DNA of 64,000 nt from Pegoplata infirma (lineage: Eukaryota > Arthropoda > Insecta > Diptera > Anthomyiidae). The notes beneath the pieces were generated by a model. That model worked only from the letters and a program-made list of their open reading frames with translations. It was not told where the DNA came from and did not search any database. Below, in pieces: positions 1 through 64,000 of this stretch. The position numbers and the translations under genes were made by a program. Numbering within the stretch: position 1 is the stretch's first letter; the number at the start of each line of letters is the position of its first letter. The DNA lies in contig OY992537.1 in NCBI GenBank assembly GCA_963921195.1, positions 76,018,894 through 76,082,893 on the forward strand, in the 5' to 3' direction.

Positions 1-956
1 ATTGAAATCGTGTGATTTGTATCACTCATATTTTAGAATTTCAAACCAAAAAATTAAAGTTATTTGGTTTTCATTATTTTAATTCCATTGCGAATTCTAC
101 GAATTTAACAATTATTCAATTTTCCCATATTTTATACAAAAACTAAACATCGTTAAAAAAATGTAATGCCGTTAAACAAGGGTTTGGTGTAATAACACAT
201 TACATTTTATATTATAATATATTCTTACATAATCATTCAATTTTATGTGCAATATAAGTGTATTTTTCATATAGTTTAAAACTAAAAGTCTCTGGAATTA
301 AAAAAAAATCAAGCAAAAAGTCCATTTTAGACGTTCACTAAACTTTAAAATTCTCTATAAATCGCAAAAAATCGCCAGCAAACATGGTTTAATCTCTTAC
401 TAGAGATATTCCAACACCTGCCACATGTATAGGTCGTGTGAGGGAGCGTGAGGAAACTATAGTTTTATTCCAACGAAGTTTCCGTTTTTTTCTTTTTTTT
501 TTTTAATTTTTAATTTTTGTTTTTAATAAATTACAACAATAAGTTTTCGATTAAATTAAAAAATGAGCACGGATTTAAAAACTAGATTAAAAATACTGTA
601 TTTTTAAAAAAAGAAATGGACTTATAACTACAACAGCAAAAAAGTTATAAGTGTTTGAAGTTGGGATGGTGCTCAAAAATATATTTTATTTCTCAAAAGT
701 CTATTACAAGATGTGACTTTAAACTCCTGTATCAAATGAAACAGCACTTTTTTCGTCATATTATGATTATTTCCATAGTATATGGATTGTTTGCTGTCAC
801 ATTCATTTAAATTATAACAATTCGCCAACTTTTATTTTTCGATTTTTGTCCACCTAGATTGGCCAAATGTCGCACTGTGCCCCGTTAGAAACGAAATTTC
901 AAAAAAAGTATCTCTTCCAGAAGGTTTTTTTCTTCACCGAAAAATCCTACATTCCT
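1..956. other. AT-rich flank, no gene seen
   Basis: No coding region or clear repeat is seen up to about 840. From about 850 the text (CCCCGTTAGAAACG, then a run ending in ACATTCC) resembles the DNA just left of the second 16-bp array near 9056-9120. It is therefore probably the left shoulder of the composite repeat that follows. Confidence 0.5.
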
Positions 957-2316
957 TTTTATAAAAGGTACTTTTTATAAAAGGTACTTTTATAAAAGGT
1001 ACTTTTTATAAAAGGTACTTTTTATAAAAGGTACTTTTTAAAAAAGGTACTTTTTATAAAAGGTACTTTTTATAAAAGGTACTTTTTATAAAAGGTACTT
1101 TTTATAAAAGGTACTTTTTATAAAAGGTACTTTTTATAAAAGGTACTTTTTATAAAAGTTACTTTTTATAAAAGGTACTTTTTATAAAAGGCACTTTATA
1201 TATAAGATACTTTTTATAAAAGGTACTTTTTATAAAAGGTACTTCTTATAAAAGGTACTTTTTATAAAAGGAACTTTTTATAAAAGGTACTTTTTATAAA
1301 AGGTACTTTTTATAAAAGGTTCTTTTTATAAAAGAATACTTTTTATAAAAGGTACTTTTTATAAAAGGTACTTTTTATAAAAGGTACTTTTTATAAAAGG
1401 TACTTTATATAAAAGGTACTTTTTATAAAAGGTACTTTTTATAAAAGGTACTTTTTATAAAAGGTACTTTTTATAAAAGGTACTTTTTATAAAAGGTACT
1501 TTTTATAAAAGGTACTTTTTATAAAAGGTACTTTTTATAAAAGGTACTTTTTATAAATGGTACTTTTTATAAAAGGTACTTTTTACAAAAGGTACTTTTT
1601 ATAAAAGGTACTTTTTATAAAGGGTACTTTTTATAAAAGGTACTTTTTATAAAAGGTACTTTTTATAAAAGGTACTTTTTATAAAAGGTACTTTTTATAA
1701 AAGGTACTTTTTATAAAAGGTACTTTTTATAAAAGGTATTTTTTATAAAAGGTACTTTTTATAAAAGGTACTTTTTATAAAAGGTACTTTTTATAAAAGG
1801 TACTTTTTATAAAAGGTACTTTTTATAAAAGGTACTTTTTATTAAAGGTACTTTTTATAAAAGGTACTTTTTATAAAAGGTACTTTTTATTAAAGGTACT
1901 TTTATAAAAGGTACTTTTTATAAAAGGTACTTTTTATAAAAGGTACTTTTTATAAAAGGTACTTTTTATAAAAGGTACTTTTTATAAAAGGTATTTTTTA
2001 TAAAAGGTACTTTTTATAAAAGGTACTTTTATAACAGGTACTTTTTATAAAAGGTACTTTTTATTAAAGGTACTTTTTATAAAAGGTACTTTTTATAATA
2101 GGTACTTTTTATAAAAGGTACTTTTTATAAAAAGTACTTTTTATAAAAGGTACTTTTTATAAAAGGTACTTTTATAAAAGGTATTTTTTATAAAAGGTAC
2201 TTTTTATAAAAGGTACTTTTTATGAAAGGTACTTTTTATAAAAGGTACTTTTTATAAAAGGTACTTTTTATAAAAGGTACTTTTTATAAAAGGTACTTTT
2301 TATAAAAGGTACTTTT
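957..2316. repeat. 16-bp satellite array, copy A (about 85 units)
   Basis: Head-to-tail repeats of a 16-bp unit, GGTACTTTTTATAAAA, run almost without a break. Scattered variants include single substitutions (GGTATT, GGCACT), TATTAAAG forms and units short by one T. The unit is nearly self-complementary: GTAC and TTTATAAA are palindromes, so both strands read alike. The array passes directly into a 146-bp repeat block on the right, as in the second copy at 9431. It encodes nothing. Confidence 0.97.
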
Positions 2317-3300
2317 TTACCCTTTTTACCGCCGTAGAATCAACATTGGCAAAAACCCAGCCTTATTGAATCTTTTTTCCGGAAGGTGAACCTACATTAC
2401 AAATTTCAAGTTTCTAGTACCATTATTTAAGTAAATGTAAAAAGTACCAAAAGTACAGTTTTTTACCCTTTTTTCCCCCTTAGAATCATCATTGGCAAAA
2501 ATCCAGCCTAAATGGATCTTTATTCCGAGAGGTGAACATACAGTCCAATTTTCAAGTCTCTATGACTATTATTTCAGGAGATATAAAAAGTACCAAAAGT
2601 ACACTTTTTTACCCATTTTACCCCCGTAGAATCAACATTGGCAAAAACCCAGCCTTAGTGATTTTTTTTTCTGGGAGGTAAACCTACATTGCAAATTTCA
2701 AGTTTCTAATACCATTATTTAAGGAAATAAAAAAGGTACCAAAAGTACAGATTTTTACCCTTTTTACCCCTTAGAATCATCATTGGCAAAAATCCAGCCT
2801 TAGTGAATCTATATTCCGGGAGGTGAACATACAGTCCAAATTTCAAGTCTCTGTGACAATTATTTAAGAAAATATAAAAGGTACCAAAAGTACAGTTTTC
2901 TACCCTTTTTACCCCCTTAGAATCAACATTGGCAAAAGTCCAGCCTTACAGGATCTACATTCCGGGAGGTGAACATACAGTCCAAATTTCAAGTCTCTAT
3001 GACCATTATTTCATGAGATATAAAAAGTACCAAAAGTACAGTTTTTTACCCTTTTTACCCCCTTAGAATCAACACTGGCCAAAATCCGGCCTTAGTGTAT
3101 ATATGTTTCGGGAGGTGAACATACAGTCCAAATTTCAAGTCTCTATGACCATTATTTCAAGAGATATAAAAAGTACCAAAAGTACAGTTTTTTACCCTTT
3201 TTACCCCCTTAGAATCAACACTGGCAAAAATCCAGCCTTAGTGGATCTATATTCCGGGAGGTGAACCTACAGTCCAAATTTCAAGTCTCTAGCTTCAGCG
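2317..3300. repeat. 146-bp tandem repeat block, copy A (7 units)
   Basis: Seven diverged tandem units are phased by the word TTAGAATCA at about 2480, 2771, 2917, 3063 and 3209, a spacing of about 146 bp; the first unit reads GTAGAATCA. Each unit carries TTTTTACCC, GGCAAAAATCCAGCC, GGGAGGTGAACATACAG, TTTCAAGTCTCTATGACC and AGTACCAAAAGTACAG. The last unit ends in a distinct tail at AGCTTCAGCGG. No reading frame stays open across the units. The GTACCAAAAGTAC word resembles the 16-bp satellite unit, so the satellite may have arisen from it; that is inference. Confidence 0.93.
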
Positions 3301-3345
3301 GTTTGGGCTGGGCGATGATGAGTCAGTCAGTCAGTCAGTCACGTT
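3301..3345. repeat. TCAG microsatellite closing composite A
   Basis: The unique tail GGTTTGGGCTGGGCGATGATG leads into a run of TCAG repeats (about 3322-3341) and then ACGTTACTCTTTTAT. The same tail, microsatellite and exit sequence close the second composite near 11839. This suggests a conserved element end. No matching inverted end was found on the left. Confidence 0.85.
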
Positions 3346-4146
3346 ACTCTTTTATATATATGTATAGATATATGTACATTAAGGGTGTTCTTAACAGTAA
3401 GGGAAAAATTTAAAATGTTTTAATTGCTTAGCACTGGGCAGAATTTTGTTCCTTCGTACTAAGAACTTAATAATAAAAAATTTGGAGTTAATCCGATAAC
3501 TTTAAGTGGACGCGGAAACGACCTGAAATTTGAATAACGGATTACAAGGGGAAAAAATGACTTTTTACTCATTTTCTCAATTTTTTCGATACTTAAAGTT
3601 AAGTTTGGATTCAAATGGTTACAAAATTGTGATGTGGAGTACATTACCTTTGTAATAAGGCAATAAAAACTAAAATCGGTTAAAAATCAGCCAAGTTAAT
3701 ACAACTGCCCCAGGCAACTAACGTGTGGCAGACCACTTGATCAAAGATTTCGAGTTCAATTTTTGAAATTGATTGAAATTATCTACTATAGCAACATTTT
3801 TTTATTCTTTACTTGCCAATGTACTAAGGCGATAAGTATTTTTCATATTGTGTTATGCTAACTTGTTTTTAATTAATGGTAAAAAGGTCTAAATTTTCCA
3901 GCCCTGTTTTCAAATCTCCAATTTTAAATTTAAATTTTTTTAGACATATAAAATTTAAAAAATCGACCATTGGACCATAGGATTTTGTTAAGCACATATA
4001 AGGGAATAAAAATTACAAAAATTGTAGACATTCCTTTTTTCATTCGTCTAGTTTAGCAATTTTAATTCGGCGGATTTCGAGATAATAGTGATTTTGGTAA
4101 CTTTTTTAGCTTTTAGTTAATTTTTTTATTTTTTTTTAACAAACTT
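3346..4146. other. AT-rich DNA with an old dispersed repeat fragment
   Basis: No gene is seen. The stretch 3530-3722 (words GGATTACAAGG, AAAACTAAAATCGG, AAAATCAGCCAAGTTA, CCCCAGGCA) matches 30370-30546, and the reverse complement of the same text lies at 32563-32690. It is a diverged copy of one dispersed repeat. Confidence 0.6.
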
Positions 4147-4474
4147 CATATGAGGGGGTTAGAGCACAAGGGGTTCAAGTGCCTTATATTTGATAATGAG
4201 AAAAAAGAGGTTAAAGTTAAATTGCAATAAAAAATGTTAGATGCTATCTATAATATTATTTTTTAGTTAATAGATATCCTGAGATATATTTTAATCTAAC
4301 AAGTTAAAAAAATACCGTCTTTTACACCCTTTTGCACCCAAAAATTGCATCTGAAGTAAGTAAGTCGCACTTATATCCCTTGTGCTCTAACTTTTTTTTT
4401 TATAAATTTGTAAATTCGTAAAAGGAAAACTACATTTTATTAAGAAAATCTGTAATGGTTCTTTGTTTAATTTT

Positions 4475-4579
4475 TTAGTCGTCATAATCAGATTCCATGA
4501 CATCATTGGGATCATCTTCATCTTCATTAGGGCACCCTGTCAAATGTAAACTTTCGAATTTCGTATCATAATACCTGCC
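4475..4579 (-). pseudogene. remnant of an acidic C-terminal coding end, copy 1
   Basis: Read on the minus strand, 34 sense codons end at a TAA. The peptide contains TKFESLHL, then NEDEDDPNDVMESDYDD at the C terminus. The second copy 0.6 kb away keeps the same frame and stop with several substitutions, which suggests this was once translated. I do not recognise the protein. Upstream codons are lost or out of frame. An acidic tail of the transposase that founded this element is a reasonable guess, not shown. Confidence 0.4.
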
Positions 4580-5073
4580 GAAAATTATTTAACCAAATCT
4601 GGCTCAAAAATTAGGAATTTTTGAGTACTTTATGGGAAAATTTTTTTACAAATTCCACTTTTGGTCCACAGATGCTGATTTTCAAACATAAAAATTATTT
4701 TTAACCAAATTGGTCTTAAAAGTTAAATTTTAATAATTGCTTGGAGCACAAGGGGTTTAAGTGCCTTAAATTTAATAATGGGAAAAAAGAGGTTATAGTT
4801 AAATTGCAGTAAAAAATGTTAGATGATATCTAGAATATTATTTTTTAGTTAATAGAGATCCTGAGATATATTTAATCTAACAAGTTAAAAAAATACCATA
4901 TTTCACAAATACAAGCACCCAAAAATTGCCTCTGAAGTATGTAAGTGGCACTTATACCCCTTGTGCTCTAACTTTTTTTATAAATTTCTAAATTATGAAA
5001 AGAATGTTAGTTATTTGTAAAAGGAAAACCACATTTTATTACAAAAGTCTTTAATGGTTCTTTGTTTAATTTT

Positions 5074-5220
5074 TTAGTCGTCATAATCAGATTCCATGAC
5101 ATCATCGGGCTCATCTTCATCTTCATCTTCATTAGGGCGTCCCTTGAAATCTAAACTTTCGAATTTCGTGCCGTGATACCTGCCGAACGATGGACATGGA
5201 GTAGCTAATTGTGGGAAAAT
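5074..5220 (-). pseudogene. remnant of an acidic C-terminal coding end, copy 2
   Basis: Forty-eight codons stay open on the minus strand and end at TAA. The peptide contains CPSFGRYHGTKFESLDF, followed by an E/D run and PDDVMESDYDD. It is the better kept copy: the duplicated segment at 4475-4579 shares TKFESL and the last seven residues. An in-frame stop lies just upstream, so only this terminal piece survives. Family unknown. Confidence 0.4.
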
Positions 5221-6165
5221 TTATGAAAAATTTTGTCAAGGTCATTTTTAGTCTGCAACCAGCGGTCAAAGTTTGAAAAATTACGTTTTTGGACCAAAAT
5301 TTATATCTGAAATATTTAACCAAATCTGGGTCAAAAATAAGGAACTTTTGCGCGTTTTATGGGAAAAATATTTAAAAAATTTCAAAATTGCGATTTTGGT
5401 CCACAGATGCTGATTTATAAACATAAAAAATATTTTTAACCAAATTTGTCTTAAAAGTCGAAAAATGTTGAGTATTTTATGTGAAAAATTTTAAAAATAA
5501 ACCCACGATTTTGGTCCAAAAAAGCTGATTAGCATCTGTGTATCAAAATCTTTGATCAGCATTTTTGAACGAAAATCGTGTTTTTTATATTTTTTTAATA
5601 TTTTTTAGATAACTTGCTTTACATTTTCCAACTTTTGGGACCAATTTGGATAAAAAAAATAATATTTATGTTAAAAATCAGCATCTGTGGACCAATATTT
5701 TTTTTTTTTTGGGATTTTTTTTATTTTTCCTATTATGTACGCAAAAATTCATAATTTTTGAGCCCAATTTGGTGAAAAAATTCGGACATGAATTTTGGTC
5801 GGAAATCGCCAGTTTTTCATACTTTAACCGCTGGTTACAGACTGAAGATGCTCTTGCAAAATTTGATTACTATTACTACAAGAACTTCTCGGAATTCAAC
5901 CACTTGTCCAAGTGAAAAACTAAATTTTAATAATTGCTTGGAGCACAAGGGGTTTAAGTGCTCATATACCCCTTGTGCTCCAAGCAAAACAGGTATTTTA
6001 GTAACAAGAGCTAGAAATGGTCGCCATATCTCGCTAACGGATAAGAATTTCACATTCACCTCTTGTGCTCTGAACTTCTGTGAACTTCACCTACTAATTC
6101 CATATGTTAACTCAATTTTTTTAAAAAAGTCACTTGAACCCCTTGTGCTTTGAGCCCCTCATATG

Positions 6166-6326
6166 TTTTCTACCAAATTACTACAGAATAATATAGAATA
6201 CTTCAATTCCTTTAATCAGGGCAAAATTGAGACATGAAAAATTGACCCACCCGAGTAAAAAAAAATTGTATGGTAAAACATGTTATCTTATAAAATTATA
6301 TATAATTTATTGGATCTGATTTTGCC
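6166..6326. other. short AT-rich gap
   Basis: Contains CCCGAGTAAAAAAA near 6250, similar to the terminus of the MITE at 51484. No matching right end was found, so this is at most a solo terminus. Nothing else is seen. Confidence 0.4.
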
Positions 6327-6615
6327 AAATTTCATCCGAAAATTGGCCGCGCCAAAGTTATCTCATAACATCTTATAATATATGAAGTTACAGTTTAATA
6401 TGTGATTTCATCCGGAAATTGGCCGCGCCAAAGTTATCCCAAATTATCTATTATCATGATTTTGTATTAAATATGATATGATATGATGTAATTTCATCCG
6501 GAAATTGGCCGCGCCAAAGTTATCTTAAAATATCCAATATCATGATTTTATATTAAATTGGATATTATATAATGTAATTTAATCCGAAATTTGGCCGCGC
6601 CAAAGTTATCTTATA
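6327..6615. repeat. minisatellite with GGCCGCGCC core (4 units)
   Basis: TTCATCCG, AATTGGCCGCGCC and AAAGTTATC recur four times with GGCCGCG at 6345, 6421, 6507 and 6593, so the period is 76 to 86 bp. GGCCGCGCC stands out as very GC-rich against the surrounding DNA. No coding content. Confidence 0.9.
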
Positions 6616-6741
6616 ATATCTGATATCTTGATTTTATAAAAAAATTATTGGATACATTTTTATCCAAAAAATGTTTCTGTTTTTAGATTTATTTTTAGAT
6701 ATAATAATGTCAAACTGAAAATAAATAAAAAAAAAAAAAAC

Positions 6742-6820
6742 TTCGAACGGACGGGGATTAGAACCACAAGTCTTCCGTTTTGTAATCGCAATCTCTACCC
6801 TCTAGACCAGCGGACGTTGT
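6742..6820 (-). other. tRNA-like relic (A and B box) on the minus strand
   Basis: The minus strand holds TGGTCTAGAGGG (6798-6809), close to a pol III A box. It also holds GGTTCTAATCC (6755-6765), which differs from the B box consensus GGTTCGANTCC at one fixed position. They are spaced as in a tRNA gene. A four-pair D stem (GTCT/AGAT) can be drawn. The acceptor stem does not pair and no clean anticodon arm forms. A decayed tRNA or the head of a tRNA-derived SINE is likelier than a working tRNA. Confidence 0.45.
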
Positions 6821-7189
6821 TAGCAAATAACAACTTTAAAAGACTTAGTTTTAAATAAATTGATCGTATCTAATTATATCAAATTGATCAAACATATAGT
6901 AATATATGATTACATCCAATTAAATATGTTATTCACTTGTACACAATTTTCAAAAAGACTTTGATAAAATTTTTGATAAAATTTGCAAAAAAAAAAAATT
7001 GGAATGACGTACAGAGCTATTAGGGGCTTCCATGGTAACCTTAAACAATAATTTTAATGTAGCGGTATGCCTTATTTCCAAGTCATAGGCTTCCAAAGTG
7101 AAATAAGACTTTGGCTTATAAGTTTGAAATTTTTCATGGAATCAGGAAATAAGAATTAGATTTGAGATCGGGTTCCAAAAATCATTTAT

Positions 7190-7810
7190 AATTTCATAAT
7201 TTAAACCAAATATAACTATTATTAACTATATAAATGCAATATAAATTTTTAAAAATGATTGCAAAAATTCAAAAAGTAAAATTTTTTAAGTTCTAAAAAA
7301 ACAAATGCAATAAAAAAGTGTTTTCTATTAAAAAAAAAAAAATAAAAAAATATATTTTTTTCTGGAATCGAACTCGGGTTCCCAATGATAGATAATTTTA
7401 TAATAAATTAAATATTGTTATATATAACTATATAAAAGCAATATAATTTTTTAAAAATGATTGCAAAAATTCAAAAAAAGAAAAATTTTTAGTTCTAAAA
7501 AAAAAAATGCAATAAAAAAGTGTTTTCTATTTAAAAAAAAATAAAAAAAAATATTTTTTTTTTCTGGAATCGAACTCGGGTTCCCAAAAATTATAGATAA
7601 TTTTATAATAAATCAAATATAGTTATATATAACTATATAAAAGAAAAATATTTTTTTAAAAATGATTGCAAAAATTCCAAAAATGAAAATTTTTTAGTTC
7701 TAAAAAAATTAAACGCAATAAAAAAGTGTTTTCTATTTAAAAAAAAAATAAAAAAAAAACTTTTTTTTCTCGACTGGGCCGGGAATCGAACTCGGGTTCC
7801 CAAAAATCAT
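7190..7810. repeat. three tandem units of about 200-216 bp with a B-box-like word
   Basis: Three units share ATGATTGCAAAAATTC, AGTTCTAAAAAAA, AAAAAAGTGTTTTCTAT and GGAATCGAACTCGGGTTCCC. The last word starts at 7364, 7566 and 7782, giving spacings of 202 and 216 bp. On the minus strand it reads as a tRNA T arm containing GTTCGATTCC, best in the third unit where GCCGGG follows. No A box was found nearby. The short frame across the third unit is not a gene. Confidence 0.8.
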
Positions 7811-8420
7811 ATGTAATCTTATATGATCCAATAAAAAGTTTTGTATAACCATATATGTTGCCACACAAAAATAAATTTTGAAATACTGGCATATATAATT
7901 ATATATGGCTAGTTGTTTGGTCAAAAAAATATCATTTATATACATGATTATATCAAAATATATATTCCATTACATATGCGACCATTTATAAATATATATT
8001 GAGTTTAGACGAAATTTGCGTATATATAGTACCATACAAATACAGATATGTTATTGTTTAAGACACATGTAATTATATCTATTATTTTTGTTGGAAATTT
8101 TTTTAGTATGGAACCATATATAGTTTTAAATGGTATTATATTAGTCATATATAATTATACATAAATTGATACTGGATTTTTTGTTTAGTAAAGTCCTATA
8201 CATAATTAGATATAAAGTCACGTATAATAATGTATGAAATCGGATTAAGTTTTATGTGCAACGTATGATTACATCTACCATTTATATTAATATATTATGA
8301 ACAATATAATGAGATATGATTTTATATGACATCATTTAAAAAAATTGGAAAATTTCAAAGTGAGATATAATTTTATACTTTGACTCATATAGTTGTATAT
8401 GGTTTTATGAAAACACTAGC
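7811..8420. other. ATATA-rich DNA
   Basis: Many diverged ATATGATTATAT-type words recur at short distance, similar to the interiors of the MITEs at 39869 and 51484. It is probably a decayed element of that kind. No boundaries could be fixed. Confidence 0.4.
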
Positions 8421-8880
8421 TTACCATCCCGGTACTTCGTTACCGGTTGTATTGAATACCGGATAATAGAAAGATCAGAATTACTCTACCGATTTCAAGA
8501 AAATTCCCCTACGTAGTCTTTGTTTTATTAACTTAAGCACGTTTAGGTCTTTCATAAAATAATATTTCAATGAATAATTTAAGCAATAAAATTTGAATAA
8601 TTTTCGAGCCCTTATATATGTATGAGTTTTAGATTTTGAGTGAATTAATATTTTAGTGAATAAAGAAATTGGAATAAAAATGAGTTTGAGTGAAAAAACA
8701 TATAGAGAGAAAAAATTTGGTATAAAAAAAGTTAAATCGAAAGTAAAAAGTATCATTCCATATTGTTCCGTCCTCTATTCCATTTCGTTCCCCGTTCTCA
8801 AATTTTAAATTTTAAAATATGGCCTTCCCTTTGGGAGTTATTTCTGGGGCTTTTAGTTTAATAGTTAGATAGGTAAAAAT
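8421..8880. other. no feature recognised
   Basis: AT-rich DNA without a convincing ORF or a repeat shared with the rest of the window. CCGGTACTTCGTTACCGG near 8432 is a short imperfect palindrome. Confidence 0.4.
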
Positions 8881-9430
8881 AACCACTTGCCCCCTTTTCC
8901 CCTTAAAATTCAATTTTCCAAAAACTGTTTTTGTTTTTGTGCTTTATTTAAAATATCAAGTTTCTGAACCATTATTTCATGAAATATAAGAATAACCAAT
9001 TTTTACACTTTTTCATTATTATAGGAACAAAAAAAAGTACCAAAGTACACTTTCTTACCCCCGTTAGAAACGGAATTTCCAAAAAGAACCTCTTCGAGAA
9101 TGTTTTTTTTTTCTTCGCTAAAGGATATTCTTTTCGATATTTAAATTTTCTAGGATCATTGTTTTAGCAAATATTAAAAGTAATAAAAGGATTTTACATT
9201 CCTAATTTTAAGTTTCTAGAACCATTACGTCAAAAAATATCAAAGGTACCGAAAATACACTTTTTTACCTATTTTACCCCACTAAGAAGCGGAATTTTAA
9301 AAACGTATTTTTCCCAGAATGTTTTTTTACCGAATTCTCCTACATTACAAATTTTAAGATTCTAGAAAATGTAAAAAGTTTCTGTAAATATAATTTCAGG
9401 AAATAAAAAAGTATCAAAAACTGTACTTCC
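8881..9430. repeat. diverged repeat shoulder left of satellite array B
   Basis: Repeated words (CAAGTTTCTGAACC, AAAAGTACCAAAGTAC, TAGAAACGGAATTTCC, AGAATGTTTTTTT, TCCTACATTAC) mark two or three diverged units related to the 146-bp family. They also match the text just left of array A at 880-956. This makes the second composite longer than the first on its left side. Confidence 0.7.
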
Positions 9431-10532
9431 GGTACTTTTAACAAAAGGTACTTTTTATAAAAGGTACTTTTAATAAATTGTACTTTTTATAAAAGGTACT
9501 TTTTATAAAAGGTACTTTTTATAAAAGGTACTTTTTATAAAAGGTACTCTTTATAAAAGGTACTTTTTATAAAAGGTACTTTTTATAAAAGGTACTTTTT
9601 ATAAAAGGTACTTTTTATAAAAGGTACTTTTTATAAAAGGTACTTTTTATAAAAGGTACTTTTTATAAAAGGTACTTTTTATTAAAGGTACTTTTTATAA
9701 AAGGTACTTTTTATAAAAGGTACTTTTTATAAAAGGTACTTTTTATAAAAGGTACTTTTTATAAAAGGTACTTTTTATAAAAGGTACTTTTTATAAAAGG
9801 TACTTTTTATAAAAGTAACTTTTGTAAAAAAGGTACTTTTTATAAAAGGTACTTTTTATAAAAGGTACTTTTTATAAAAGGTACTTTTTATAAAAGGTAC
9901 TTTTTATAAAAGGTACTTTTTATAAAAGGTACTTTTAATAAATTGTACTTTTTATAAAAGGTACTTTTTATAAAAGGTACTTTTTATAAAAGGTACTTTT
10001 TATAAAAGGTCCTTTTTATAAAAGGTACTTTTTATAAAAGGTACTTTTTATAAAAGGTACTTTTTATAAAAGGTACTTTTTATAAAAGGTACTTTTTATA
10101 AAAGGTACTTTTTATAAAAGGTACTTTTTATAAAAGGTACTTTTTATAAAAGGTACTTTTTATAAAAGGTACTTTTTATAAAAGGTACTTTTTATAAAAG
10201 GTACTTTTTATAAAAGGTACTTTTTATAAAAGGTACTTTTTATAAAAGGTACTTTTTATAAAAGGTACTTTTTATAAAAGGTACTTTTTATAAAAAGTAC
10301 TTTTTATAAAAGGTACTTTTTATAAAAGGTACTTTTTATAAAAGGTACTTTTTATAAAAGGTACTTTTTATAAAAGGTACTTTTTATAAAAGGTACTTTT
10401 TATAAAAGGTACTTTTTATAAAAGGTACTTTTTATAAAAGGTACTTTTTATAAAAGGTACTTTTTATAAAAGGTACTTTTTATAAAAGGTACTTTTTATA
10501 AAAGGTACTTTTTATAAAAGGTACTTTTTATA
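9431..10532. repeat. 16-bp satellite array, copy B, forward part
   Basis: The same GGTACTTTTTATAAAA unit as at 957-2316, about 68 copies. It is more uniform than array A, with marker variants: TTTTAATAAATTG at about 9470 and 9935, and GTAACTTTTGTAAAAAAGG at 9815. The markers show that part of the array was duplicated and inverted further right. Confidence 0.97.
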
Positions 10533-10700
10533 AAAAGTACCTTTTATAAAAAGTACAATTTATTAAAAGTACCTTTTATAAAAAGTACCTTTTATAAAAA
10601 GTACCTTTTATAAAAAGTACCTTTTATAAAAAGTACCTTTTATAAAAAGTACCTTTTATAAAAAGTACCTTTTTTACAAAAGTTACTTTTATAAAAAGTA
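10533..10700. repeat. inverted segment at the end of array B
   Basis: At about 10533 the phase flips from GGTACTTTTTATAAAA to its complement, TTTTATAAAAAGTACC. The flipped stretch carries AATTTATTAAAA (about 10557) and TTTTTTACAAAAGTTAC (to 10685). These are the complements of the markers ending at 9948 and starting at 9815, in the expected order and almost the same distance apart (133 against 134 bp). It is therefore an inverted copy of that piece of the same array. Confidence 0.88.
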
Positions 10701-11790
10701 CAGAATTTTCAGAAAGTACTTGTTCCAGAATGTTTTATTTCACTAAAGGATCCTAAGTTTCAAATTTCTAGTTTGAATGACCATTATTTCAGTAACTAAA
10801 AAAAAGTACCAAAAGTACACTTTTTGTACCCATTTTACCCCCGTTGGATCAACATTGGCAAAAACCCAGCCTTAGTGAATCTATTTTCCGGGAGGTGAAC
10901 CTACGTTGCAAATTTCAAGTTTCTAGTACCATTATTTAAGGAAATATAAAATGTACCAAAAGTACAGATTTTTACCCTTTTTACACCCTTAGAATCATCA
11001 ATTCTAGGATGTGAACATACAGGTTAAATTTCAAGTCTCTATGACCATTATTTCAGGGGATAAAAAAAGTACCAAAAGTACAGTTTTTACCCTTTTTACC
11101 CCCTTAGAATCAATATTGGCAAAAACCCAGCCTTAGCGGATCTATATTCCGGGAGGTGAATATACAGTCCAAATTTCAAGTCTCTATGACCATTATTTCA
11201 GGAGATATAAAAAGTACCTAAAGTAAAGTTTTTACCCTTTTTACCCCCTTAGAATCAACACTGGCAAAAATCCAGCCTTAGTTGTTCTATATTCTGGGAG
11301 GTGAACATACAGTCCAAATTTCAAGTCTCTATAACCATTATTTCAGGTGATATAAAAAGTACCAAAAGTACAGATTTTTACCCTTTTTACCCCCTTAGAA
11401 CCAACATTGGCAAAAATCCAGCCTTACTGGATCTAAATTCCATAATGTAAACATACAGTCCAAATTTCAAGTCTCTATGACCATTATTTCAGGAGATATA
11501 AAAAGTACCAAAAGTACAGTTTTTTACCCTTTTTACCCCCTTAGAATCAACACTGGCAAAAATCCAGCCTTATGGGATCTATATTCCGGGAGGTGAACAT
11601 ACAGTCCAAATTTCAAGTCTCTACGACCATTATTTCAGGAGATATAAAAAGTACCAAAAGTACAGTTTTTTACCCTTTTTACCCCCTTAGAATCAACATT
11701 GGCAAAAATCCAGCCTTAGTGGATCTATATTCCGGGAGGTGAACCTGCAGTCCAAATTTCAAGTCTCTAGCTTCAGCGGTTTGGGCTGGG
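10701..11790. repeat. 146-bp tandem repeat block, copy B (7 units)
   Basis: The same unit as at 2317-3300. Phase marks TTAGAATCA or TTGGATCAA occur at 10844, 10989, 11104, 11249, 11395, 11541 and 11687. Steps are about 146 bp except one of 115 bp, where the second unit has lost about 30 bp around its GGCAAAAATCC word. Unit order and the terminal tail match copy A. Confidence 0.93.
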
Positions 11791-11850
11791 CGATGATGAA
11801 TCAGTCAATAAGTCAGTCAGTCAGTCAGTCAGTCAGTCACATTACTCTTT
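11791..11850. repeat. TCAG microsatellite closing composite B
   Basis: GGTTTGGGCTGGGCGATGATG is followed by about eight TCAG repeats with one AATAAG break and then ACATTACTCTTTTAT. It is equivalent to 3301-3345 with a longer microsatellite. Confidence 0.85.
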
Positions 11851-13310
11851 TATTTATTATAAATCAATAAAAAAAAATTGATAAAAAAGTCATACGTGCC
11901 GGATATTTTAGTGTAGGGTGAAAGGTAATGTTTGCAAATATTAAATTTATCTTTTTTGTGCAATTTTAAATAGGTTTGATACAAGCAATTCCACTTATAT
12001 AAGTATTTATATTGTCAGATTTGTTAACTAAAAAGTCGATACATTTGGTCATAATTTAACCCAATTTTTTATATGTATTTTAACTAATAATGTTTAATGA
12101 TGTATATTTACTCTATCCGAACGACATTCAGTAATAATATATCAAAAATGTCAATGATCTTAACATTTTTTTAGCATTTGTTCATAAAAATAAATTAACC
12201 AACTTTGCATTCAATTTATATGTAGGGTGCAAGGAGGACAACAAACTTTGATCACAGCTTTAATTGCTTAAGGTCCCTAGTTTTCAGAATGCCTAATTTT
12301 GTTTTACAACTCCTAACCGTTTAGAAGATATAGTCAAAAAACTTCGATGCGCGCGTTTTCCATACAAACCGTCCACTGTGTGTTGATAAAATTTTCTAAA
12401 ATAAATAACATTAAACATTAAAAAACTACGTTTTTTTCATTAATTTTTACCAACAAATTCGAAAAAAATAACCTACGAAACAAAAAAATAACCTACTTGT
12501 GCAGGTAAAAACTAATGATATCTTATTAAAAAATGCCAACAATTTAAAAAAAAATTACTTACACAAATCATTAAAAATTTAAAGAATAATCTGTAGTTTT
12601 TACTTATAGAACAAATATAAATGACTTTAAAAATTAAATGTTAATGAAAGTCTTTATATTTTAGTGTGTTATTTTTGAAACACAGGACAGAAGAAGTCAA
12701 TAATAAAAACTGAACATCAAATAAATGTTTTTTCTTTTAAAAACGACTAAACGTAAATTTTTTTAAATATACTACAAACAGTTAACGACATAATTTTTTG
12801 AGTGTAGTTTTATATGCCGATATTCTTCAAGAACAAGCCAAAGCTGGGAGACTTTAACAGCCTCTAAAATAAAATTCCGATTTTATATTTCAAAACGCCG
12901 ACAGACGTGTATCTTTTTTGGTCTCTCCTACCAGCATCGATCGTCGGAACCCCGTAATTTTGGAAAAAGTTAGAAATTTTGATACAGTGTTTTTATCCAA
13001 GTTACAAATCCGAGTTACAAACCTTTTTTGTATTAAGAACATTAAGATTTTTCATATAGGCATACTAAGGTTGTATCCTGCATCAATTTTAAAATTAGAC
13101 ACAAGCCAAAAAACATTATCATGTTAAACAGTGGAATTCCGTAGAAGAGTTTAACTATTTGAATATTCATAACTAACAGTTTTGCAATTTTTTTCTTCCT
13201 ATTCCATTAAAATATAAAAATGACTCAACTAGTATTTAAAAATGAATAATAGCAACGAACTTGCCATCCACTGCAATTTAACAAAAAACTTGCTATACGA
13301 AGTACTATTT
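11851..13310. other. AT-rich DNA with old repeat fragments
   Basis: No gene is supported; the open frame at 12918-13127 is not recognisable. The stretch 12985-13128 (CCAAGTTACAAA, TTGTATCCTGCA, AAAATTAGACAC, ACATTATCATGTTAAA) is a diverged relative of the palindrome-bearing repeat at 16466, 20347 and 40115. The piece at 12225-12380 has no relative in the window. Confidence 0.5.
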
Positions 13311-13320
13311 ATAATTTTAA

Positions 13321-14352
13321 CCGTTAAGTGAGTGATAGGGTAACCGGTATCCATTTTATTTGCAAGTAGAAAAAAGTTATGACTTGATGGCTCACAGAGC
13401 TAAAACTATACGAGAACTCTTAAATTTTTATTTTTTTTATATTTTTATTGGTGTGGATCCATTTTATCATTGTGGATGGTTGTGGTATACAAAAAAAAAA
13501 CCGGGTACCCCTAAAAGTTGATCGCAAAAATCGTATTTTGTCAATTTTAAGTGCAATACGATTTGAAAACAAGTGAGAGTGTTACATTTGGTTGTGCCAA
13601 ATCTTTTATACCCTCCAAAATGTAACAAAACAATATTAAAAAAATCCAGGGACGTCTTTTGTTTTTTGGGGAGGGGGGGGTTGGTGGGAGACGTTAGGGA
13701 GCACCTTCTCCTTGCGATTTTGAAGTTCGTCTGAGATAAGAATGTTGCATTTGCTTAGCAAAAGTACAAAAAAAAACCCTGCAAAAAATGCGTTTTTTCT
13801 TAGGTTGGTTTAGTTCTTCATGGGGGAACTTTGTTCCCCTTGGTCCGATTTTGCCCATTTCCGAACTTAACCTAGGAATATAAGACATATTCGTGCCAAA
13901 CTTCAGAAGTCTAGCTCTTTTTTTTTGGGCTGTATCGTGTCCTCTACAGACGGACAGACGGACGGACGGACGGACATCGCTATAATATCTTAGAATCGAT
14001 CACTGATCAATAAAATATATACTTTATGGGGTCCTAGACCGATATTTCGATGTGTTACACACGTAATGACAAAGTGAGTATACCCATACTGTGGTTGGAG
14101 GGTATAAAAAAATCCAGTGCCGTCTTTTTTTGGGGGTGGGGGGGGGGTTGATGGGAGTCGTTAGGGGGCACCTGCCCCTTGCGATTTTAAACTTCTTCTG
14201 AGATAAAAATGTTGCATTTGCTTAGCAAAAGTACAAAAAACCCCATTCTGTGGCTGGAGGGTATAAAAATGCAATTTTTATACAATTTGTATGGGTTACC
14301 CGGGTAACCCTGTCACACCATTAACGGTATTTTTCTGTCACTCACATAAGGG
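13321..14352. mobile_element. piggyBac-like non-autonomous element, 1.03 kb
   Basis: TTAA lies on both sides (13317-13320 and 14353-14356). The left end reads CCGTTAAGTGAGTGATAG; the right end, complemented, reads CCCTTATGTGAGTGACAG. A duplicated TTAA with CC-starting inverted ends is the hallmark of piggyBac elements. There is no transposase inside. GGGTACCC near 13503 and TTACCCGGGTAA near 14286 are internal palindromes. The middle is occupied by a copy of a dispersed fly repeat (13568-14108). Confidence 0.65.
13568..14108. repeat. dispersed GACG-rich repeat copy
   Basis: Starts with AAAACAAGTGAGAGTG and TTGTGCCAAATC, passes GGGGGAACTTTGTTCCCC, a GACGGACGGACGG run (13951-13975), TTTATGGGGTCC and CCGATATTTCGATG, and ends at GGTTGGAGGGTATAAAA. 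Related copies or pieces lie at 34012, 37865, 44260, 45007 (minus), 53285 and 56228. A shorter second copy of its TTGGGGGAGGG segment follows at 14115-14270. The family is non-coding. I cannot name its class. Confidence 0.8.
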
Positions 14353-14756
14353 TTAAAATTTAAAAGAATATAAAATGAACATTGATAGAAAATGACTGCT
14401 GCCGTTTAAGCTTGAATAACGATTTCAAAACCTCATCTTCATCATGGTATGTATTTTGCATAAATCAATACACTAGAACTATTTTTATGAATTGTGTAGT
14501 ATATTTAATAAAAAAATATTAGAGCATGGAAATGTAAAGTTAAATTATGAATAATATTAAGAAAGGAACATCGTTTAAGCATTTTAAAACAATATTTAAT
14601 ATAGAATTTATGAATGCATAATTTCAAATTGCTTTTAAATTTTTTGTAAATAAAAATTAATGCTAAAATATGTATTTGAATAGTAATTAGATTGACTGTA
14701 AAAAAATTATAAAAAAAAAACTTAAAAAACCAATGAATAAAGAACTGAACATTGTT
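14353..14756. other. AT-rich, nothing recognised
   Basis: No supported ORF, no repeat shared inside the window. Confidence 0.4.
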
Positions 14757-15330
14757 CAGGCGCGGATTCACGGGGGGGGGAAAGGAAATTTCCCCCCAAA
14801 CCGAATTCGAAAAAAAAAAAAAGGGGAAAAAAAAAGAAAGGAAAGAAAAGAAAAGAAAAGAAAGAGAAGTAAAAAAAAGAAAAGAAAAAAAAGAAAAGAA
14901 AAAAGAAAATAAGAGGGAAAAAGGAGAGTGAAAAAGAAATAATCTGAAAAAAATTTCTATGAAAAATACCCAAGGATCTGAAAAAATTTTCTATGAAAAA
15001 TTTTAAAGAATCTTAAAATTTTTCCAGAAGAAAAATGTTGCGGAATGTTAAAATTTTTCTATATGAAAAAATTTTAAAATTTTTTTTAGAGAAAAATTGA
15101 GAATTTTTCTATAGGAAAATCCATAAAAGTTTCCTATAGGAAAAATCGCGTAATTTTTCTATAGGAGAAATTTTTTTATATAAATTCTTCTATGAAAAAT
15201 GTCGAAGAATCCATAAATGTTTCTGAATGTTCGAATTTTTCTATGTGATAAAAGTCTCAAAAAATTAAAACTTTTCTTTATTAAAAATACAAAAATTTTT
15301 CTTTTTAAAAAAAAGTAATATTAAAATAAA
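14757..15330. mobile_element. hAT-type left end with purine tract and internal satellite
   Basis: CAGGCGCGGATTCACGGGGG at 14757 is the same terminus as the hAT element at 34306. It is followed in the same order by a C-run (CCCCCC), a long A/G-only tract (about 14807-14940) and degenerate TTTTTCTATAGGAAAAA repeats. No matching right end was found, so it is truncated or split by the low-complexity DNA that follows. More of the same satellite resumes at 16706. Confidence 0.7.
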
Positions 15331-15334
15331 AATT

Positions 15335-15590
15335 TTTTTGCGGAAGATTTGGGTGTATTTGCAAAGCAAAGATTTTTTTTAGAAAAAATAATGTTATATT
15401 ACTTTGCTATTCCACGCAAAACGAATTGAAATATCAGTCGAGGACCCCATTAAAAAACCAAAAGAGCTGTACATTTCGTAAGTGAGTTTAAAAATAAGTG
15501 CAAAAAAGGGTTTTTACATTTTGGAGAGTATAAAAGATTTGGCACCAAAGAATATAACACTCTCACTTGTTTTATGTACATTTGATAAAC
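15335..15590. repeat. dispersed repeat fragments
   Basis: TTTGCGGAAGATTTGGGTG through GAGGACCCCATTAA (15345-15455) recurs at 19505-19622 and, diverged, at 56070-56195. TTTGGAGAGTATAAAAGATT through CACTCTCACTTGTTTT (15520-15577) is the reversed start of the AAAACAAGT dispersed family. Confidence 0.75.
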
Positions 15591-15639
15591 AAATGGAAAA
15601 TTTTTATGCGAAAAGCTTAGACTTGGTGAAAAAGTAGTT

Positions 15640-16460
15640 TTGGTAAAAAAAACTACTTTTTTTCACGAAAAACAAAATTATGTTAAAAAAAATTTAATGA
15701 ACCCAAAATTTATGGTTAAAAAAATTTTGATGAAAAAAAGTTTTTGATGAATTTTTTCGATGAAAAGAAAAATTTTTTAATGAAAAAAAAAAAAATTATG
15801 CAAAAAAAATATGGAAAAAAAAAAAATTAGTAAGGAAAAAACTGATATTAAAAAATTTGATAAAAAAATTGATGAAAAAAATATGAAAAATTTATGAAAA
15901 AAGAAATTTTGATGAAAAAAAAACTGATGAAAAAAAAATTAATGAAAAAAAATTTGATGAAAAAACAAAAAAAATGATGAAAAAAAATTTTTGATGAAAA
16001 AAAAATTTTGATGAAAAAAAAAAATTTGATGAAAAAAAAATTTTGATGAAAAAAAAAAAAAATGAAAAAAAAAAATAATGAAAAAAAAAAAATTTATGAA
16101 AAAAAAAAAAATTGATGAAAAATAAATTTGGTGAAAAAAATTTATGAAAAAAAAAATTTGATAAATAATGATGAAAAAAAAAGTTTGATGAAAAAAAAAC
16201 ATTATGAAAAAAAAAAAAAAATTTGATGAAAAAAAAAGTTTGATGAAAAAAAGGTTTGATGAAAAAAAAATTGATGAAAAAAAAAAATTGATGAAAAAAA
16301 AAAAAATTGATGAGAAAAAAATTAATAAAAAAAAAAAATTGATGAAAAAAAAAAAAATTGATGAAAAAAAAAAAAATTGATGAAAAAAAATGATGAAAAA
16401 AAATTTGATGAAAAAAATTGATGAAAAAAAAAATTTGATGAAAAAAAAAATTATTTTTTT
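15640..16460. repeat. simple repeat, TTTGATGAAAAAAAA type
   Basis: Imperfect tandem GATGAAAAAAAAATTT words of 12 to 18 bp with drifting A-run lengths. The phenylalanine-rich minus-strand frames here are low-complexity artefacts. Related tracts occur at 19900-20340, 24960-25390 (complement), 51330-51480 (complement) and 53390-53670. Confidence 0.95.
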
Positions 16461-16465
16461 TTTTT

Positions 16466-16705
16466 TTAAAATAATTATGTTACTTTTTATTCACCAGCTG
16501 GTGAAAAACGGCTTTATTCACCACGAGGTGAAATATTATCCAAGTTACAAACCCAAGTTATTAAAGTTTTAGGTTTTAAGAAAATGAAAATAGTAATTCT
16601 TGTTTTCTTTTTCGTAAATTTTTAGCTTATATAGTCAAACTGAGGTTGCGTCCTGCAACTTTTTTAAAATTAGACACCAGCCTACAAACATTATCATGTT
16701 AAAAA
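16466..16705. repeat. dispersed repeat with 16-bp palindrome TTCACCAGCTGGTGAA
   Basis: TTACTTTTTA precedes a perfect palindrome at 16490-16505, then CGGCTTTA, TTCACCACGAGGTGAA, GCTTATATAGTCAAACTGAGG, TCCTGCAAC and AAAATTAGACACCAG. Copies lie at 20347-20575, 24718-24946 (mirrored), 40115-40276 and partly at 12985. It is always preceded by T/A-rich simple sequence. Confidence 0.88.
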
Positions 16706-18240
16706 AAATTCTTCAGGAAAAATTTCAGAATTTTTTATACAAAAAATGAAACTGAATCTTAGACTTTTTATATAGGAAAAATAATACAGAATCTGGGACT
16801 TTCATAGGAAAAATGTCTCGGAATCTAAGTATTCTTTCTTAGGAAAAATGTTTCAGAATCTGAGATTATTTTTATTGGAAAGATGTCTTAGAATCCAAGA
16901 CTTTTTAATAGGAAAAGCTGAGACATTTTCTACAGGAAAAAAGTCTTAGAATCCTAGAAAATATTTCCCATTTTTTTCGATATTTAAAATATTTCAGAAT
17001 TTTTGAGTTTTAATATTAAAAAAATATTCTAAAATCTATGACTTTTTCGATAGGAATCCAAATGTTTTTCTATAAAAATTGCCTTAGACTTTGAGAATTT
17101 TAGAAGAAATATCACAGAATTTAAAAAAAGGTCTTCCGAAATTTTTTTGTTTGAAAAATGACTCAGAATTTAAATTTTTTTTTGTAGGAAATATTTCGGA
17201 GACTCAGACTCTGAGGCTTTTTCTATGGGAAAAATGACTCAGAAACTAAAACATTTTTTTTAGGAAAAAATTTCTTAGACTCTTATGAGAATATTTCTCA
17301 GAAAATACTTGACTATCTTAGACTTTTTCTAGGGAAAATTTCTCAGAAAACAAAACTTTTTAAAAAGAAAAATGTCTCAGAATCTAGAAAATTGCCTTCA
17401 AAAATTTTAAAAATCATTAAAGTCTTCAATTTTTCTAATCTCAGGTACTTTCTACGGAAAATTTTTTCAAACCCTAAAAATTTTAGTGTAGAAAAATCGT
17501 TTCGGTATCTTAAACCTTTATTTCAGAACCTAAGAAATTTTCAATGAAAAACACACCAAATCTGAAAATTTTTCTTTACGAACATTTTTTCTAAATATAG
17601 AAATTCTTGGTGTGAGAATTGCATAAGTATCTGAGAATTTTCTATATGATTCTTGGGATTGTACTGAGCAAAAAAGTCCACTGGACCATACGTCTACGGT
17701 GAAAATCGAGCTTCCAAGTTTTGACATGCAGTTTTTTCTAAGACTTTATTTTTCTGGAAAATTTCCAAATTTTCTTGGGCTCATATTTCGTAAACTATTT
17801 GAAATTTTGACCCACTTTTGAAAGTAGTTTTCATGGTCAAAAAGTCGAAAATGTAGAAAATTTACCACTTTTTGTCACGTTTTTTTTTTTTTTGATATTT
17901 TATGATCAGAATCATACACTTTCTATTAGAAAATTATGTCAGAATCTGGGTCTTTTGCTGTCAGAAAAATGCTTAAGAACCTGAAAATTTCTCGAAGATA
18001 AATTTTTCAAAACATCAAACATTAAAGTTTTTTTTTTATTGTATAAATATATTTTTGAAATTTGGAAATGTTTCTTTAGAGAAAATCATAATAAATATGA
18101 GTTGAATAGTAAAAAATCTTAACCAATGATTCAAATTCGAACTGAAATTCCCTGCAAAAAAAAAAATTGAGAAAAAAAAATTGTATCCTTTAGAAAGTCT
18201 GAGATTTTCTCCTATAGAGAAAAATCGCGGATTTTTTTTT
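16706..18240. repeat. degenerate TCTCAGAATC...TAGGAAAAA satellite
   Basis: Units of about 35 bp made of a CTCAGAATCTGAGA-like half and a TTTTTCTATAGGAAAAA-like half. They are heavily diverged but visible throughout. They match the better kept array at 60340-64000 and the interior of the hAT element at 34306. No coding potential. Confidence 0.75.
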
Positions 18241-19020
18241 TCAAAAGTAATTTCCTTTTAATTAAAGATTTTTTGCAATAATCTTTTTTAAATTTTGGAG
18301 GGTATCAATACATTCGTCAAGGTCGAATTTAACTTTTTTATTTGTTTATTTATATTTTGCAACATAAATACTTGTAACTTAATCGTTTTTGTAAAATTAT
18401 TTTTTTTTTTTGTAAAATTACCTTGAAAATTTGCAGCTACAATTACAAAAATAAATTTTCATTAAGATAATGCAAGATACACTTCAAATAAAATATTTGT
18501 CCAATCAGCAGTAAATCTGCTAAAAATACACACAATTTTAATTTTTTTTTTTTTTTAAACTTTAACAAAGCCTTTTTTAAGATATCCTTTGTTTATTCTA
18601 AAAGGAGAATCACCAAGGGGCAACTCTTTTTATATTTATTTGTTTTTTTAAAGACAAATAAATTCTTACAACAAGGAATTTAAATTGTTTGATAAAAGTA
18701 GATAGCAACATACATACAAGCGCAAACATTAATATTAAATATCTAAATAAATGTAAAGTATTTGTTGTTTTGAGAAAACCTCGCCCAGGGCCAATAAAAC
18801 AAATCAAAGTTATCCTTCACTGACAGGAATTTATCTACTTTCTTGCGATTTACCTCCTCACTCAAGTTTACCAAACATCATCAAAAGTTAAAAAATAAAG
18901 CAAAAAAAAACTTAACGCACATCAAAGTCACAATGGATAGAAGTCAGAGGTGTCCAATTTAAAAATATATAATAATATAAAAAACCAAAAATAGTAAATA
19001 ACTTTTTAATAACCCACTAC
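18241..19020. other. AT-rich, no feature recognised
   Basis: No supported ORF. Sequence at 18800-18950 is less repetitive than its surroundings and could be single-copy host DNA. Confidence 0.4.
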
Positions 19021-19022
19021 TA

Positions 19023-19068
19023 TTATGGGGATTATGACCGAAATGGATTTAGACATAATCCCCATAAC
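19023..19068. repeat. short inverted repeat
   Basis: TATGGGGATTATG is followed after 17 bp by its complement CATAATCCCCATA. It is a 13-bp perfect stem, too small to be called a transposon on this evidence. Confidence 0.75.
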
Positions 19069-19089
19069 GGAAATAAGGATAATGTCTGT

Positions 19090-19500
19090 GGGAATTATGA
19101 CATGACACCTTAATTTTCCTTAGAAAATATTGTATCGACACATTGATAAATAAATTTCTTTACAAAATTTTGTTTATAGAGATATCGATAGTTAATATTC
19201 TTCAGAAATGGTTGTTATCAATACCCCAATATATAATTTTCTTTGGAAAAGTTTATAATCGATAATAATTTTTTTTAGAAAACTTTGTTATCGCTAACTA
19301 ATTTTCATTAGAAAATTTTTTTTCCATACATAATTAATTCTCTTTAGAAAAGTTTGTTTTCGATACATCGAAAACTTATTTGCTTTAAAAAAAGTTTGTT
19401 ATCGATAAATCTAATTCTCTTTGTTATTAATTTGTTAGTTCTTGATACACACAAAAATGCCTGCGAATTTTGTATTTTTGCCCAAAACATTAAATCATGA
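19090..19500. repeat. TATCGATA-rich degenerate tandem repeat
   Basis: About 40-bp units of the form TTTCTTTAGAAAATTTTGTTATCGATACATCGATAAC, split here by mutation. The same repeat fills 21410-21960, its mirror 23330-23880, and 25870-26000. TATCGATA matches the binding motif known for the Drosophila factors DREF and BEAF. Whether it is bound here is unknown. Confidence 0.8.
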
Positions 19501-20788
19501 TAATGTTTTGCGGAAGATTTGGGTGTATTTGCCAAAGCAAACTTTTTTTAGAAAAAATAATATTATATTACTTTGATATTCCATGCAAAACGAATTGAAA
19601 TAATCAGTCGAGGACCCCATTAAGTTTATATATTATTGACCCATTTCTAAGACACTTTAGCTATATACTTACATCCGTCCATCTGTCTGTGGAAAGCAAT
19701 ATGAAGTCCAAACCAAACAAGCCTAACATTTGGTAAATTAGTGCAAAAAAGTGTTTTTACGTTTTGGAGAGTATAAAAGATTCGGCACCGAATAATTTAA
19801 CACTCTCACTTATTTTATGTACATTTGATAAACATGTGGAACATTTTTATGTGAAATGTTTAGACTTGTTGAAAAAATAGTTTTGGGTAAAAAGGAGAAA
19901 AATGATTTTGGTGAAAAAAAAAATGTTTGATGAAGAAAAAAAATTTTTGATAAAAAAAATTAAAAAAAAAAAAAATATGAAAAAAAAAAATTTGAATAAA
20001 AAAAAAATTTTTTGATGGAAAGAAAAATTTTTTTATGTAAAAAAAATTGATGAAAAAAAAAAAATTGATGAGAAAAAAAAAAAATTAATAAAAAATTTTT
20101 TGATGTAATAAAAAATTTATGTAAAAAAAACTTATGAAAAAAAATTTATAAAAAAAAATTTAATCAAAAAAAAAAAAAAAAATTGATTGAAAAAAAAATT
20201 TGATGAAAAAAAAATGATGAAAAAAAAATTTGAAGAAATAACATAAATGAAAAAAATTGATGCAAAAGAAAAAAATTTAATAAAAAAAAAAAAAATTGAT
20301 GAAAAAAAAAATTTCATGCAAAAAAAAAATTTTTTTTTTTGTTGAAAAATAATTATGTTACTTTTTATTCACCAGCTGGTGAAAACGGCTTTATTCACCA
20401 CGAGGTGAATTATTATCCAAGTTAGTAAAATTTTTGGTTTTAAGAAAATGAAAATAGTAATTCTCATTTTCTTTTTCGTTAATTGTTAGCTTATATAGTC
20501 AAACTGAGGTGGCGTCCTGCAACTTTTTTAAAATTAGACACCAGTCTGAAAACATTATCATGTTAAAAAAAAGTTTTCCAATGAACGAATTTCATAGTAT
20601 TTATGAACAAATTCATACAATTTATTTACTTTTTCATAATATTTATAAACTTTTTCATAGTATTTATGAATAAATCATATGGGAAATTTAAGGACTAATT
20701 AACATTTTTCATAAATATTATGAAAAAGTTTATAAATATTATGAAAAAGTTAATAAATTGTATAAATTTGTTCATAAATACTATGAAA

Positions 20789-21346
20789 TACCAGAAATGT
20801 CTATAATTTTTAGAAATTCAATTTTTCTTCTGCATTTTTTCAACTTGAACCCTTATAACAAATATAATTAGAGCCCGTGCTCGATCTGTACTTACAGAAA
20901 AAATCAAATAAAATTACTGACAAAATATGTCGCCATTAGGCACGTCTCCGAAACAGAAAATGCAAATTCCTTCATTTGTGTCTGCAATTCCAGATCATGT
21001 TGGTAACCTTTGCGAAATAATGTAAGAGACAAAAAAGTTGAAAGAAAGTATGAGGTGAGGTTGAGATTGCTAGAAATAGAATTGTAGTGTTGGAAACTGT
21101 CAAAATTTATTCTGTAGAAACTATAAATATTCACATATATAAAAAACAGTTTTCATTAACAAGACAAACGACATTTAAAATCCTACTGAAGATGACACTA
21201 ACTGGGGTGTTTGAAACCGGTATAGGAAATACCAGAAATGTCTATAATTTTTAGAAATTCAATTTTTCTTCTGCATTTTTTCAACTTGAACCCTTATAAC
21301 AAATATAATTAGAGCCCGTGCTCGAACTGTACTTACAGAAAAAATC
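20789..21346 (+). mobile_element. 558-bp retroelement with terminal direct repeats and hammerhead-like motif
   Basis: Direct repeats 20785-20910 and 21226-21351 (126 bp) differ at one clear position (CGATCTG against CGAACTG). They flank a 315-bp interior with no useful ORF. Each contains GAGCCCGTGCTC, a near-palindrome, and ACTTACAGAAAAA. AAATACTATGAAA (13 bp) lies on both sides (20776-20788, 21347-21359) and is the apparent target duplication inside the older foldback arm. A ribozyme-like fold ends the interior and its predicted cleavage site coincides with the start of the second repeat. This is compatible with a non-autonomous Penelope-related element or retrozyme, by inference. Confidence 0.65.
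21181..21227 (+). ncRNA. hammerhead-type ribozyme-like motif
   Basis: Stem I pairs TCCTA (21181-21185) with TAGGA (21223-21227). CTGAAGA (21186-21192) fits the core CUGANGA. Stem II is GACAC with GTGTT around loop TAACTGGG, after a T-T apposition. GAAA is at 21213-21216. Stem III is the minimal self-complementary ACCGGT, as in dimer-active hammerheads of Penelope-like elements. The cleavage triplet would be GTA, cutting after 21222. The diverged relative at 39061-39107 keeps the core and changes both sides of all three stems. Activity is untested. Confidence 0.62.
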
Positions 21347-21984
21347 AAATACTATGAAAATAGTTCATTGGAAAAAAAAAATTTTTGTGTGTACATCGCC
21401 AGGTAATTTTTGTAAAGAAAAATCAAATACTAAATTTCTTTAGAAACATTTGTTATCGATTCCTCAATAACTAATGTTCTTAAGAATCTTTTTTTTTTAT
21501 CGATAAAAAATATCTTTAGAAAATTTTGTTGCCGAATTTGTTACCGGCACATCGATAACCATTTTTTTAGAAAAATTTTATATCAATGCATCGATAACTA
21601 ATTTTCTTTACAAAAATTTGGTATCGATAACTGACTTTCTGTAGAAAATTTTGTTATCCCTGCATCGATAACTATTTTTTTTTAGAAAACTTTGTTATTG
21701 ATACAACGAAAACTAATTTTCTTTAGAAAAATTTGCCATCGATACATTATTTTGTTTAGAAAATTTTGTTATCGATACATCGATAACAAATTTTCTTTAG
21801 AAATTATGGTATCGATACATTTATAAATAATTTTCTTTAGAATAGTTTGTTAGCGAAAACTAATTTTCTTTAACATAGTTAGTTATCGATAAATCTAATT
21901 CTCTTTGTTGTTCCATTGTTGGTTCTCGATACATTGACAGTTAATTTTCTATAGAAAAATTGTCTGTCGATATTTCAAATTCTA

Positions 21985-23314
21985 CCTCCGTCCCAAAATA
22001 ATCTTTACATTTCTATATTTTTGCTGGCATTATGGAGGATTTTTTGAAAAAGCTTTGTTTTTTTTGTTAATACATATCGGGATATATAAATAATTTAGAA
22101 ATTCTTCATAGCTTTGCAATTTTTTTAATAACGTTCAAAATGAATTCAATAAACTGCATCCAGATAAATGAGACAACTTGTTTTCGACGTTACAAACAGG
22201 CATGGATGGTGTCCACTAGGGTGGCTCGTTTTTGGGCTTTTCTCTCTGATCAAATTCTAATACACGCCAAAAGTGTCGGTCCCCTAAGGGTAACTCACAT
22301 GCAAAATATCACTCGATCGGAGTTTATCTTCTGTTAGGTTAGAAAACACAAAAGCCGTTTTATACTTGTTTATAGCACAAAATTTAAGCTCTAAACTTCA
22401 AATTTTCTGCGGGGGTCATTTTTGACCCCCAGCCAATGTGGGTTAAGGATGTCCTAGATCGGTAAGATTTCATGACAGACTTGAGGTTATTTAATAGAAT
22501 GCCACGACACCAAAAAACTGTTAATTTGCCCAAAAATTAAATTTATGAGATTTTTTTAATCCAAATTATTGATAAAACAACCATTTCCTTGAAATCCGCT
22601 AACTGCCCCTTACGATTCCCGAAAAGTGGTCCGACGGCTATCCGTCATATTTCACATTTTGCTTCTGCAAGGTGTTATTAATGAATACAGAAAGAAAAAA
22701 TTATATATTTTAATTTTTTTTTTAATAAAATTTTCAAATTTTGAAAAAAATGTGTTTTGAGAACGCCCGCAAAATCATGCCAATGTTTTGGTATCAAGTT
22801 TGAAAGGGTTAATGATATCGTAAAATCTTTAGATTTCATATTTAAGTATTTACGATCAAATATTATACAAAAATAATTTTTTAATAATTTTCATAACAAA
22901 ACTTACTTTTTTTTTTTTTTTTTGCAAAAACCCCAATTTTGAGGCTCAAAGTGGAGACAGAAGATAAACTCCGATCGGAGTGATATTTTGGATGTGAGTT
23001 ACCCTTAGGGGACCGACACTTTTGGAGGGTATTAGAATTTGATCAGAGAGAAAAGCCCAAAAAGGAGCCACCCTAGTGGACACCATCCATGCCTGTTTGT
23101 AACGTCGAAAACAAGTTGTCTCATTTATCTGGATGCAGTTTATTGAATTCATTTTGAACGTTATTAAAAAAATTGCAAAGCTATGAAGAATTTCTAAATT
23201 ATTTATATATCCCGATATGTATTAACAAAAAAAACAAAGCTTTTTCAAAAAATCCTCCATAATGCCAGCAAAAATATAGAAATGTAAAGATTATTTTGGG
23301 ACGGAGGTAGAATT
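21985..23314. mobile_element. candidate foldback element with CTACCTCCGTCCC ends
   Basis: CTACCTCCGTCCCAAAATAA near 21987 and its complement near 23312 bracket the centre of the giant inverted repeat. A third copy of the end, GGGACGGAGGTAG, lies at 25862-25874 beside AGAAATGTAAAGAATATT. This looks like the terminus of a mariner/Stowaway-like family. The giant arms hide any target duplication, so the boundaries are tentative. Confidence 0.45.
22335..22956. other. spacer of the giant inverted repeat
   Basis: Unique 0.62 kb between the arms, not self-complementary overall. It contains GGGGGTCATTTTTGACCCCC (near 22413), a strong short hairpin. No ORF is supported. Confidence 0.7.
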
Positions 23315-25565
23315 TGAAATATCGACAGACAATTTTTCTATAGAAAATTAACTGTCAATGTATCGAGAACCAACAATGGAACAACAAAGAGAATTAGATT
23401 TATCGATAACTAACTATGTTAAAGAAAATTAGTTTTCGCTAACAAACTATTCTAAAGAAAATTATTTATAAATGTATCGATACCATAATTTCTAAAGAAA
23501 ATTTGTTATCGATGTATCGATAACAAAATTTTCTAAACAAAATAATGTATCGATGGCAAATTTTTCTAAAGAAAATTAGTTTTCGTTGTATCAATAACAA
23601 AGTTTTCTAAAAAAAAATAGTTATCGATGCAGGGATAACAAAATTTTCTACAGAAAGTCAGTTATCGATACCAAATTTTTGTAAAGAAAATTAGTTATCG
23701 ATGCATTGATATAAAATTTTTCTAAAAAAATGGTTATCGATGTGCCGGTAACAAATTCGGCAACAAAATTTTCTAAAGATATTTTTTATCGATAAAAAAA
23801 AAAGATTCTTAAGAACATTAGTTATTGAGGAATCGATAACAAATGTTTCTAAAGAAATTTAGTATTTGATTTTTCTTTACAAAAATTACCTGGCGATGTA
23901 CACACAAAAATTTTTTTTTTCCAATGAACTATTTTCATAGTATTTGATTTTTTCTGTAAGTACAGTTCGAGCACGGGCTCTAATTATATTTGTTATAAGG
24001 GTTCAAGTTGAAAAAATGCAGAAGAAAAATTGAATTTCTAAAAATTATAGACATTTCTGGTATTTCCTATACCGGTTTCAAACACCCCAGTTAGTGTCAT
24101 CTTCAGTAGGATTTTAAATGTCGTTTGTCTTGTTAATGAAAACTGTTTTTTATATATGTGAATATTTATAGTTTCTACAGAATAAATTTTGACAGTTTCC
24201 AACACTATAATTCTATTTCTAGCAATCTCAACCTCACCTCATACTTTCTTTCAACTTTTTTGTCTCTTACATTATTTCGCAAAGGTTACCAACATGATCT
24301 GGAATTGCAGACACAAATGAAGGAATTTGCATTTTCTGTTTCGGAGACGTGCCTAATGGCGACATATTTTGTCAGTAATTTTATTTGATTTTTTCTGTAA
24401 GTACAGATCGAGCACGGGCTCTAATTATATTTGTTATAAGGGTTCAAGTTGAAAAAATGCAGAAGAAAAATTGAATTTCTAAAAATTATAGACATTTCTG
24501 GTATTTCATAGTATTTATGAACAAATTTATACAATTTATTAACTTTTTCATAATATTTATAAACTTTTTCATAATATTTATGAAAAATGTTAATTAGTCC
24601 TTAAATTTCCCATATGATTTATTCATAAATACTATGAAAAAGTTTATAAATATTATGAAAAAGTAAATAAATTGTATGAATTTGTTCATAAATACTATGA
24701 AATTCGTTCATTGGAAAACTTTTTTTTAACATGATAATGTTTTCAGACTGGTGTCTAATTTTAAAAAAGTTGCAGGACGCCACCTCAGTTTGACTATATA
24801 AGCTAACAATTAACGAAAAAGAAAATGAGAATTACTATTTTCATTTTCTTAAAACCAAAAATTTTACTAACTTGGATAATAATTCACCTCGTGGTGAATA
24901 AAGCCGTTTTCACCAGCTGGTGAATAAAAAGTAACATAATTATTTTTCAACAAAAAAAAAAATTTTTTTTTTGCATGAAATTTTTTTTTTCAATAATTTT
25001 TTTTTTTAATTAAATTTTTTTCTTTTGCATCAATTTTTTTCATTTATGTTATTTCTTCAAATTTTTTTTTCATCATTTTTTTTTCATCAAATTTTTTTTT
25101 CAATCAATTTTTTTTTTTTTTTTTTGATTAAATTTTTTTTTATAAATTTTTTTTCATAAGTTTTTTTTACATAAATTTTTTATTACATCAAAAAATTTTT
25201 TATTAATTTTTTTTTTCTCATCAAATTTTTTTTTTTCATCAATTTTTTTTACATAAAAAAATTTTTCTTTCCATCAAAAAAATTTTTTTTTATTCAAATT
25301 TTTTTTTCATCAAATTTTTTTTTTTCAAATTTTTTTTATCAAAAATTTTTTTTCTTCATCAAACATTTTTTTTTTCACCAAAAATCATTTTTCTCCTTTT
25401 TACCCAAAACTATTTTTTCAACAAGTCTAAACATTTCACATAAAAATGTTCCACATGTTTATCAAATGTACATAAAATAAGTGAGAGTGTTAAATTATTC
25501 GGCGCCGAATCTTTTATACTCTCCAAAACGTAAAAACACTTTTTTGCACTCATTTACCAAACATT
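22957..25565. repeat. right arm of giant inverted repeat
   Basis: Reverse complement of 19727-22334. Differences seen include GGAGGGTATTAG for the left-arm counterpart of ACACGCC near 22260, a one-base gap near 22313, and length changes in the poly-T tract around 24990-25250. Conservation of several nested insertions in both arms shows the duplication came after they were acquired. Confidence 0.95.
24065..24111 (-). ncRNA. hammerhead-type ribozyme-like motif (mirror copy)
   Basis: Identical on the minus strand to the motif at 21181-21227, carried there by the inverted duplication. It therefore gives no independent evidence for the fold. Its element occupies about 23946-24503. Confidence 0.6.
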
Positions 25566-26020
25566 TACCACTCTAGTGTCCACTATGGTCGAAAAGATGA
25601 AAATAATTACAAAATGCGGCGTACGAAATAAGAAATTTTACGCTAGAGGCCCTTTTAACGAATTTTAATAAATGCATTATGGATGCAATAGGGACATCTC
25701 GCAAATATTTTTAATTAATTTTGTTACAATTTTAGTACACGAGATTAGTATAAGATTGTTTTTTTTATCTTTGCCTTGTATTATTTCAACTAAAACACTA
25801 CTTAATGAAATGTAAAGTTTATTTTGTGCCAAAAAATTTATAGAAATGTAAAGAATATTTCGGGACGGAGGTAGTACTAAATTACTGTAGAAACATTTGT
25901 TATCGATACTTGAATATTAATTTTCTTTATAAACTTTTTTATCGATACATCGATAAAAAATTTTCTTTAGAAAAATTTGCTATCGATACATCGATAATAT
26001 AATGATAGCCAATTTTTTTA
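25566..26020. other. flank right of the inverted repeat
   Basis: Holds a GGGACGGAGGTAG terminus (25862-25874) and TATCGATACATCGATAA repeats (25890-26000). It otherwise appears unique. No gene. Confidence 0.5.
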
Positions 26021-27340
26021 AATTGGCTCACAAATTGAAGGATGTTTAATTTGATATTATTTCTATATATTGCCCTCACAATTCGTTATTGGTCAGCTCT
26101 GCATTTAATATGTATGTTTATAAATTGTATCCAACTCACTTTGTCTTCTGCCCCACACACCCACTTATCCAACCAAATTTCCGATAAACACCATTTTGCA
26201 TATTACCAATGGTTATGTAACACAAGAACAATAAACAACACGACTACAAATAATAGCAGCAACAATGTTGTTGTTTCTGTTGTTGCCGCTGTTGTAAGGG
26301 ATGAATGAATAATAGTTTGCTTTGATGCTAAACAGTCACAAAGACAAATGATTTCTATTTAGATGTTTATCCTTTGGCTGTCATTTGCAAACACTCTGTG
26401 AACACACTCAGACATACACACTCAAAATTTACTCATTCACGCACATAAAACGCAAAATCACAAATAACAATATCCTAAAAGCAAACTACAGCAAATGGAC
26501 AGAGTGTAAAATAATGAACACATGTTTTGGATAAATTTTTTAGCGGCAGAAATTGAAATTTATGTATATTTTTTTGGGGATTGACCGTTTTAATTGAAAT
26601 TGAAAATTTTTATTAAACTTTCCATTGTTTTAAAACTCTGTAAAATTAAACTTTTGTTATTTGGCAACATTGTTGCTTATGTTTTTTTTTTTTAATAAAT
26701 ATTAGCTCTATGGCAAGTTAAACCAATGCTTAATCACGGTTTGTTAAACTTAGTGAATATGTAGTTGCTGCATTAGATGCCTGGTAAAGAATGGGGGGAG
26801 AAACATTTAGTTAAAGTATGATGCTGGAGGTCAGGAAAAGGCTTTTCTTCTTCTTTTGTTCATAATAATTGTTCAAGAGTGAAGGGATATGAAAATGTAA
26901 TTTGAGTTGTATTCAATGATTTTTCTATTTTGATATAATTTGTTATTCAATTCAAACGAAAGAAAATTAAAGGGGAAAATAACTAAAGTGCTTTTTATTG
27001 GTTAAACTTTTGATTTCATTGATTCATGGTGATGGGTTTCCGTTTCCGGTCTATTTAATCATCAAACTAACAAAATATAAATAATAATGAACGAAAATTA
27101 AAACGAGAGCCCATATTAAATGGATACACAAATGCTAAGAAAAGATTTTTAAACAATTGTGTTGAAAAAAAAAAACAAAAAGTACATTAAATAGAAAAGT
27201 GTTATATAGAGATAAAATATTTAAGTAAAATTTGAAACTTATTTTTAGTATATTCGATGTTACAGCAAATAATTGTACGTAACCATATTATACATTTTAA
27301 ATTTAAGCACTTTTTTGTATGTTGTACTACTCCTTATCTC
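26021..27340. other. probable single-copy host DNA, no gene found
   Basis: Less repetitive than the rest. It contains an imperfect CAACAA/GTTGTT tract (26225-26300) that could fold back on itself. The 88-codon frame at 26042-26308 runs into this tract and shows no recognisable domain, so I do not call it a gene. Intron or intergenic sequence is the likeliest reading. Confidence 0.4.
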
Positions 27341-27344
27341 CTCT

Positions 27345-27830
27345 CCTTAAGGGGGCTCCCATACAAAATGGCATTTTAATGAAATTTCTCCCATCGCTCT
27401 AACTGCCCCAGGGTTGCTCCTAGACGAGTGAAATGTATGGCAGACCTCCAATATTTTTTTAATACGAACTTTTTGTCAGAACATACCTACCCTCAATCTT
27501 TAGTCCTTAAGGTGGTCCCCATACATTTTTTGTATTTAAATTAGATTTTTTGGAAATCAGCTCATAGCGCTCACATGGTTCAAAATGTATGGCCGACCCG
27601 CATTATTTTCCCCCCTCCAAAATTTTTTTGCAGAACACACCTAACCTCTTACTCCACTTCTTATGGGGGCTTCCATACAAAACTAATTTTTTTTTCATAA
27701 TATTGGGCGACATTACAACAAGTAAATTTTCAATATGCAATAAAATTTTTGTTTTTGAGCATATTGTAATAAATTTTAAACTTATGGGGCATTCCAGGCC
27801 AAATCAGTCACTTTAAGACCCGACCTCCTT
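27345..27830. repeat. three diverged 155-bp units and a GGCATTCCA fragment
   Basis: CCCATACAAAAT-like words recur near 27357, 27508 and 27671, each preceded by a CTTAAGGGGGC or CTTATGGGGGC word. ATGTATGGCAGACC and ATGTATGGCCGACC follow in the first two. At 27785 GGGGCATTCCAGGCCAAAT resembles the end of the foldback element at 62395. Confidence 0.6.
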
Positions 27831-27982
27831 CAATTAATTTTTTTTTATATTTTTTAGTACGTATTAAATGCAGCTTGCTCTCAAATATTCAGATTTTTAT
27901 ACCATGTTGGTGTTGAGGAATCAATTTTTCAAATTGGCGATTATTTCAAAAAAATTAAAAAAAATAAAATTTTCAATTTATT

Positions 27983-30125
27983 TTGACCAGTAAAAAATAT
28001 GAAAAAGCTCGTTGGGCCGAGCTCAATGATTTCTATCGGCATTTCAACTGGAAACTCTGTTTTCTCGACGATAACGTCGATGCCGCTGCAGAAATGGTAG
28101 TAAATATAATTATGCTTGGAATGAAATTATTTATTCCAACGAAGCATATTTCGGATAAATCAAAACACAAGTGTTGGTTTAACCAGACGTGTAGAAATGC
28201 AGTCAGATCCAGAGAGGAAGCGTTTAGTAATTGGCGTTCAAATAAGAACGTCGTTACTGACCTGCATCGCAAAAAGGCGAGATCCGAGTGTGCCAAAGTA
28301 CTTAGACGCGAAATGGTTTTATACGAACGGCGTCAACGTGCTAAAGTTCTTTCTGCTCCTCGGGGCAATAAAACTTTTTGGTCGTTCGTTAAAAGAGTAA
28401 AGGATAATGCTAGTTCTTCTATTCCAACTCTTATAAAGGATGATCAATCATTCACTGACCCGGTTGATAAGGCCAACCTCTTCGCCGAACTTTTTGCAAG
28501 AAATTCTTTCTTGCCGGAAAGCGATCAACCACTGCCCGTTCTCGAAAGGGTATCCTATACTATACCTTCGATTTTCTTTCGGGCCCGAGCAGTCAAAAGG
28601 GTTCTTGTGGATCTCAACGTAAACAAGTCACCGGGGCCGGATGGCATATCAGCACTGGTGCTGAAACAGTGCTCGTCTAGTTAGCACGTCCATTGGCAAA
28701 CCTTTTCAGCTCTTCGTACCGTGCGGGAGTCTTCCCCTCATGTTGGAAGGTGGCCAATGTCCAGCAAATCCCTAAAAAGGGTGCGGCTAACAACCCCGAA
28801 AATTACCGCCCAATCGCAATTTGCTCTGCGCTTTCCAAAGTTATGGAGAGCATGGTTAACTTCCATCTTGTGAAATATTTAGAGACCAATTCACTTTTAA
28901 ATGATCGACAGTATGGCTTCCGTAGCGGTCGATCTACGGGAGACCTGTTAGCGTTTCTATCGGAACGTTGGAGTCGGTCCCTCCACCATTTTGGTGAGAG
29001 TAAAGTGGTTGCTCTAGATATTTCTAAGGCATTCGATCGTGTGTGGCACGGAGCACTCGTGACTAAGCTTGTTGCGTTTGGTGTCGGTAATGACTTCTCT
29101 CGCTTTATAACGAGTTTTCTCAGAGACCGCACTATACGTGTTGTTTTAGATGGGGTCTCATCAGACGAGTTTCAGCTAAATTCAGGGGTACCGCAAGGTT
29201 CTGTTCTTTCTCCTACTCTATTTCTTATTTTTATTAATGATCTTCTTGGTCAGACCTTCAATCCTATCTACTCTTTTGCAGATGACAGCAACATTTGCCA
29301 TTCATTTTCATTCGATCACAGGCCAAGCAGAACATGAATGACACACTCAACCAGGACCTTTCCACAATCTCCGAGTGGGGTCGAGCGAATAAGGTCGATT
29401 TTAATGCACGCAAGACCCAATGTTGTATGTTAACCCACAGACGGGCTGTAGAGTCAGCATTGTCATCTGTAGCTATGGATGGTATAGGTATTGAGGAATC
29501 GGATACTCTTGATGTTCTGGGCATGAGAATACAGTGTGATGTCCGCTGGAATAAACACGTATTTCAAGTGTCGAAAGAAGCATTCAAGTGTCTTGGTTTT
29601 CTGAAACGGTGCAAGACTTACTTCACTCCATCCGATCTCCTTACTATTTATACCAGCTATATCCGGCCGAAAATGGAATACAACTCTCACATATGGGCAG
29701 GAGCTTCAGAGTCAATTCTGAAGCTTCTGGACCGTGTCCAGGGGAGGGCGGTGAAGCTTATCAATGACAGTAGTGTATCCAACTCTATTGATTCATTGGA
29801 GCATCGTCGGAATGTGGGTTGTGTGACACTCTTCTATCGATATTATCATGGGAGGTGTTCATCTGAGATAAGCGAAATTATTCCCCAGGCCCGAGTGTTT
29901 GTTCGGAATACTCGCTTGTCTCGTAGAGCACACCCGTATGTTGTTGATTGTCCTGTGTTTCGCACAACGCATTACAGAGAAAATTCGTTTTTCAGTCGAA
30001 CAATTCGTATGTGGAATAAACTCCCTTCAGAGGTCTGTCCTGTCACTTATAACTTACTGAAATTTAAATCAAAAATCCACAAACACTACTCCCTCTTTCC
30101 TCCTTCCCATACCTTATTTTCCTGA
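27983..30125 (+). pseudogene. 5'-truncated non-LTR retrotransposon (LINE) reverse transcriptase, two frameshifts
   Basis: Three open segments form one protein: 27983-28684, 28693-29337 and 29295-30125. The first has no ATG and starts inside the linker before the reverse transcriptase, so the endonuclease part is missing. NKSPGPDGIS ends segment 1. Segment 2 carries NYRPIAICSALSKVMES, catalytic D109 in ALDISKAFDRVWH, GVPQGS (165-170) and the catalytic FADD (195-198). Segment 3 is the usual C-terminal domain ending WNKLPSEV. One-base losses near 28680 and 29325 break the frame. Domain order fits the Jockey/CR1 group; the clade is not certain. Codon use and GC are clearly above the neighbours, as for a recent insertion. 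Confidence 0.93.
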
Positions 30126-30195
30126 TCAATACAATGCACAGCATCAGTAGGGGGCATCCCCTGAGTATTGGTTTAAGTAAAAAAAAAAAAAAATT
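30126..30195 (+). mobile_element. 3' UTR and poly(A) tail of the LINE
   Basis: After the stop codon come about 55 bp, including GGGGGCATCCCC, a small hairpin, then an A-run at 30179-30193. The short UTR and poly(A) are typical of LINE 3' ends. I could not find a clear target-site duplication because both flanks are A/T-rich. Confidence 0.75.
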
Positions 30196-30849
30196 GCACT
30201 TTTTTTTGGTTCAGGTTTATTTTATATGGTGCTCTAAAAAAAAATTTAATTGGTAGATATTGACCCTAACTTACCCTAGATATATTCATTTGTGGGTAAA
30301 AATATGTATGTCTCACAAAAATTTAGGTTGATCGGACATAGGTAAGGTATGCCGAATCGGCCTTGAATTAACAAAACGGATTACAAGGAAAAATATGATT
30401 TTTTTGTTTTCTCCATTTTTTTTGTATTTTAAGTTGAATTCAGGTAGTTGCAGAATTATGATTTAGAGTAAAATGCCTCTCTAATAAAGTACTAAAAACT
30501 AAAATCGGCTGAAAATCAGCCAAGTTATTAAAACTTCCCCTGGCATCACATGATTAAGGAATACAATCCGATTTATGAAATTCATTTTATTCTTCAAGCT
30601 CAAATGTAAGTAGATTACAAGTATTTTTCATATTTTGTTTTGCTAACATGTTTTAAATTAGTGCTAAAAATGCCTCCATTTTTCAACACTCGTTTAAAAT
30701 CTCCATTTTTTTAATTTTATTTTTTTATTAAAAAAAAAAAAATTTAAAACAAAAAAAATATTACACTGGGGCATCGAGAATAAAAAATGTTAATACAGTA
30801 TATAATTTCAATAAATTTAAAAAAATTTGACTCGTATTTATTAATCATG
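30196..30849. repeat. dispersed repeat, left arm of an inverted pair
   Basis: 30370-30546 (GGATTACAAGG, CTAAAATCGGCTGAAAATC, CCCCAGGCAT) is complementary to 32563-32690. The mariner-like element sits between the two arms. A direct relative is at 3530-3722. No coding. Confidence 0.7.
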
Positions 30850-30851
30850 TA

Positions 30852-32552
30852 CACTCAAAAAAAAAAGTTTGTAAAATGACATAAAATCCCCGTGATTTTA
30901 CGGGGCAGGTTTTGTAAAATATGTACTAGCAAGAATCCCCGTAAAGTTACGGGGATAATTTGTAAATTGATTTAACAAAAGAAAATGTAAATTTACAATT
31001 TTTTTTGTAAAATATCATCTTCGAGGTGAACATTTTTTTTGTAAATTTGCAAAAAATTTTGTAAATTTACAAAACAAAATTGTAAACCTACAGAAAAAGG
31101 TTGTTATTTTACAAGAAAAAATAGAAAATGAAAAAAATAAATTGTAGATTAACAAATTATTTGGTTAAACTACTGTTTTTTATGCAAAAAACTTGTATAT
31201 TTAAAATAAAAAGTGGTAAATTTACAATTTTTATTGTATGTGTACCATTTTTCCTTATTTTTTTGCCGTAAAAACAGTAGTTTAACCATAAAATTTGTAA
31301 ATTTACAATATTGTTTTTGTATTTTCTATTTCATTTTTGTAAAATTACAACTTTTTTCGTAAGTATACAATTTTGTTTTTTAAATTTTCATATTTGTTTT
31401 GTAAATTTACAAAAAAATTTGTTTATTTACATATTGGTTTTGTAAATTTAAAGGATTTTTCCATTGATGCATCTTATTTTTCCTTCTTCGGCAGCTGGAG
31501 TAGCACTTCAACAACCTGAAAAGATTTTTTTTTTCACTTGAGCACTTTTAACAAACTTTTTAATGTATAACACTGCACTTTTTTATTTTTTTTTTTCGAC
31601 ATTTCGTTTTTCTTAAGTAGAACATATGAGAATTGCGAAGGAGGCTACACAAGAAATTTCTTATATTTTCAGGAAAAATTAGTCAAAAAATAAATTTTTT
31701 TTTTTGAATTTTTAATTATTTTCACAAGTATTTTTAAAAAATCGGAAAAAAAAATTTGGATATTGTAGATTGGATGTTTAAGTACCAGTTAAAATAAGAA
31801 AAAATTTATTTTTCATAATTGGCAGCTTTTTATTGACATTTTAGGTACCAAATTTAAAAAAAAAATTACCAAAAAAATATGGTAAAATCACCAAAAAAAA
31901 TGGTAAAAATACAAAAAAAAACTAGAACAATTATATAGTAGAAACACATAAAAATTGTGGTATTTTATTTAACGCAAATTACCAAAAAAATTGTGTAAAA
32001 ATTATTTATAAAAATATATTTTTAACTAAATTTTTTACTCCAAAACGCAAAAAAAAATCTGAACTTAGAAAATTTTTGCGTGTCCTATAGTTGAATAATT
32101 ATTTTTTTTTTTGTAAAACAACATTAATTCTAGTAATAAAATCAGTTTTGTAAAATTATATTGGAATTTTGTACTTTTCAATACATACATTTCAAACTGA
32201 AAACCTTGTAAGCGATCTTAAAAAAAAAAAAATGTTTGTAATAAAACATTTTTTTGGTAAAAAGACTAAATAACATCAAGTAAAATTATGTTGTACAATT
32301 ACAGTTTTCTTGTGTAAAAAAACTAAACACCTTGTAATATTTTTTTAATTTGTAAAATAATTCACTTTCTTGTAAATTTACCTAAAAAATTTGTAAAATA
32401 AATTTACCAACATATAATAGTAAAATTACAAAGCAAACTGTAGTTTTCGTTTTATTAAATATACAACAATTTTTGTAAAAAGACAAAAATATTAGTAAAA
32501 TAGAATTACAAGACCTTTTACTTGTAAATTTACAAACTTTTTTTTTTGAGTG
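30852..32552. mobile_element. mariner-like non-autonomous element, 1.7 kb
   Basis: The ends read CACTCAAAAAAAAAAGTTTG on the left and the complement CAAACTTTTTTTTTTGAGTG on the right, both flanked by TA (30850-30851, 32553-32554), the target duplication of Tc1/mariner elements. The interior is a mosaic of TTTGTAAATTTACAA words and two GC-rich hairpins, CCCCGTGATTTTACGGGG (about 30889) and CCCCGTAAAGTTACGGGG (about 30939). No transposase remnant is visible. Confidence 0.72.
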
Positions 32553-32562
32553 TAGATGCCTG

Positions 32563-32690
32563 GGGAAGTTGTAATAACTTGGCTGATTTTCAACCGATTT
32601 TAGTTTTTAGTACCTTGTTGGAGAGACATTTTACTTCAAATCATAATTCGTAACCATTTGAATTCAAACTGAACTCAAAATATCAAAAAA
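32563..32690. repeat. dispersed repeat, right arm of an inverted pair
   Basis: Complement of 30420-30546: TGCCTGGGGAAGTTGTAAT, TTGGCTGATTTTC, CCGATTTTAGTTTTTAGTA. With the left arm it probably forms the older element that received the mariner-like insertion. Confidence 0.7.
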
Positions 32691-34005
32691 AAATAAGAAA
32701 ATTAACAAAAATACATAAATTAACAAGAACACATATTAAGAAAATTAACAAAAAGACATATTTTTGCTACAACCGATTTGACTAAAATTTCTAGTAATTT
32801 TACGAGCTTTTTACCAATAATTTTGTAATTTTAAAAGGTTTTTACCAATAAAATTGTAAATTCACAAATTTTTTGACACGATAAAATTTACAAGGTTTCG
32901 TAACTTTACTAGATTTTTTGCTACTTCCTATTTTACGAGAATTCCTAGTAATTTTACCAGCTTTTTACCAATAATTTTGTAATTTTACAAACTTTTTACC
33001 AATAAAATTGTAAATTTACAGTTTTTTTGGAGCAATAAAAATTACAAGGAATTCTAGATTTTTTTGTAAAATTGTCTTGGAAATTTAAAAAATTAAAAAA
33101 AAATTGTAAAATTACAAAAAAAAATTTAAATTTCGATCCAAATTTGTTTGGTTAAAAACAAGGAAAACTGTCAAAGAAAGGTTGGATAGAATTATATGGT
33201 GTTTCTGTTAAACGGACGAAACAATACACGAACGAACGCTACCCGCACGAATTCGTAATGATATCAGTTTCCATAACATTTTCGTTTGATTACGTTATTT
33301 CTTTTCGTTAGTTACGTTTGTCTTGACCATTTGTCAAATTACAGTATTGCCAGAAAGTTTTTTTTTAGTTTTTGTTTATTTTTTTCATACAAAAATTATC
33401 TAAACTAAACGAAGTGGCAACATCAACACATCAGCTAAAGAAAACAGCTGATCAAATTTCATGTTTATAAAAAAAAACACAATTATAATCAAATCAGAGT
33501 TTTTTTATTTATTATAGCTAAAAAGTTAACACAATTTTAATAAAAAACAAATGAAAACAATAATTTGTATGATGACCCGTGGCTTTTAAATTGTTAATAT
33601 AAATTGGTCAAATCCGTCTTTTTTTTTCACTGATTTGTTTTAATACACATTTTTTTCAAAGCATTTATTTATAAAACATTCACATTTTTTAATTTTATAA
33701 ATTAATATTACTTATTTTTGTTATAAATTCACATTTTTCACTTATTTTGTTAAATATTTCACAAAAAACTCCTTAACGAATGGTATTTTTCATTCGTGTG
33801 GTTTTGGCGTTTTTGACATTTCAATTCGTGTTGTAGAAACAGAAAAATATGAAGAAAAATGACAACTCTTACGTTTTCGTTCGACTAAAATGACATCCGC
33901 AATACAGAACCTCAAATTGATTTTCTTATGTCATTTGGACGAACGAAAATGAAAATTCGTAATAGAGAAACTGGACATTAATTCTTTAATTCAATTTTCT
34001 AATTC
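32691..34005. other. AT-rich DNA with TTGTAAATTTACAA words
   Basis: To about 33120 the sequence repeats TTTTACCAATAAAATTGTAAATT words similar to the mariner-like interior. From 33200 to 33980 words such as CGAACGAACG, AATTCGTAAT and GAACGAAAATGAAAATTCG occur near both ends, as in a decayed inverted-repeat element. I could not fix its limits. Confidence 0.4.
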
Positions 34006-34305
34006 GTATTAAAACAAGTAAAAAAGTTAAATTTGGCTTTGCCGAATGTAGTGATACCCTCCACAATTTAATAAAGATTATTGCAAAAAACTTTATTTAA
34101 AAGGAAATTACTTTTGAAAAAAAAAAAAAATCGAAAAAAAAAAATTCCGCGAAAAAAAAATCCGCGATTTTTTTCTTTTTTTGTCCAAAAATATGTTCGT
34201 ACTTATTTTAATACCATTTGGTGTTCAATAATGTTCACATATATCACAAGCAGCCGAATTAAAGCATTTTGTATTTTTAGTTTATGTTGAATATACTAAA
34301 ATTTT

Positions 34306-37300
34306 CAGGCGCGGATCCAGGGGGGGGGAGAATGGAATGGGATTTCTCCCCCCCCCCAAAAACGATTTCAAAAGAAAAAAAAAAGAGAAAGGAAAAGGAA
34401 AAAAAAAAGAAAAAAGGAAAAGAAAAAAGTAAAGGAAAAAGGAAAAAGGGAAGGGAAAGCAAAGGAGCAAGGATCGAATGAAAATGACCAGGATGTATAA
34501 ATATCCTTTGGAGAGGTATATGTATGTGTGCTGATGATTTTCGTCAGCACACACAGCCTCCATCCTAAGGAATTTTTTTACATCCTTGGGATAAAATATT
34601 TCGGAATTAAAGAAAATTCATTTGAAAAACTTTAAAAAAAGTCGTGGACATTTTCTAACCGACTAACTTTCTTAAGGAAAAAGTATTATATTTTTAAAGA
34701 AAAATGTCTCAGAACTCCAGATTTTATTTTTAGAAAATGTTTTGATACTTATTTGACTCTGAATGTAAGAATTTTTTTATTGAATAATTATCTAAAATTT
34801 TTAAAAAATATCTTATAACTTTTCTTTAGGAAAAATTCCGCATCAATTGAGAATTTTTCCTTAGAAAAAATGTTTCAGAATCGGCCAAGAACTAAAAAAA
34901 ATAAAAATCTCAGAATCGGAAAGATTTCTACAGACAAAATGCTCAGAATCTGAGTTGTTCTATAAGGAAATATATTTTTTTTCTCTTTAAGAAATCTTTT
35001 AGATCTGCTAATTTTTCTATATGAAAAGTTTATCAAAACCTATTATTTTTTTTTAAAGATTTTTTTTTGTATAAAAAATCTTTTGGATTGAAATTTTTCT
35101 GTTGGAGATTTTTTTGATGAAAGTTTTTCTGTTGGAAAATCCTGGGAATTTTTCTACAGGAAATGTGTCTCTAAATATATAAATTTTTCTAATAATAACC
35201 CAGCAGAAATTTTGCTGAACGTTCAGCAGCTTTTGGAAGGGGAACTTGAGTAAAGGAGCGCATCCAATTGCGCTGAATTCATGCATGATTCTCTAAGGCG
35301 ATGTCCCACTTTAGAGCGCTAGTTGGATACACAGAAACAGCGCTCTTTAGATGCACTGAAATCACGTGTCTTTAGAGCGCTGATTTAAGCAGAATAAAGA
35401 TGCTGTAAATTCATGTATCTTTTTAGCGCTGATTTAAGCAGATTAAAGATGCAGTGAATTCATGTATCTTTGTAGAGCTGATTTAAGCAGAATAAAGATG
35501 CTGTAAATTCATGTATCTTTTGTAAATTTGTATTTTCTAAAATTAAAGTTCTAAAATTAAAATGTAAAAATGAGATAAAAAACAAAAAATTTACCAATAA
35601 ATGAAAAAATATTCAAAAGAAGTTATAACAAATGTATCTTAGTTTTTCTGTTTTTTCGTGATTAGAGTTTGTGTTTAATCCAAATCGGTTTATTCATCGA
35701 AATAACAAATAAGCATTGGCTGTTTTTTGGTTGGCCTATTTATCATCATTTAAAATGTGTTAAAGGCCTCTGTTATGTCTTTCAAAACTTTTCAAATCAC
35801 ATGATATTTTTCGAATCACATGAAATCGAGTTTGGTGTTTGTTTACGGGTTCGTTCAAAGTCAGACAAGGAAAAACAATAAAATTTAAAATTCGTTATTG
35901 ATAAAATTCAATTTTGAATTTTTCAAAAAATTCAAGAAAGAATTTTAAATATAATTCTTAAAAATTTTATTTTAAATTCTTAGAAGAAATAAAATTCAAA
36001 AAAATTTTATTTAAAATTCTTTAAAGAATTTTATTAATAAAAAAAAAGAATTTTATTTCCATAATAACAAATATATTTTGAACAAATAAATATTCAAACC
36101 AAAAGTAAAATAAAATTAAACCAAAAATAAAATTCAAACCAAAAATAAAATTCTTTTTTTTTTGGAGAATTTTATTTTTGGAAATAATAAAATTCAAATG
36201 TTTTTGAGAATTTTATTTAAACAAAAATTTTATTTCAAATACCTTCTGAATTTTAAATAAAATTCGAATTTTTTCCTTGTCTGTTCAAAGTTTAAATCAA
36301 ATAACTAAAATTTAAAAAAATATAACAAAAAAATTCATTCGTTTACTTTACAAAACTTTATTTATGTGAAACAAAATGAAAAAAAAAAATCGGAAGTGAA
36401 CATCAAAAAAATATCGGAAATTTTCATTTTCACATTTTTTATGGGATTTTTTTTGGGAACAGCGGTCAAAGATGCTATGATTGAAGCGCTCTTTGCAGCG
36501 CTGATTAATGCGCAATAATGATGCAGTCAAATCATGTGTCTTTGTCTAAAACTCATGTTTTTTTATTCAAAAAGTGTTAAAAATATTAAAAAGGAAAGCA
36601 AGTGTGAAATTTTATCAAAAAATAATTACACATTATAAGTTTTATATAAAAAATCTTAAAAAAAAATTTAAAATTTTTCCCCTTCCTTTTACTGCATCCC
36701 TAAGAGCGCTCTTTGGATGCGCTACGGTATGCTATAAACAGATGCTGTGTCGCCAAAATCTCGATTTATTTCTGCTGGGAAATAAATAATAACATCCTCA
36801 AAATATTTTTCTAATAATAATAGTAGTAATTATTTTATAAACAAATGTTTAAGAATCTTAGAAATTGTCTTAAAAAAACATTAGCTGGCATTAAAACCTT
36901 AAAATTTTTCTATTAAAAAATGCTATAAAATTTAAGATTTAATTTTTAGAAAAGTGTATCAAAATTTCTTCATAAAATGTTTTAGAAACTGACAATTTCT
37001 TGGTATCTGATAATTTTCTTTTATACGAAATAGTTCTTAGAATCGAAAATTACTTTAAAATATGAGAATCAGAATTTTTGTAGAAAGAATATCTCAGAAT
37101 CTCAGATTATTTCTATGGAAAAAAATTTAGAAATCTTAGACATTTTCTTTAAGAAAATGTTGAATCTGAGAGTTTTTCAACAGAAAATATGATCTAAGAA
37201 TTAAAGAATTTTTTTTTATCAAAGTTTAGAATCTAAACATTTTTATAAAGGAAAATATCTCAGAACTTGGGTTATTTTTTTATATGAAAGATATTTTAAA

Positions 37301-37732
37301 ATCTAAGAGTTTTCTGCGGTAAAAATGAATCAACATCTGAGAAATTTTGTGAAGGGAACATTGATAAAAAAAACTATTTATTCTTTTTCTTCAAAATATT
37401 GGAGTTTTAGTATAAATTTTTGTTTAGAAAAATATGAATTTTTATATAGAAGTTTACATGTCTATTCACAGTTGTGACTGGCTATGACAGTCACATTTAT
37501 TATTTTACGATAAACGGTGTTATTTATGAAGTAAATCGGTCTGTTAGGATTCCCTCGTGAAAAATATTTTTTGATTTAAAAAAGTTTTTTTTTCTTTTGT
37601 TTTTAAGAACACCCCCCCCCCCCCCTCCTTCTACATCAAACCGAACTTCATGCTTTCCGATCTCATAAACCTTTTTTTGCAAAAAAAAAAAAAAATCTCC
37701 CCCCCCAAATGAAATTCCTGGATCCGCGCCTG
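34306..37732. mobile_element. hAT-type non-autonomous element, 3.4 kb
   Basis: The left end reads CAGGCGCGGATCCAGGGGGG and the right end is its complement, CCTGGATCCGCGCCTG. Flanking octamers are AAAATTTT (34298-34305) and CAAATTTT (37733-37740), 7 of 8 matching, as expected for hAT 8-bp duplications. Inside each end come a G or C run and a purine tract (34376-34480; pyrimidines on the right), then TCTCAGAATC satellite repeats (34570-35190 and 36790-37440). No transposase ORF remains; the short phenylalanine- or lysine-rich frames come from the tract. Confidence 0.85.
35199..36779. mobile_element. element with CCCAGCAGAAAT ends, nested in the hAT
   Basis: CCCAGCAGAAATTTTGCTG on the left and TTTATTTCTGCTGGG on the right give about 12 bp of inverted termini. 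It interrupts the satellite interior of the hAT element. Near the left end three 67-bp units carry GCTGATTTAAGCAGA, AAAGATGC and TCATGTATC (35370-35520), with related text at 36465-36545. The flanks are too simple (AATAATAA) to prove a target duplication. No gene inside; superfamily not assigned. Confidence 0.6.
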
Positions 37733-38037
37733 CAAATTTTTGAGGTGTCTTTACATTTTCGTTCATAACTTTTGAACCGCTGAACCGATATCGCTCAAAT
37801 ACAATACCAAACTTTTCAGGAGAAGTTCCAATAAATATGTTAAGTTTCACTAATTTCCGTGTAATATTTTGGCCGTGATCACCATTTCCACAGACAGATA
37901 GACGGACAGACGGACATTGCTAGAATGTCTTAAAATCGATCGGGGATCATGAATATATATACTTTATGGGTTCCCAGACCGATATTTCGATGAGTTACAA
38001 ACAGAATGACAAACTTATGTATACCCTGTATCACTAA

Positions 38038-38625
38038 CAAGGGAAGTCTCCCTAGTGTCACCCGCGGATCTATATGGAATTGGTTTTATTTTGTAGAGCA
38101 GAACAAATAATGGGACACATATTTTTTTTAGCGGCCCAAATTCATATTAAGGGGGCAAAAAGGAGGGGGAATACAAGGCCATTTTTCAGTTTTTTTCGTT
38201 TATCTTCTATAGTATGCAAAGAAACCTAGTCATGTTACATACCAAATGAAAGGTCATTGGAAAACCTATCTACGTATGCAAAGAACGTGTTCTAAAATGC
38301 TCAACTTTTCTTCATATTGAGTAAAATACCAAAATTTTAGGACATTTTTGTTAATCAGTCGAAAAATATTATTTTCTTTGGCTCGTTGTTACCACCACGA
38401 GATAGGTATTTTTACTACCTTTAATCTGATACTGCACATGCCTATATTATTTTTGTTTAAATAGGCGTAAATCGTAAAAAAAGATCAATTTCCCCCCATA
38501 CAAATCGACCCCCTAAAAATGAGTTTGGGCCGCTAAAAAAAATACGTGTCGAATTAATTTTCGTTCTTAACAACATATCCAAATTTCATAAAGATCGGAG
38601 GGTGACACCAGGGAGACTTCCCTTG
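38038..38625. mobile_element. PIF/Harbinger-like MITE, 588 bp
   Basis: Termini CAAGGGAAGTCTCCCT.GTGTCACCC are inverted at the right end, with one difference in 26 bp. TAA lies on both sides (38035-38037, 38626-38628), the 3-bp duplication typical of PIF/Harbinger. The empty site restores the dispersed repeat end. The interior has no transposase. Confidence 0.85.
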
Positions 38626-38650
38626 TAAGTGGAGGGCATAAAAATAGAAT

Positions 38651-38916
38651 TTGGCATTCCCTAAAATCATTCAATTTTCAAAATCACTGAATTAATTCTT
38701 TCAAGAGTTCATTCCTTAAGAATGATCATTCAACTTGAATCATTATTTTTTTAATCAAACTCAATCTACTACAAATTGAATGATGAAATTTTCTCATCAT
38801 TCATTTTAAAACAGTGAAGCGCAACACACATACACACACATTTAAGCTTGTGTGGGAAGCAGCAGCCGATCGTTTACACACGAAGATGCTTAAAATGCAA
38901 ACAAGCAACACATTAT
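38651..38916. repeat. GAATTAATTC-rich DNA
   Basis: Words ATTCAATT, GAATTAATTC and GATCATTCAA recur here and again at 39610-39850, suggesting one AT-rich repeat split by the element at about 38917-39605. A short CACACA run lies at 38825-38845. Confidence 0.5.
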
Positions 38917-39605
38917 TGTTTCTGTAAAGACAGTCGAGCTCAGGCTCTAATTATAATTATGTATTATAATTTTTTGAATTGTTATATATGGTTTTGAATT
39001 GAGAAAAGTGTGAAAGAAAATTTTTTTAATTTTTCTAAAAATTTAAGACATCCTGGTTTGTTTCTTACTAGTTTCATATTATCCAGTTATAATAATCTTC
39101 AGAAAAACTTTTAATGTCAAATTTATTAAGTTAATAGTCAATAGAACTCTATATGTGAAAATTATTAACAGATCGCAGCCGACAAGGATTGAACTCATCA
39201 TCATCTGTAATACTTTGCTATTAACTGCTTGTAACGTACAATCACTCGATACGCCAAGTAGGCTGTTAAGCAAGTATCAACTAAATATGATTTTTTTAAT
39301 TCGAGTGTGGTTGTTGCTGTTGTTTTTTTTAACAGAAGGGTTGTTATTGTAATTATGTGTAAACAAACTTTTATTTTTAGTAATCATTATTCTTCTTCCT
39401 CTCCTTCATCAATTCTGATCTAAGTACTTATTTTTGCAAACATTGCCAGACATGGTCTATATTTTAGACACAAATGTTAGGTGTTGCCATTTTTCCAAAG
39501 ATACTGATTATTGCCACTTAGGGCGACTTATAGTCGTTATTTTTAAATTATTGTTTCTGTAAATAATTATTAATTATAATTATGTAATATAATTTTTTGA
39601 AAATA
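38917..39605 (-). mobile_element. second, diverged ribozyme-bearing element
   Basis: TGTTTCTGTAAAGACAG, GAGCTCAGGCTCTAATTATAA and GTATTATAATTTTTTGA (38919-38980) are the diverged complement of the terminal repeat at 20870-20900. A shortened copy follows at 39548-39601. Between them, on the minus strand, lies the motif at 39061-39107. The interior has no ORF of note. Family membership is clear from shared order; the exact limits are not. Confidence 0.6.
39061..39107 (-). ncRNA. hammerhead-type ribozyme-like motif, diverged
   Basis: On the minus strand: TTTTT, CTGAAGA, T, TATTAT, loop AACTGG, ATAATA, T, GAAA, CTAGTA, AGAAA. Stem II is six perfect pairs. Stem III is ACTAGT, self-complementary like ACCGGT in the other copy. 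Stem I pairs TTTTT with AGAAA (one G-T), and a further C-G pair can extend it. The core, the T-T apposition and AACTGG match 21181-21227 although every stem sequence changed. Confidence 0.62.
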
Positions 39606-39868
39606 CAAAGGGAATGAAATAAAAAAAGCATCATTCAATTTGTAATATATTTGAATGATGAACAATTTTGATCATTCAATTGAATGATTAGCTTGCGAGG
39701 AATTAATGCTCTTGGGAATTAATTCAATTTGATTTAAGCTTTGAGAATTAAGCCTTTGAATTAATTCGTGATGAATGCTAGTAAAGAATGATAATTCAAA
39801 ACTTTTTAAAACAGAATTGAACTTTTTGTGAATTAATTCTCAATAGAATTAATTCGTTCGAAGCTCTG

Positions 39869-40046
39869 CCCGTGTTAAAAAATAATTACATCAAAACATA
39901 TCTCCTTTGATAAAAACATATATGGATCATATCTAAATAGATGTAATCAGATCAACTCCATATATATTCATATCTTCTTCTTATATAATCCATATATGTT
40001 TTTATCAAAGGAGATATGTTTTGATATAATTATTTTTTTACACGGG
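39869..40046. mobile_element. 178-bp foldback MITE with CCCGTG ends
   Basis: CCCGTGTTAAAAAATAATTA starts a 57-bp arm through TATCTCCTTTGATAAAAAC that is almost perfectly complemented by 39990-40046, ending TTTTTTACACGGG. The middle is ATATGG-rich. The ends resemble CCCCGAGTAAAAA of the MITE at 51484. No clear target duplication. Confidence 0.82.
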
Positions 40047-40114
40047 TGCTGTAAAATATTAGTAAAATGGGATTACCAGACTTTTCCTAGTAATTTGGCA
40101 AAATTTTTCTTGTT

Positions 40115-40276
40115 GTATGTTACTTTTTATTCACCAGCTGGTGATACACGGCTTTATTCACCAGCTGGTGAAAGATCCAAGTTACAAATCATAAATACAA
40201 ACCTTTTTGTTTTTAAGAAAATGAAAAGAGTAATTCTTATTTTCTTTTTTGTTAGTCGTTAGCTTATATAGTCAAA
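40115..40276. repeat. palindrome-bearing dispersed repeat copy
   Basis: Same family as 16466. Here both boxes are CACCAGCTGGTG (40132-40143 and 40159-40170), the second a full TTCACCAGCTGGTGAA. It ends at GCTTATATAGTCAAACCTG, into which the next MITE is inserted. Confidence 0.85.
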
Positions 40277-40284
40277 CCTGAATA

Positions 40285-40524
40285 TCGTCGCTGCGCCTAA
40301 AAATGGAGTCATGTGTTAAAAAGTTATTTTATTATATGAAGAGGCCCAAGAAACAGCCAAATTTGGTTCTTTCTTCACATAAATATTAAACCAATATTAT
40401 AAATTTCATGTTGATTAAAAGTTGACTTCTAAAAATTACAGGTAAAGGGCCAAAAACTTCTGTTTCTTGGCCTCTTTGAAAAAATTTGAAAAACACATGA
40501 CTCCATTTTTAGGCGCAGCGACGA
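40285..40524. mobile_element. 240-bp MITE with TCGTCGCTGCGCC ends
   Basis: Ends TCGTCGCTGCGCCTAAAAAT and GGAGTCATGTGTT are perfectly inverted at the right. TA flanks both sides (40283-40284, 40525-40526), as for Tc1/mariner-type MITEs. The interior has GAGGCC and GGCCTC words also in inverted order. A lone diverged end (TGTCGCTTCGCCTAAAAAT) lies at 47150. Confidence 0.85.
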
Positions 40525-40526
40525 TA

Positions 40527-40977
40527 TGTTATTCGTAATATTGTTCTCGAACGTATTTGAACAAAAGTTAATATGCTAATTTAATGGTTTGTTTGTAAAC
40601 ATGACGCATTAGAATGACATAGAATAGCTTCAGCATTACTTTAATTCTGCTCTATGTTGTATAAAAATAAATTTTCTTGATGTAATTTTTTTATTTGACA
40701 GCCATCATTCGCAGTAAATCGTCGTTCATTATGTCAATTTTAACAATTTGATTTTTTAATCTTGTTACATGTTAAAGGAATTTTCATCATATAATCTGAA
40801 CATTCAGATGTCGTATTAAACGAATAAACGGAAGAAAAAACGTGAAAAGAAAATCGCTTTATATTCTAAAATATAAATGTAAGACATTTTTTTTTTATGT
40901 ATTTAACATTTGTTAACCACAAAGAAAAAAATCCTTAAATTGATTGTTATACTTTTTTTTCCAAAAAGCAGGCGTGG
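40527..40977. other. AT-rich, nothing recognised
   Basis: No supported ORF or shared repeat. Confidence 0.4.
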
Positions 40978-42018
40978 CACAGTGGGGAAAAATGGACTTT
41001 TTTTTGTCCGATTTTGCCTACAGGTCGCAATTCTTAACCGATTTTAGTTTTTCTTCATTTGAATTTTAGCTAATAAAATTCCTCATCGGTCTGTCATGGT
41101 GGATTTCTAAAAATCGTTTTTGTTTTATTTGAATAATTTTTTAAAGTTCAGAAAATATTAATTTTTTTAGAATTTTTGCTCTAAAAAAATTAATAGCTAG
41201 GGGACGAATAAGCTGTATGGACAAAATTAAAGGTATTTGAACCCCTTATAAACGACATTAATAGAATTTGTTAATTAATTATTATTTTGGTTTTTATAAA
41301 CATATGAAAACTTAAAAATGTTCAGTTTTAAGTACCAATATTATTTTAAATAATGTACCAATTTCAATGAAATTTTTTTTAGATTAAAGCTTATCATTTT
41401 CTTAATCATTATTGGTAAACAAACTATTTTTGCAAAATTGTTTAACTCCTTTTTTCGAATTTACAATGTAACAACTTTTTTTTTTTTTAAACAGACTAAA
41501 AAATAATTTTAAAATTCCAAAAATCATAAGGTAAAATTTAAGCAAAAAATAAAATATTTTTTTAAAAAAATTTTGTGTACCAATTATGACTAAGCAAAAC
41601 ATAAGATTTAATCTTAAAAAGATTTCATTGAAATTGGTACATTACTTTTAAAGATATAGACTTTTAAAAGTGAAAATTCTTGAATTTTTGTCTGGTTATA
41701 AAAACCAAAATAATAATATATGTTCAAATACTAATCACGTCGTTGATAAAGGCTTACAATACCTTTAATTTAGTCTGTAAAGCATATTCGTCCCATGCCT
41801 AATACATTTTTTATTGCAAAAATACTGAAAAAAATGAAAATTTTTTGAACTTTAGGAAAATATAAAAAGTAATCCAAAAATTTTTTTCAAAAATCCACCA
41901 TGACAGATCAATTCGGAATTTTATAAGCTAAAATACAAAAAAAGAAAGACCAAAATCGGTTAAGAATTGCGACCTGTAGGCAAAATTGGACAAAAAAAGT
42001 AAATTTTTCCCCACTGTG
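40978..42018. mobile_element. 1.04-kb foldback element with CACAGTGGGG ends
   Basis: CACAGTGGGGAAAAATGGAC on the left is complemented on the right with two differences. The inverted relation continues through AGGTCGCAATTCTTAACCG and TGTCATGGTGGATTT almost to the centre (GTACCAATTTCAATGAAA near 41346 against TTTCATTGAAATTGGTAC near 41622). CGTGG flanks both ends (40973-40977, 42019-42023) and may be a 5-bp target duplication. No ORF of value. Confidence 0.8.
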
Positions 42019-42023
42019 CGTGG

Positions 42024-42775
42024 GGGACAATACACAATAAAGTAATATCGTTTATTTAAAACGAACTTGACAAAATAAATTTTCTAATAATTCTTCAAAC
42101 ATTTTTGTATTTCTATTTTTATACGCTGCGTATACAATTACATCTACAGAGAAATCATTTAAAGTTGGATTAAAAATATTAACGATTTTAGTTTAAAACT
42201 ATAAATTGTAATTATATGAACCGTTGCCCTAACGTTGCCTATACCAAGAAAGTACTTGCGGATCTTTTATTGCCCCTTCCTTGCTAAAAAAAATATCCGT
42301 TATAGATGGCCTTTACTGTCTTTGTTTGTCTATTTATAGAATCTACTATATGTTTGCGCTTTTAAAGGTATTATCATTTTTATTTTATGTAAATTTATTG
42401 AAATCAATAACTTTATTAGAAAATGCAAAGTATAAAGAAATATAAAAATTTCCTTATTTCTTCGTCTTATCAACATTATTATGGGTATTCTGACCTTCTT
42501 AAGTTTCAGTTGAATATAAAAATATATATTTTTTATGTTTTTTTTTCGTTTCTGTCTTATTTTTGTTTGGGTAGTTAAACATAGAGTATTTTTACGGCAA
42601 CAAGACAAAAAAATTGGGGTAAAATATTCACATTGCGTGAGTTGTTTTTAATACGCAGCAGTTCCTTGTTGTTTTATTATTGAAATTTTTTGTATTTTCT
42701 TTATGTAGCTTTAAAACATCCTGTTATAAATTGAAGACAACTGGCTTTATAGAAAGGATATTCCATCAGTACACA
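42024..42775. other. AT-rich, possibly single-copy
   Basis: No gene or repeat recognised. The 92-codon minus-strand frame at 42330-42608 is lysine- and isoleucine-rich without domain signs. Confidence 0.35.
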
Positions 42776-42779
42776 GAGA

Positions 42780-43240
42780 ATATGTAATATTAAATTTAAG
42801 AAATATGTCGGAACATAAGACACTTTCTAGAGAAAGAATATATCAGAATCTATTTTAAAAATGTCAACAAATAAAATGTTTTTTTCTAAAGTAGAAATTC
42901 TTAAAATATTTTTCTATAATTAGGTAATCTGAATCTTAAACATTTTCTATTGCAAAACTATAACAAAATCTTTCCATATCTCAAAATCTGATATTTTCTC
43001 TATTGGAAACATGATGATATAAAAAAATACTATCATCAGGTTATGAGATAATTTTCTCATAGAAAGATAGCCAGTTTCTGCGAAAGTTTCCAAAAAATAT
43101 TTTTCAGATGTTGAAACATATTTTTTATAGACAATTTATTACATTCTGAAACAAATTGGAAGATTCTGAGAAATATGTATTTTCTATAGAAAGATTTGAA
43201 GATTTGAAAATTAAAAAAAAAAAAAATGTGTCATGCGATA
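42780..43240. repeat. degenerate TCAGAATC/TATAGAAAA satellite
   Basis: Old, sparse units of the satellite seen best at 60340-64000, such as AGAAAGAATATATCAGAATC and TTTTCTATAGAAAG. Confidence 0.6.
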
Positions 43241-43259
43241 CATTTTTAATAACACTACT

Positions 43260-43640
43260 CAACACGGTTTTTGCACAGAAAAGTTGAATACATTTCCTCC
43301 TAAACACGAATTTTTCATCCGAAAAGTTGTATAAAATCGCCTTCTAGAAATATAGGCTTTTTCATTTTTTGTGGACTAAGCCCTCAAAACAGACAATTTT
43401 TTTAATATTGGAAAAAATTATGTTACAGTTAGTCATATTTTTTTTTATTCGATTTTCCAATAAAATTACCTAACTTTTGCAAGAAATCCGGGCTCGATAC
43501 GATCAGGGATACCATCAGGACATTATAAGAAAGTTCGAAATGTCCTTTTTTTTCGTTATGTCCTTATAAGTATTCAAATTTTGCAAGAAACAACCTGTTC
43601 AAAGCAGTAATGTAAAGTAGAAACTCCAATAAAGAGCATT
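43260..43640. repeat. dispersed repeat, intact relative of 48480-50100
   Basis: AAATCGCCTTCTAG, TTTTTGTGGACTAAGCCCTC, AATATTGGAAAA, AATAAAATTACCTAACTTTTGC, CTCGATACGAT and CAGGACAT occur here without interruption. At 48500-48620 and 49968-50060 the same text is split by a hAT element. Confidence 0.8.
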
Positions 43641-44255
43641 TGGGGTTAAAGTCCAAAATCCATTGAGTATATTGTAACGATTCACATTTCCATGCCCTAC
43701 CTACTGGGGAACCTTGCTACCTATAAGTCTGGCTAAGTTCAGGAAAAATGGGGTGGAGATCTTTTTCCCTCCAGGTAGACCGCAGTCAGTTACCATAAAA
43801 ATAAAAATAGGTGCTACACACCGGAACATTCGAAAACCACCAAAACAAGCCTACGTCAAAAGAAGATATAAAAAAAAATAAAACGGAAAGAGAGAGGAAA
43901 AGAGTTGTACTGATAAGAGAGGAAGAGGGGAAAGGTGATATTGACCACCCCTGATCTTAACCCACCCTGTCCTTGCCTTCTAGTAAAAATATGGCCCAAT
44001 GCCTTACCTAATTGATTACCTAAACTTTCGTGTAAATAATCAAAATTTAGCAATTCATTTTACAAATACAAAACTTTTATTTAAAATTAAAACGAACAAC
44101 GTAAAATCTATTTATAGAAATAAACATTATAAATATTTTATTTTCCTTTAAATGAAATTGAAAAAATTTGACGTTGAGAGTACCTTCCCATCCCGATAAA
44201 TATAACAAATGTTTCATTTATTTAAAAAAAATACAAAAAAAACATTTAAAAAAAG
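43641..44255. other. less AT-rich stretch, no gene found
   Basis: 43680-44000 is richer in G and C than the neighbours and contains a purine-rich tract (43862-43936). It shares nothing with the window and has no open frame I would call. Confidence 0.35.
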
Positions 44256-44570
44256 TGTATTTATTCAGAGGTTGGTTCAGTTCTTCAAGGGGGAACTTTT
44301 TTCCCCCTGAGCCGATTTTTCCCATTTACGAACCTGCCTAGGACCGTAAGACATATTCACGCCAAATTGCAGGAGGCTAGCTCTTTTATTTTGGACTGTA
44401 TCGTGCCATCTACAGACAGACGGACGGGCATTCACAGAATGTCTTAGAATCGATCATGGATCAATAATATATATACTTTATGGGGTCCCCGTCCGATATT
44501 TCGATGCGTTACAAATGGAATGACAAAGTGAGTATAACCCCATACAGTGGTTGGAGGGTATAAAAAAATG
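44256..44570. repeat. dispersed GACG-rich repeat fragment
   Basis: TTGGTTCAGTTCTTCAAGG, CAGACAGACGGACGG, TTTATGGGGTCC, CCGATATTTCGATG and GGTTGGAGGGTATAAAA align with 13800-14108. Only the right half of the family is present. Confidence 0.8.
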
Positions 44571-45000
44571 TATTAAAGTTTTTTTTTTACCCGGAATATG
44601 TATGAAACAAACTGGTATTGGAACTCTATACCACAATAGAAGGTTAAGATTTATTAAAATAGACTACATATGCAACGATTTTCTATTTAAAGATACTGAA
44701 CATTACGTTATGTATTTATTAAAATGTAATTTAATGGAATACACTAATATCAAACTGATTAAATTTTATTCTCAAAATTTTAAAAATGTGAAACGTTACG
44801 GAAACGAAACAAGCGATATATGTGTAGAGTGAGAATTTAACAATAATAATAAATAACACTTAACTTACCAATTCTATATTCTCGCTGACATAAGGCTTTT
44901 TGTCTTCTTGATGATATGAATTTGATAATCTGCTTTTGATTTAAATTTTCACTCGATTATATCTTGAAATTTTAGTGGAAGTGTGTAGGTGTTTATGTAT
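44571..45000. other. no supported feature
   Basis: An open frame of 93 codons (44551-44832) starts inside the repeat end and shows no recognisable domain; I leave it uncalled. Confidence 0.35.
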
Positions 45001-45006
45001 GCATTT

Positions 45007-45880
45007 TAAGATCGTATGAGTAATTATACCCTACACCACACTGTGGTACAGGGTATAATGAGTTTGTGCTGATGTTTGTAACTACCCGAAATATTGGTCC
45101 TAGACCCACTTTTAAGTATACCGATCGACTTAGAATCACTTTTTGAGTCGATTTAGCGATGTCCGTCCGTCCGTCCGTCTGTCCGTCCGTCCGTCCGTCT
45201 GTCTGTCCATGTAAACGGTGTAAACACGATACAGGTCGCAATTCTCGATCAATTGACTTGAAATTTAAAACTTAAGCCTCTTTTGGCCCAAGGACGAAGC
45301 CTATTGAAATTGGAAAAAATCGGTCTATATTTAGACCTAGCCCCCATACAAAGGTCCTCTTTAGTTTTGGCTCAAATGACTCTAATAGTCGCATTTTAAT
45401 AGGTATCTTTTCAAAATTTGGCAGGAATTAATGTTTTATACACACAAATCACCATTCCGAATTTTAAAGAAATCGAACCAGTTCTTCTAGTAGCCCCCAT
45501 ACAAACCACCTTCCCGATTTTCACATAAATCTCTCAATTTTCATGAAAATAGAAAATATTTAATTAAAATTCTGTTTGTGTATGTTAAACGCGTACTTTA
45601 ATAACCTTATCAAATCTAATTATCATCGGACCATAATTATCAGGTCCCATGTGGAAATTTCGCCCGATATTCAGTTGAAGCGATTTATTGTCAACAAATA
45701 GAAGCCTATTCCACTCAAATTTGATTAGTGATTGCTTTTTACACTTATTAAAGATTTGACAAAATATAGATCTAATCAGTCCATGTTTGAACTTGGGACC
45801 CATGGTCCGGGAAACTCTGGTGTAGGGTATTATATGGTCGGTCTTGACCGACTATAATTTTCTTACTTGTTTTAATTTAA
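45007..45880 (-). repeat. full-length dispersed repeat with GTCC microsatellite
   Basis: On the minus strand it starts AAAACAAGTAAGAAAATT, ATAGTCGGTCAAGACCG and ATACCCTACACCAGAG, and ends near ACCCTGTACCACAGTGTGG and GGGTATAATT. A run of GTCC repeats (45158-45207) is its microsatellite. A 3' fragment in the same orientation lies at 50255-50350. Repeats of this make-up are abundant in fly genomes. Non-coding. Confidence 0.8.
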
Positions 45881-46046
45881 GACATGAAAAAAAATGCAAT
45901 TAAAAAAAGATATTCCAAATTGTAACCGTAAAAATTATAAATTTAAACAAACTGACAAAATTAAGTTTTAAACAAATTAAAAGAAACACAATTTTTGACA
46001 CTTCACAAACAAAAAAAATTAACTTCCCGGTGAAAAATGTGCATGT
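45881..46046. other. AT-rich gap
   Basis: Ends with CCCGGTGAAAAATGTGCATG, similar to the CCCGTG-type MITE ends. It is probably the left end of the ATATATG-rich element into which the next insertion went. Confidence 0.4.
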
Positions 46047-46054
46047 ATGATCAT

Positions 46055-46264
46055 TAGAGTGTCCCTTATTTTGGAAATGTTGGAAATGTTGAGACGGTAC
46101 CCCCTCATTTTTTTCCTTTTGACTAAAAAATAACTCAGGAAAAATTTTACGCCCCTACGACCACGCCTTCCCGACGCGACGGTGCCGTAAAGAGCGGGGC
46201 CTTAAAAATCATTTTTCCATACCGTCTCAACATTTCCAACATTTCCAAAATAAGGGACACTCTA
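46055..46264. mobile_element. 210-bp hAT MITE
   Basis: Inverted ends TAGAGTGTCCCTTATTTTGG continue through AAATGTTGGAAATGTTGAGA to ACGGTA, perfect over about 45 bp. ATGATCAT flanks both sides (46047-46054, 46265-46272), an 8-bp target duplication as in hAT; TAGAG suits the superfamily. The core is markedly GC-rich (46150-46200). Confidence 0.92.
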
Positions 46265-46400
46265 ATGATCATATATGCTTCATATATGATTGTTCATATA
46301 TGACCATATACGTAATTTGAGGGCATATGTTCATATATGACATATATGGACATATATAATTTATATGAAAACATATATGTATCCACGTATGTAATTTTTT
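46265..46400. repeat. CATATATG-rich tract
   Basis: Tightly repeated CATATATGA, ACATATATGG and TTCATATATGAC words, many self-complementary. It resembles MITE interiors at 39926-39990. Confidence 0.6.
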
Positions 46401-46591
46401 AAATATATCGACTAAGAAAAATATTAAAGTTCGAAAATACCAATTGTGATTTGTATATTACTCCATTTTTTTTTTTAAATATCAATTAAAATTTAAAAAG
46501 GATCACAAAATCTATCGAAATTTAAAAAAATACACGTAACTTTAAATTAATTGACTATGACTTAAACTTGAAAAAATAAATAAAATAAATT

Positions 46592-46656
46592 ATTGTTTCT
46601 GTAAAGACAGTCGAGCTCAGGCTCTAATTATAATTATGTATTATAATTTTTTGATT
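46592..46656. repeat. solo terminal-repeat fragment of the ribozyme family
   Basis: ATTGTTTCTGTAAAGACAG, GAGCTCAGGCTCTAATTATAA and GTATTATAATTTTTTGA match 38917-38980 almost exactly. No ribozyme motif follows, so it is a fragment or solo repeat. Confidence 0.75.
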
Positions 46657-47060
46657 TGTTTTTTGATTTTGTTAAAATAACTTAAAGCTGAACAAAAAAT
46701 AAAAAGAATTCCAAAAAATCAATTAAACTCCCAATTTTTGTTTTGTAGTTTCAAGATCCTTTTTTGAATTTAATTTGAGATTTATCAATTTTATTTGATT
46801 TTTTTTTTAATTCTAATTGAATTTTCGAAATTTTAGTGATTTTTTTTAAATTTTAATTAAACTTTTTTGAATTCGAATTTATTCTTTTTATTTCAATGGA
46901 TTTATTTAGAATTTTAAGTGATTTTGTTTTGTATTCCACTTTATTTTTTTGAATTCCGATTGAGTTTTTTGAATTTCAATGGATTTTTGGGAATTTCAAG
47001 TGATCTTTTTTGAATTTCAGTTGATATATTTGAATTTTAGTATTCAATGAATTTTTTGAA
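46657..47060. repeat. degenerate TTTTTTGAATTTCAATTGA repeat
   Basis: About 20-24-bp imperfect units with GAATTTCAATTGA and TTTTTTGAATT. Comparable words lie at 49260-49470. Not coding. Confidence 0.65.
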
Positions 47061-48290
47061 ATTGTAATTTCATAACAATCAACTTTTTACAATAAGTATA
47101 ATTGAGAGTTGGGATAAATAATGTATTAAGTAACATACATTTTGTCGCTTCGCCTAAAAATGAGTCATGTGTAGTTTTCGAACTTTTTTTTATTGCATCT
47201 TTAAAAACCCATATTGGGCATGAGTTTACTCGCCAAACCGTTTTTTGATATCTTGAGTGGTTTAAATGTAAGTAAAAGTAGCTGTGTTCGTCATACTAAA
47301 AAAGATCCGAAAAGGAGGATAACATTTTTTGATCAAAGAGTAATAGAATGTGCCAAAATTGACCACTACTTAAGTAATACATTGCGTACAAGTATTTCGA
47401 ATGAATTGTGAAGATTTTTTGGAAAATACTTCCAAAGTTATGCATATTTTCATGCTGTTATCTAACTCCTAAAAGGTGAGTAATCAAGCCTTGTGAAAGC
47501 AAGTAAATTATTTGAAGTCACAAAATTTTAGTGTTTAAAGTACATCATCTTTCAGTGACTTCGATTAATGTCAAAGCTCTAAAATAGTTACAAAAATGGA
47601 AAAGCATGATTTTTGCTTTGAAAGCACAAATTCAGGAATAGAAAATCTTCCTTACTCCGAAAAGGAGATATTGTCAAATAATTTGGTACTCCGGAACTTT
47701 AACAAAATTTAAGTGTCAATTACAATGACCAAACAAAATAAACGAAACTTTTCCCGCATTCGAGATGCCAACTGATAAACCAAATTGTTGGACTGTATGG
47801 ATAAAAGTAATTGGACCGAGTGATAACCATTGTACAATGTTCTCCTGATCGAGTGAATATTCGTTGAATGCCTTAACCGCCTTCCCAACGACCATCCATG
47901 GAATATTTTGCCACGAGGTACTGAATTTTAACATGTAGAACTAGGGCTTTGCAACCACTAACTTCTCGATTTGAAATTTGTCCCTGATCTTTACAATTCT
48001 CCACACTCCTCAGTCGCTGTTGTACGTTTCCAACCAGCTGGTAATCTATGTAAAAAAATTTCATTGAGATTTTCCTCCTTTTCATCCCAGAGCCCGAAAA
48101 TCCTTACCTTATTTCCAAACAGTCTCCTGTACCAGAAAAAGTAATTTAATAGCGATTGAATCTCCTCGCAAAATTGTAAACCAATCCTCCAAATTTCAAA
48201 TTAAAATATTGTTTTTAAAATTTTCTGTTCTGGTCGCTTCCTCACACAAATTAACAATGAAAATTTTATTTGAAATAATTTGAAATTTAT
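47061..48290. other. moderately complex DNA, possibly an old coding relic
   Basis: A lone MITE end lies at 47150-47180. Less AT-rich text runs 47215-48130. Minus-strand frames 47716-47934 and 47873-48085 overlap in different phases and have fairly balanced residue composition (for example WQNIPWMVVGKAVKAF). I recognise no family, and frames are broken within 70 codons. It may be a decayed coding piece or chance. Confidence 0.3.
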
Positions 48291-48637
48291 TTCTCAAAAT
48301 TCAAAAATTTAAATTTAAAATTTTCAAAAATTTTAACATTTGAAATATTAAAATAAAACAAAAAAAAAATGAAATGGTCAGCTGGAAACTTATAGCAAAC
48401 ATCAAGTAGATATGTTTCTAAAACCGAAGACCTCACAATATCCAGAAATATTTGCATGTTTTTTTCATACATTTTTTCGTATTTTTGCCTCCAAAACACG
48501 AATCAGATATCAGAAAAATCGTATCAAATCGCCTTCTCGTAAAATAGGCATTTTAAGTTTTTGTGGACCAAGCCCTCAAAACCGACAAATTTGTTAATAT
48601 TGGAAAAGTGCATATTAAAGATATTCATATGTTTTTT
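48291..48637. repeat. dispersed repeat, left part of interrupted copy
   Basis: From about 48490 the text matches 43280-43440 (AATCGCCTTCTCG, TTTTTGTGGACCAAGCCCTC, AATATTGGAAAA). The remainder resumes at 49964 after the hAT insertion. Confidence 0.75.
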
Positions 48638-48645
48638 ATTCGAAC

Positions 48646-49955
48646 TAGAGTTTTTGTCCCGGGAATTCCCGGGATAAAATTCCCGGAAAATCGACACATT
48701 TTCCAATCCCGGACTGCCGGGAATTCACCCGGGAATTCCCGGGATTTTAAATATAAAACATGAAAAACGTTTATTTTTTATACGGAAGTTCTCTTTTGCA
48801 AAAGCTTTTTTGCAAAATTGTTAGATGTGCTTTAAAAATAGACAAAATTTTTCCAAAATATATAGAATTTGTAGATTTAAAACAAAAATAAATTAATGAA
48901 ATTTTAAATAATCAGGGTATTCACTTCAGAATTTTTTGACCCTTGCAACGGTGCAATATTGCAACATTTTTTTTTTAAAAAAAATTTAATAAAATTTTTA
49001 TTTTTCTATTACCTTTTATATGATGCGTAGTAGCAAGAAAATATTTGCAATTTATTTTAATATAAATACAATTGCTTTTATTTACTAAAAAACAAGCAAA
49101 AAAAGTTGCAATTTTCACATTTCGCAATTTTGCAAGACTAAAATTTCTGACGTGAATTCCATTAATATTTTTTATGAATTATACATACAATAAAAATGAG
49201 ATTATTACTTATTGTAAAAAAAAAAGTTAAGTATATTTTAACAGATGTATTAGCCATTTTCAAATATAATTCGAAAATATCAATTGGAATTTAAAAAAAT
49301 TCCATTTTAAAATTGAAGACTACATGTAAAATTCTAAAATGATCAAAATAAAAAGATATTATTAAAAATTACAAAAACAAAAAATAAATTTTATAATATT
49401 GATTTTATTTTAAACAACTTCAATTGAAATTCGAAGAGTTCAATTGAAATTTTATCAATTGAAATTTAAAAGGTTATGGCCTCTGTCTTTTTGTCTTTCA
49501 GAACTTTTAAAGTCCCATTAAACTTTCCGAAAAATATGTTAACGATTTCATCCCAAGTTTAAATCGAATAACTAAAAGTCAAAATTCCGAAAAATATGTT
49601 AACGATTTCATTCCAAGTTTTAATCGAATAACTAAAAGTCTAAATTATAACCGTTTTACTTTCACCAAACTTTAGTTATGTGAAACTAAACCGATACAAA
49701 TTTTCGGAAGTAAAATCTAGAACACCAAAAATATTCTGAAATATTTTTTTTTTGCTCTTAAATACGCTTATAGCTTATGGCTTTTTATAAACCATATAAA
49801 ACATTTTGATGCAAAAATAAAATCATTGGCACACAACAAGATATTATTGGTTTTATTAATTTAATATTCGACCGAGAATTCCCGGGATTCCGGCAAATCG
49901 TAAGAAATTTCCGCTTTTCCGGGAAATGAAAAAGTCCGGGAAAACAAAAACTCTA
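48646..49955. mobile_element. hAT-type non-autonomous element, 1.31 kb
   Basis: Ends TAGAGTTTTTGT and ACAAAAACTCTA are inverted, and ATTCGAAC duplicates perfectly on both sides (48638-48645, 49956-49963). The flanks join into a copy of the 43260 repeat. Near the left end CCCGGGAATTCCCGGGA occurs twice; near the right, GAATTCCCGGGA recurs with CCGGG words. Inside, about 58 bp (AAAAATATGTTAACGATTTC onward) is tandemly duplicated at 49525-49640. No transposase frame survives. Confidence 0.92.
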
Positions 49956-49963
49956 ATTCGAAC

Positions 49964-50350
49964 TACCAATAAAATTACCTAACTTTTGCGAGAAATCCGG
50001 ACTCGATACGATTAGCGATACCAACAGGACATGTAAGGAAGTTGAAAATGTCCTCTTTGGCCTTATAAGTTTCTGATTTTAGCAAGAAACTTCCTGTTCA
50101 AAGGAGATATACATAATAAAAATTTTCTGATGACAGATTCGTGTTAAGGAGGCCAAAATACTTTAGAAAAATTTATTTTGAAGTCTGTGCAAAAAAAAAT
50201 ATTTTTGTATAGAAGTGTTATTAAAGATCTAACTATTGATCAATTTTCCAATTGATTGCTCCATGTTTGAACTTGGGACCCATTTTTTGCTAAACGTTTG
50301 TGGGGTATTTAAAAATGTCGGTCTTGACTAGAATTTTCATACTTGTTTTC
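49964..50350. repeat. right part of interrupted repeat and a GTCGGTCTTGAC fragment
   Basis: 49968-50110 continues the 43440-43640 homology. 50255-50350 (TTTGAACTTGGGACCCAT, GTCGGTCTTGAC, CATACTTGTTTT) is the end of the repeat family seen whole at 45007. Confidence 0.75.
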
Positions 50351-50653
50351 CTTAAAAAAAAGATTTCAAATTATAAAAGTTTTTCTTACAGAATAATTCG
50401 GCGATTCTTCACATTTAATCAACATTTTGTTCGATCTTGAAAAATTTTTCCTAAAAATAATAAATTTTTTCGTGTGTATGTTTTATGTTTGTCTGTACGC
50501 AGGATAAGTGTATGAGTTCGTCTGTTGTTGTTAGCGTTGTTGTATTGTCTTTATTACAGTTATCTATATGCTTGCTTTCTTTATTTATTTTCATATTTAT
50601 ATTTTCTTCTTCTTTTTGACGGAAAAGTAATAAATTTATTTTCTGTTATGTTG

Positions 50654-50684
<31 letters not shown>

Positions 50685-51329
50685 ATGTTGACTGTATTTT
50701 TCATAACCTTTTGTATAAAAAAATACCATCGTACTATGGTATGATGAAATTTTTGAATATAAAAATATATTTTATTTATATTTTTTTTTTTTTCTGAATA
50801 TATTATTGTTTATGTATTTTATGTTTTATTGATTTGTGGACCTTTTTTTAGGCAATTGTGGATTATGTTAAACATTCACAGTCGTTTTGTGTTTGATAAC
50901 TCAAATTGGTAATTTCCGCTGTTGTTAACAAATTAAAAAGAAAAGCCGTACAAATTTCATTTATAACAAAATAAAAGCAAACAAAAAAATTAATACCGTA
51001 GGATTACATTTGATATTTGCAAAGGTAAATTCTTTGTTAAATAAACAAACCTTATAGCAAAGAGCACTCACATTTATTGATTAACTATTACTTACTTACA
51101 ATTAGACTTACTTATATCCAGAAGGAGGCACGAATAATGACTTTCCGAATTTCGTCGATCGCCGAGCAAAATATTGTTCCTTTTGGACTATTTACTCTAT
51201 GTTTAAACTTTTAGCCAAATCGCACTTTTTTTAACCCGTGCCGCATTGGGGTTTAGCCCTAATTTGTTTTCATACAAACCAAAATTTGTTTTTTATATTT
51301 TTTTTTTGTATTTTAATAAGCCTACTGGT
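50351..51329. other. AT-rich, partly single-copy, no gene
   Basis: Includes a T-run at 50657-50679. 50850-51240 is the most complex part and shares nothing with the window. The phenylalanine- and tyrosine-rich frame at 50525-50797 is low complexity. Confidence 0.35.
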
Positions 51330-51480
51330 GAATAATTTTTTTTTTTATCAAATTTCTTTTCCATCAAAAATATTTTTTTCATATTTTTTTCATCAAAATT
51401 TTTTTTTTCTATTCACCAAATTTTTTTCTTCATCAAAAAATGTTTTTTCATCGAAAATGTTTTTTTTTAGCAATCTTTTT
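51330..51480. repeat. simple TTTTTTCATCAAA repeat
   Basis: Complement of the GATGAAAAAA tracts at 15640 and 19900. Confidence 0.88.
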
Positions 51481-51483
51481 ATC

Positions 51484-51852
51484 CCCCGAGTAAAAATTTT
51501 CTGATATAATCATATATAATTTCATACAATCTTATATGAGGTAATATGCTTCCGTATAAATTTATATAAAATTATATCTATCATTTTGATACGGTTGATC
51601 CACTTTATATGGTTAGATATTGCTCCATATATGATTAGATTCGTATTTTGGTTTTGCTCATCAAATTATATTAAAATAGATATTATAAGATCAATTTGAT
51701 ATAATTAGATTTGACCAAATTCAGAATCAAATTGTATAAATTTTTATATTTTTTTTATCTAAAGTAATACAATTATATATTATTTGATACAACCATTTTA
51801 CGGATCAAATTAGATCTATTTAGTAAAATTAGAATAATGTTTTTACTAGGGG
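51484..51852. mobile_element. 369-bp MITE with CCCCGAGTAAAAA ends
   Basis: CCCCGAGTAAAAA on the left and TTTTTACTAGGGG on the right are inverted with one mismatch in 13. The interior consists of ATATAATTAGAT-like words. Related ends occur at 39869 and 6250. No clear target duplication. Confidence 0.65.
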
Positions 51853-53300
51853 TCTTATTCGAATAATATTTCAAAATAAGTCCATTGATTTTTGCAGTCG
51901 CGAAAATCGAGAAAAATCGTGAAAATTTGATATAACCTTAATCAAATTAGTAATAACCAGGGAAACCAAAAATATGCAGTATCATGTTTTATTCTGCGCA
52001 TTGTATTGATAAATCGATAAGGTATTTATCCGTTTCAGAAGATTTTAAGAAATCTGGCATCGATTTGTTAGAGCATATTTTTGCATATTTTAGCCTTAAG
52101 AGCATATTTTAGCATTTTTTATGTTTAAGAGCATATTTTAGCATAAAAGCATATTTTTAGAGCATATTTTCAATTTTAAGAGCATTTTTTCACTTTTTAG
52201 AGCATTTTTTAAAATTTTTGGAGCATTTTTTTATAATTTTTTGAACATTTTTTTAAATTTTTAGACCATTTTTTCCAATTTTTTTTATAACAACACTTAT
52301 TTTTAAAATTTTTTAATTTTTGTGGGAAATTACGTTGTTTTGACGATTGATTCCCCTTTGGCCAGTTTATGCTTCATATCGGTATGTGAAACTATGCTTT
52401 CTTTAGATCTGAGTGTAGGGTGTATTAATGCAAATATTTTTGTAGAACATATTAACCCTCTGACTACCCCACATAACGGTATTTTTTGGGTCTATTTTCT
52501 AACAAATTTGAAAAAAAAACCGCAAAAAAGGATACATAATTTTTTAAAGAGCATATTTTTATTGTTTTTAGAGCATATTTTCCGATTTTAAGAGCATTTT
52601 TTAAGCGCATAAAACGTATTTTTTAGAACACATTTTTGGTTTCCCTGGTAATAACGTTAAAATATTTCGTAATAACCTTAATATTATCATTATTAATCAT
52701 ACTTTGAATAGTTTCAATATTCATTGAAGGACAACACTGTAAAATCAGACTTTAAATATTAAAAAAAAAAAAAATCAAAAATTATAAATTTTTTTTTTTT
52801 TAAATGTTCCCTTTAAACCACTGCTGTTTCTTACCTATTAGAGGTAGAACAATAGTGTCTACTGAGAATTTGTTGAGATTTTTTCAATGTATTTGATAAT
52901 ATTTTTCTAAAAAAAAAGTTAAACCGCTGTGAACATTTTTATTTACAAAATATTGGAAAATGTGCCGAAAAAAAATTGGATGAATGCAAATATCTCGATA
53001 TTTAGCAAAGATTTCATGCATGTTTGAATGCGTATTTTAGCTCAAGGTAAGCATAACACAAAATGGAACGTTTGGTAAACTTCGGATAAAAAATGTAATT
53101 TTGACAATTTTTTTAAAAATGTTAACTTTAAACCGCCATAGTTTTGGGTGCGATCGCTCAAATTAATGCACGCGAACGGATTTAAATTACTTAATTATAA
53201 TGTTATTGACCTACAAAGACTTATCAATGTGCCACGAAAAAAATCGACATTTTTTTTTTTTTTGTAAATATTAAAAGTTATTGACAATTACTCATATACT
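51853..53300. repeat. left partner of a diverged inverted repeat
   Basis: After removing the hAT at 51958-52647, this about 750-bp text is complementary to 58095-58795. Shared words include GTCCATTGATTTTTGCAGTCG, AAATATTGGAAAATGTGCCG, GGTGCGATCGC and AAGACTTATCAATGTGCCACG. It marks two copies of one dispersed family in opposite orientation about 5 kb apart. Confidence 0.85.
51958..52647. mobile_element. hAT-type non-autonomous element, 690 bp
   Basis: Ends CAGGGAAACCAAAAAT and ATTTTTGGTTTCCCTG are perfectly inverted. GTAATAAC lies on both sides (51950-51957, 52648-52655), an 8-bp duplication. AGAGCATATTTTAGCAT words repeat inside both ends (52070-52270, 52540-52620). The frame at 52322-52591 (contains FVEHINPLTTPHNGIFW) covers the middle; it could be a decayed transposase piece but I do not recognise it. 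Confidence 0.92.
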
Positions 53301-53375
53301 TTATGGGGTCCTAGACCGATATTTTGATGCGTTACACACGGAATGACAAAGTGAGTATTCCCCCATACTGTGTGA
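53285..53375. repeat. fragment of the dispersed GACG-rich family
   Basis: TTTATGGGGTCCTAGACCG, GATGCGTTACACACGG and AATGACAAAGTGAGTAT match 14024-14085. Confidence 0.8.
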
Positions 53376-53389
53376 AAAGTTTCTTGATA

Positions 53390-53670
53390 AAAATCAACAT
53401 TTTGATAACAAATAAAAAGTTTTGATGAAAATAAAATTTTTGGTGGAAAAAAACTTTTTTCATCAACCATCAAAAAGTAAATTGGCGAAAATTTAGTTTT
53501 TTAATAAAAAAAAAAAAATAAATAAAAAAATAAAACTTGATGAAAAAAAATCACAACAAAAATTTATTTTGTAAAAAAAAAAAATTGATAAAAAAATTGA
53601 TTAAAAAAATTTTTGATAGTAAAAAAATTTATGAAAAAAATTTATAAAAAAAATTAATAAAAAAAAAAAT
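53390..53670. repeat. simple GATGAAAA/AAATTTTT tract
   Basis: Low-complexity A/T-rich repeats of the same kind as 15640-16460. Confidence 0.85.
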
Positions 53671-53679
53671 TTTTTTTGA

Positions 53680-53885
53680 GTAAGTACGCATTGAGCCCGA
53701 GCTCGATCTCTTCTCACAGAAAAAAAAAAACAAATAAAATTACTAATAAAATATGTCGCAATTAGGCACGTCTCCGAAACAGAAAATGAAAATTCCTTCA
53801 TTTGTGTCTGCAATTCCAGATCATGCTGGTAACCCTTGTAAGATGTTAATGTAATGTTAGAGACAAAAATTTGAAAGAAAGTATG
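53680..53885 (+). mobile_element. truncated copy of the ribozyme-bearing element
   Basis: GAGCCCGAGCTCGATCT, CACAGAAAAAA, AGGCACGTCTCCGAAACAG and TGTCTGCAATTCCAGATCATG follow 20870-21052 closely. It begins just after a simple tract and stops before the ribozyme motif, so it is a fragment. Confidence 0.8.
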
Positions 53886-55390
53886 GTCATTTAATTTTTT
53901 TTTTTTTCCAAATTAGAATTAAGTTGGGGACCGTTACAATTTTTGTTAAATTGTGTTTAATCTACAGACTATACTCTACCATTGAGGCTTAATTTCAAAA
54001 TGGTAAGTTCTACGATACTCATTTGACACGCATTGGAATGTAAAAATAGTTTTTTTTTAGAAATCCCAAAAATTTGCACTTCTAATAAGAAATTGTTTAA
54101 ACTTTTAATGTGGACCTCTAGTTAAGATCTTATATTAGTTATTTCAGGAGAAAAATTGGGTACTTAATGTTTCCTCTTTTTTTTAATGTTTTGTTTAAAA
54201 TTTTGTGAAATTGGTTTTCATCAAAATACACGTAGGTAAACAAAAATGATTATGTCTTGCGACCCAAGTTTTCTACGAGTTTTAAGGACGTAGATTACGA
54301 ATAAGGACACCAAATTTATAAATTAGCCTTAGATTTTGAGATAATTGCATTTTTTTTTTTAATCTGCTTTGTTATATTTTGTTATGAATTCTTGTTAAGA
54401 ACTACTAATGTTCATATTTAGGGAATTATAAACCTTTTTAACATACACTGAAATTTTGTTTACTATTTTAAAAGCATGTTTACCTTAATTTAAGATAAGT
54501 CGGGTATGCAAGTTCTTCAAAGAAAATAAAAAAAAAATTTAAAAAAATGAAAAAAAAACATTTGTTAAAAAATTTTTTCTGCAAAAATTATTCACTACCT
54601 ATTCAGTATCACTTATTCATAAAAAAGACCAATGAGTTTTCTACAAAAGACCGTTACGATTTTAAAAATCAGACGACTGGTTCCTTAGATATTAACAAAA
54701 ATGCAAAAAAAGTGAAATTTTCCAAAAAATTTGCAATATATTTTTTTTTTTTTTTGCATTACACAAATTTCGTTACATGCTAATTATAATACCCAAGGTC
54801 CATACTTAAAAATAATATAAAGTGAGAGTAACATTTTAAACGAGTTCGCAAGTTATTAAAAAAAATGTTGAAAAAAGTGGATGTTTCCATAAAAATTAAT
54901 TTGCAAATATCTCAAAAACTAAAGCTAACTTTGAAATTTGGTGTGCAGATTCGTAATCTAAGCCCCAAAAACTATTAGAAAAGTCTGAGCATTTTTTGTG
55001 TTCCTCCGTGTTATTAGTAAAACATTATTTTCCATTTTAAAATAATATGTTGTTGAACAAATGTTTTGTAAGATATCCTAAAATAATACCACAAATAAGG
55101 AATATACATTACCTAGTAATGTGTTACATACTCACCACCCGTTACCAAAGTTTGGCTGGGTATTTCTAATATCCAGAAAAGCTGAATTTTTCTCGTTTTT
55201 TTTCAAAAAAAATTTTGTATTTTTTTAAAAAATAAATCTTTTAGTCTTCTAAATTAATATACTTGCATTAAAGTTTTTCATTTGTTAAACACACAGTCAA
55301 TAATAATTTAAAAAAACAAATGCTCTAAATGTGTATATTTAACACCATTTAATAATAATTTATTATGCAGCATCTTGTTGTCAGATCAAA
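53886..55390. other. AT-rich DNA with no recognised gene
   Basis: Words such as GATTACGAATAAGGACACC (54294) and GTGCAGATTCGTAATCTAAG (54943) look like two diverged, oppositely read pieces of one repeat. Short lysine-rich frames are not supported as genes. Confidence 0.35.
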
Positions 55391-55930
55391 ATAGCTTAAA
55401 TTGCATAAAAATATATGTGTCTGCTGTTTTGTCTCCATTATATCCGTATAATAACTAATATGCGAATATGTATGCTACAAAACAATGATGTCCTTCTTTT
55501 ATACAAAATAAATAGAACATACGCACGCACAAAAACATACACACACACATTGGAACATCAATATAAAACGTTAACAGTTTCATTTATTGCATACATTGTG
55601 TATATGCATGGGGTTATATGAGTATTTACGTATATCCCCTTAGCGCCTGTGGCCATTGGTCCTAACGGCTAAAAATTGAGAAGAATTGTGTTTCACTGTT
55701 AGTCCATAAAATCCAATTGAAAATTAGTTATTGTTTACTATTATCGTATATGGAAGATATGCAGCAGTAAGAACAACGGGTCTGCATGTTAAACACATAC
55801 ACAAATGTATAGAAAACCCTGAAGCTCTATTTATACATGAATTTTTTTACTGTTTTCTGTTTACACATTGTTACGCATAACAGTATTATACGCTAGTACA
55901 GGGTTTCTCCAGTACCCGGGTAACAAATGT
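55391..55930. other. possibly single-copy DNA
   Basis: Lower repetitiveness, a short CACACACA run (55536-55548), and GTACCCGGGTAAC at 55912. No gene recognised. Confidence 0.35.
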
Positions 55931-55934
55931 CAAA

Positions 55935-56570
55935 ATGAATCGGAGCAATATTTTTTTCTCTTTTTGTAGCTTACTCCTTGTGATGTGGTATCAAATTCAT
56001 TATACGCCTCACGAACCGAGTACAAAAATGTCTGCCAAGTTTTTCCTCTTGCCAGAACCATTGAATCATGATAATGTTATGCTGTATAAATGGGTGTTCT
56101 TTCCAAAGCAACATTTTTCTAGGAAAAAATAAATAAAAAATAATTTGTCATTCCACGCAAAGCGAATTGAACTATCGGAGAAGGACCCCATTATTTTTAT
56201 ATTGTATTGATCCATAAATCCAGAATCCAGAGGCGTTTTTTTGGGGGGGAGGGGTTTGGCTGTGGGGATACCTTCCCTTTCACATTAAGTTTTTACTAAT
56301 TCATTTATTACACATTTTGCACTATAGTAATACAATTTTATCATCATTTTAATGTTTTTTTTTTCATTCACGCCCTCGAAATAAGGCGGCGCTAAAAAAA
56401 CGACATTTACATCCCCCTGGGCACAATTTTAGGACTTTTAACTTCTTCTTCCATAAAAATGCTTCATTTGCTGAACAAAAATAGAAAAAAAGACTTGTAA
56501 AAAAATTAAGTTTTCAAGAGGTTGGTTAAGTTCTTCAAGGGGAACTTTTTCCCCACCGATCGGGGTAAAA
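55935..56570. repeat. dispersed repeat fragments
   Basis: CCATTGAATCATGATAATG through AAGGACCCCATTA (56056-56192) matches 19490-19622. TTTTTTTGGGGGGGAGGGG, TTGGTTAAGTTCTTCAAGG and GGGGAACTTTTTCCCC (56235-56560) match 13650-13840. Confidence 0.75.
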
Positions 56571-58094
56571 TTAAACTCAAATTGTCAATTTATCGATGAA
56601 TAGGTTCAAAGGCGATAATCTGGTTGAATAATATTGTAAAGAAAATTGATAGCGTTTTTAATCAGCTTTAATTCAAAAGAAAAAAAACAAATCCTCCTAT
56701 TTTGTCCGGAGATATTTTAATTTGACTTAAATTATTTAAGTAAAACCACTTTTTTTAAAGTTAAGAATTTGAATATTCAGCAATTTCTCGACAACTGTTA
56801 TACTTTTGTACTATTGGACATCATTTTCAAATTCAGCGCGAGATTTTACATGGAAAATAATAACAAAAACCTCTGTAAAAATTTGAAAATGAGATTTCCG
56901 TCTATACAAAACGTATTTATTGGGAGGCGGGTGGGTCGTCGGGGACACACAGTGTTGCGTCTTCATGTAAAGAGTGGCCAAAAATAGAAGGAGTTAAGTT
57001 AGAGCGTTAAAATTTGGAACGCTTGTTAAGATCGATAAGATCAAGAAAAATTTTGAATTTGGTCAATATCCGCCCAAGGATTCGTATCCTTCCCATATAT
57101 CCTGCAATTAAAATACGGCATAAAACGAAAACTAACGCTTTTATCTTTATGTTATTTATTGAAGTTATTACCTATAATGCCATTAATTATTCTACAAAAT
57201 TTTGTCCAATTCGGAGCAAGGATACGCCTAGCTCAAAAATGTCCTTTTTTAAAATAAGGTTCAGAAAAAGGGTAAAAATTGAAGTTATTTCATGAAATTT
57301 TGAAAATCCAACTGTTATAATATGCTCAATGTATTTGCCAAAATTTGTGCGGACAACTGCTGCATCTTGGTGTTTTCGTTAAAAAAATTTCCAAATTTAT
57401 ATTCGGGTTGATAAAAAATTGATTAAAAAAAAAGTGGAAAAACGTGGACGAGTTCTTTTGTTATTTGTAATCTACATACTTATACCAATATTTTCTGCAA
57501 AGAACTAAGCGCGCCAATGAGGGCCACAAAAATGGCTGACTATCAAATATGAAATTTGCAAAAAAAAATTAGTATTTTCTTTGGAACTCACTTTATAACA
57601 GCGTTACTTGCCATATGATTAACTTATGTCGACCAAAACAGAATTATCATACAATCAACATATCTAACTTAAAACTTCATTACCAATAAGGTCGAATTTT
57701 AAATGCAATATAATTATTTAACCGTTACAAGTACATTTGGATTTCAAAGATTTTAAAACCAAAATATGATATATTTCAAAAAGTTCAACTTTAGAGACAT
57801 GTAACTTAAAAACTATTAAAGATATCTATAAACTGTTTTGGATTTGTTTTATTTATGATGTTTTCTTAAAATAAAATTCATATAACCTGAAGTTTTAAGA
57901 CATTTAGTTTGACCATTTATGGCCAAGGTCACAACACTGTGGGACATTGACTGACATCTTGCAATACATGCGATAAATGCTTAAAAATTCATTTAAGTAG
58001 ATTTTCGCAATCAAGTAATACAGTTTTTGAGTTAATTAAACTAATTTGTTTTTATCCACAACCACAAAAGGGGCGGCCAAAAAGAATTAAAAGT
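56571..58094. other. AT-rich, no gene recognised
   Basis: Two adjacent frames (56769-56987, 57014-57295) have basic residues but no motif I can name. 57540-57900 is diverged dispersed DNA. GGGAGGCGGGTGGGTCG near 56920 is a rare GC-rich spot. Confidence 0.3.
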
Positions 58095-58795
58095 GGATCA
58101 TATATATGGGCAATTGTCATTAACTTTTAATATTTAAGAAATAAAAAATTGCGATTTTTTTTTTCGTGGCACATTGATAGGTCTTTGTAGGTTAATAACA
58201 TTATAATTAAGTAATTCAAATCAGCCAGCGTACATAAATTTGTGCGATCGCACCCAAAACCATGGCGGTTTAAAGTTAACATTTTCAAAAAAATTTTCAA
58301 AGTTTAGATTTTTTATCCGAAGTTTAACTCACCATTTTGTATTATGCTTACCTAGAGCTAAAATACACATTCAAACATGCATAAAATCTTTGCTAAATAT
58401 CGGGATATTTGCATTAAACCAATTTTTTTCGGCACATTTTCCAATATTTTGAAAATAAAAATGCGGTTTAATTTTTTTTAGAAAAATATTACCAAATGCA
58501 TTAAAAAATCTCACCAAATTCTTGGTTAACACTATTATTCTATCTCTAATAGGTAAGAAACAGAAGTGGTTTAAAGGGAACATTTTTGAAAAAAAGAAAT
58601 TTAATAATTTTTGATTTATTTTTTTTTTTAAATATTTAAAGTCTGATTTTACAGTATTGTCCTTCACCGAATATTGAAACTATTCAAAGTATATATAATA
58701 TTAAAGTTATAAAAAATTTTAGCGATTTTTCGCGATTTTCGCGACTGCAAAAATCAATGGACTAATTTTGAAATATTATTTGAATAAGACATGTC
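58095..58795. repeat. right partner of a diverged inverted repeat
   Basis: Complementary to 51853-53300 without the hAT insertion. This shows that the hAT entered the other copy after the family had dispersed. Confidence 0.85.
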
Positions 58796-60317
58796 AAAAT
58801 CTATTAAAATACATTTCTTTTCTACTTTTTTTAAGTAATGTAAGATTTTATTTATATAATCATTAAATTTAAAAGTATCAAAAATTTAAAACCACCGAAA
58901 AACCGCTTAAACGTTAAGTTTTTTCCGGTGCGAATTAATTGAAGATAGAGCTTTCAAAGGACTACCAAACGCGCCTTTCACCGACCAATTTCTATAAGCG
59001 GCCTGGATGTGCCTTACAAAAAAGTGAAAACTGAAAAACACCGCGGAATTCGCCAATATTAACTTTTGATCAATGTTGCTTTCCATGATTTATTATGTTG
59101 TCACATACCATTGTTTCTACTTGTTCAACTTTCAGCCATGCACATTTGGCTGTTAAATAATGCAAAACTAAAATATCGAAATTTTGCAAAGAAATTTAAA
59201 AAGCTCAAAAAATTTTTGCAATTGAATATTTTTTGGGTGCGTTTGTAAGTCATGTTGGACATGGTAAATTATAAAGTTCACAAAGCATTCGGAACCATTC
59301 GGAATAAAACTGGGAGTGTGCCTCGCAAAAAACACACTTTTTAAAAAATTCACGTTTTTTCTTCCCATCTTTAGAGCGCTGCAGTTTCGTAACCATTGCG
59401 AGCTTATCACTCGAATCAAGCTCAGATTGTGCGTATTTACAAGAGCTTTTATCATGTGTATTTGAATTTTGAAATTACAGTTTGCACCAAAAGCTACAAT
59501 CAAAAAACCTCGAAAAATTGAAAATTAAAAAAAAATGGTATCAAAGACTTAAGTCCATGTAACTTTTTTCTTATAAATGGCACATCCACTGAACCTACAC
59601 CAAATATTTGCCCAAGTCTACTGATTAAACAATATTAATTTTGGAGCAATAGCTTTAACGCACCCAACAATATGAAACATTGAAAATTTCGTGAGTGTAT
59701 CAAGCGGTTTTTTTACATTTTTCAACTTTAAACATTCCTTGCCATGAACTAATGAACTAATACTGTTTGCGCTGTGCCTTTGCACAATTACTCTTTAAGG
59801 TTCCCTTAACTTATCTTTATTCACAGGTACCACCTAATTTACAAATTAAAACGTTATTGCAAAATTAACAGAATATCATAAGTGTTACAAGTTAATGACA
59901 ATTGTCCATATATCATGTCTTCTTGGGTGCTAGACCGATATTTCAATCCCCTTTACACAGCAGGAAAAAAAGATATTTTTTTTGGAAATAATTTAGCCAT
60001 TCAGTAAGTACTGGAGCGCTGGCCATGAAATTTGAAATAGTCAAGGTTACGTAGCTTAAGTTTGGCATTTGAATCCCGGTGAAGGCAGAAGAGCCCTTTG
60101 AAGGGCATACGAACACTCTGCTCTTATATAAGCTTCGAACTCATACTAAAACCAACTACATTTTTTCAATAGAGGTATCAACAGCAACATTGTCGTTGTA
60201 TGGTTTTAAAAGTATTATTGCTATTGGGCCTTTTCTATTGTTGATTATTTGTTTATGTGTATGATGTTTTTGTTGATCATCATCATCACACTTTTGTATA
60301 TTGAATTATACTCTTTG
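58796..60317. other. AT-rich, no gene recognised
   Basis: 59885-59960 (GACAATTGTCCATATATC, GCTAGACCGATATTTCAA) is a small dispersed repeat relic. 60050-60310 looks single-copy. No coding region is supported. Confidence 0.35.
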
Positions 60318-60979
60318 TTGATTGAGTAAGTATATATTTGAGAATATTTTCCTAAAGAAAAAATCACAAAGACAGATTCTAAAACTTCTTTTTGATAGAA
60401 ATATTCAAATATCCAAAATTTTTTTTTTCAGATTCTGAAATACTTTTTGTATAGGAAACTTTTCAGTTTCGGAGATATTTTTTGCATTGATAAATTCTCA
60501 GACTCTGAAACATTTTCTATAAAAAAATTCTCAGATTCTGAGACATTTTTCTAAGAAATGTTCTTAAATTCTGAGAATTTTTTTCTGTAGAAAAATTCTG
60601 AGAAATTTTTTTGGATGGAAAAATTTTCAGGTTCTCAGATATTTTAGGTGATTGAGTAAGTATATATTTGAGAATATTTTCCTTAAAAAAAAAAAATCAC
60701 AAAGACAGATTCTAAAACTTCTTTTTGATAGAAATATTCAAATATCCAAAATTTTTTTTTTCAGATTCTGAAATACTTTTTGTATAGGAAACTTTTCAGT
60801 TTCGGAGAAATTTTTTGCATTGAAAAATTCTCAGACTCTAAAACATTTTCTATAAAAAAATTCTCAGATTCTGAGACATTTTTCTAAGAAATTTTCATAA
60901 ATTCTGAGACTTTTTTCTGTAGAAAAATTCTGAGAAATTTTTTTGGATGGAAAAATTTTCAGGTTCTTAGATATTTTTG
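60318..60979. repeat. 330-bp tandem segmental duplication
   Basis: ATTGAGTAAGTATATATTTG begins at 60321 and again at 60651. The following text, including ACAAAGACAGATTCTAAAAC and TAGGAAACTTTTCAGTTTCGG, is nearly identical over about 330 bp. It opens the satellite array. Confidence 0.92.
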
Positions 60980-62390
60980 GTATAGAAAAATTCTCAAGTT
61001 CTGAAACATTTTTTCAATAAAAAATATTCTTAGATTCTGAAACATTTTTTCTATACAAAATTCTCAGATTCAGAGACATTTTTTCTATAGATAAATTCTC
61101 AGATTCTAAGACATTTTTTGTATAGAAAAATTCTCAGATCTTAAAAAAAAAATGTTTAACAAAATAATCCTTACAACTTGAACTTCTTCTATAGAAAAAA
61201 ATCTGAACAATTTTTCTATAAAAAAATTTTCAGATTTTGAGACATTTATTCTAAAAAAAAAAAATCTCAGATTCTGAGACATTTGTTGTATAGAAAAATT
61301 CTCTATAGAAAAATTTTCAAATTCTAAGACATTTTTCTATAGAAAAATTCTAAGGTTCTGAGAAATTTTTTTCTTTAGAAAAATTTTCAGATTCTGAGAT
61401 ATTTTTTCTGTATAAAAATTCTTAGATTGTTAGAGATTTTTTCTATAGAAAAATTCTCAAATTCTGAGACATTTGTTCTATAGAAAAATTCTCAGATTAT
61501 GAAAAATTTTTTCTATAGAAAAATTCTCAGATTCTGTGACATTTTTTCTATAGAAAAATTCTCGGATTCTAAGACATTTTTTCTATCAAAAAAAATTTTC
61601 AGATTTTGAGACATTTTTTTTTATAGAAAAATTCTCAGATTCCGAGACATTTGTTCTATAGAAAAATTCTCAGATTATGAGACTTTTTTTCTATAGAAAA
61701 ATTATTAGATTTTGAGACACATTTTCTGTTGAAAACTTTACAGGTTTTGAGATTTTTTTATAGAAAAATTCCCAAATTCTGAGAAAATTTTTCTATAGAA
61801 AAATTCTCAAGTTTTTTCTATAAAAATTTCTCAGATTCTGAGACGTTTTTCTTTATAAAAATTCTCTTATTCTGACATGTTTTGCCTATGGAAAAATTCT
61901 CAAACTTTAAGATATTTTTTTTATATTTTATTGTATATTTTTTCTATAGAAAAATTCTCAGATTCTGAGATATTTTTTCTATAGAAAAATTCTCGGACTC
62001 TAAGACATTTTTTCTATCAAAAAAAGTTCTCAGATTCCGAGACATTTTTTCTTTAGAAAAGTTTCCAAATTCTGTTTTTTCGATAGAAAAATTTTGAGAA
62101 ATTGTTTCTATAGAAAAATTCTAGGATTCGGAGGATTTTTTTCTATTGAAAAATTCTAGGATTCTGAGAAATTTTTTCTATAAAAAAATTCTCAGATTCT
62201 GAGAAATTTTTCTTTAGAAAAATTCTCAGAATCTGATATATTTTTTTCTATAGAAAAATTCCCAGACTCTGAGACATTCTAAGACATTTTTTCTGTAAAA
62301 AAATTTTCAGACTCTAAGACATTTTTTCCATAGAAAAATTCTCAGATTCTGAGACATTTTTTCTATAGAAAAATTCACAGATTCTGAGAC
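60340..62390. repeat. 34-37-bp palindromic satellite array
   Basis: The unit is TTTTTCTATAGAAAAATTCT plus CAGATTCTGAGACA, with substitutions and indels. TTTTTCTATAGAAAAA is a perfect 16-bp palindrome and TCTCAGATTCTGAGA an interrupted one, so each unit can form two hairpins. About 55 units before the foldback insertion. Related degenerate units occur at 14950, 16706, 34570, 36790 and 42780. Confidence 0.95.
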
Positions 62391-62394
62391 ATAT

Positions 62395-63480
62395 GAGGCA
62401 TTCCACACCAAATGTCCAGCGAAAAAAAACTCGAGTACCGTTAACTTCTGAATATGTTTTATGGATAGCCCTATATGGAACTTAGAAAATTGCGTTTTTG
62501 GTTTTTCAATTTTTCAATAACTGTGCTTAGGAGGCGTGGTCAAATATTGAAAAAATGGTCAAATTTGTGGCGAGTTGCCTTGATTAAATATATATCACAT
62601 TAAAACGGAATGCACCACAATCTCAAAAATTTACATTCTTATATAGTTTTGCATGGGCTATCGATTAAATTTTTTTTTTTTTTTTGGAAAATTTTTAGAA
62701 CCCGTTCTGAAATTTTCCATTTTTTAAAAATGTAAATTTATTAAAAAACATGCCACTTTTTTTTCTTTTTTAAATTTTTTTTAAAAGTTTAGATGTTTGT
62801 CCATCCACACAAAAAAATTCAGAAACACGTTCTTCGTTTTTTTCGAGAAAATCGCATTTGAACTTTAAATTTCATAACAATTTTTTAATTTGCTTGAATT
62901 TCTTTGTTTTAACGTTGCGAATGAGTAATATTTATGCAATTAATAATACTTTTTAGCAACGTTAAATCAAGAAAATACAAGCAAATTACAAAATTGTTAT
63001 GAAATTTAAAGTTCAAATGCGATTTTCTCGAAAAAAACGAAAAACGTGTTTCTCAATTTTTTTGTGTGGATGGACAAACATCTTAACTTTAAAAAAAAAA
63101 AAATTAAAAAAGAAAAAAAGTGGCATGTTTTTTAATAAATTGACTTTTTTAAAAAATGCAAAATTTCAGAACGAGTTCTGAAAATTTTCCAAAAAAAAAT
63201 TTAATCGATAGCCCATACAAAACTATATAAGAGTGTAAATTTTTGAGATTGTGGTGCATTCCGCTTTATTGTATAAATATTTAATTAAAATAAAGGCAAC
63301 TAGCCACAAATTTGACCATTTTTCCAATATTTGACCACGCCTTCTAAGACCAGTTTTTGAAAATTAGAAAAACCAAAAACACAATTTTCTTAGTTCCATA
63401 TAGGGCTATCCAAACAACCTATTCAGAAATTTACGGGATACATGTTTTTCTGTAGCGGGACATTTGGTGTTAAATGCCTC
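62395..63480. mobile_element. 1.09-kb foldback element inside the satellite
   Basis: GAGGCATTCCACACCAAATG on the left and CATTTGGTGTTAAATGCCTC on the right begin arms of about 500 bp. The arms are complementary almost to a centre near 62938, where AACGTTGCGAATG faces TTAGCAACGTT. ATAT on both sides (62391-62394, 63481-63484) may be the target duplication; the joined flanks restore a satellite unit. GGCGTGGTCAAATATTG near 62553 and CAATATTTGACCACGCC near 63332 mark the arms. No ORF of value. Confidence 0.85.
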
Positions 63481-63484
63481 ATAT

Positions 63485-64000
63485 GTTCTACAAAAAAATT
63501 CTCAGATTTAAAAAAAAAATCTATAGAAAAATTATTAGACTTTAAAACATTTTGTCTATAGAAAAAATCACAGATTCTTTCTTTTTCTATAAAAAAATCT
63601 CTGCCTCTGAAACATTTTGTTAAAACTTATTATATTCTGAGCCATTATTTTCTAGAAAAAAATCTCAGATTCTGAGACATTTTGTAAGAATTCTCAGATT
63701 CTAAGATATTTTTCTATAGAAAATCTAAGATTCTAAGACATTTTTATAGAAAAATATAGAAAAATTCTCAGGTTCTGAGACATTTTTTCTATAGAAAATT
63801 TTTCAAATTCTAAGACATTTTTCTGTAGAAAAATTCTAAGGTTCTGAGAAAAATTCTTAGATTCTTAGAGATTTTTTCTACAGAAAAATTCTCAGATTCT
63901 AAAAAATTTTTGCTTTCAAAAATTTCTCAGATCCTGATACGTTTTTTCTATAGAAAAATTTTCAGATATTGAAACATTTTTTCTATAGATAAATTCTCTG
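63485..64000. repeat. palindromic satellite array, continuing past the window
   Basis: The same TCTATAGAAAAATTCTCAGATTCTGAGACAT units as left of the foldback element. They run to the last base, so the array end is not seen. Confidence 0.93.

Follow-up and report, generated by a model that had tools for sequence, protein, structure and literature searches.

Results

Two hammerhead variants and their copies

The 64,000-nucleotide (nt) stretch of the Pegoplata infirma genome analyzed here (the window) carries, at positions 21170-21242 of the plus strand, a sequence in which all parts of a type I hammerhead ribozyme can be read. Its core follows the pattern CTGANGA/GAAA, here with CTGAAGA; position 7 of the hammerhead core is free to vary. 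Around this core lie an inner stem I (TCCTA/TAGGA), a stem II (GACACT/GGTGTT) with a U.U at its base (21193/21212), an outer stem I helix (GACATTT paired with AAATGTC) that closes an internal loop, and a stem III made of the palindrome ACCGGT. A diverged copy on the minus strand represents a second family (B), with the corresponding parts GTTTTT/AGAAAC, TATTAT/ATAATA, ACTAGT, and GACATT/GATGTC. The elements are as follows.

21170..21242, plus strand: type I hammerhead, family A (sequence, covariation, and model R1)
21170-21176/21236-21242, plus strand: family A outer stem I (sequence)
21181-21185/21223-21227, plus strand: family A inner stem I (sequence)
21186-21192 and 21213-21216, plus strand: family A core (sequence)
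21194-21199/21206-21211, plus strand: family A stem II (sequence)
21216-21221, plus strand: family A palindromic stem III (sequence)
39047..39118, minus strand: family B hammerhead, stem III ACTAGT (sequence and model R1)

A third copy, identical to the first, occupies 24050-24122 of the minus strand (motif match 24076-24106). Covariance model R1, which was built on the 30 aligned copies described below, gave 101.6 bits for 21170-21242 and 87.2 bits for 39047-39118, each of these copies being itself part of the model. The first-pass annotation of this DNA had pointed to hammerhead-like motifs at 21181-21227 and 39061-39107, and both are present with the parts it named, the latter on the minus strand. 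The cut is predicted after GUA, with A preceding it, between 21222 and 21223, so the anatomy predicts the same 5′ end, at 21223, as that annotation had. The annotation also proposed a minimal, Penelope-type stem III acting in dimers. Stem III is palindromic in both families, which would fit what dimer action needs, but its six nucleotides and the extended stem I depart from the minimal design.

A loose core pattern on its own was uninformative, with 6 matches in the window against 10.4 expected. Once the loop AACTGG was required, the pattern CTGANGANN{3,12}AACTGGN{3,12}GAAA matched the window three times and none of 100 shuffles. Across the 1.384-Gb genome, CTGANGATN{4,12}AACTGGN{4,12}GAAA yielded 9,946 matches (4,809 + 5,137), against a single one for the reversed-pattern control. 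The motif in the window is a real and large hammerhead family. The Rfam hammerhead models, proposed earlier as a check, did not find the window copies: nothing in the window reached the gathering score, and nothing appeared around the two motifs up to an E value of 10.

The compensatory changes around a fixed core that had been claimed from two copies were upheld in an alignment of 30 copies from both families, picked for diversity among the copies at hand. In this alignment, 89.7% of the cells were paired, compared with 80.9% after shuffling, 56 cells were changed on both sides (16.9 shuffled), and the covariation score was 0.343 (0.181 shuffled); none of 500 shuffles was as high in any of the three measures. 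When one partner was slid by 1 to 3 columns, pairing fell to 31-55%. The number of pairs with a double change (11 versus 8.9 shuffled; 58/500 as high) and that of further pair types (25 versus 25.2; 330/500 as high) did not rise above the shuffles. The double changes mostly reflect the difference between families A and B. Separate compensations were found in stem I (G-C for A-U in loci L018 and L023), in stem II (G-C for C-G in L026), and between B subfamilies (A-U/U-A, columns 38-55).

The same genome pattern also led to a different hammerhead-like motif in L028 (1476-1566, minus strand), with CTGATGA, a GGGG/CCCC stem II, and ACGACCGT as stem III, to which model R1 subsequently assigned an E value of 8 × 10−4. 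This motif adjoins a short match to the Penelope 3′ end in the opposite orientation and is perhaps the intact ribozyme of another Penelope family.

In the best single-strand folds of the A and B monomers, core bases were paired elsewhere and an open core was absent; RNAalifold paired the core with stem III. A kissing loop between CTGG of loop II and CCAG of the stem I internal loop was considered and was not supported. A pattern search that left both motifs open returned 664 matches, 100 of which were listed and counted twice by eye. Among these 100, 41 were altered in one or both motifs and 2 in both, and none was compensated; the CTAA variant of loop II occurred six times among the listed matches, each time with CCAG retained.

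Noncoding carrier units

The ribozymes are carried by noncoding units of 442 nt (A; G+C, 31.4%) and 630 nt (B; G+C, 28.7%), in which no protein-coding frame was found. Some units form head-to-tail arrays, with tandem units present in L009 to L014. Locus L009 holds seven ribozymes at 442-nt spacing, with six complete units that are all identical, and is apparently young; L013 holds two ribozymes 630 nt apart. The two units can be aligned (68%) only from position 390 to position 153 of unit A, that is, from just upstream of the ribozyme to beyond both of the end sites described below. Inside this stretch, the block that contains two small predicted hairpins shows 77.6% identity between the families. 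The inserts in the window and their parts are listed here.

20776..20788, plus strand: left copy of the target-site duplication (AAATACTATGAAA; identical over 13 nt to 21347-21359)
20789..21346, plus strand: family A retrozyme insert of 558 nt, spanning some 1.3 of the 442-nt units (98.2% against the L009 unit)
21291..21299, plus strand: site 1 sequence (CCCTTATAA), the commoner family A 3′ end region (24/52 first-set events)
21312..21338, plus strand: two predicted hairpins, GAGC..GCTC and CTGTA..TACAG, between sites 1 and 2 (both families)
21347..21359, plus strand: target-site duplication, right copy (13-nt match to the left copy)
23941..24510, minus strand: inverted copy of the family A insert, with its hammerhead at 24050-24122 (arm of a 2-kb inverted repeat)
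38912..39600, minus strand: family B retrozyme insert, spanning some 1.1 of the 630-nt units (92.8% against the L013 unit)
46586..46660, minus strand: family B fragment of 75 nt, from unit 80 to 155 (98.7%; sequence)
53693..53885, plus strand: family A fragment, unit 90 to 271, without ribozyme (86%; sequence)

Counted from the first base after the predicted cut, the family A insert runs from unit position 1 to 129 as aligned; its 5′ end lies a few nucleotides beyond the predicted cut, site 1 was copied through, and the 3′ end falls at site 2. A 129-nt direct repeat (20782-20910/21223-21351; 98%, 441-nt spacing) overlaps it, and the two hairpins recur at 20871-20897. Both A copies lie inside a 2,049-nt inverted repeat (20266-22314/22978-25026; 99%, 663 nt between the arms) that looks like a recent palindromic duplication, and the copy at 23941-24510 is attributed to duplication and not to an independent insertion. 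The family B insert runs from unit 86 to 152 and ends at B site 2. The 5′-truncated fragment at 46586-46660, found without selection for a ribozyme, likewise ends at site 2; the fragment at 53693-53885 ends at neither site.

In L018, L023, and L043, the 5′ flanks share sequence with GGTTCGATACC-like letters, which we take to resemble a Pol III B box; these loci perhaps represent a further retrozyme family with another body.

Two regions of 3′ ends

To locate the ends of retrozyme copies, we placed each copy on the unit of its family, numbered from the base that directly follows the predicted cut. The first set consisted of the window and 60 loci around matches among the first 100 listed for the genome pattern (first 15 Mb of contig C1); loci L001 to L008 duplicated others and were left out of the counts. 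Of 72 chained events called, 11 were dropped, namely, four with a 3′ flank like that of an earlier event, six without a ribozyme core, and one at a locus edge; one of the dropped events (L051) was judged on a low-complexity flank. In 50 of the remaining 61 events, the 3′ end lay in one of two intervals downstream of the predicted cut, at about 70-96 or 120-163 nt. Family A contributed 41 of 52 (24 at unit 70-94 and 17 at 120-135) and family B all 9 (5 at unit 79-96 and 4 at 152-163); the sites are spaced by about 50 nt in A and about 75 nt in B. The 5′ ends were scattered: the best pair of intervals captured 41/52 of the family A 3′ ends, compared with 19/52 of the 5′ ends, and 60 uniform draws never gave more than 17.

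Since the intervals had been set on the first set, later copies were scored against them as fixed, and 19 of 28 further copies fell inside. The 20 further B copies came from the same listing as the first set and the 8 further A copies from the open-motif pattern search; the duplicate-flank filter was applied to the first set only. For family B, 14 of the 20 further loci ended within the intervals, although one of these 14 (L077) more likely ends at the insertion of another transposon, and six ends lay exactly or nearly at unit 81, after CCATATATAA. All but one of the 20 (L080, at 268) were within 8 nt of an interval. Five of the eight further A copies fell inside, a sixth lay 1 nt outside, and two ended at 45-48. 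Ends outside the intervals thus amounted to 11/61 first-set and 9/28 further events; two of the first-set misses (L059 and L052) have inner deletions and then end near the site 1 sequence. Family A ends at unit 48 (L012), 45 (L106), and 48 (L107) possibly mark a minor third start site at 45-48.

The retrozyme ends are A/T rich, and some B copies (L024 and L020) have extra A runs after TATAA. Target-site duplications of at least 8 nt flanked 15 of 50 copies, against 3.2 expected, or 10 against 1.4 when low-complexity ones were set aside. In the first 10 nt beyond 50 ends, A+T reached 81.4%, compared with 71.8% in the loci overall. Fourteen of the 61 events were longer than one unit, a share that is inflated because the first 20 loci were chosen partly for tandem or inverted pairs. 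Such events imply that the template passed the cut site repeatedly, as would a circular or an uncleaved multimeric RNA. The retrozyme in L015 forms a head-to-head pair, the one clear case, with outward ends at unit 81 and, by chained pieces, 133.

A cleavage scar was also sought, in the form of a pile-up of 5′ ends at the cut, and was rejected: only 1 of 52 family A events began within 8 nt of the cut, about what chance would give, and that event is the window insert. Both L015 and L050 are interrupted at ...CTTATAAC by an insert that starts with CAGGGA, and unit positions 71-78 are seemingly repeated beyond it; the inserts are probably hAT-like transposons that chose the same site.

The resident Penelope-like element

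A GIY-YIG search of the genome led to five places. One of them, L071, encodes RVT_1 and GIY-YIG and is accordingly a Penelope-like element; among the 120 listed of its 248 relatives, every named source was a fly genus (Haematobia, Musca, Lucilia, Eurosta, Rhagoletis, and Episyrphus). Its 3′ region gave 44 matches, from which the query itself (1) and matches confined to a flanking repeat (query 407 onward; 28) were excluded, leaving 15 pieces at 12 places that belong to the element. Six of these pieces ended at query 390-397, eight at 414-435, and one at 376. Therefore, 14 of the 15 fall into two clusters about 30-40 nt apart, approximately 60-67 and 84-105 nt downstream of the cut predicted after query 330. 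The short ends stop close to ...ATTTATTATTT(ATAA), with ...TATAA in two of the six, and the long ends close to ...GGTCGAATAAAAACAACTTTA(GTTAATTA); their likeness to the retrozyme ends was judged by eye. At these places, three head-to-head pairs were found, and in each of them one outward end was short and the other long.

C4:86879660-86880535: head-to-head Penelope-like pair
C5:59546459-59546789: head-to-head Penelope-like pair
C1:14621282-14621593: head-to-head Penelope-like pair

In two of the pairs, the aligned start of the short partner (query 325 and 329) is close to the predicted cut. In the element's own hammerhead-like motif, the core U is replaced by A in 14/14 copies read, and this change probably renders the motif inactive.

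In L108 (154-185), a retrozyme 3′ end abuts ATTCGACCTTT, which resembles the Penelope tail in reverse complement; the retrozyme may have inserted beside or into a Penelope copy there. The window itself holds, at 27968-30125, three consecutive open frames, of which the middle one has a reverse transcriptase domain (RVT_1), a broken LINE-like element.

Discussion

The carriers described here are a new member of the animal retrozymes. PMC7229834 and PMC7761336 describe animal non-LTR retrozymes as tandem and dispersed noncoding units with type I hammerheads and low G+C, about 150-450 bp long (about 170-400 nt in the abstract) with G+C below 45-50% and, where present, target-site duplications of more than 4 bp. 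The P. infirma elements share with them the type I anatomy, dimer-to-multimer tandems, lack of coding capacity, low G+C, target-site duplications that exceed 4 bp (13 bp for the window insert), and the presence of Penelope-like elements in the same genome. Unit A (442 nt) lies inside the wider of these size ranges and above that of the abstract; unit B (630 nt) exceeds both. In the portions of both papers considered here, most invertebrate retrozyme motifs are described as active monomers, whereas stem III is palindromic in this insect; two-site 3′ ends receive no mention there.

The axolotl satellite hammerheads described in PMC7229834 share traits of design with those of the window. HHR_Amex1 has a very weak helix III with a palindromic tetraloop, HHR_Amex2 has a U.U mismatch at the base of helix II, and both occur in tandem units of about 330-350 nt and are prone to dimers, as the hammerheads of the window would be. 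The latter combine the two traits, in a host of another phylum; the likeness is one of described design.

We favor, with a probability of about 0.72, an explanation in which a hammerhead retrozyme forms multimers, is cut through dimers, circularizes, and is copied by a Penelope enzyme from two internal sites. Tandem copies would be transcribed as multimers, in which neighboring ribozymes would use the palindromic stem III to pair with each other and would cleave after GUA (21222/21223), and the monomers would be joined into circles. A Penelope-like reverse transcriptase/GIY-YIG endonuclease would then nick AT-rich DNA, and copying would begin at either of the two internal sites downstream of the cut, with the two hairpins between them, giving a short end at about +75 to +90 or a tailed end at about +120 to +163. 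It would pass through the ribozyme, at times for more than one unit, and stop at variable 5′ ends. Cleavage, dimer action, circles, and the Penelope enzyme as the copier are all steps that we infer from sequence as parts of this best explanation.

The Penelope enzyme is proposed as the mover on the basis of the retrozyme 3′ ends in two intervals, the two-ended resident Penelope-like element, and the two internal starts known from Anolis. According to PMC11167929, the purified Anolis Poseidon enzyme PAc begins reverse transcription internally, at two neighboring sites, which are linked to copies that have or lack a 30-40-bp tail; it cuts and extends both target strands, prefers AT-rich targets, and can dispense with hammerhead cleavage in vitro. 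For Anolis, the cut is placed at +26 and the main start at +111 to +118 of the ORF. The distance between them is approximately 85-92 nt, to be compared with 70-96 for the first retrozyme interval. Retrozymes and PAc have in common two sites downstream of the ribozyme, copies with and without a tail, and AT-rich targets. They differ in that the retrozyme units are noncoding, with an extended stem I, and in that the tail is longer (about 50 nt in A and 75 nt in B). In the minimal Penelope hammerhead, helix III is without nonconserved nucleotides, whereas the window copies have the six-nt palindromes ACCGGT and ACTAGT. The Penelope link suggested in the first pass has to be recast: the carriers are noncoding 442- and 630-nt retrozyme units, but their copies end like Penelope copies.

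Several observations count against the mechanism. The 5′ ends of family A do not build up at the cut, the monomer folds and RNAalifold pair the core elsewhere, and the hammerhead motif of the resident Penelope-like element is degenerate in every copy read. Moreover, the sites are spaced more widely in the retrozymes than in the Penelope-like element, and 11 first-set and 9 further retrozyme ends fall outside the two intervals.

Alternatively, the retrozyme could be moved by a LINE-type, non-Penelope enzyme, its two ends being preferred A/T-rich stops, a reading that we consider unlikely. The RVT_1 frame of a LINE-like element inside the window speaks for it, as do the A/T-rich ends and the extra A runs after TATAA. 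However, in both families the ends form two discrete regions that are separated by hairpins, the resident Penelope-like element is two-ended as well (in a comparison that set the retrozymes against this one element), and outward-facing long/short pairs occur in the Penelope-like element (three) and, in one clear case, in the retrozymes.

It is less probable still, and in our judgment distinctly improbable, that the units are an ordinary satellite or SINE-like repeat with an inherited, functionless hammerhead. The copies number in the thousands, many with changed loops or core flanks, and the predicted monomer folds show no open core; yet the core, the helices, and the palindromic stem III have been retained in two families with compensating changes, and further separate compensations are seen in L018/L023 and L026. 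Chance resemblance, to which the uninformative loose core pattern and the lack of Rfam matches in the window might point, has a negligible probability and is already contradicted by the 9,946 genome matches against 1 and by the covariation in 30 copies.

Retrozymes may stand to Penelope as SINEs stand to LINEs, carrying a stand-in for the two-site start region while the hammerhead makes the circles on which internally initiated copying gives multimers; we would put even money on this reading. The stand-in would consist of the first A/T-rich end, the two hairpins, and the second A-rich end.

In the two 2020 papers (PMC7229834 and PMC7761336), the candidacy of Penelope-like elements as movers is called strong or likely, on the grounds of coexistence and of the type I hammerheads of both. 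The titles and abstract openings that the literature search covered contained no report of 3′ ends shared by retrozymes and Penelope. That retrozymes and a Penelope-like element from the same genome share a two-site 3′-end pattern is more direct sequence evidence on the mover, and the pattern can be counted in any genome that bears retrozymes. The family also offers what appears to be an insect case of an amphibian-like, dimer-prone hammerhead, with copies in the window that Rfam models miss, and it is most useful for its Penelope-like ends. If the proposed mechanism is true, the 3′ ends of genomic copies would name the mobilizing enzyme, a question left open in the available text of PMC7229834 and PMC7761336.
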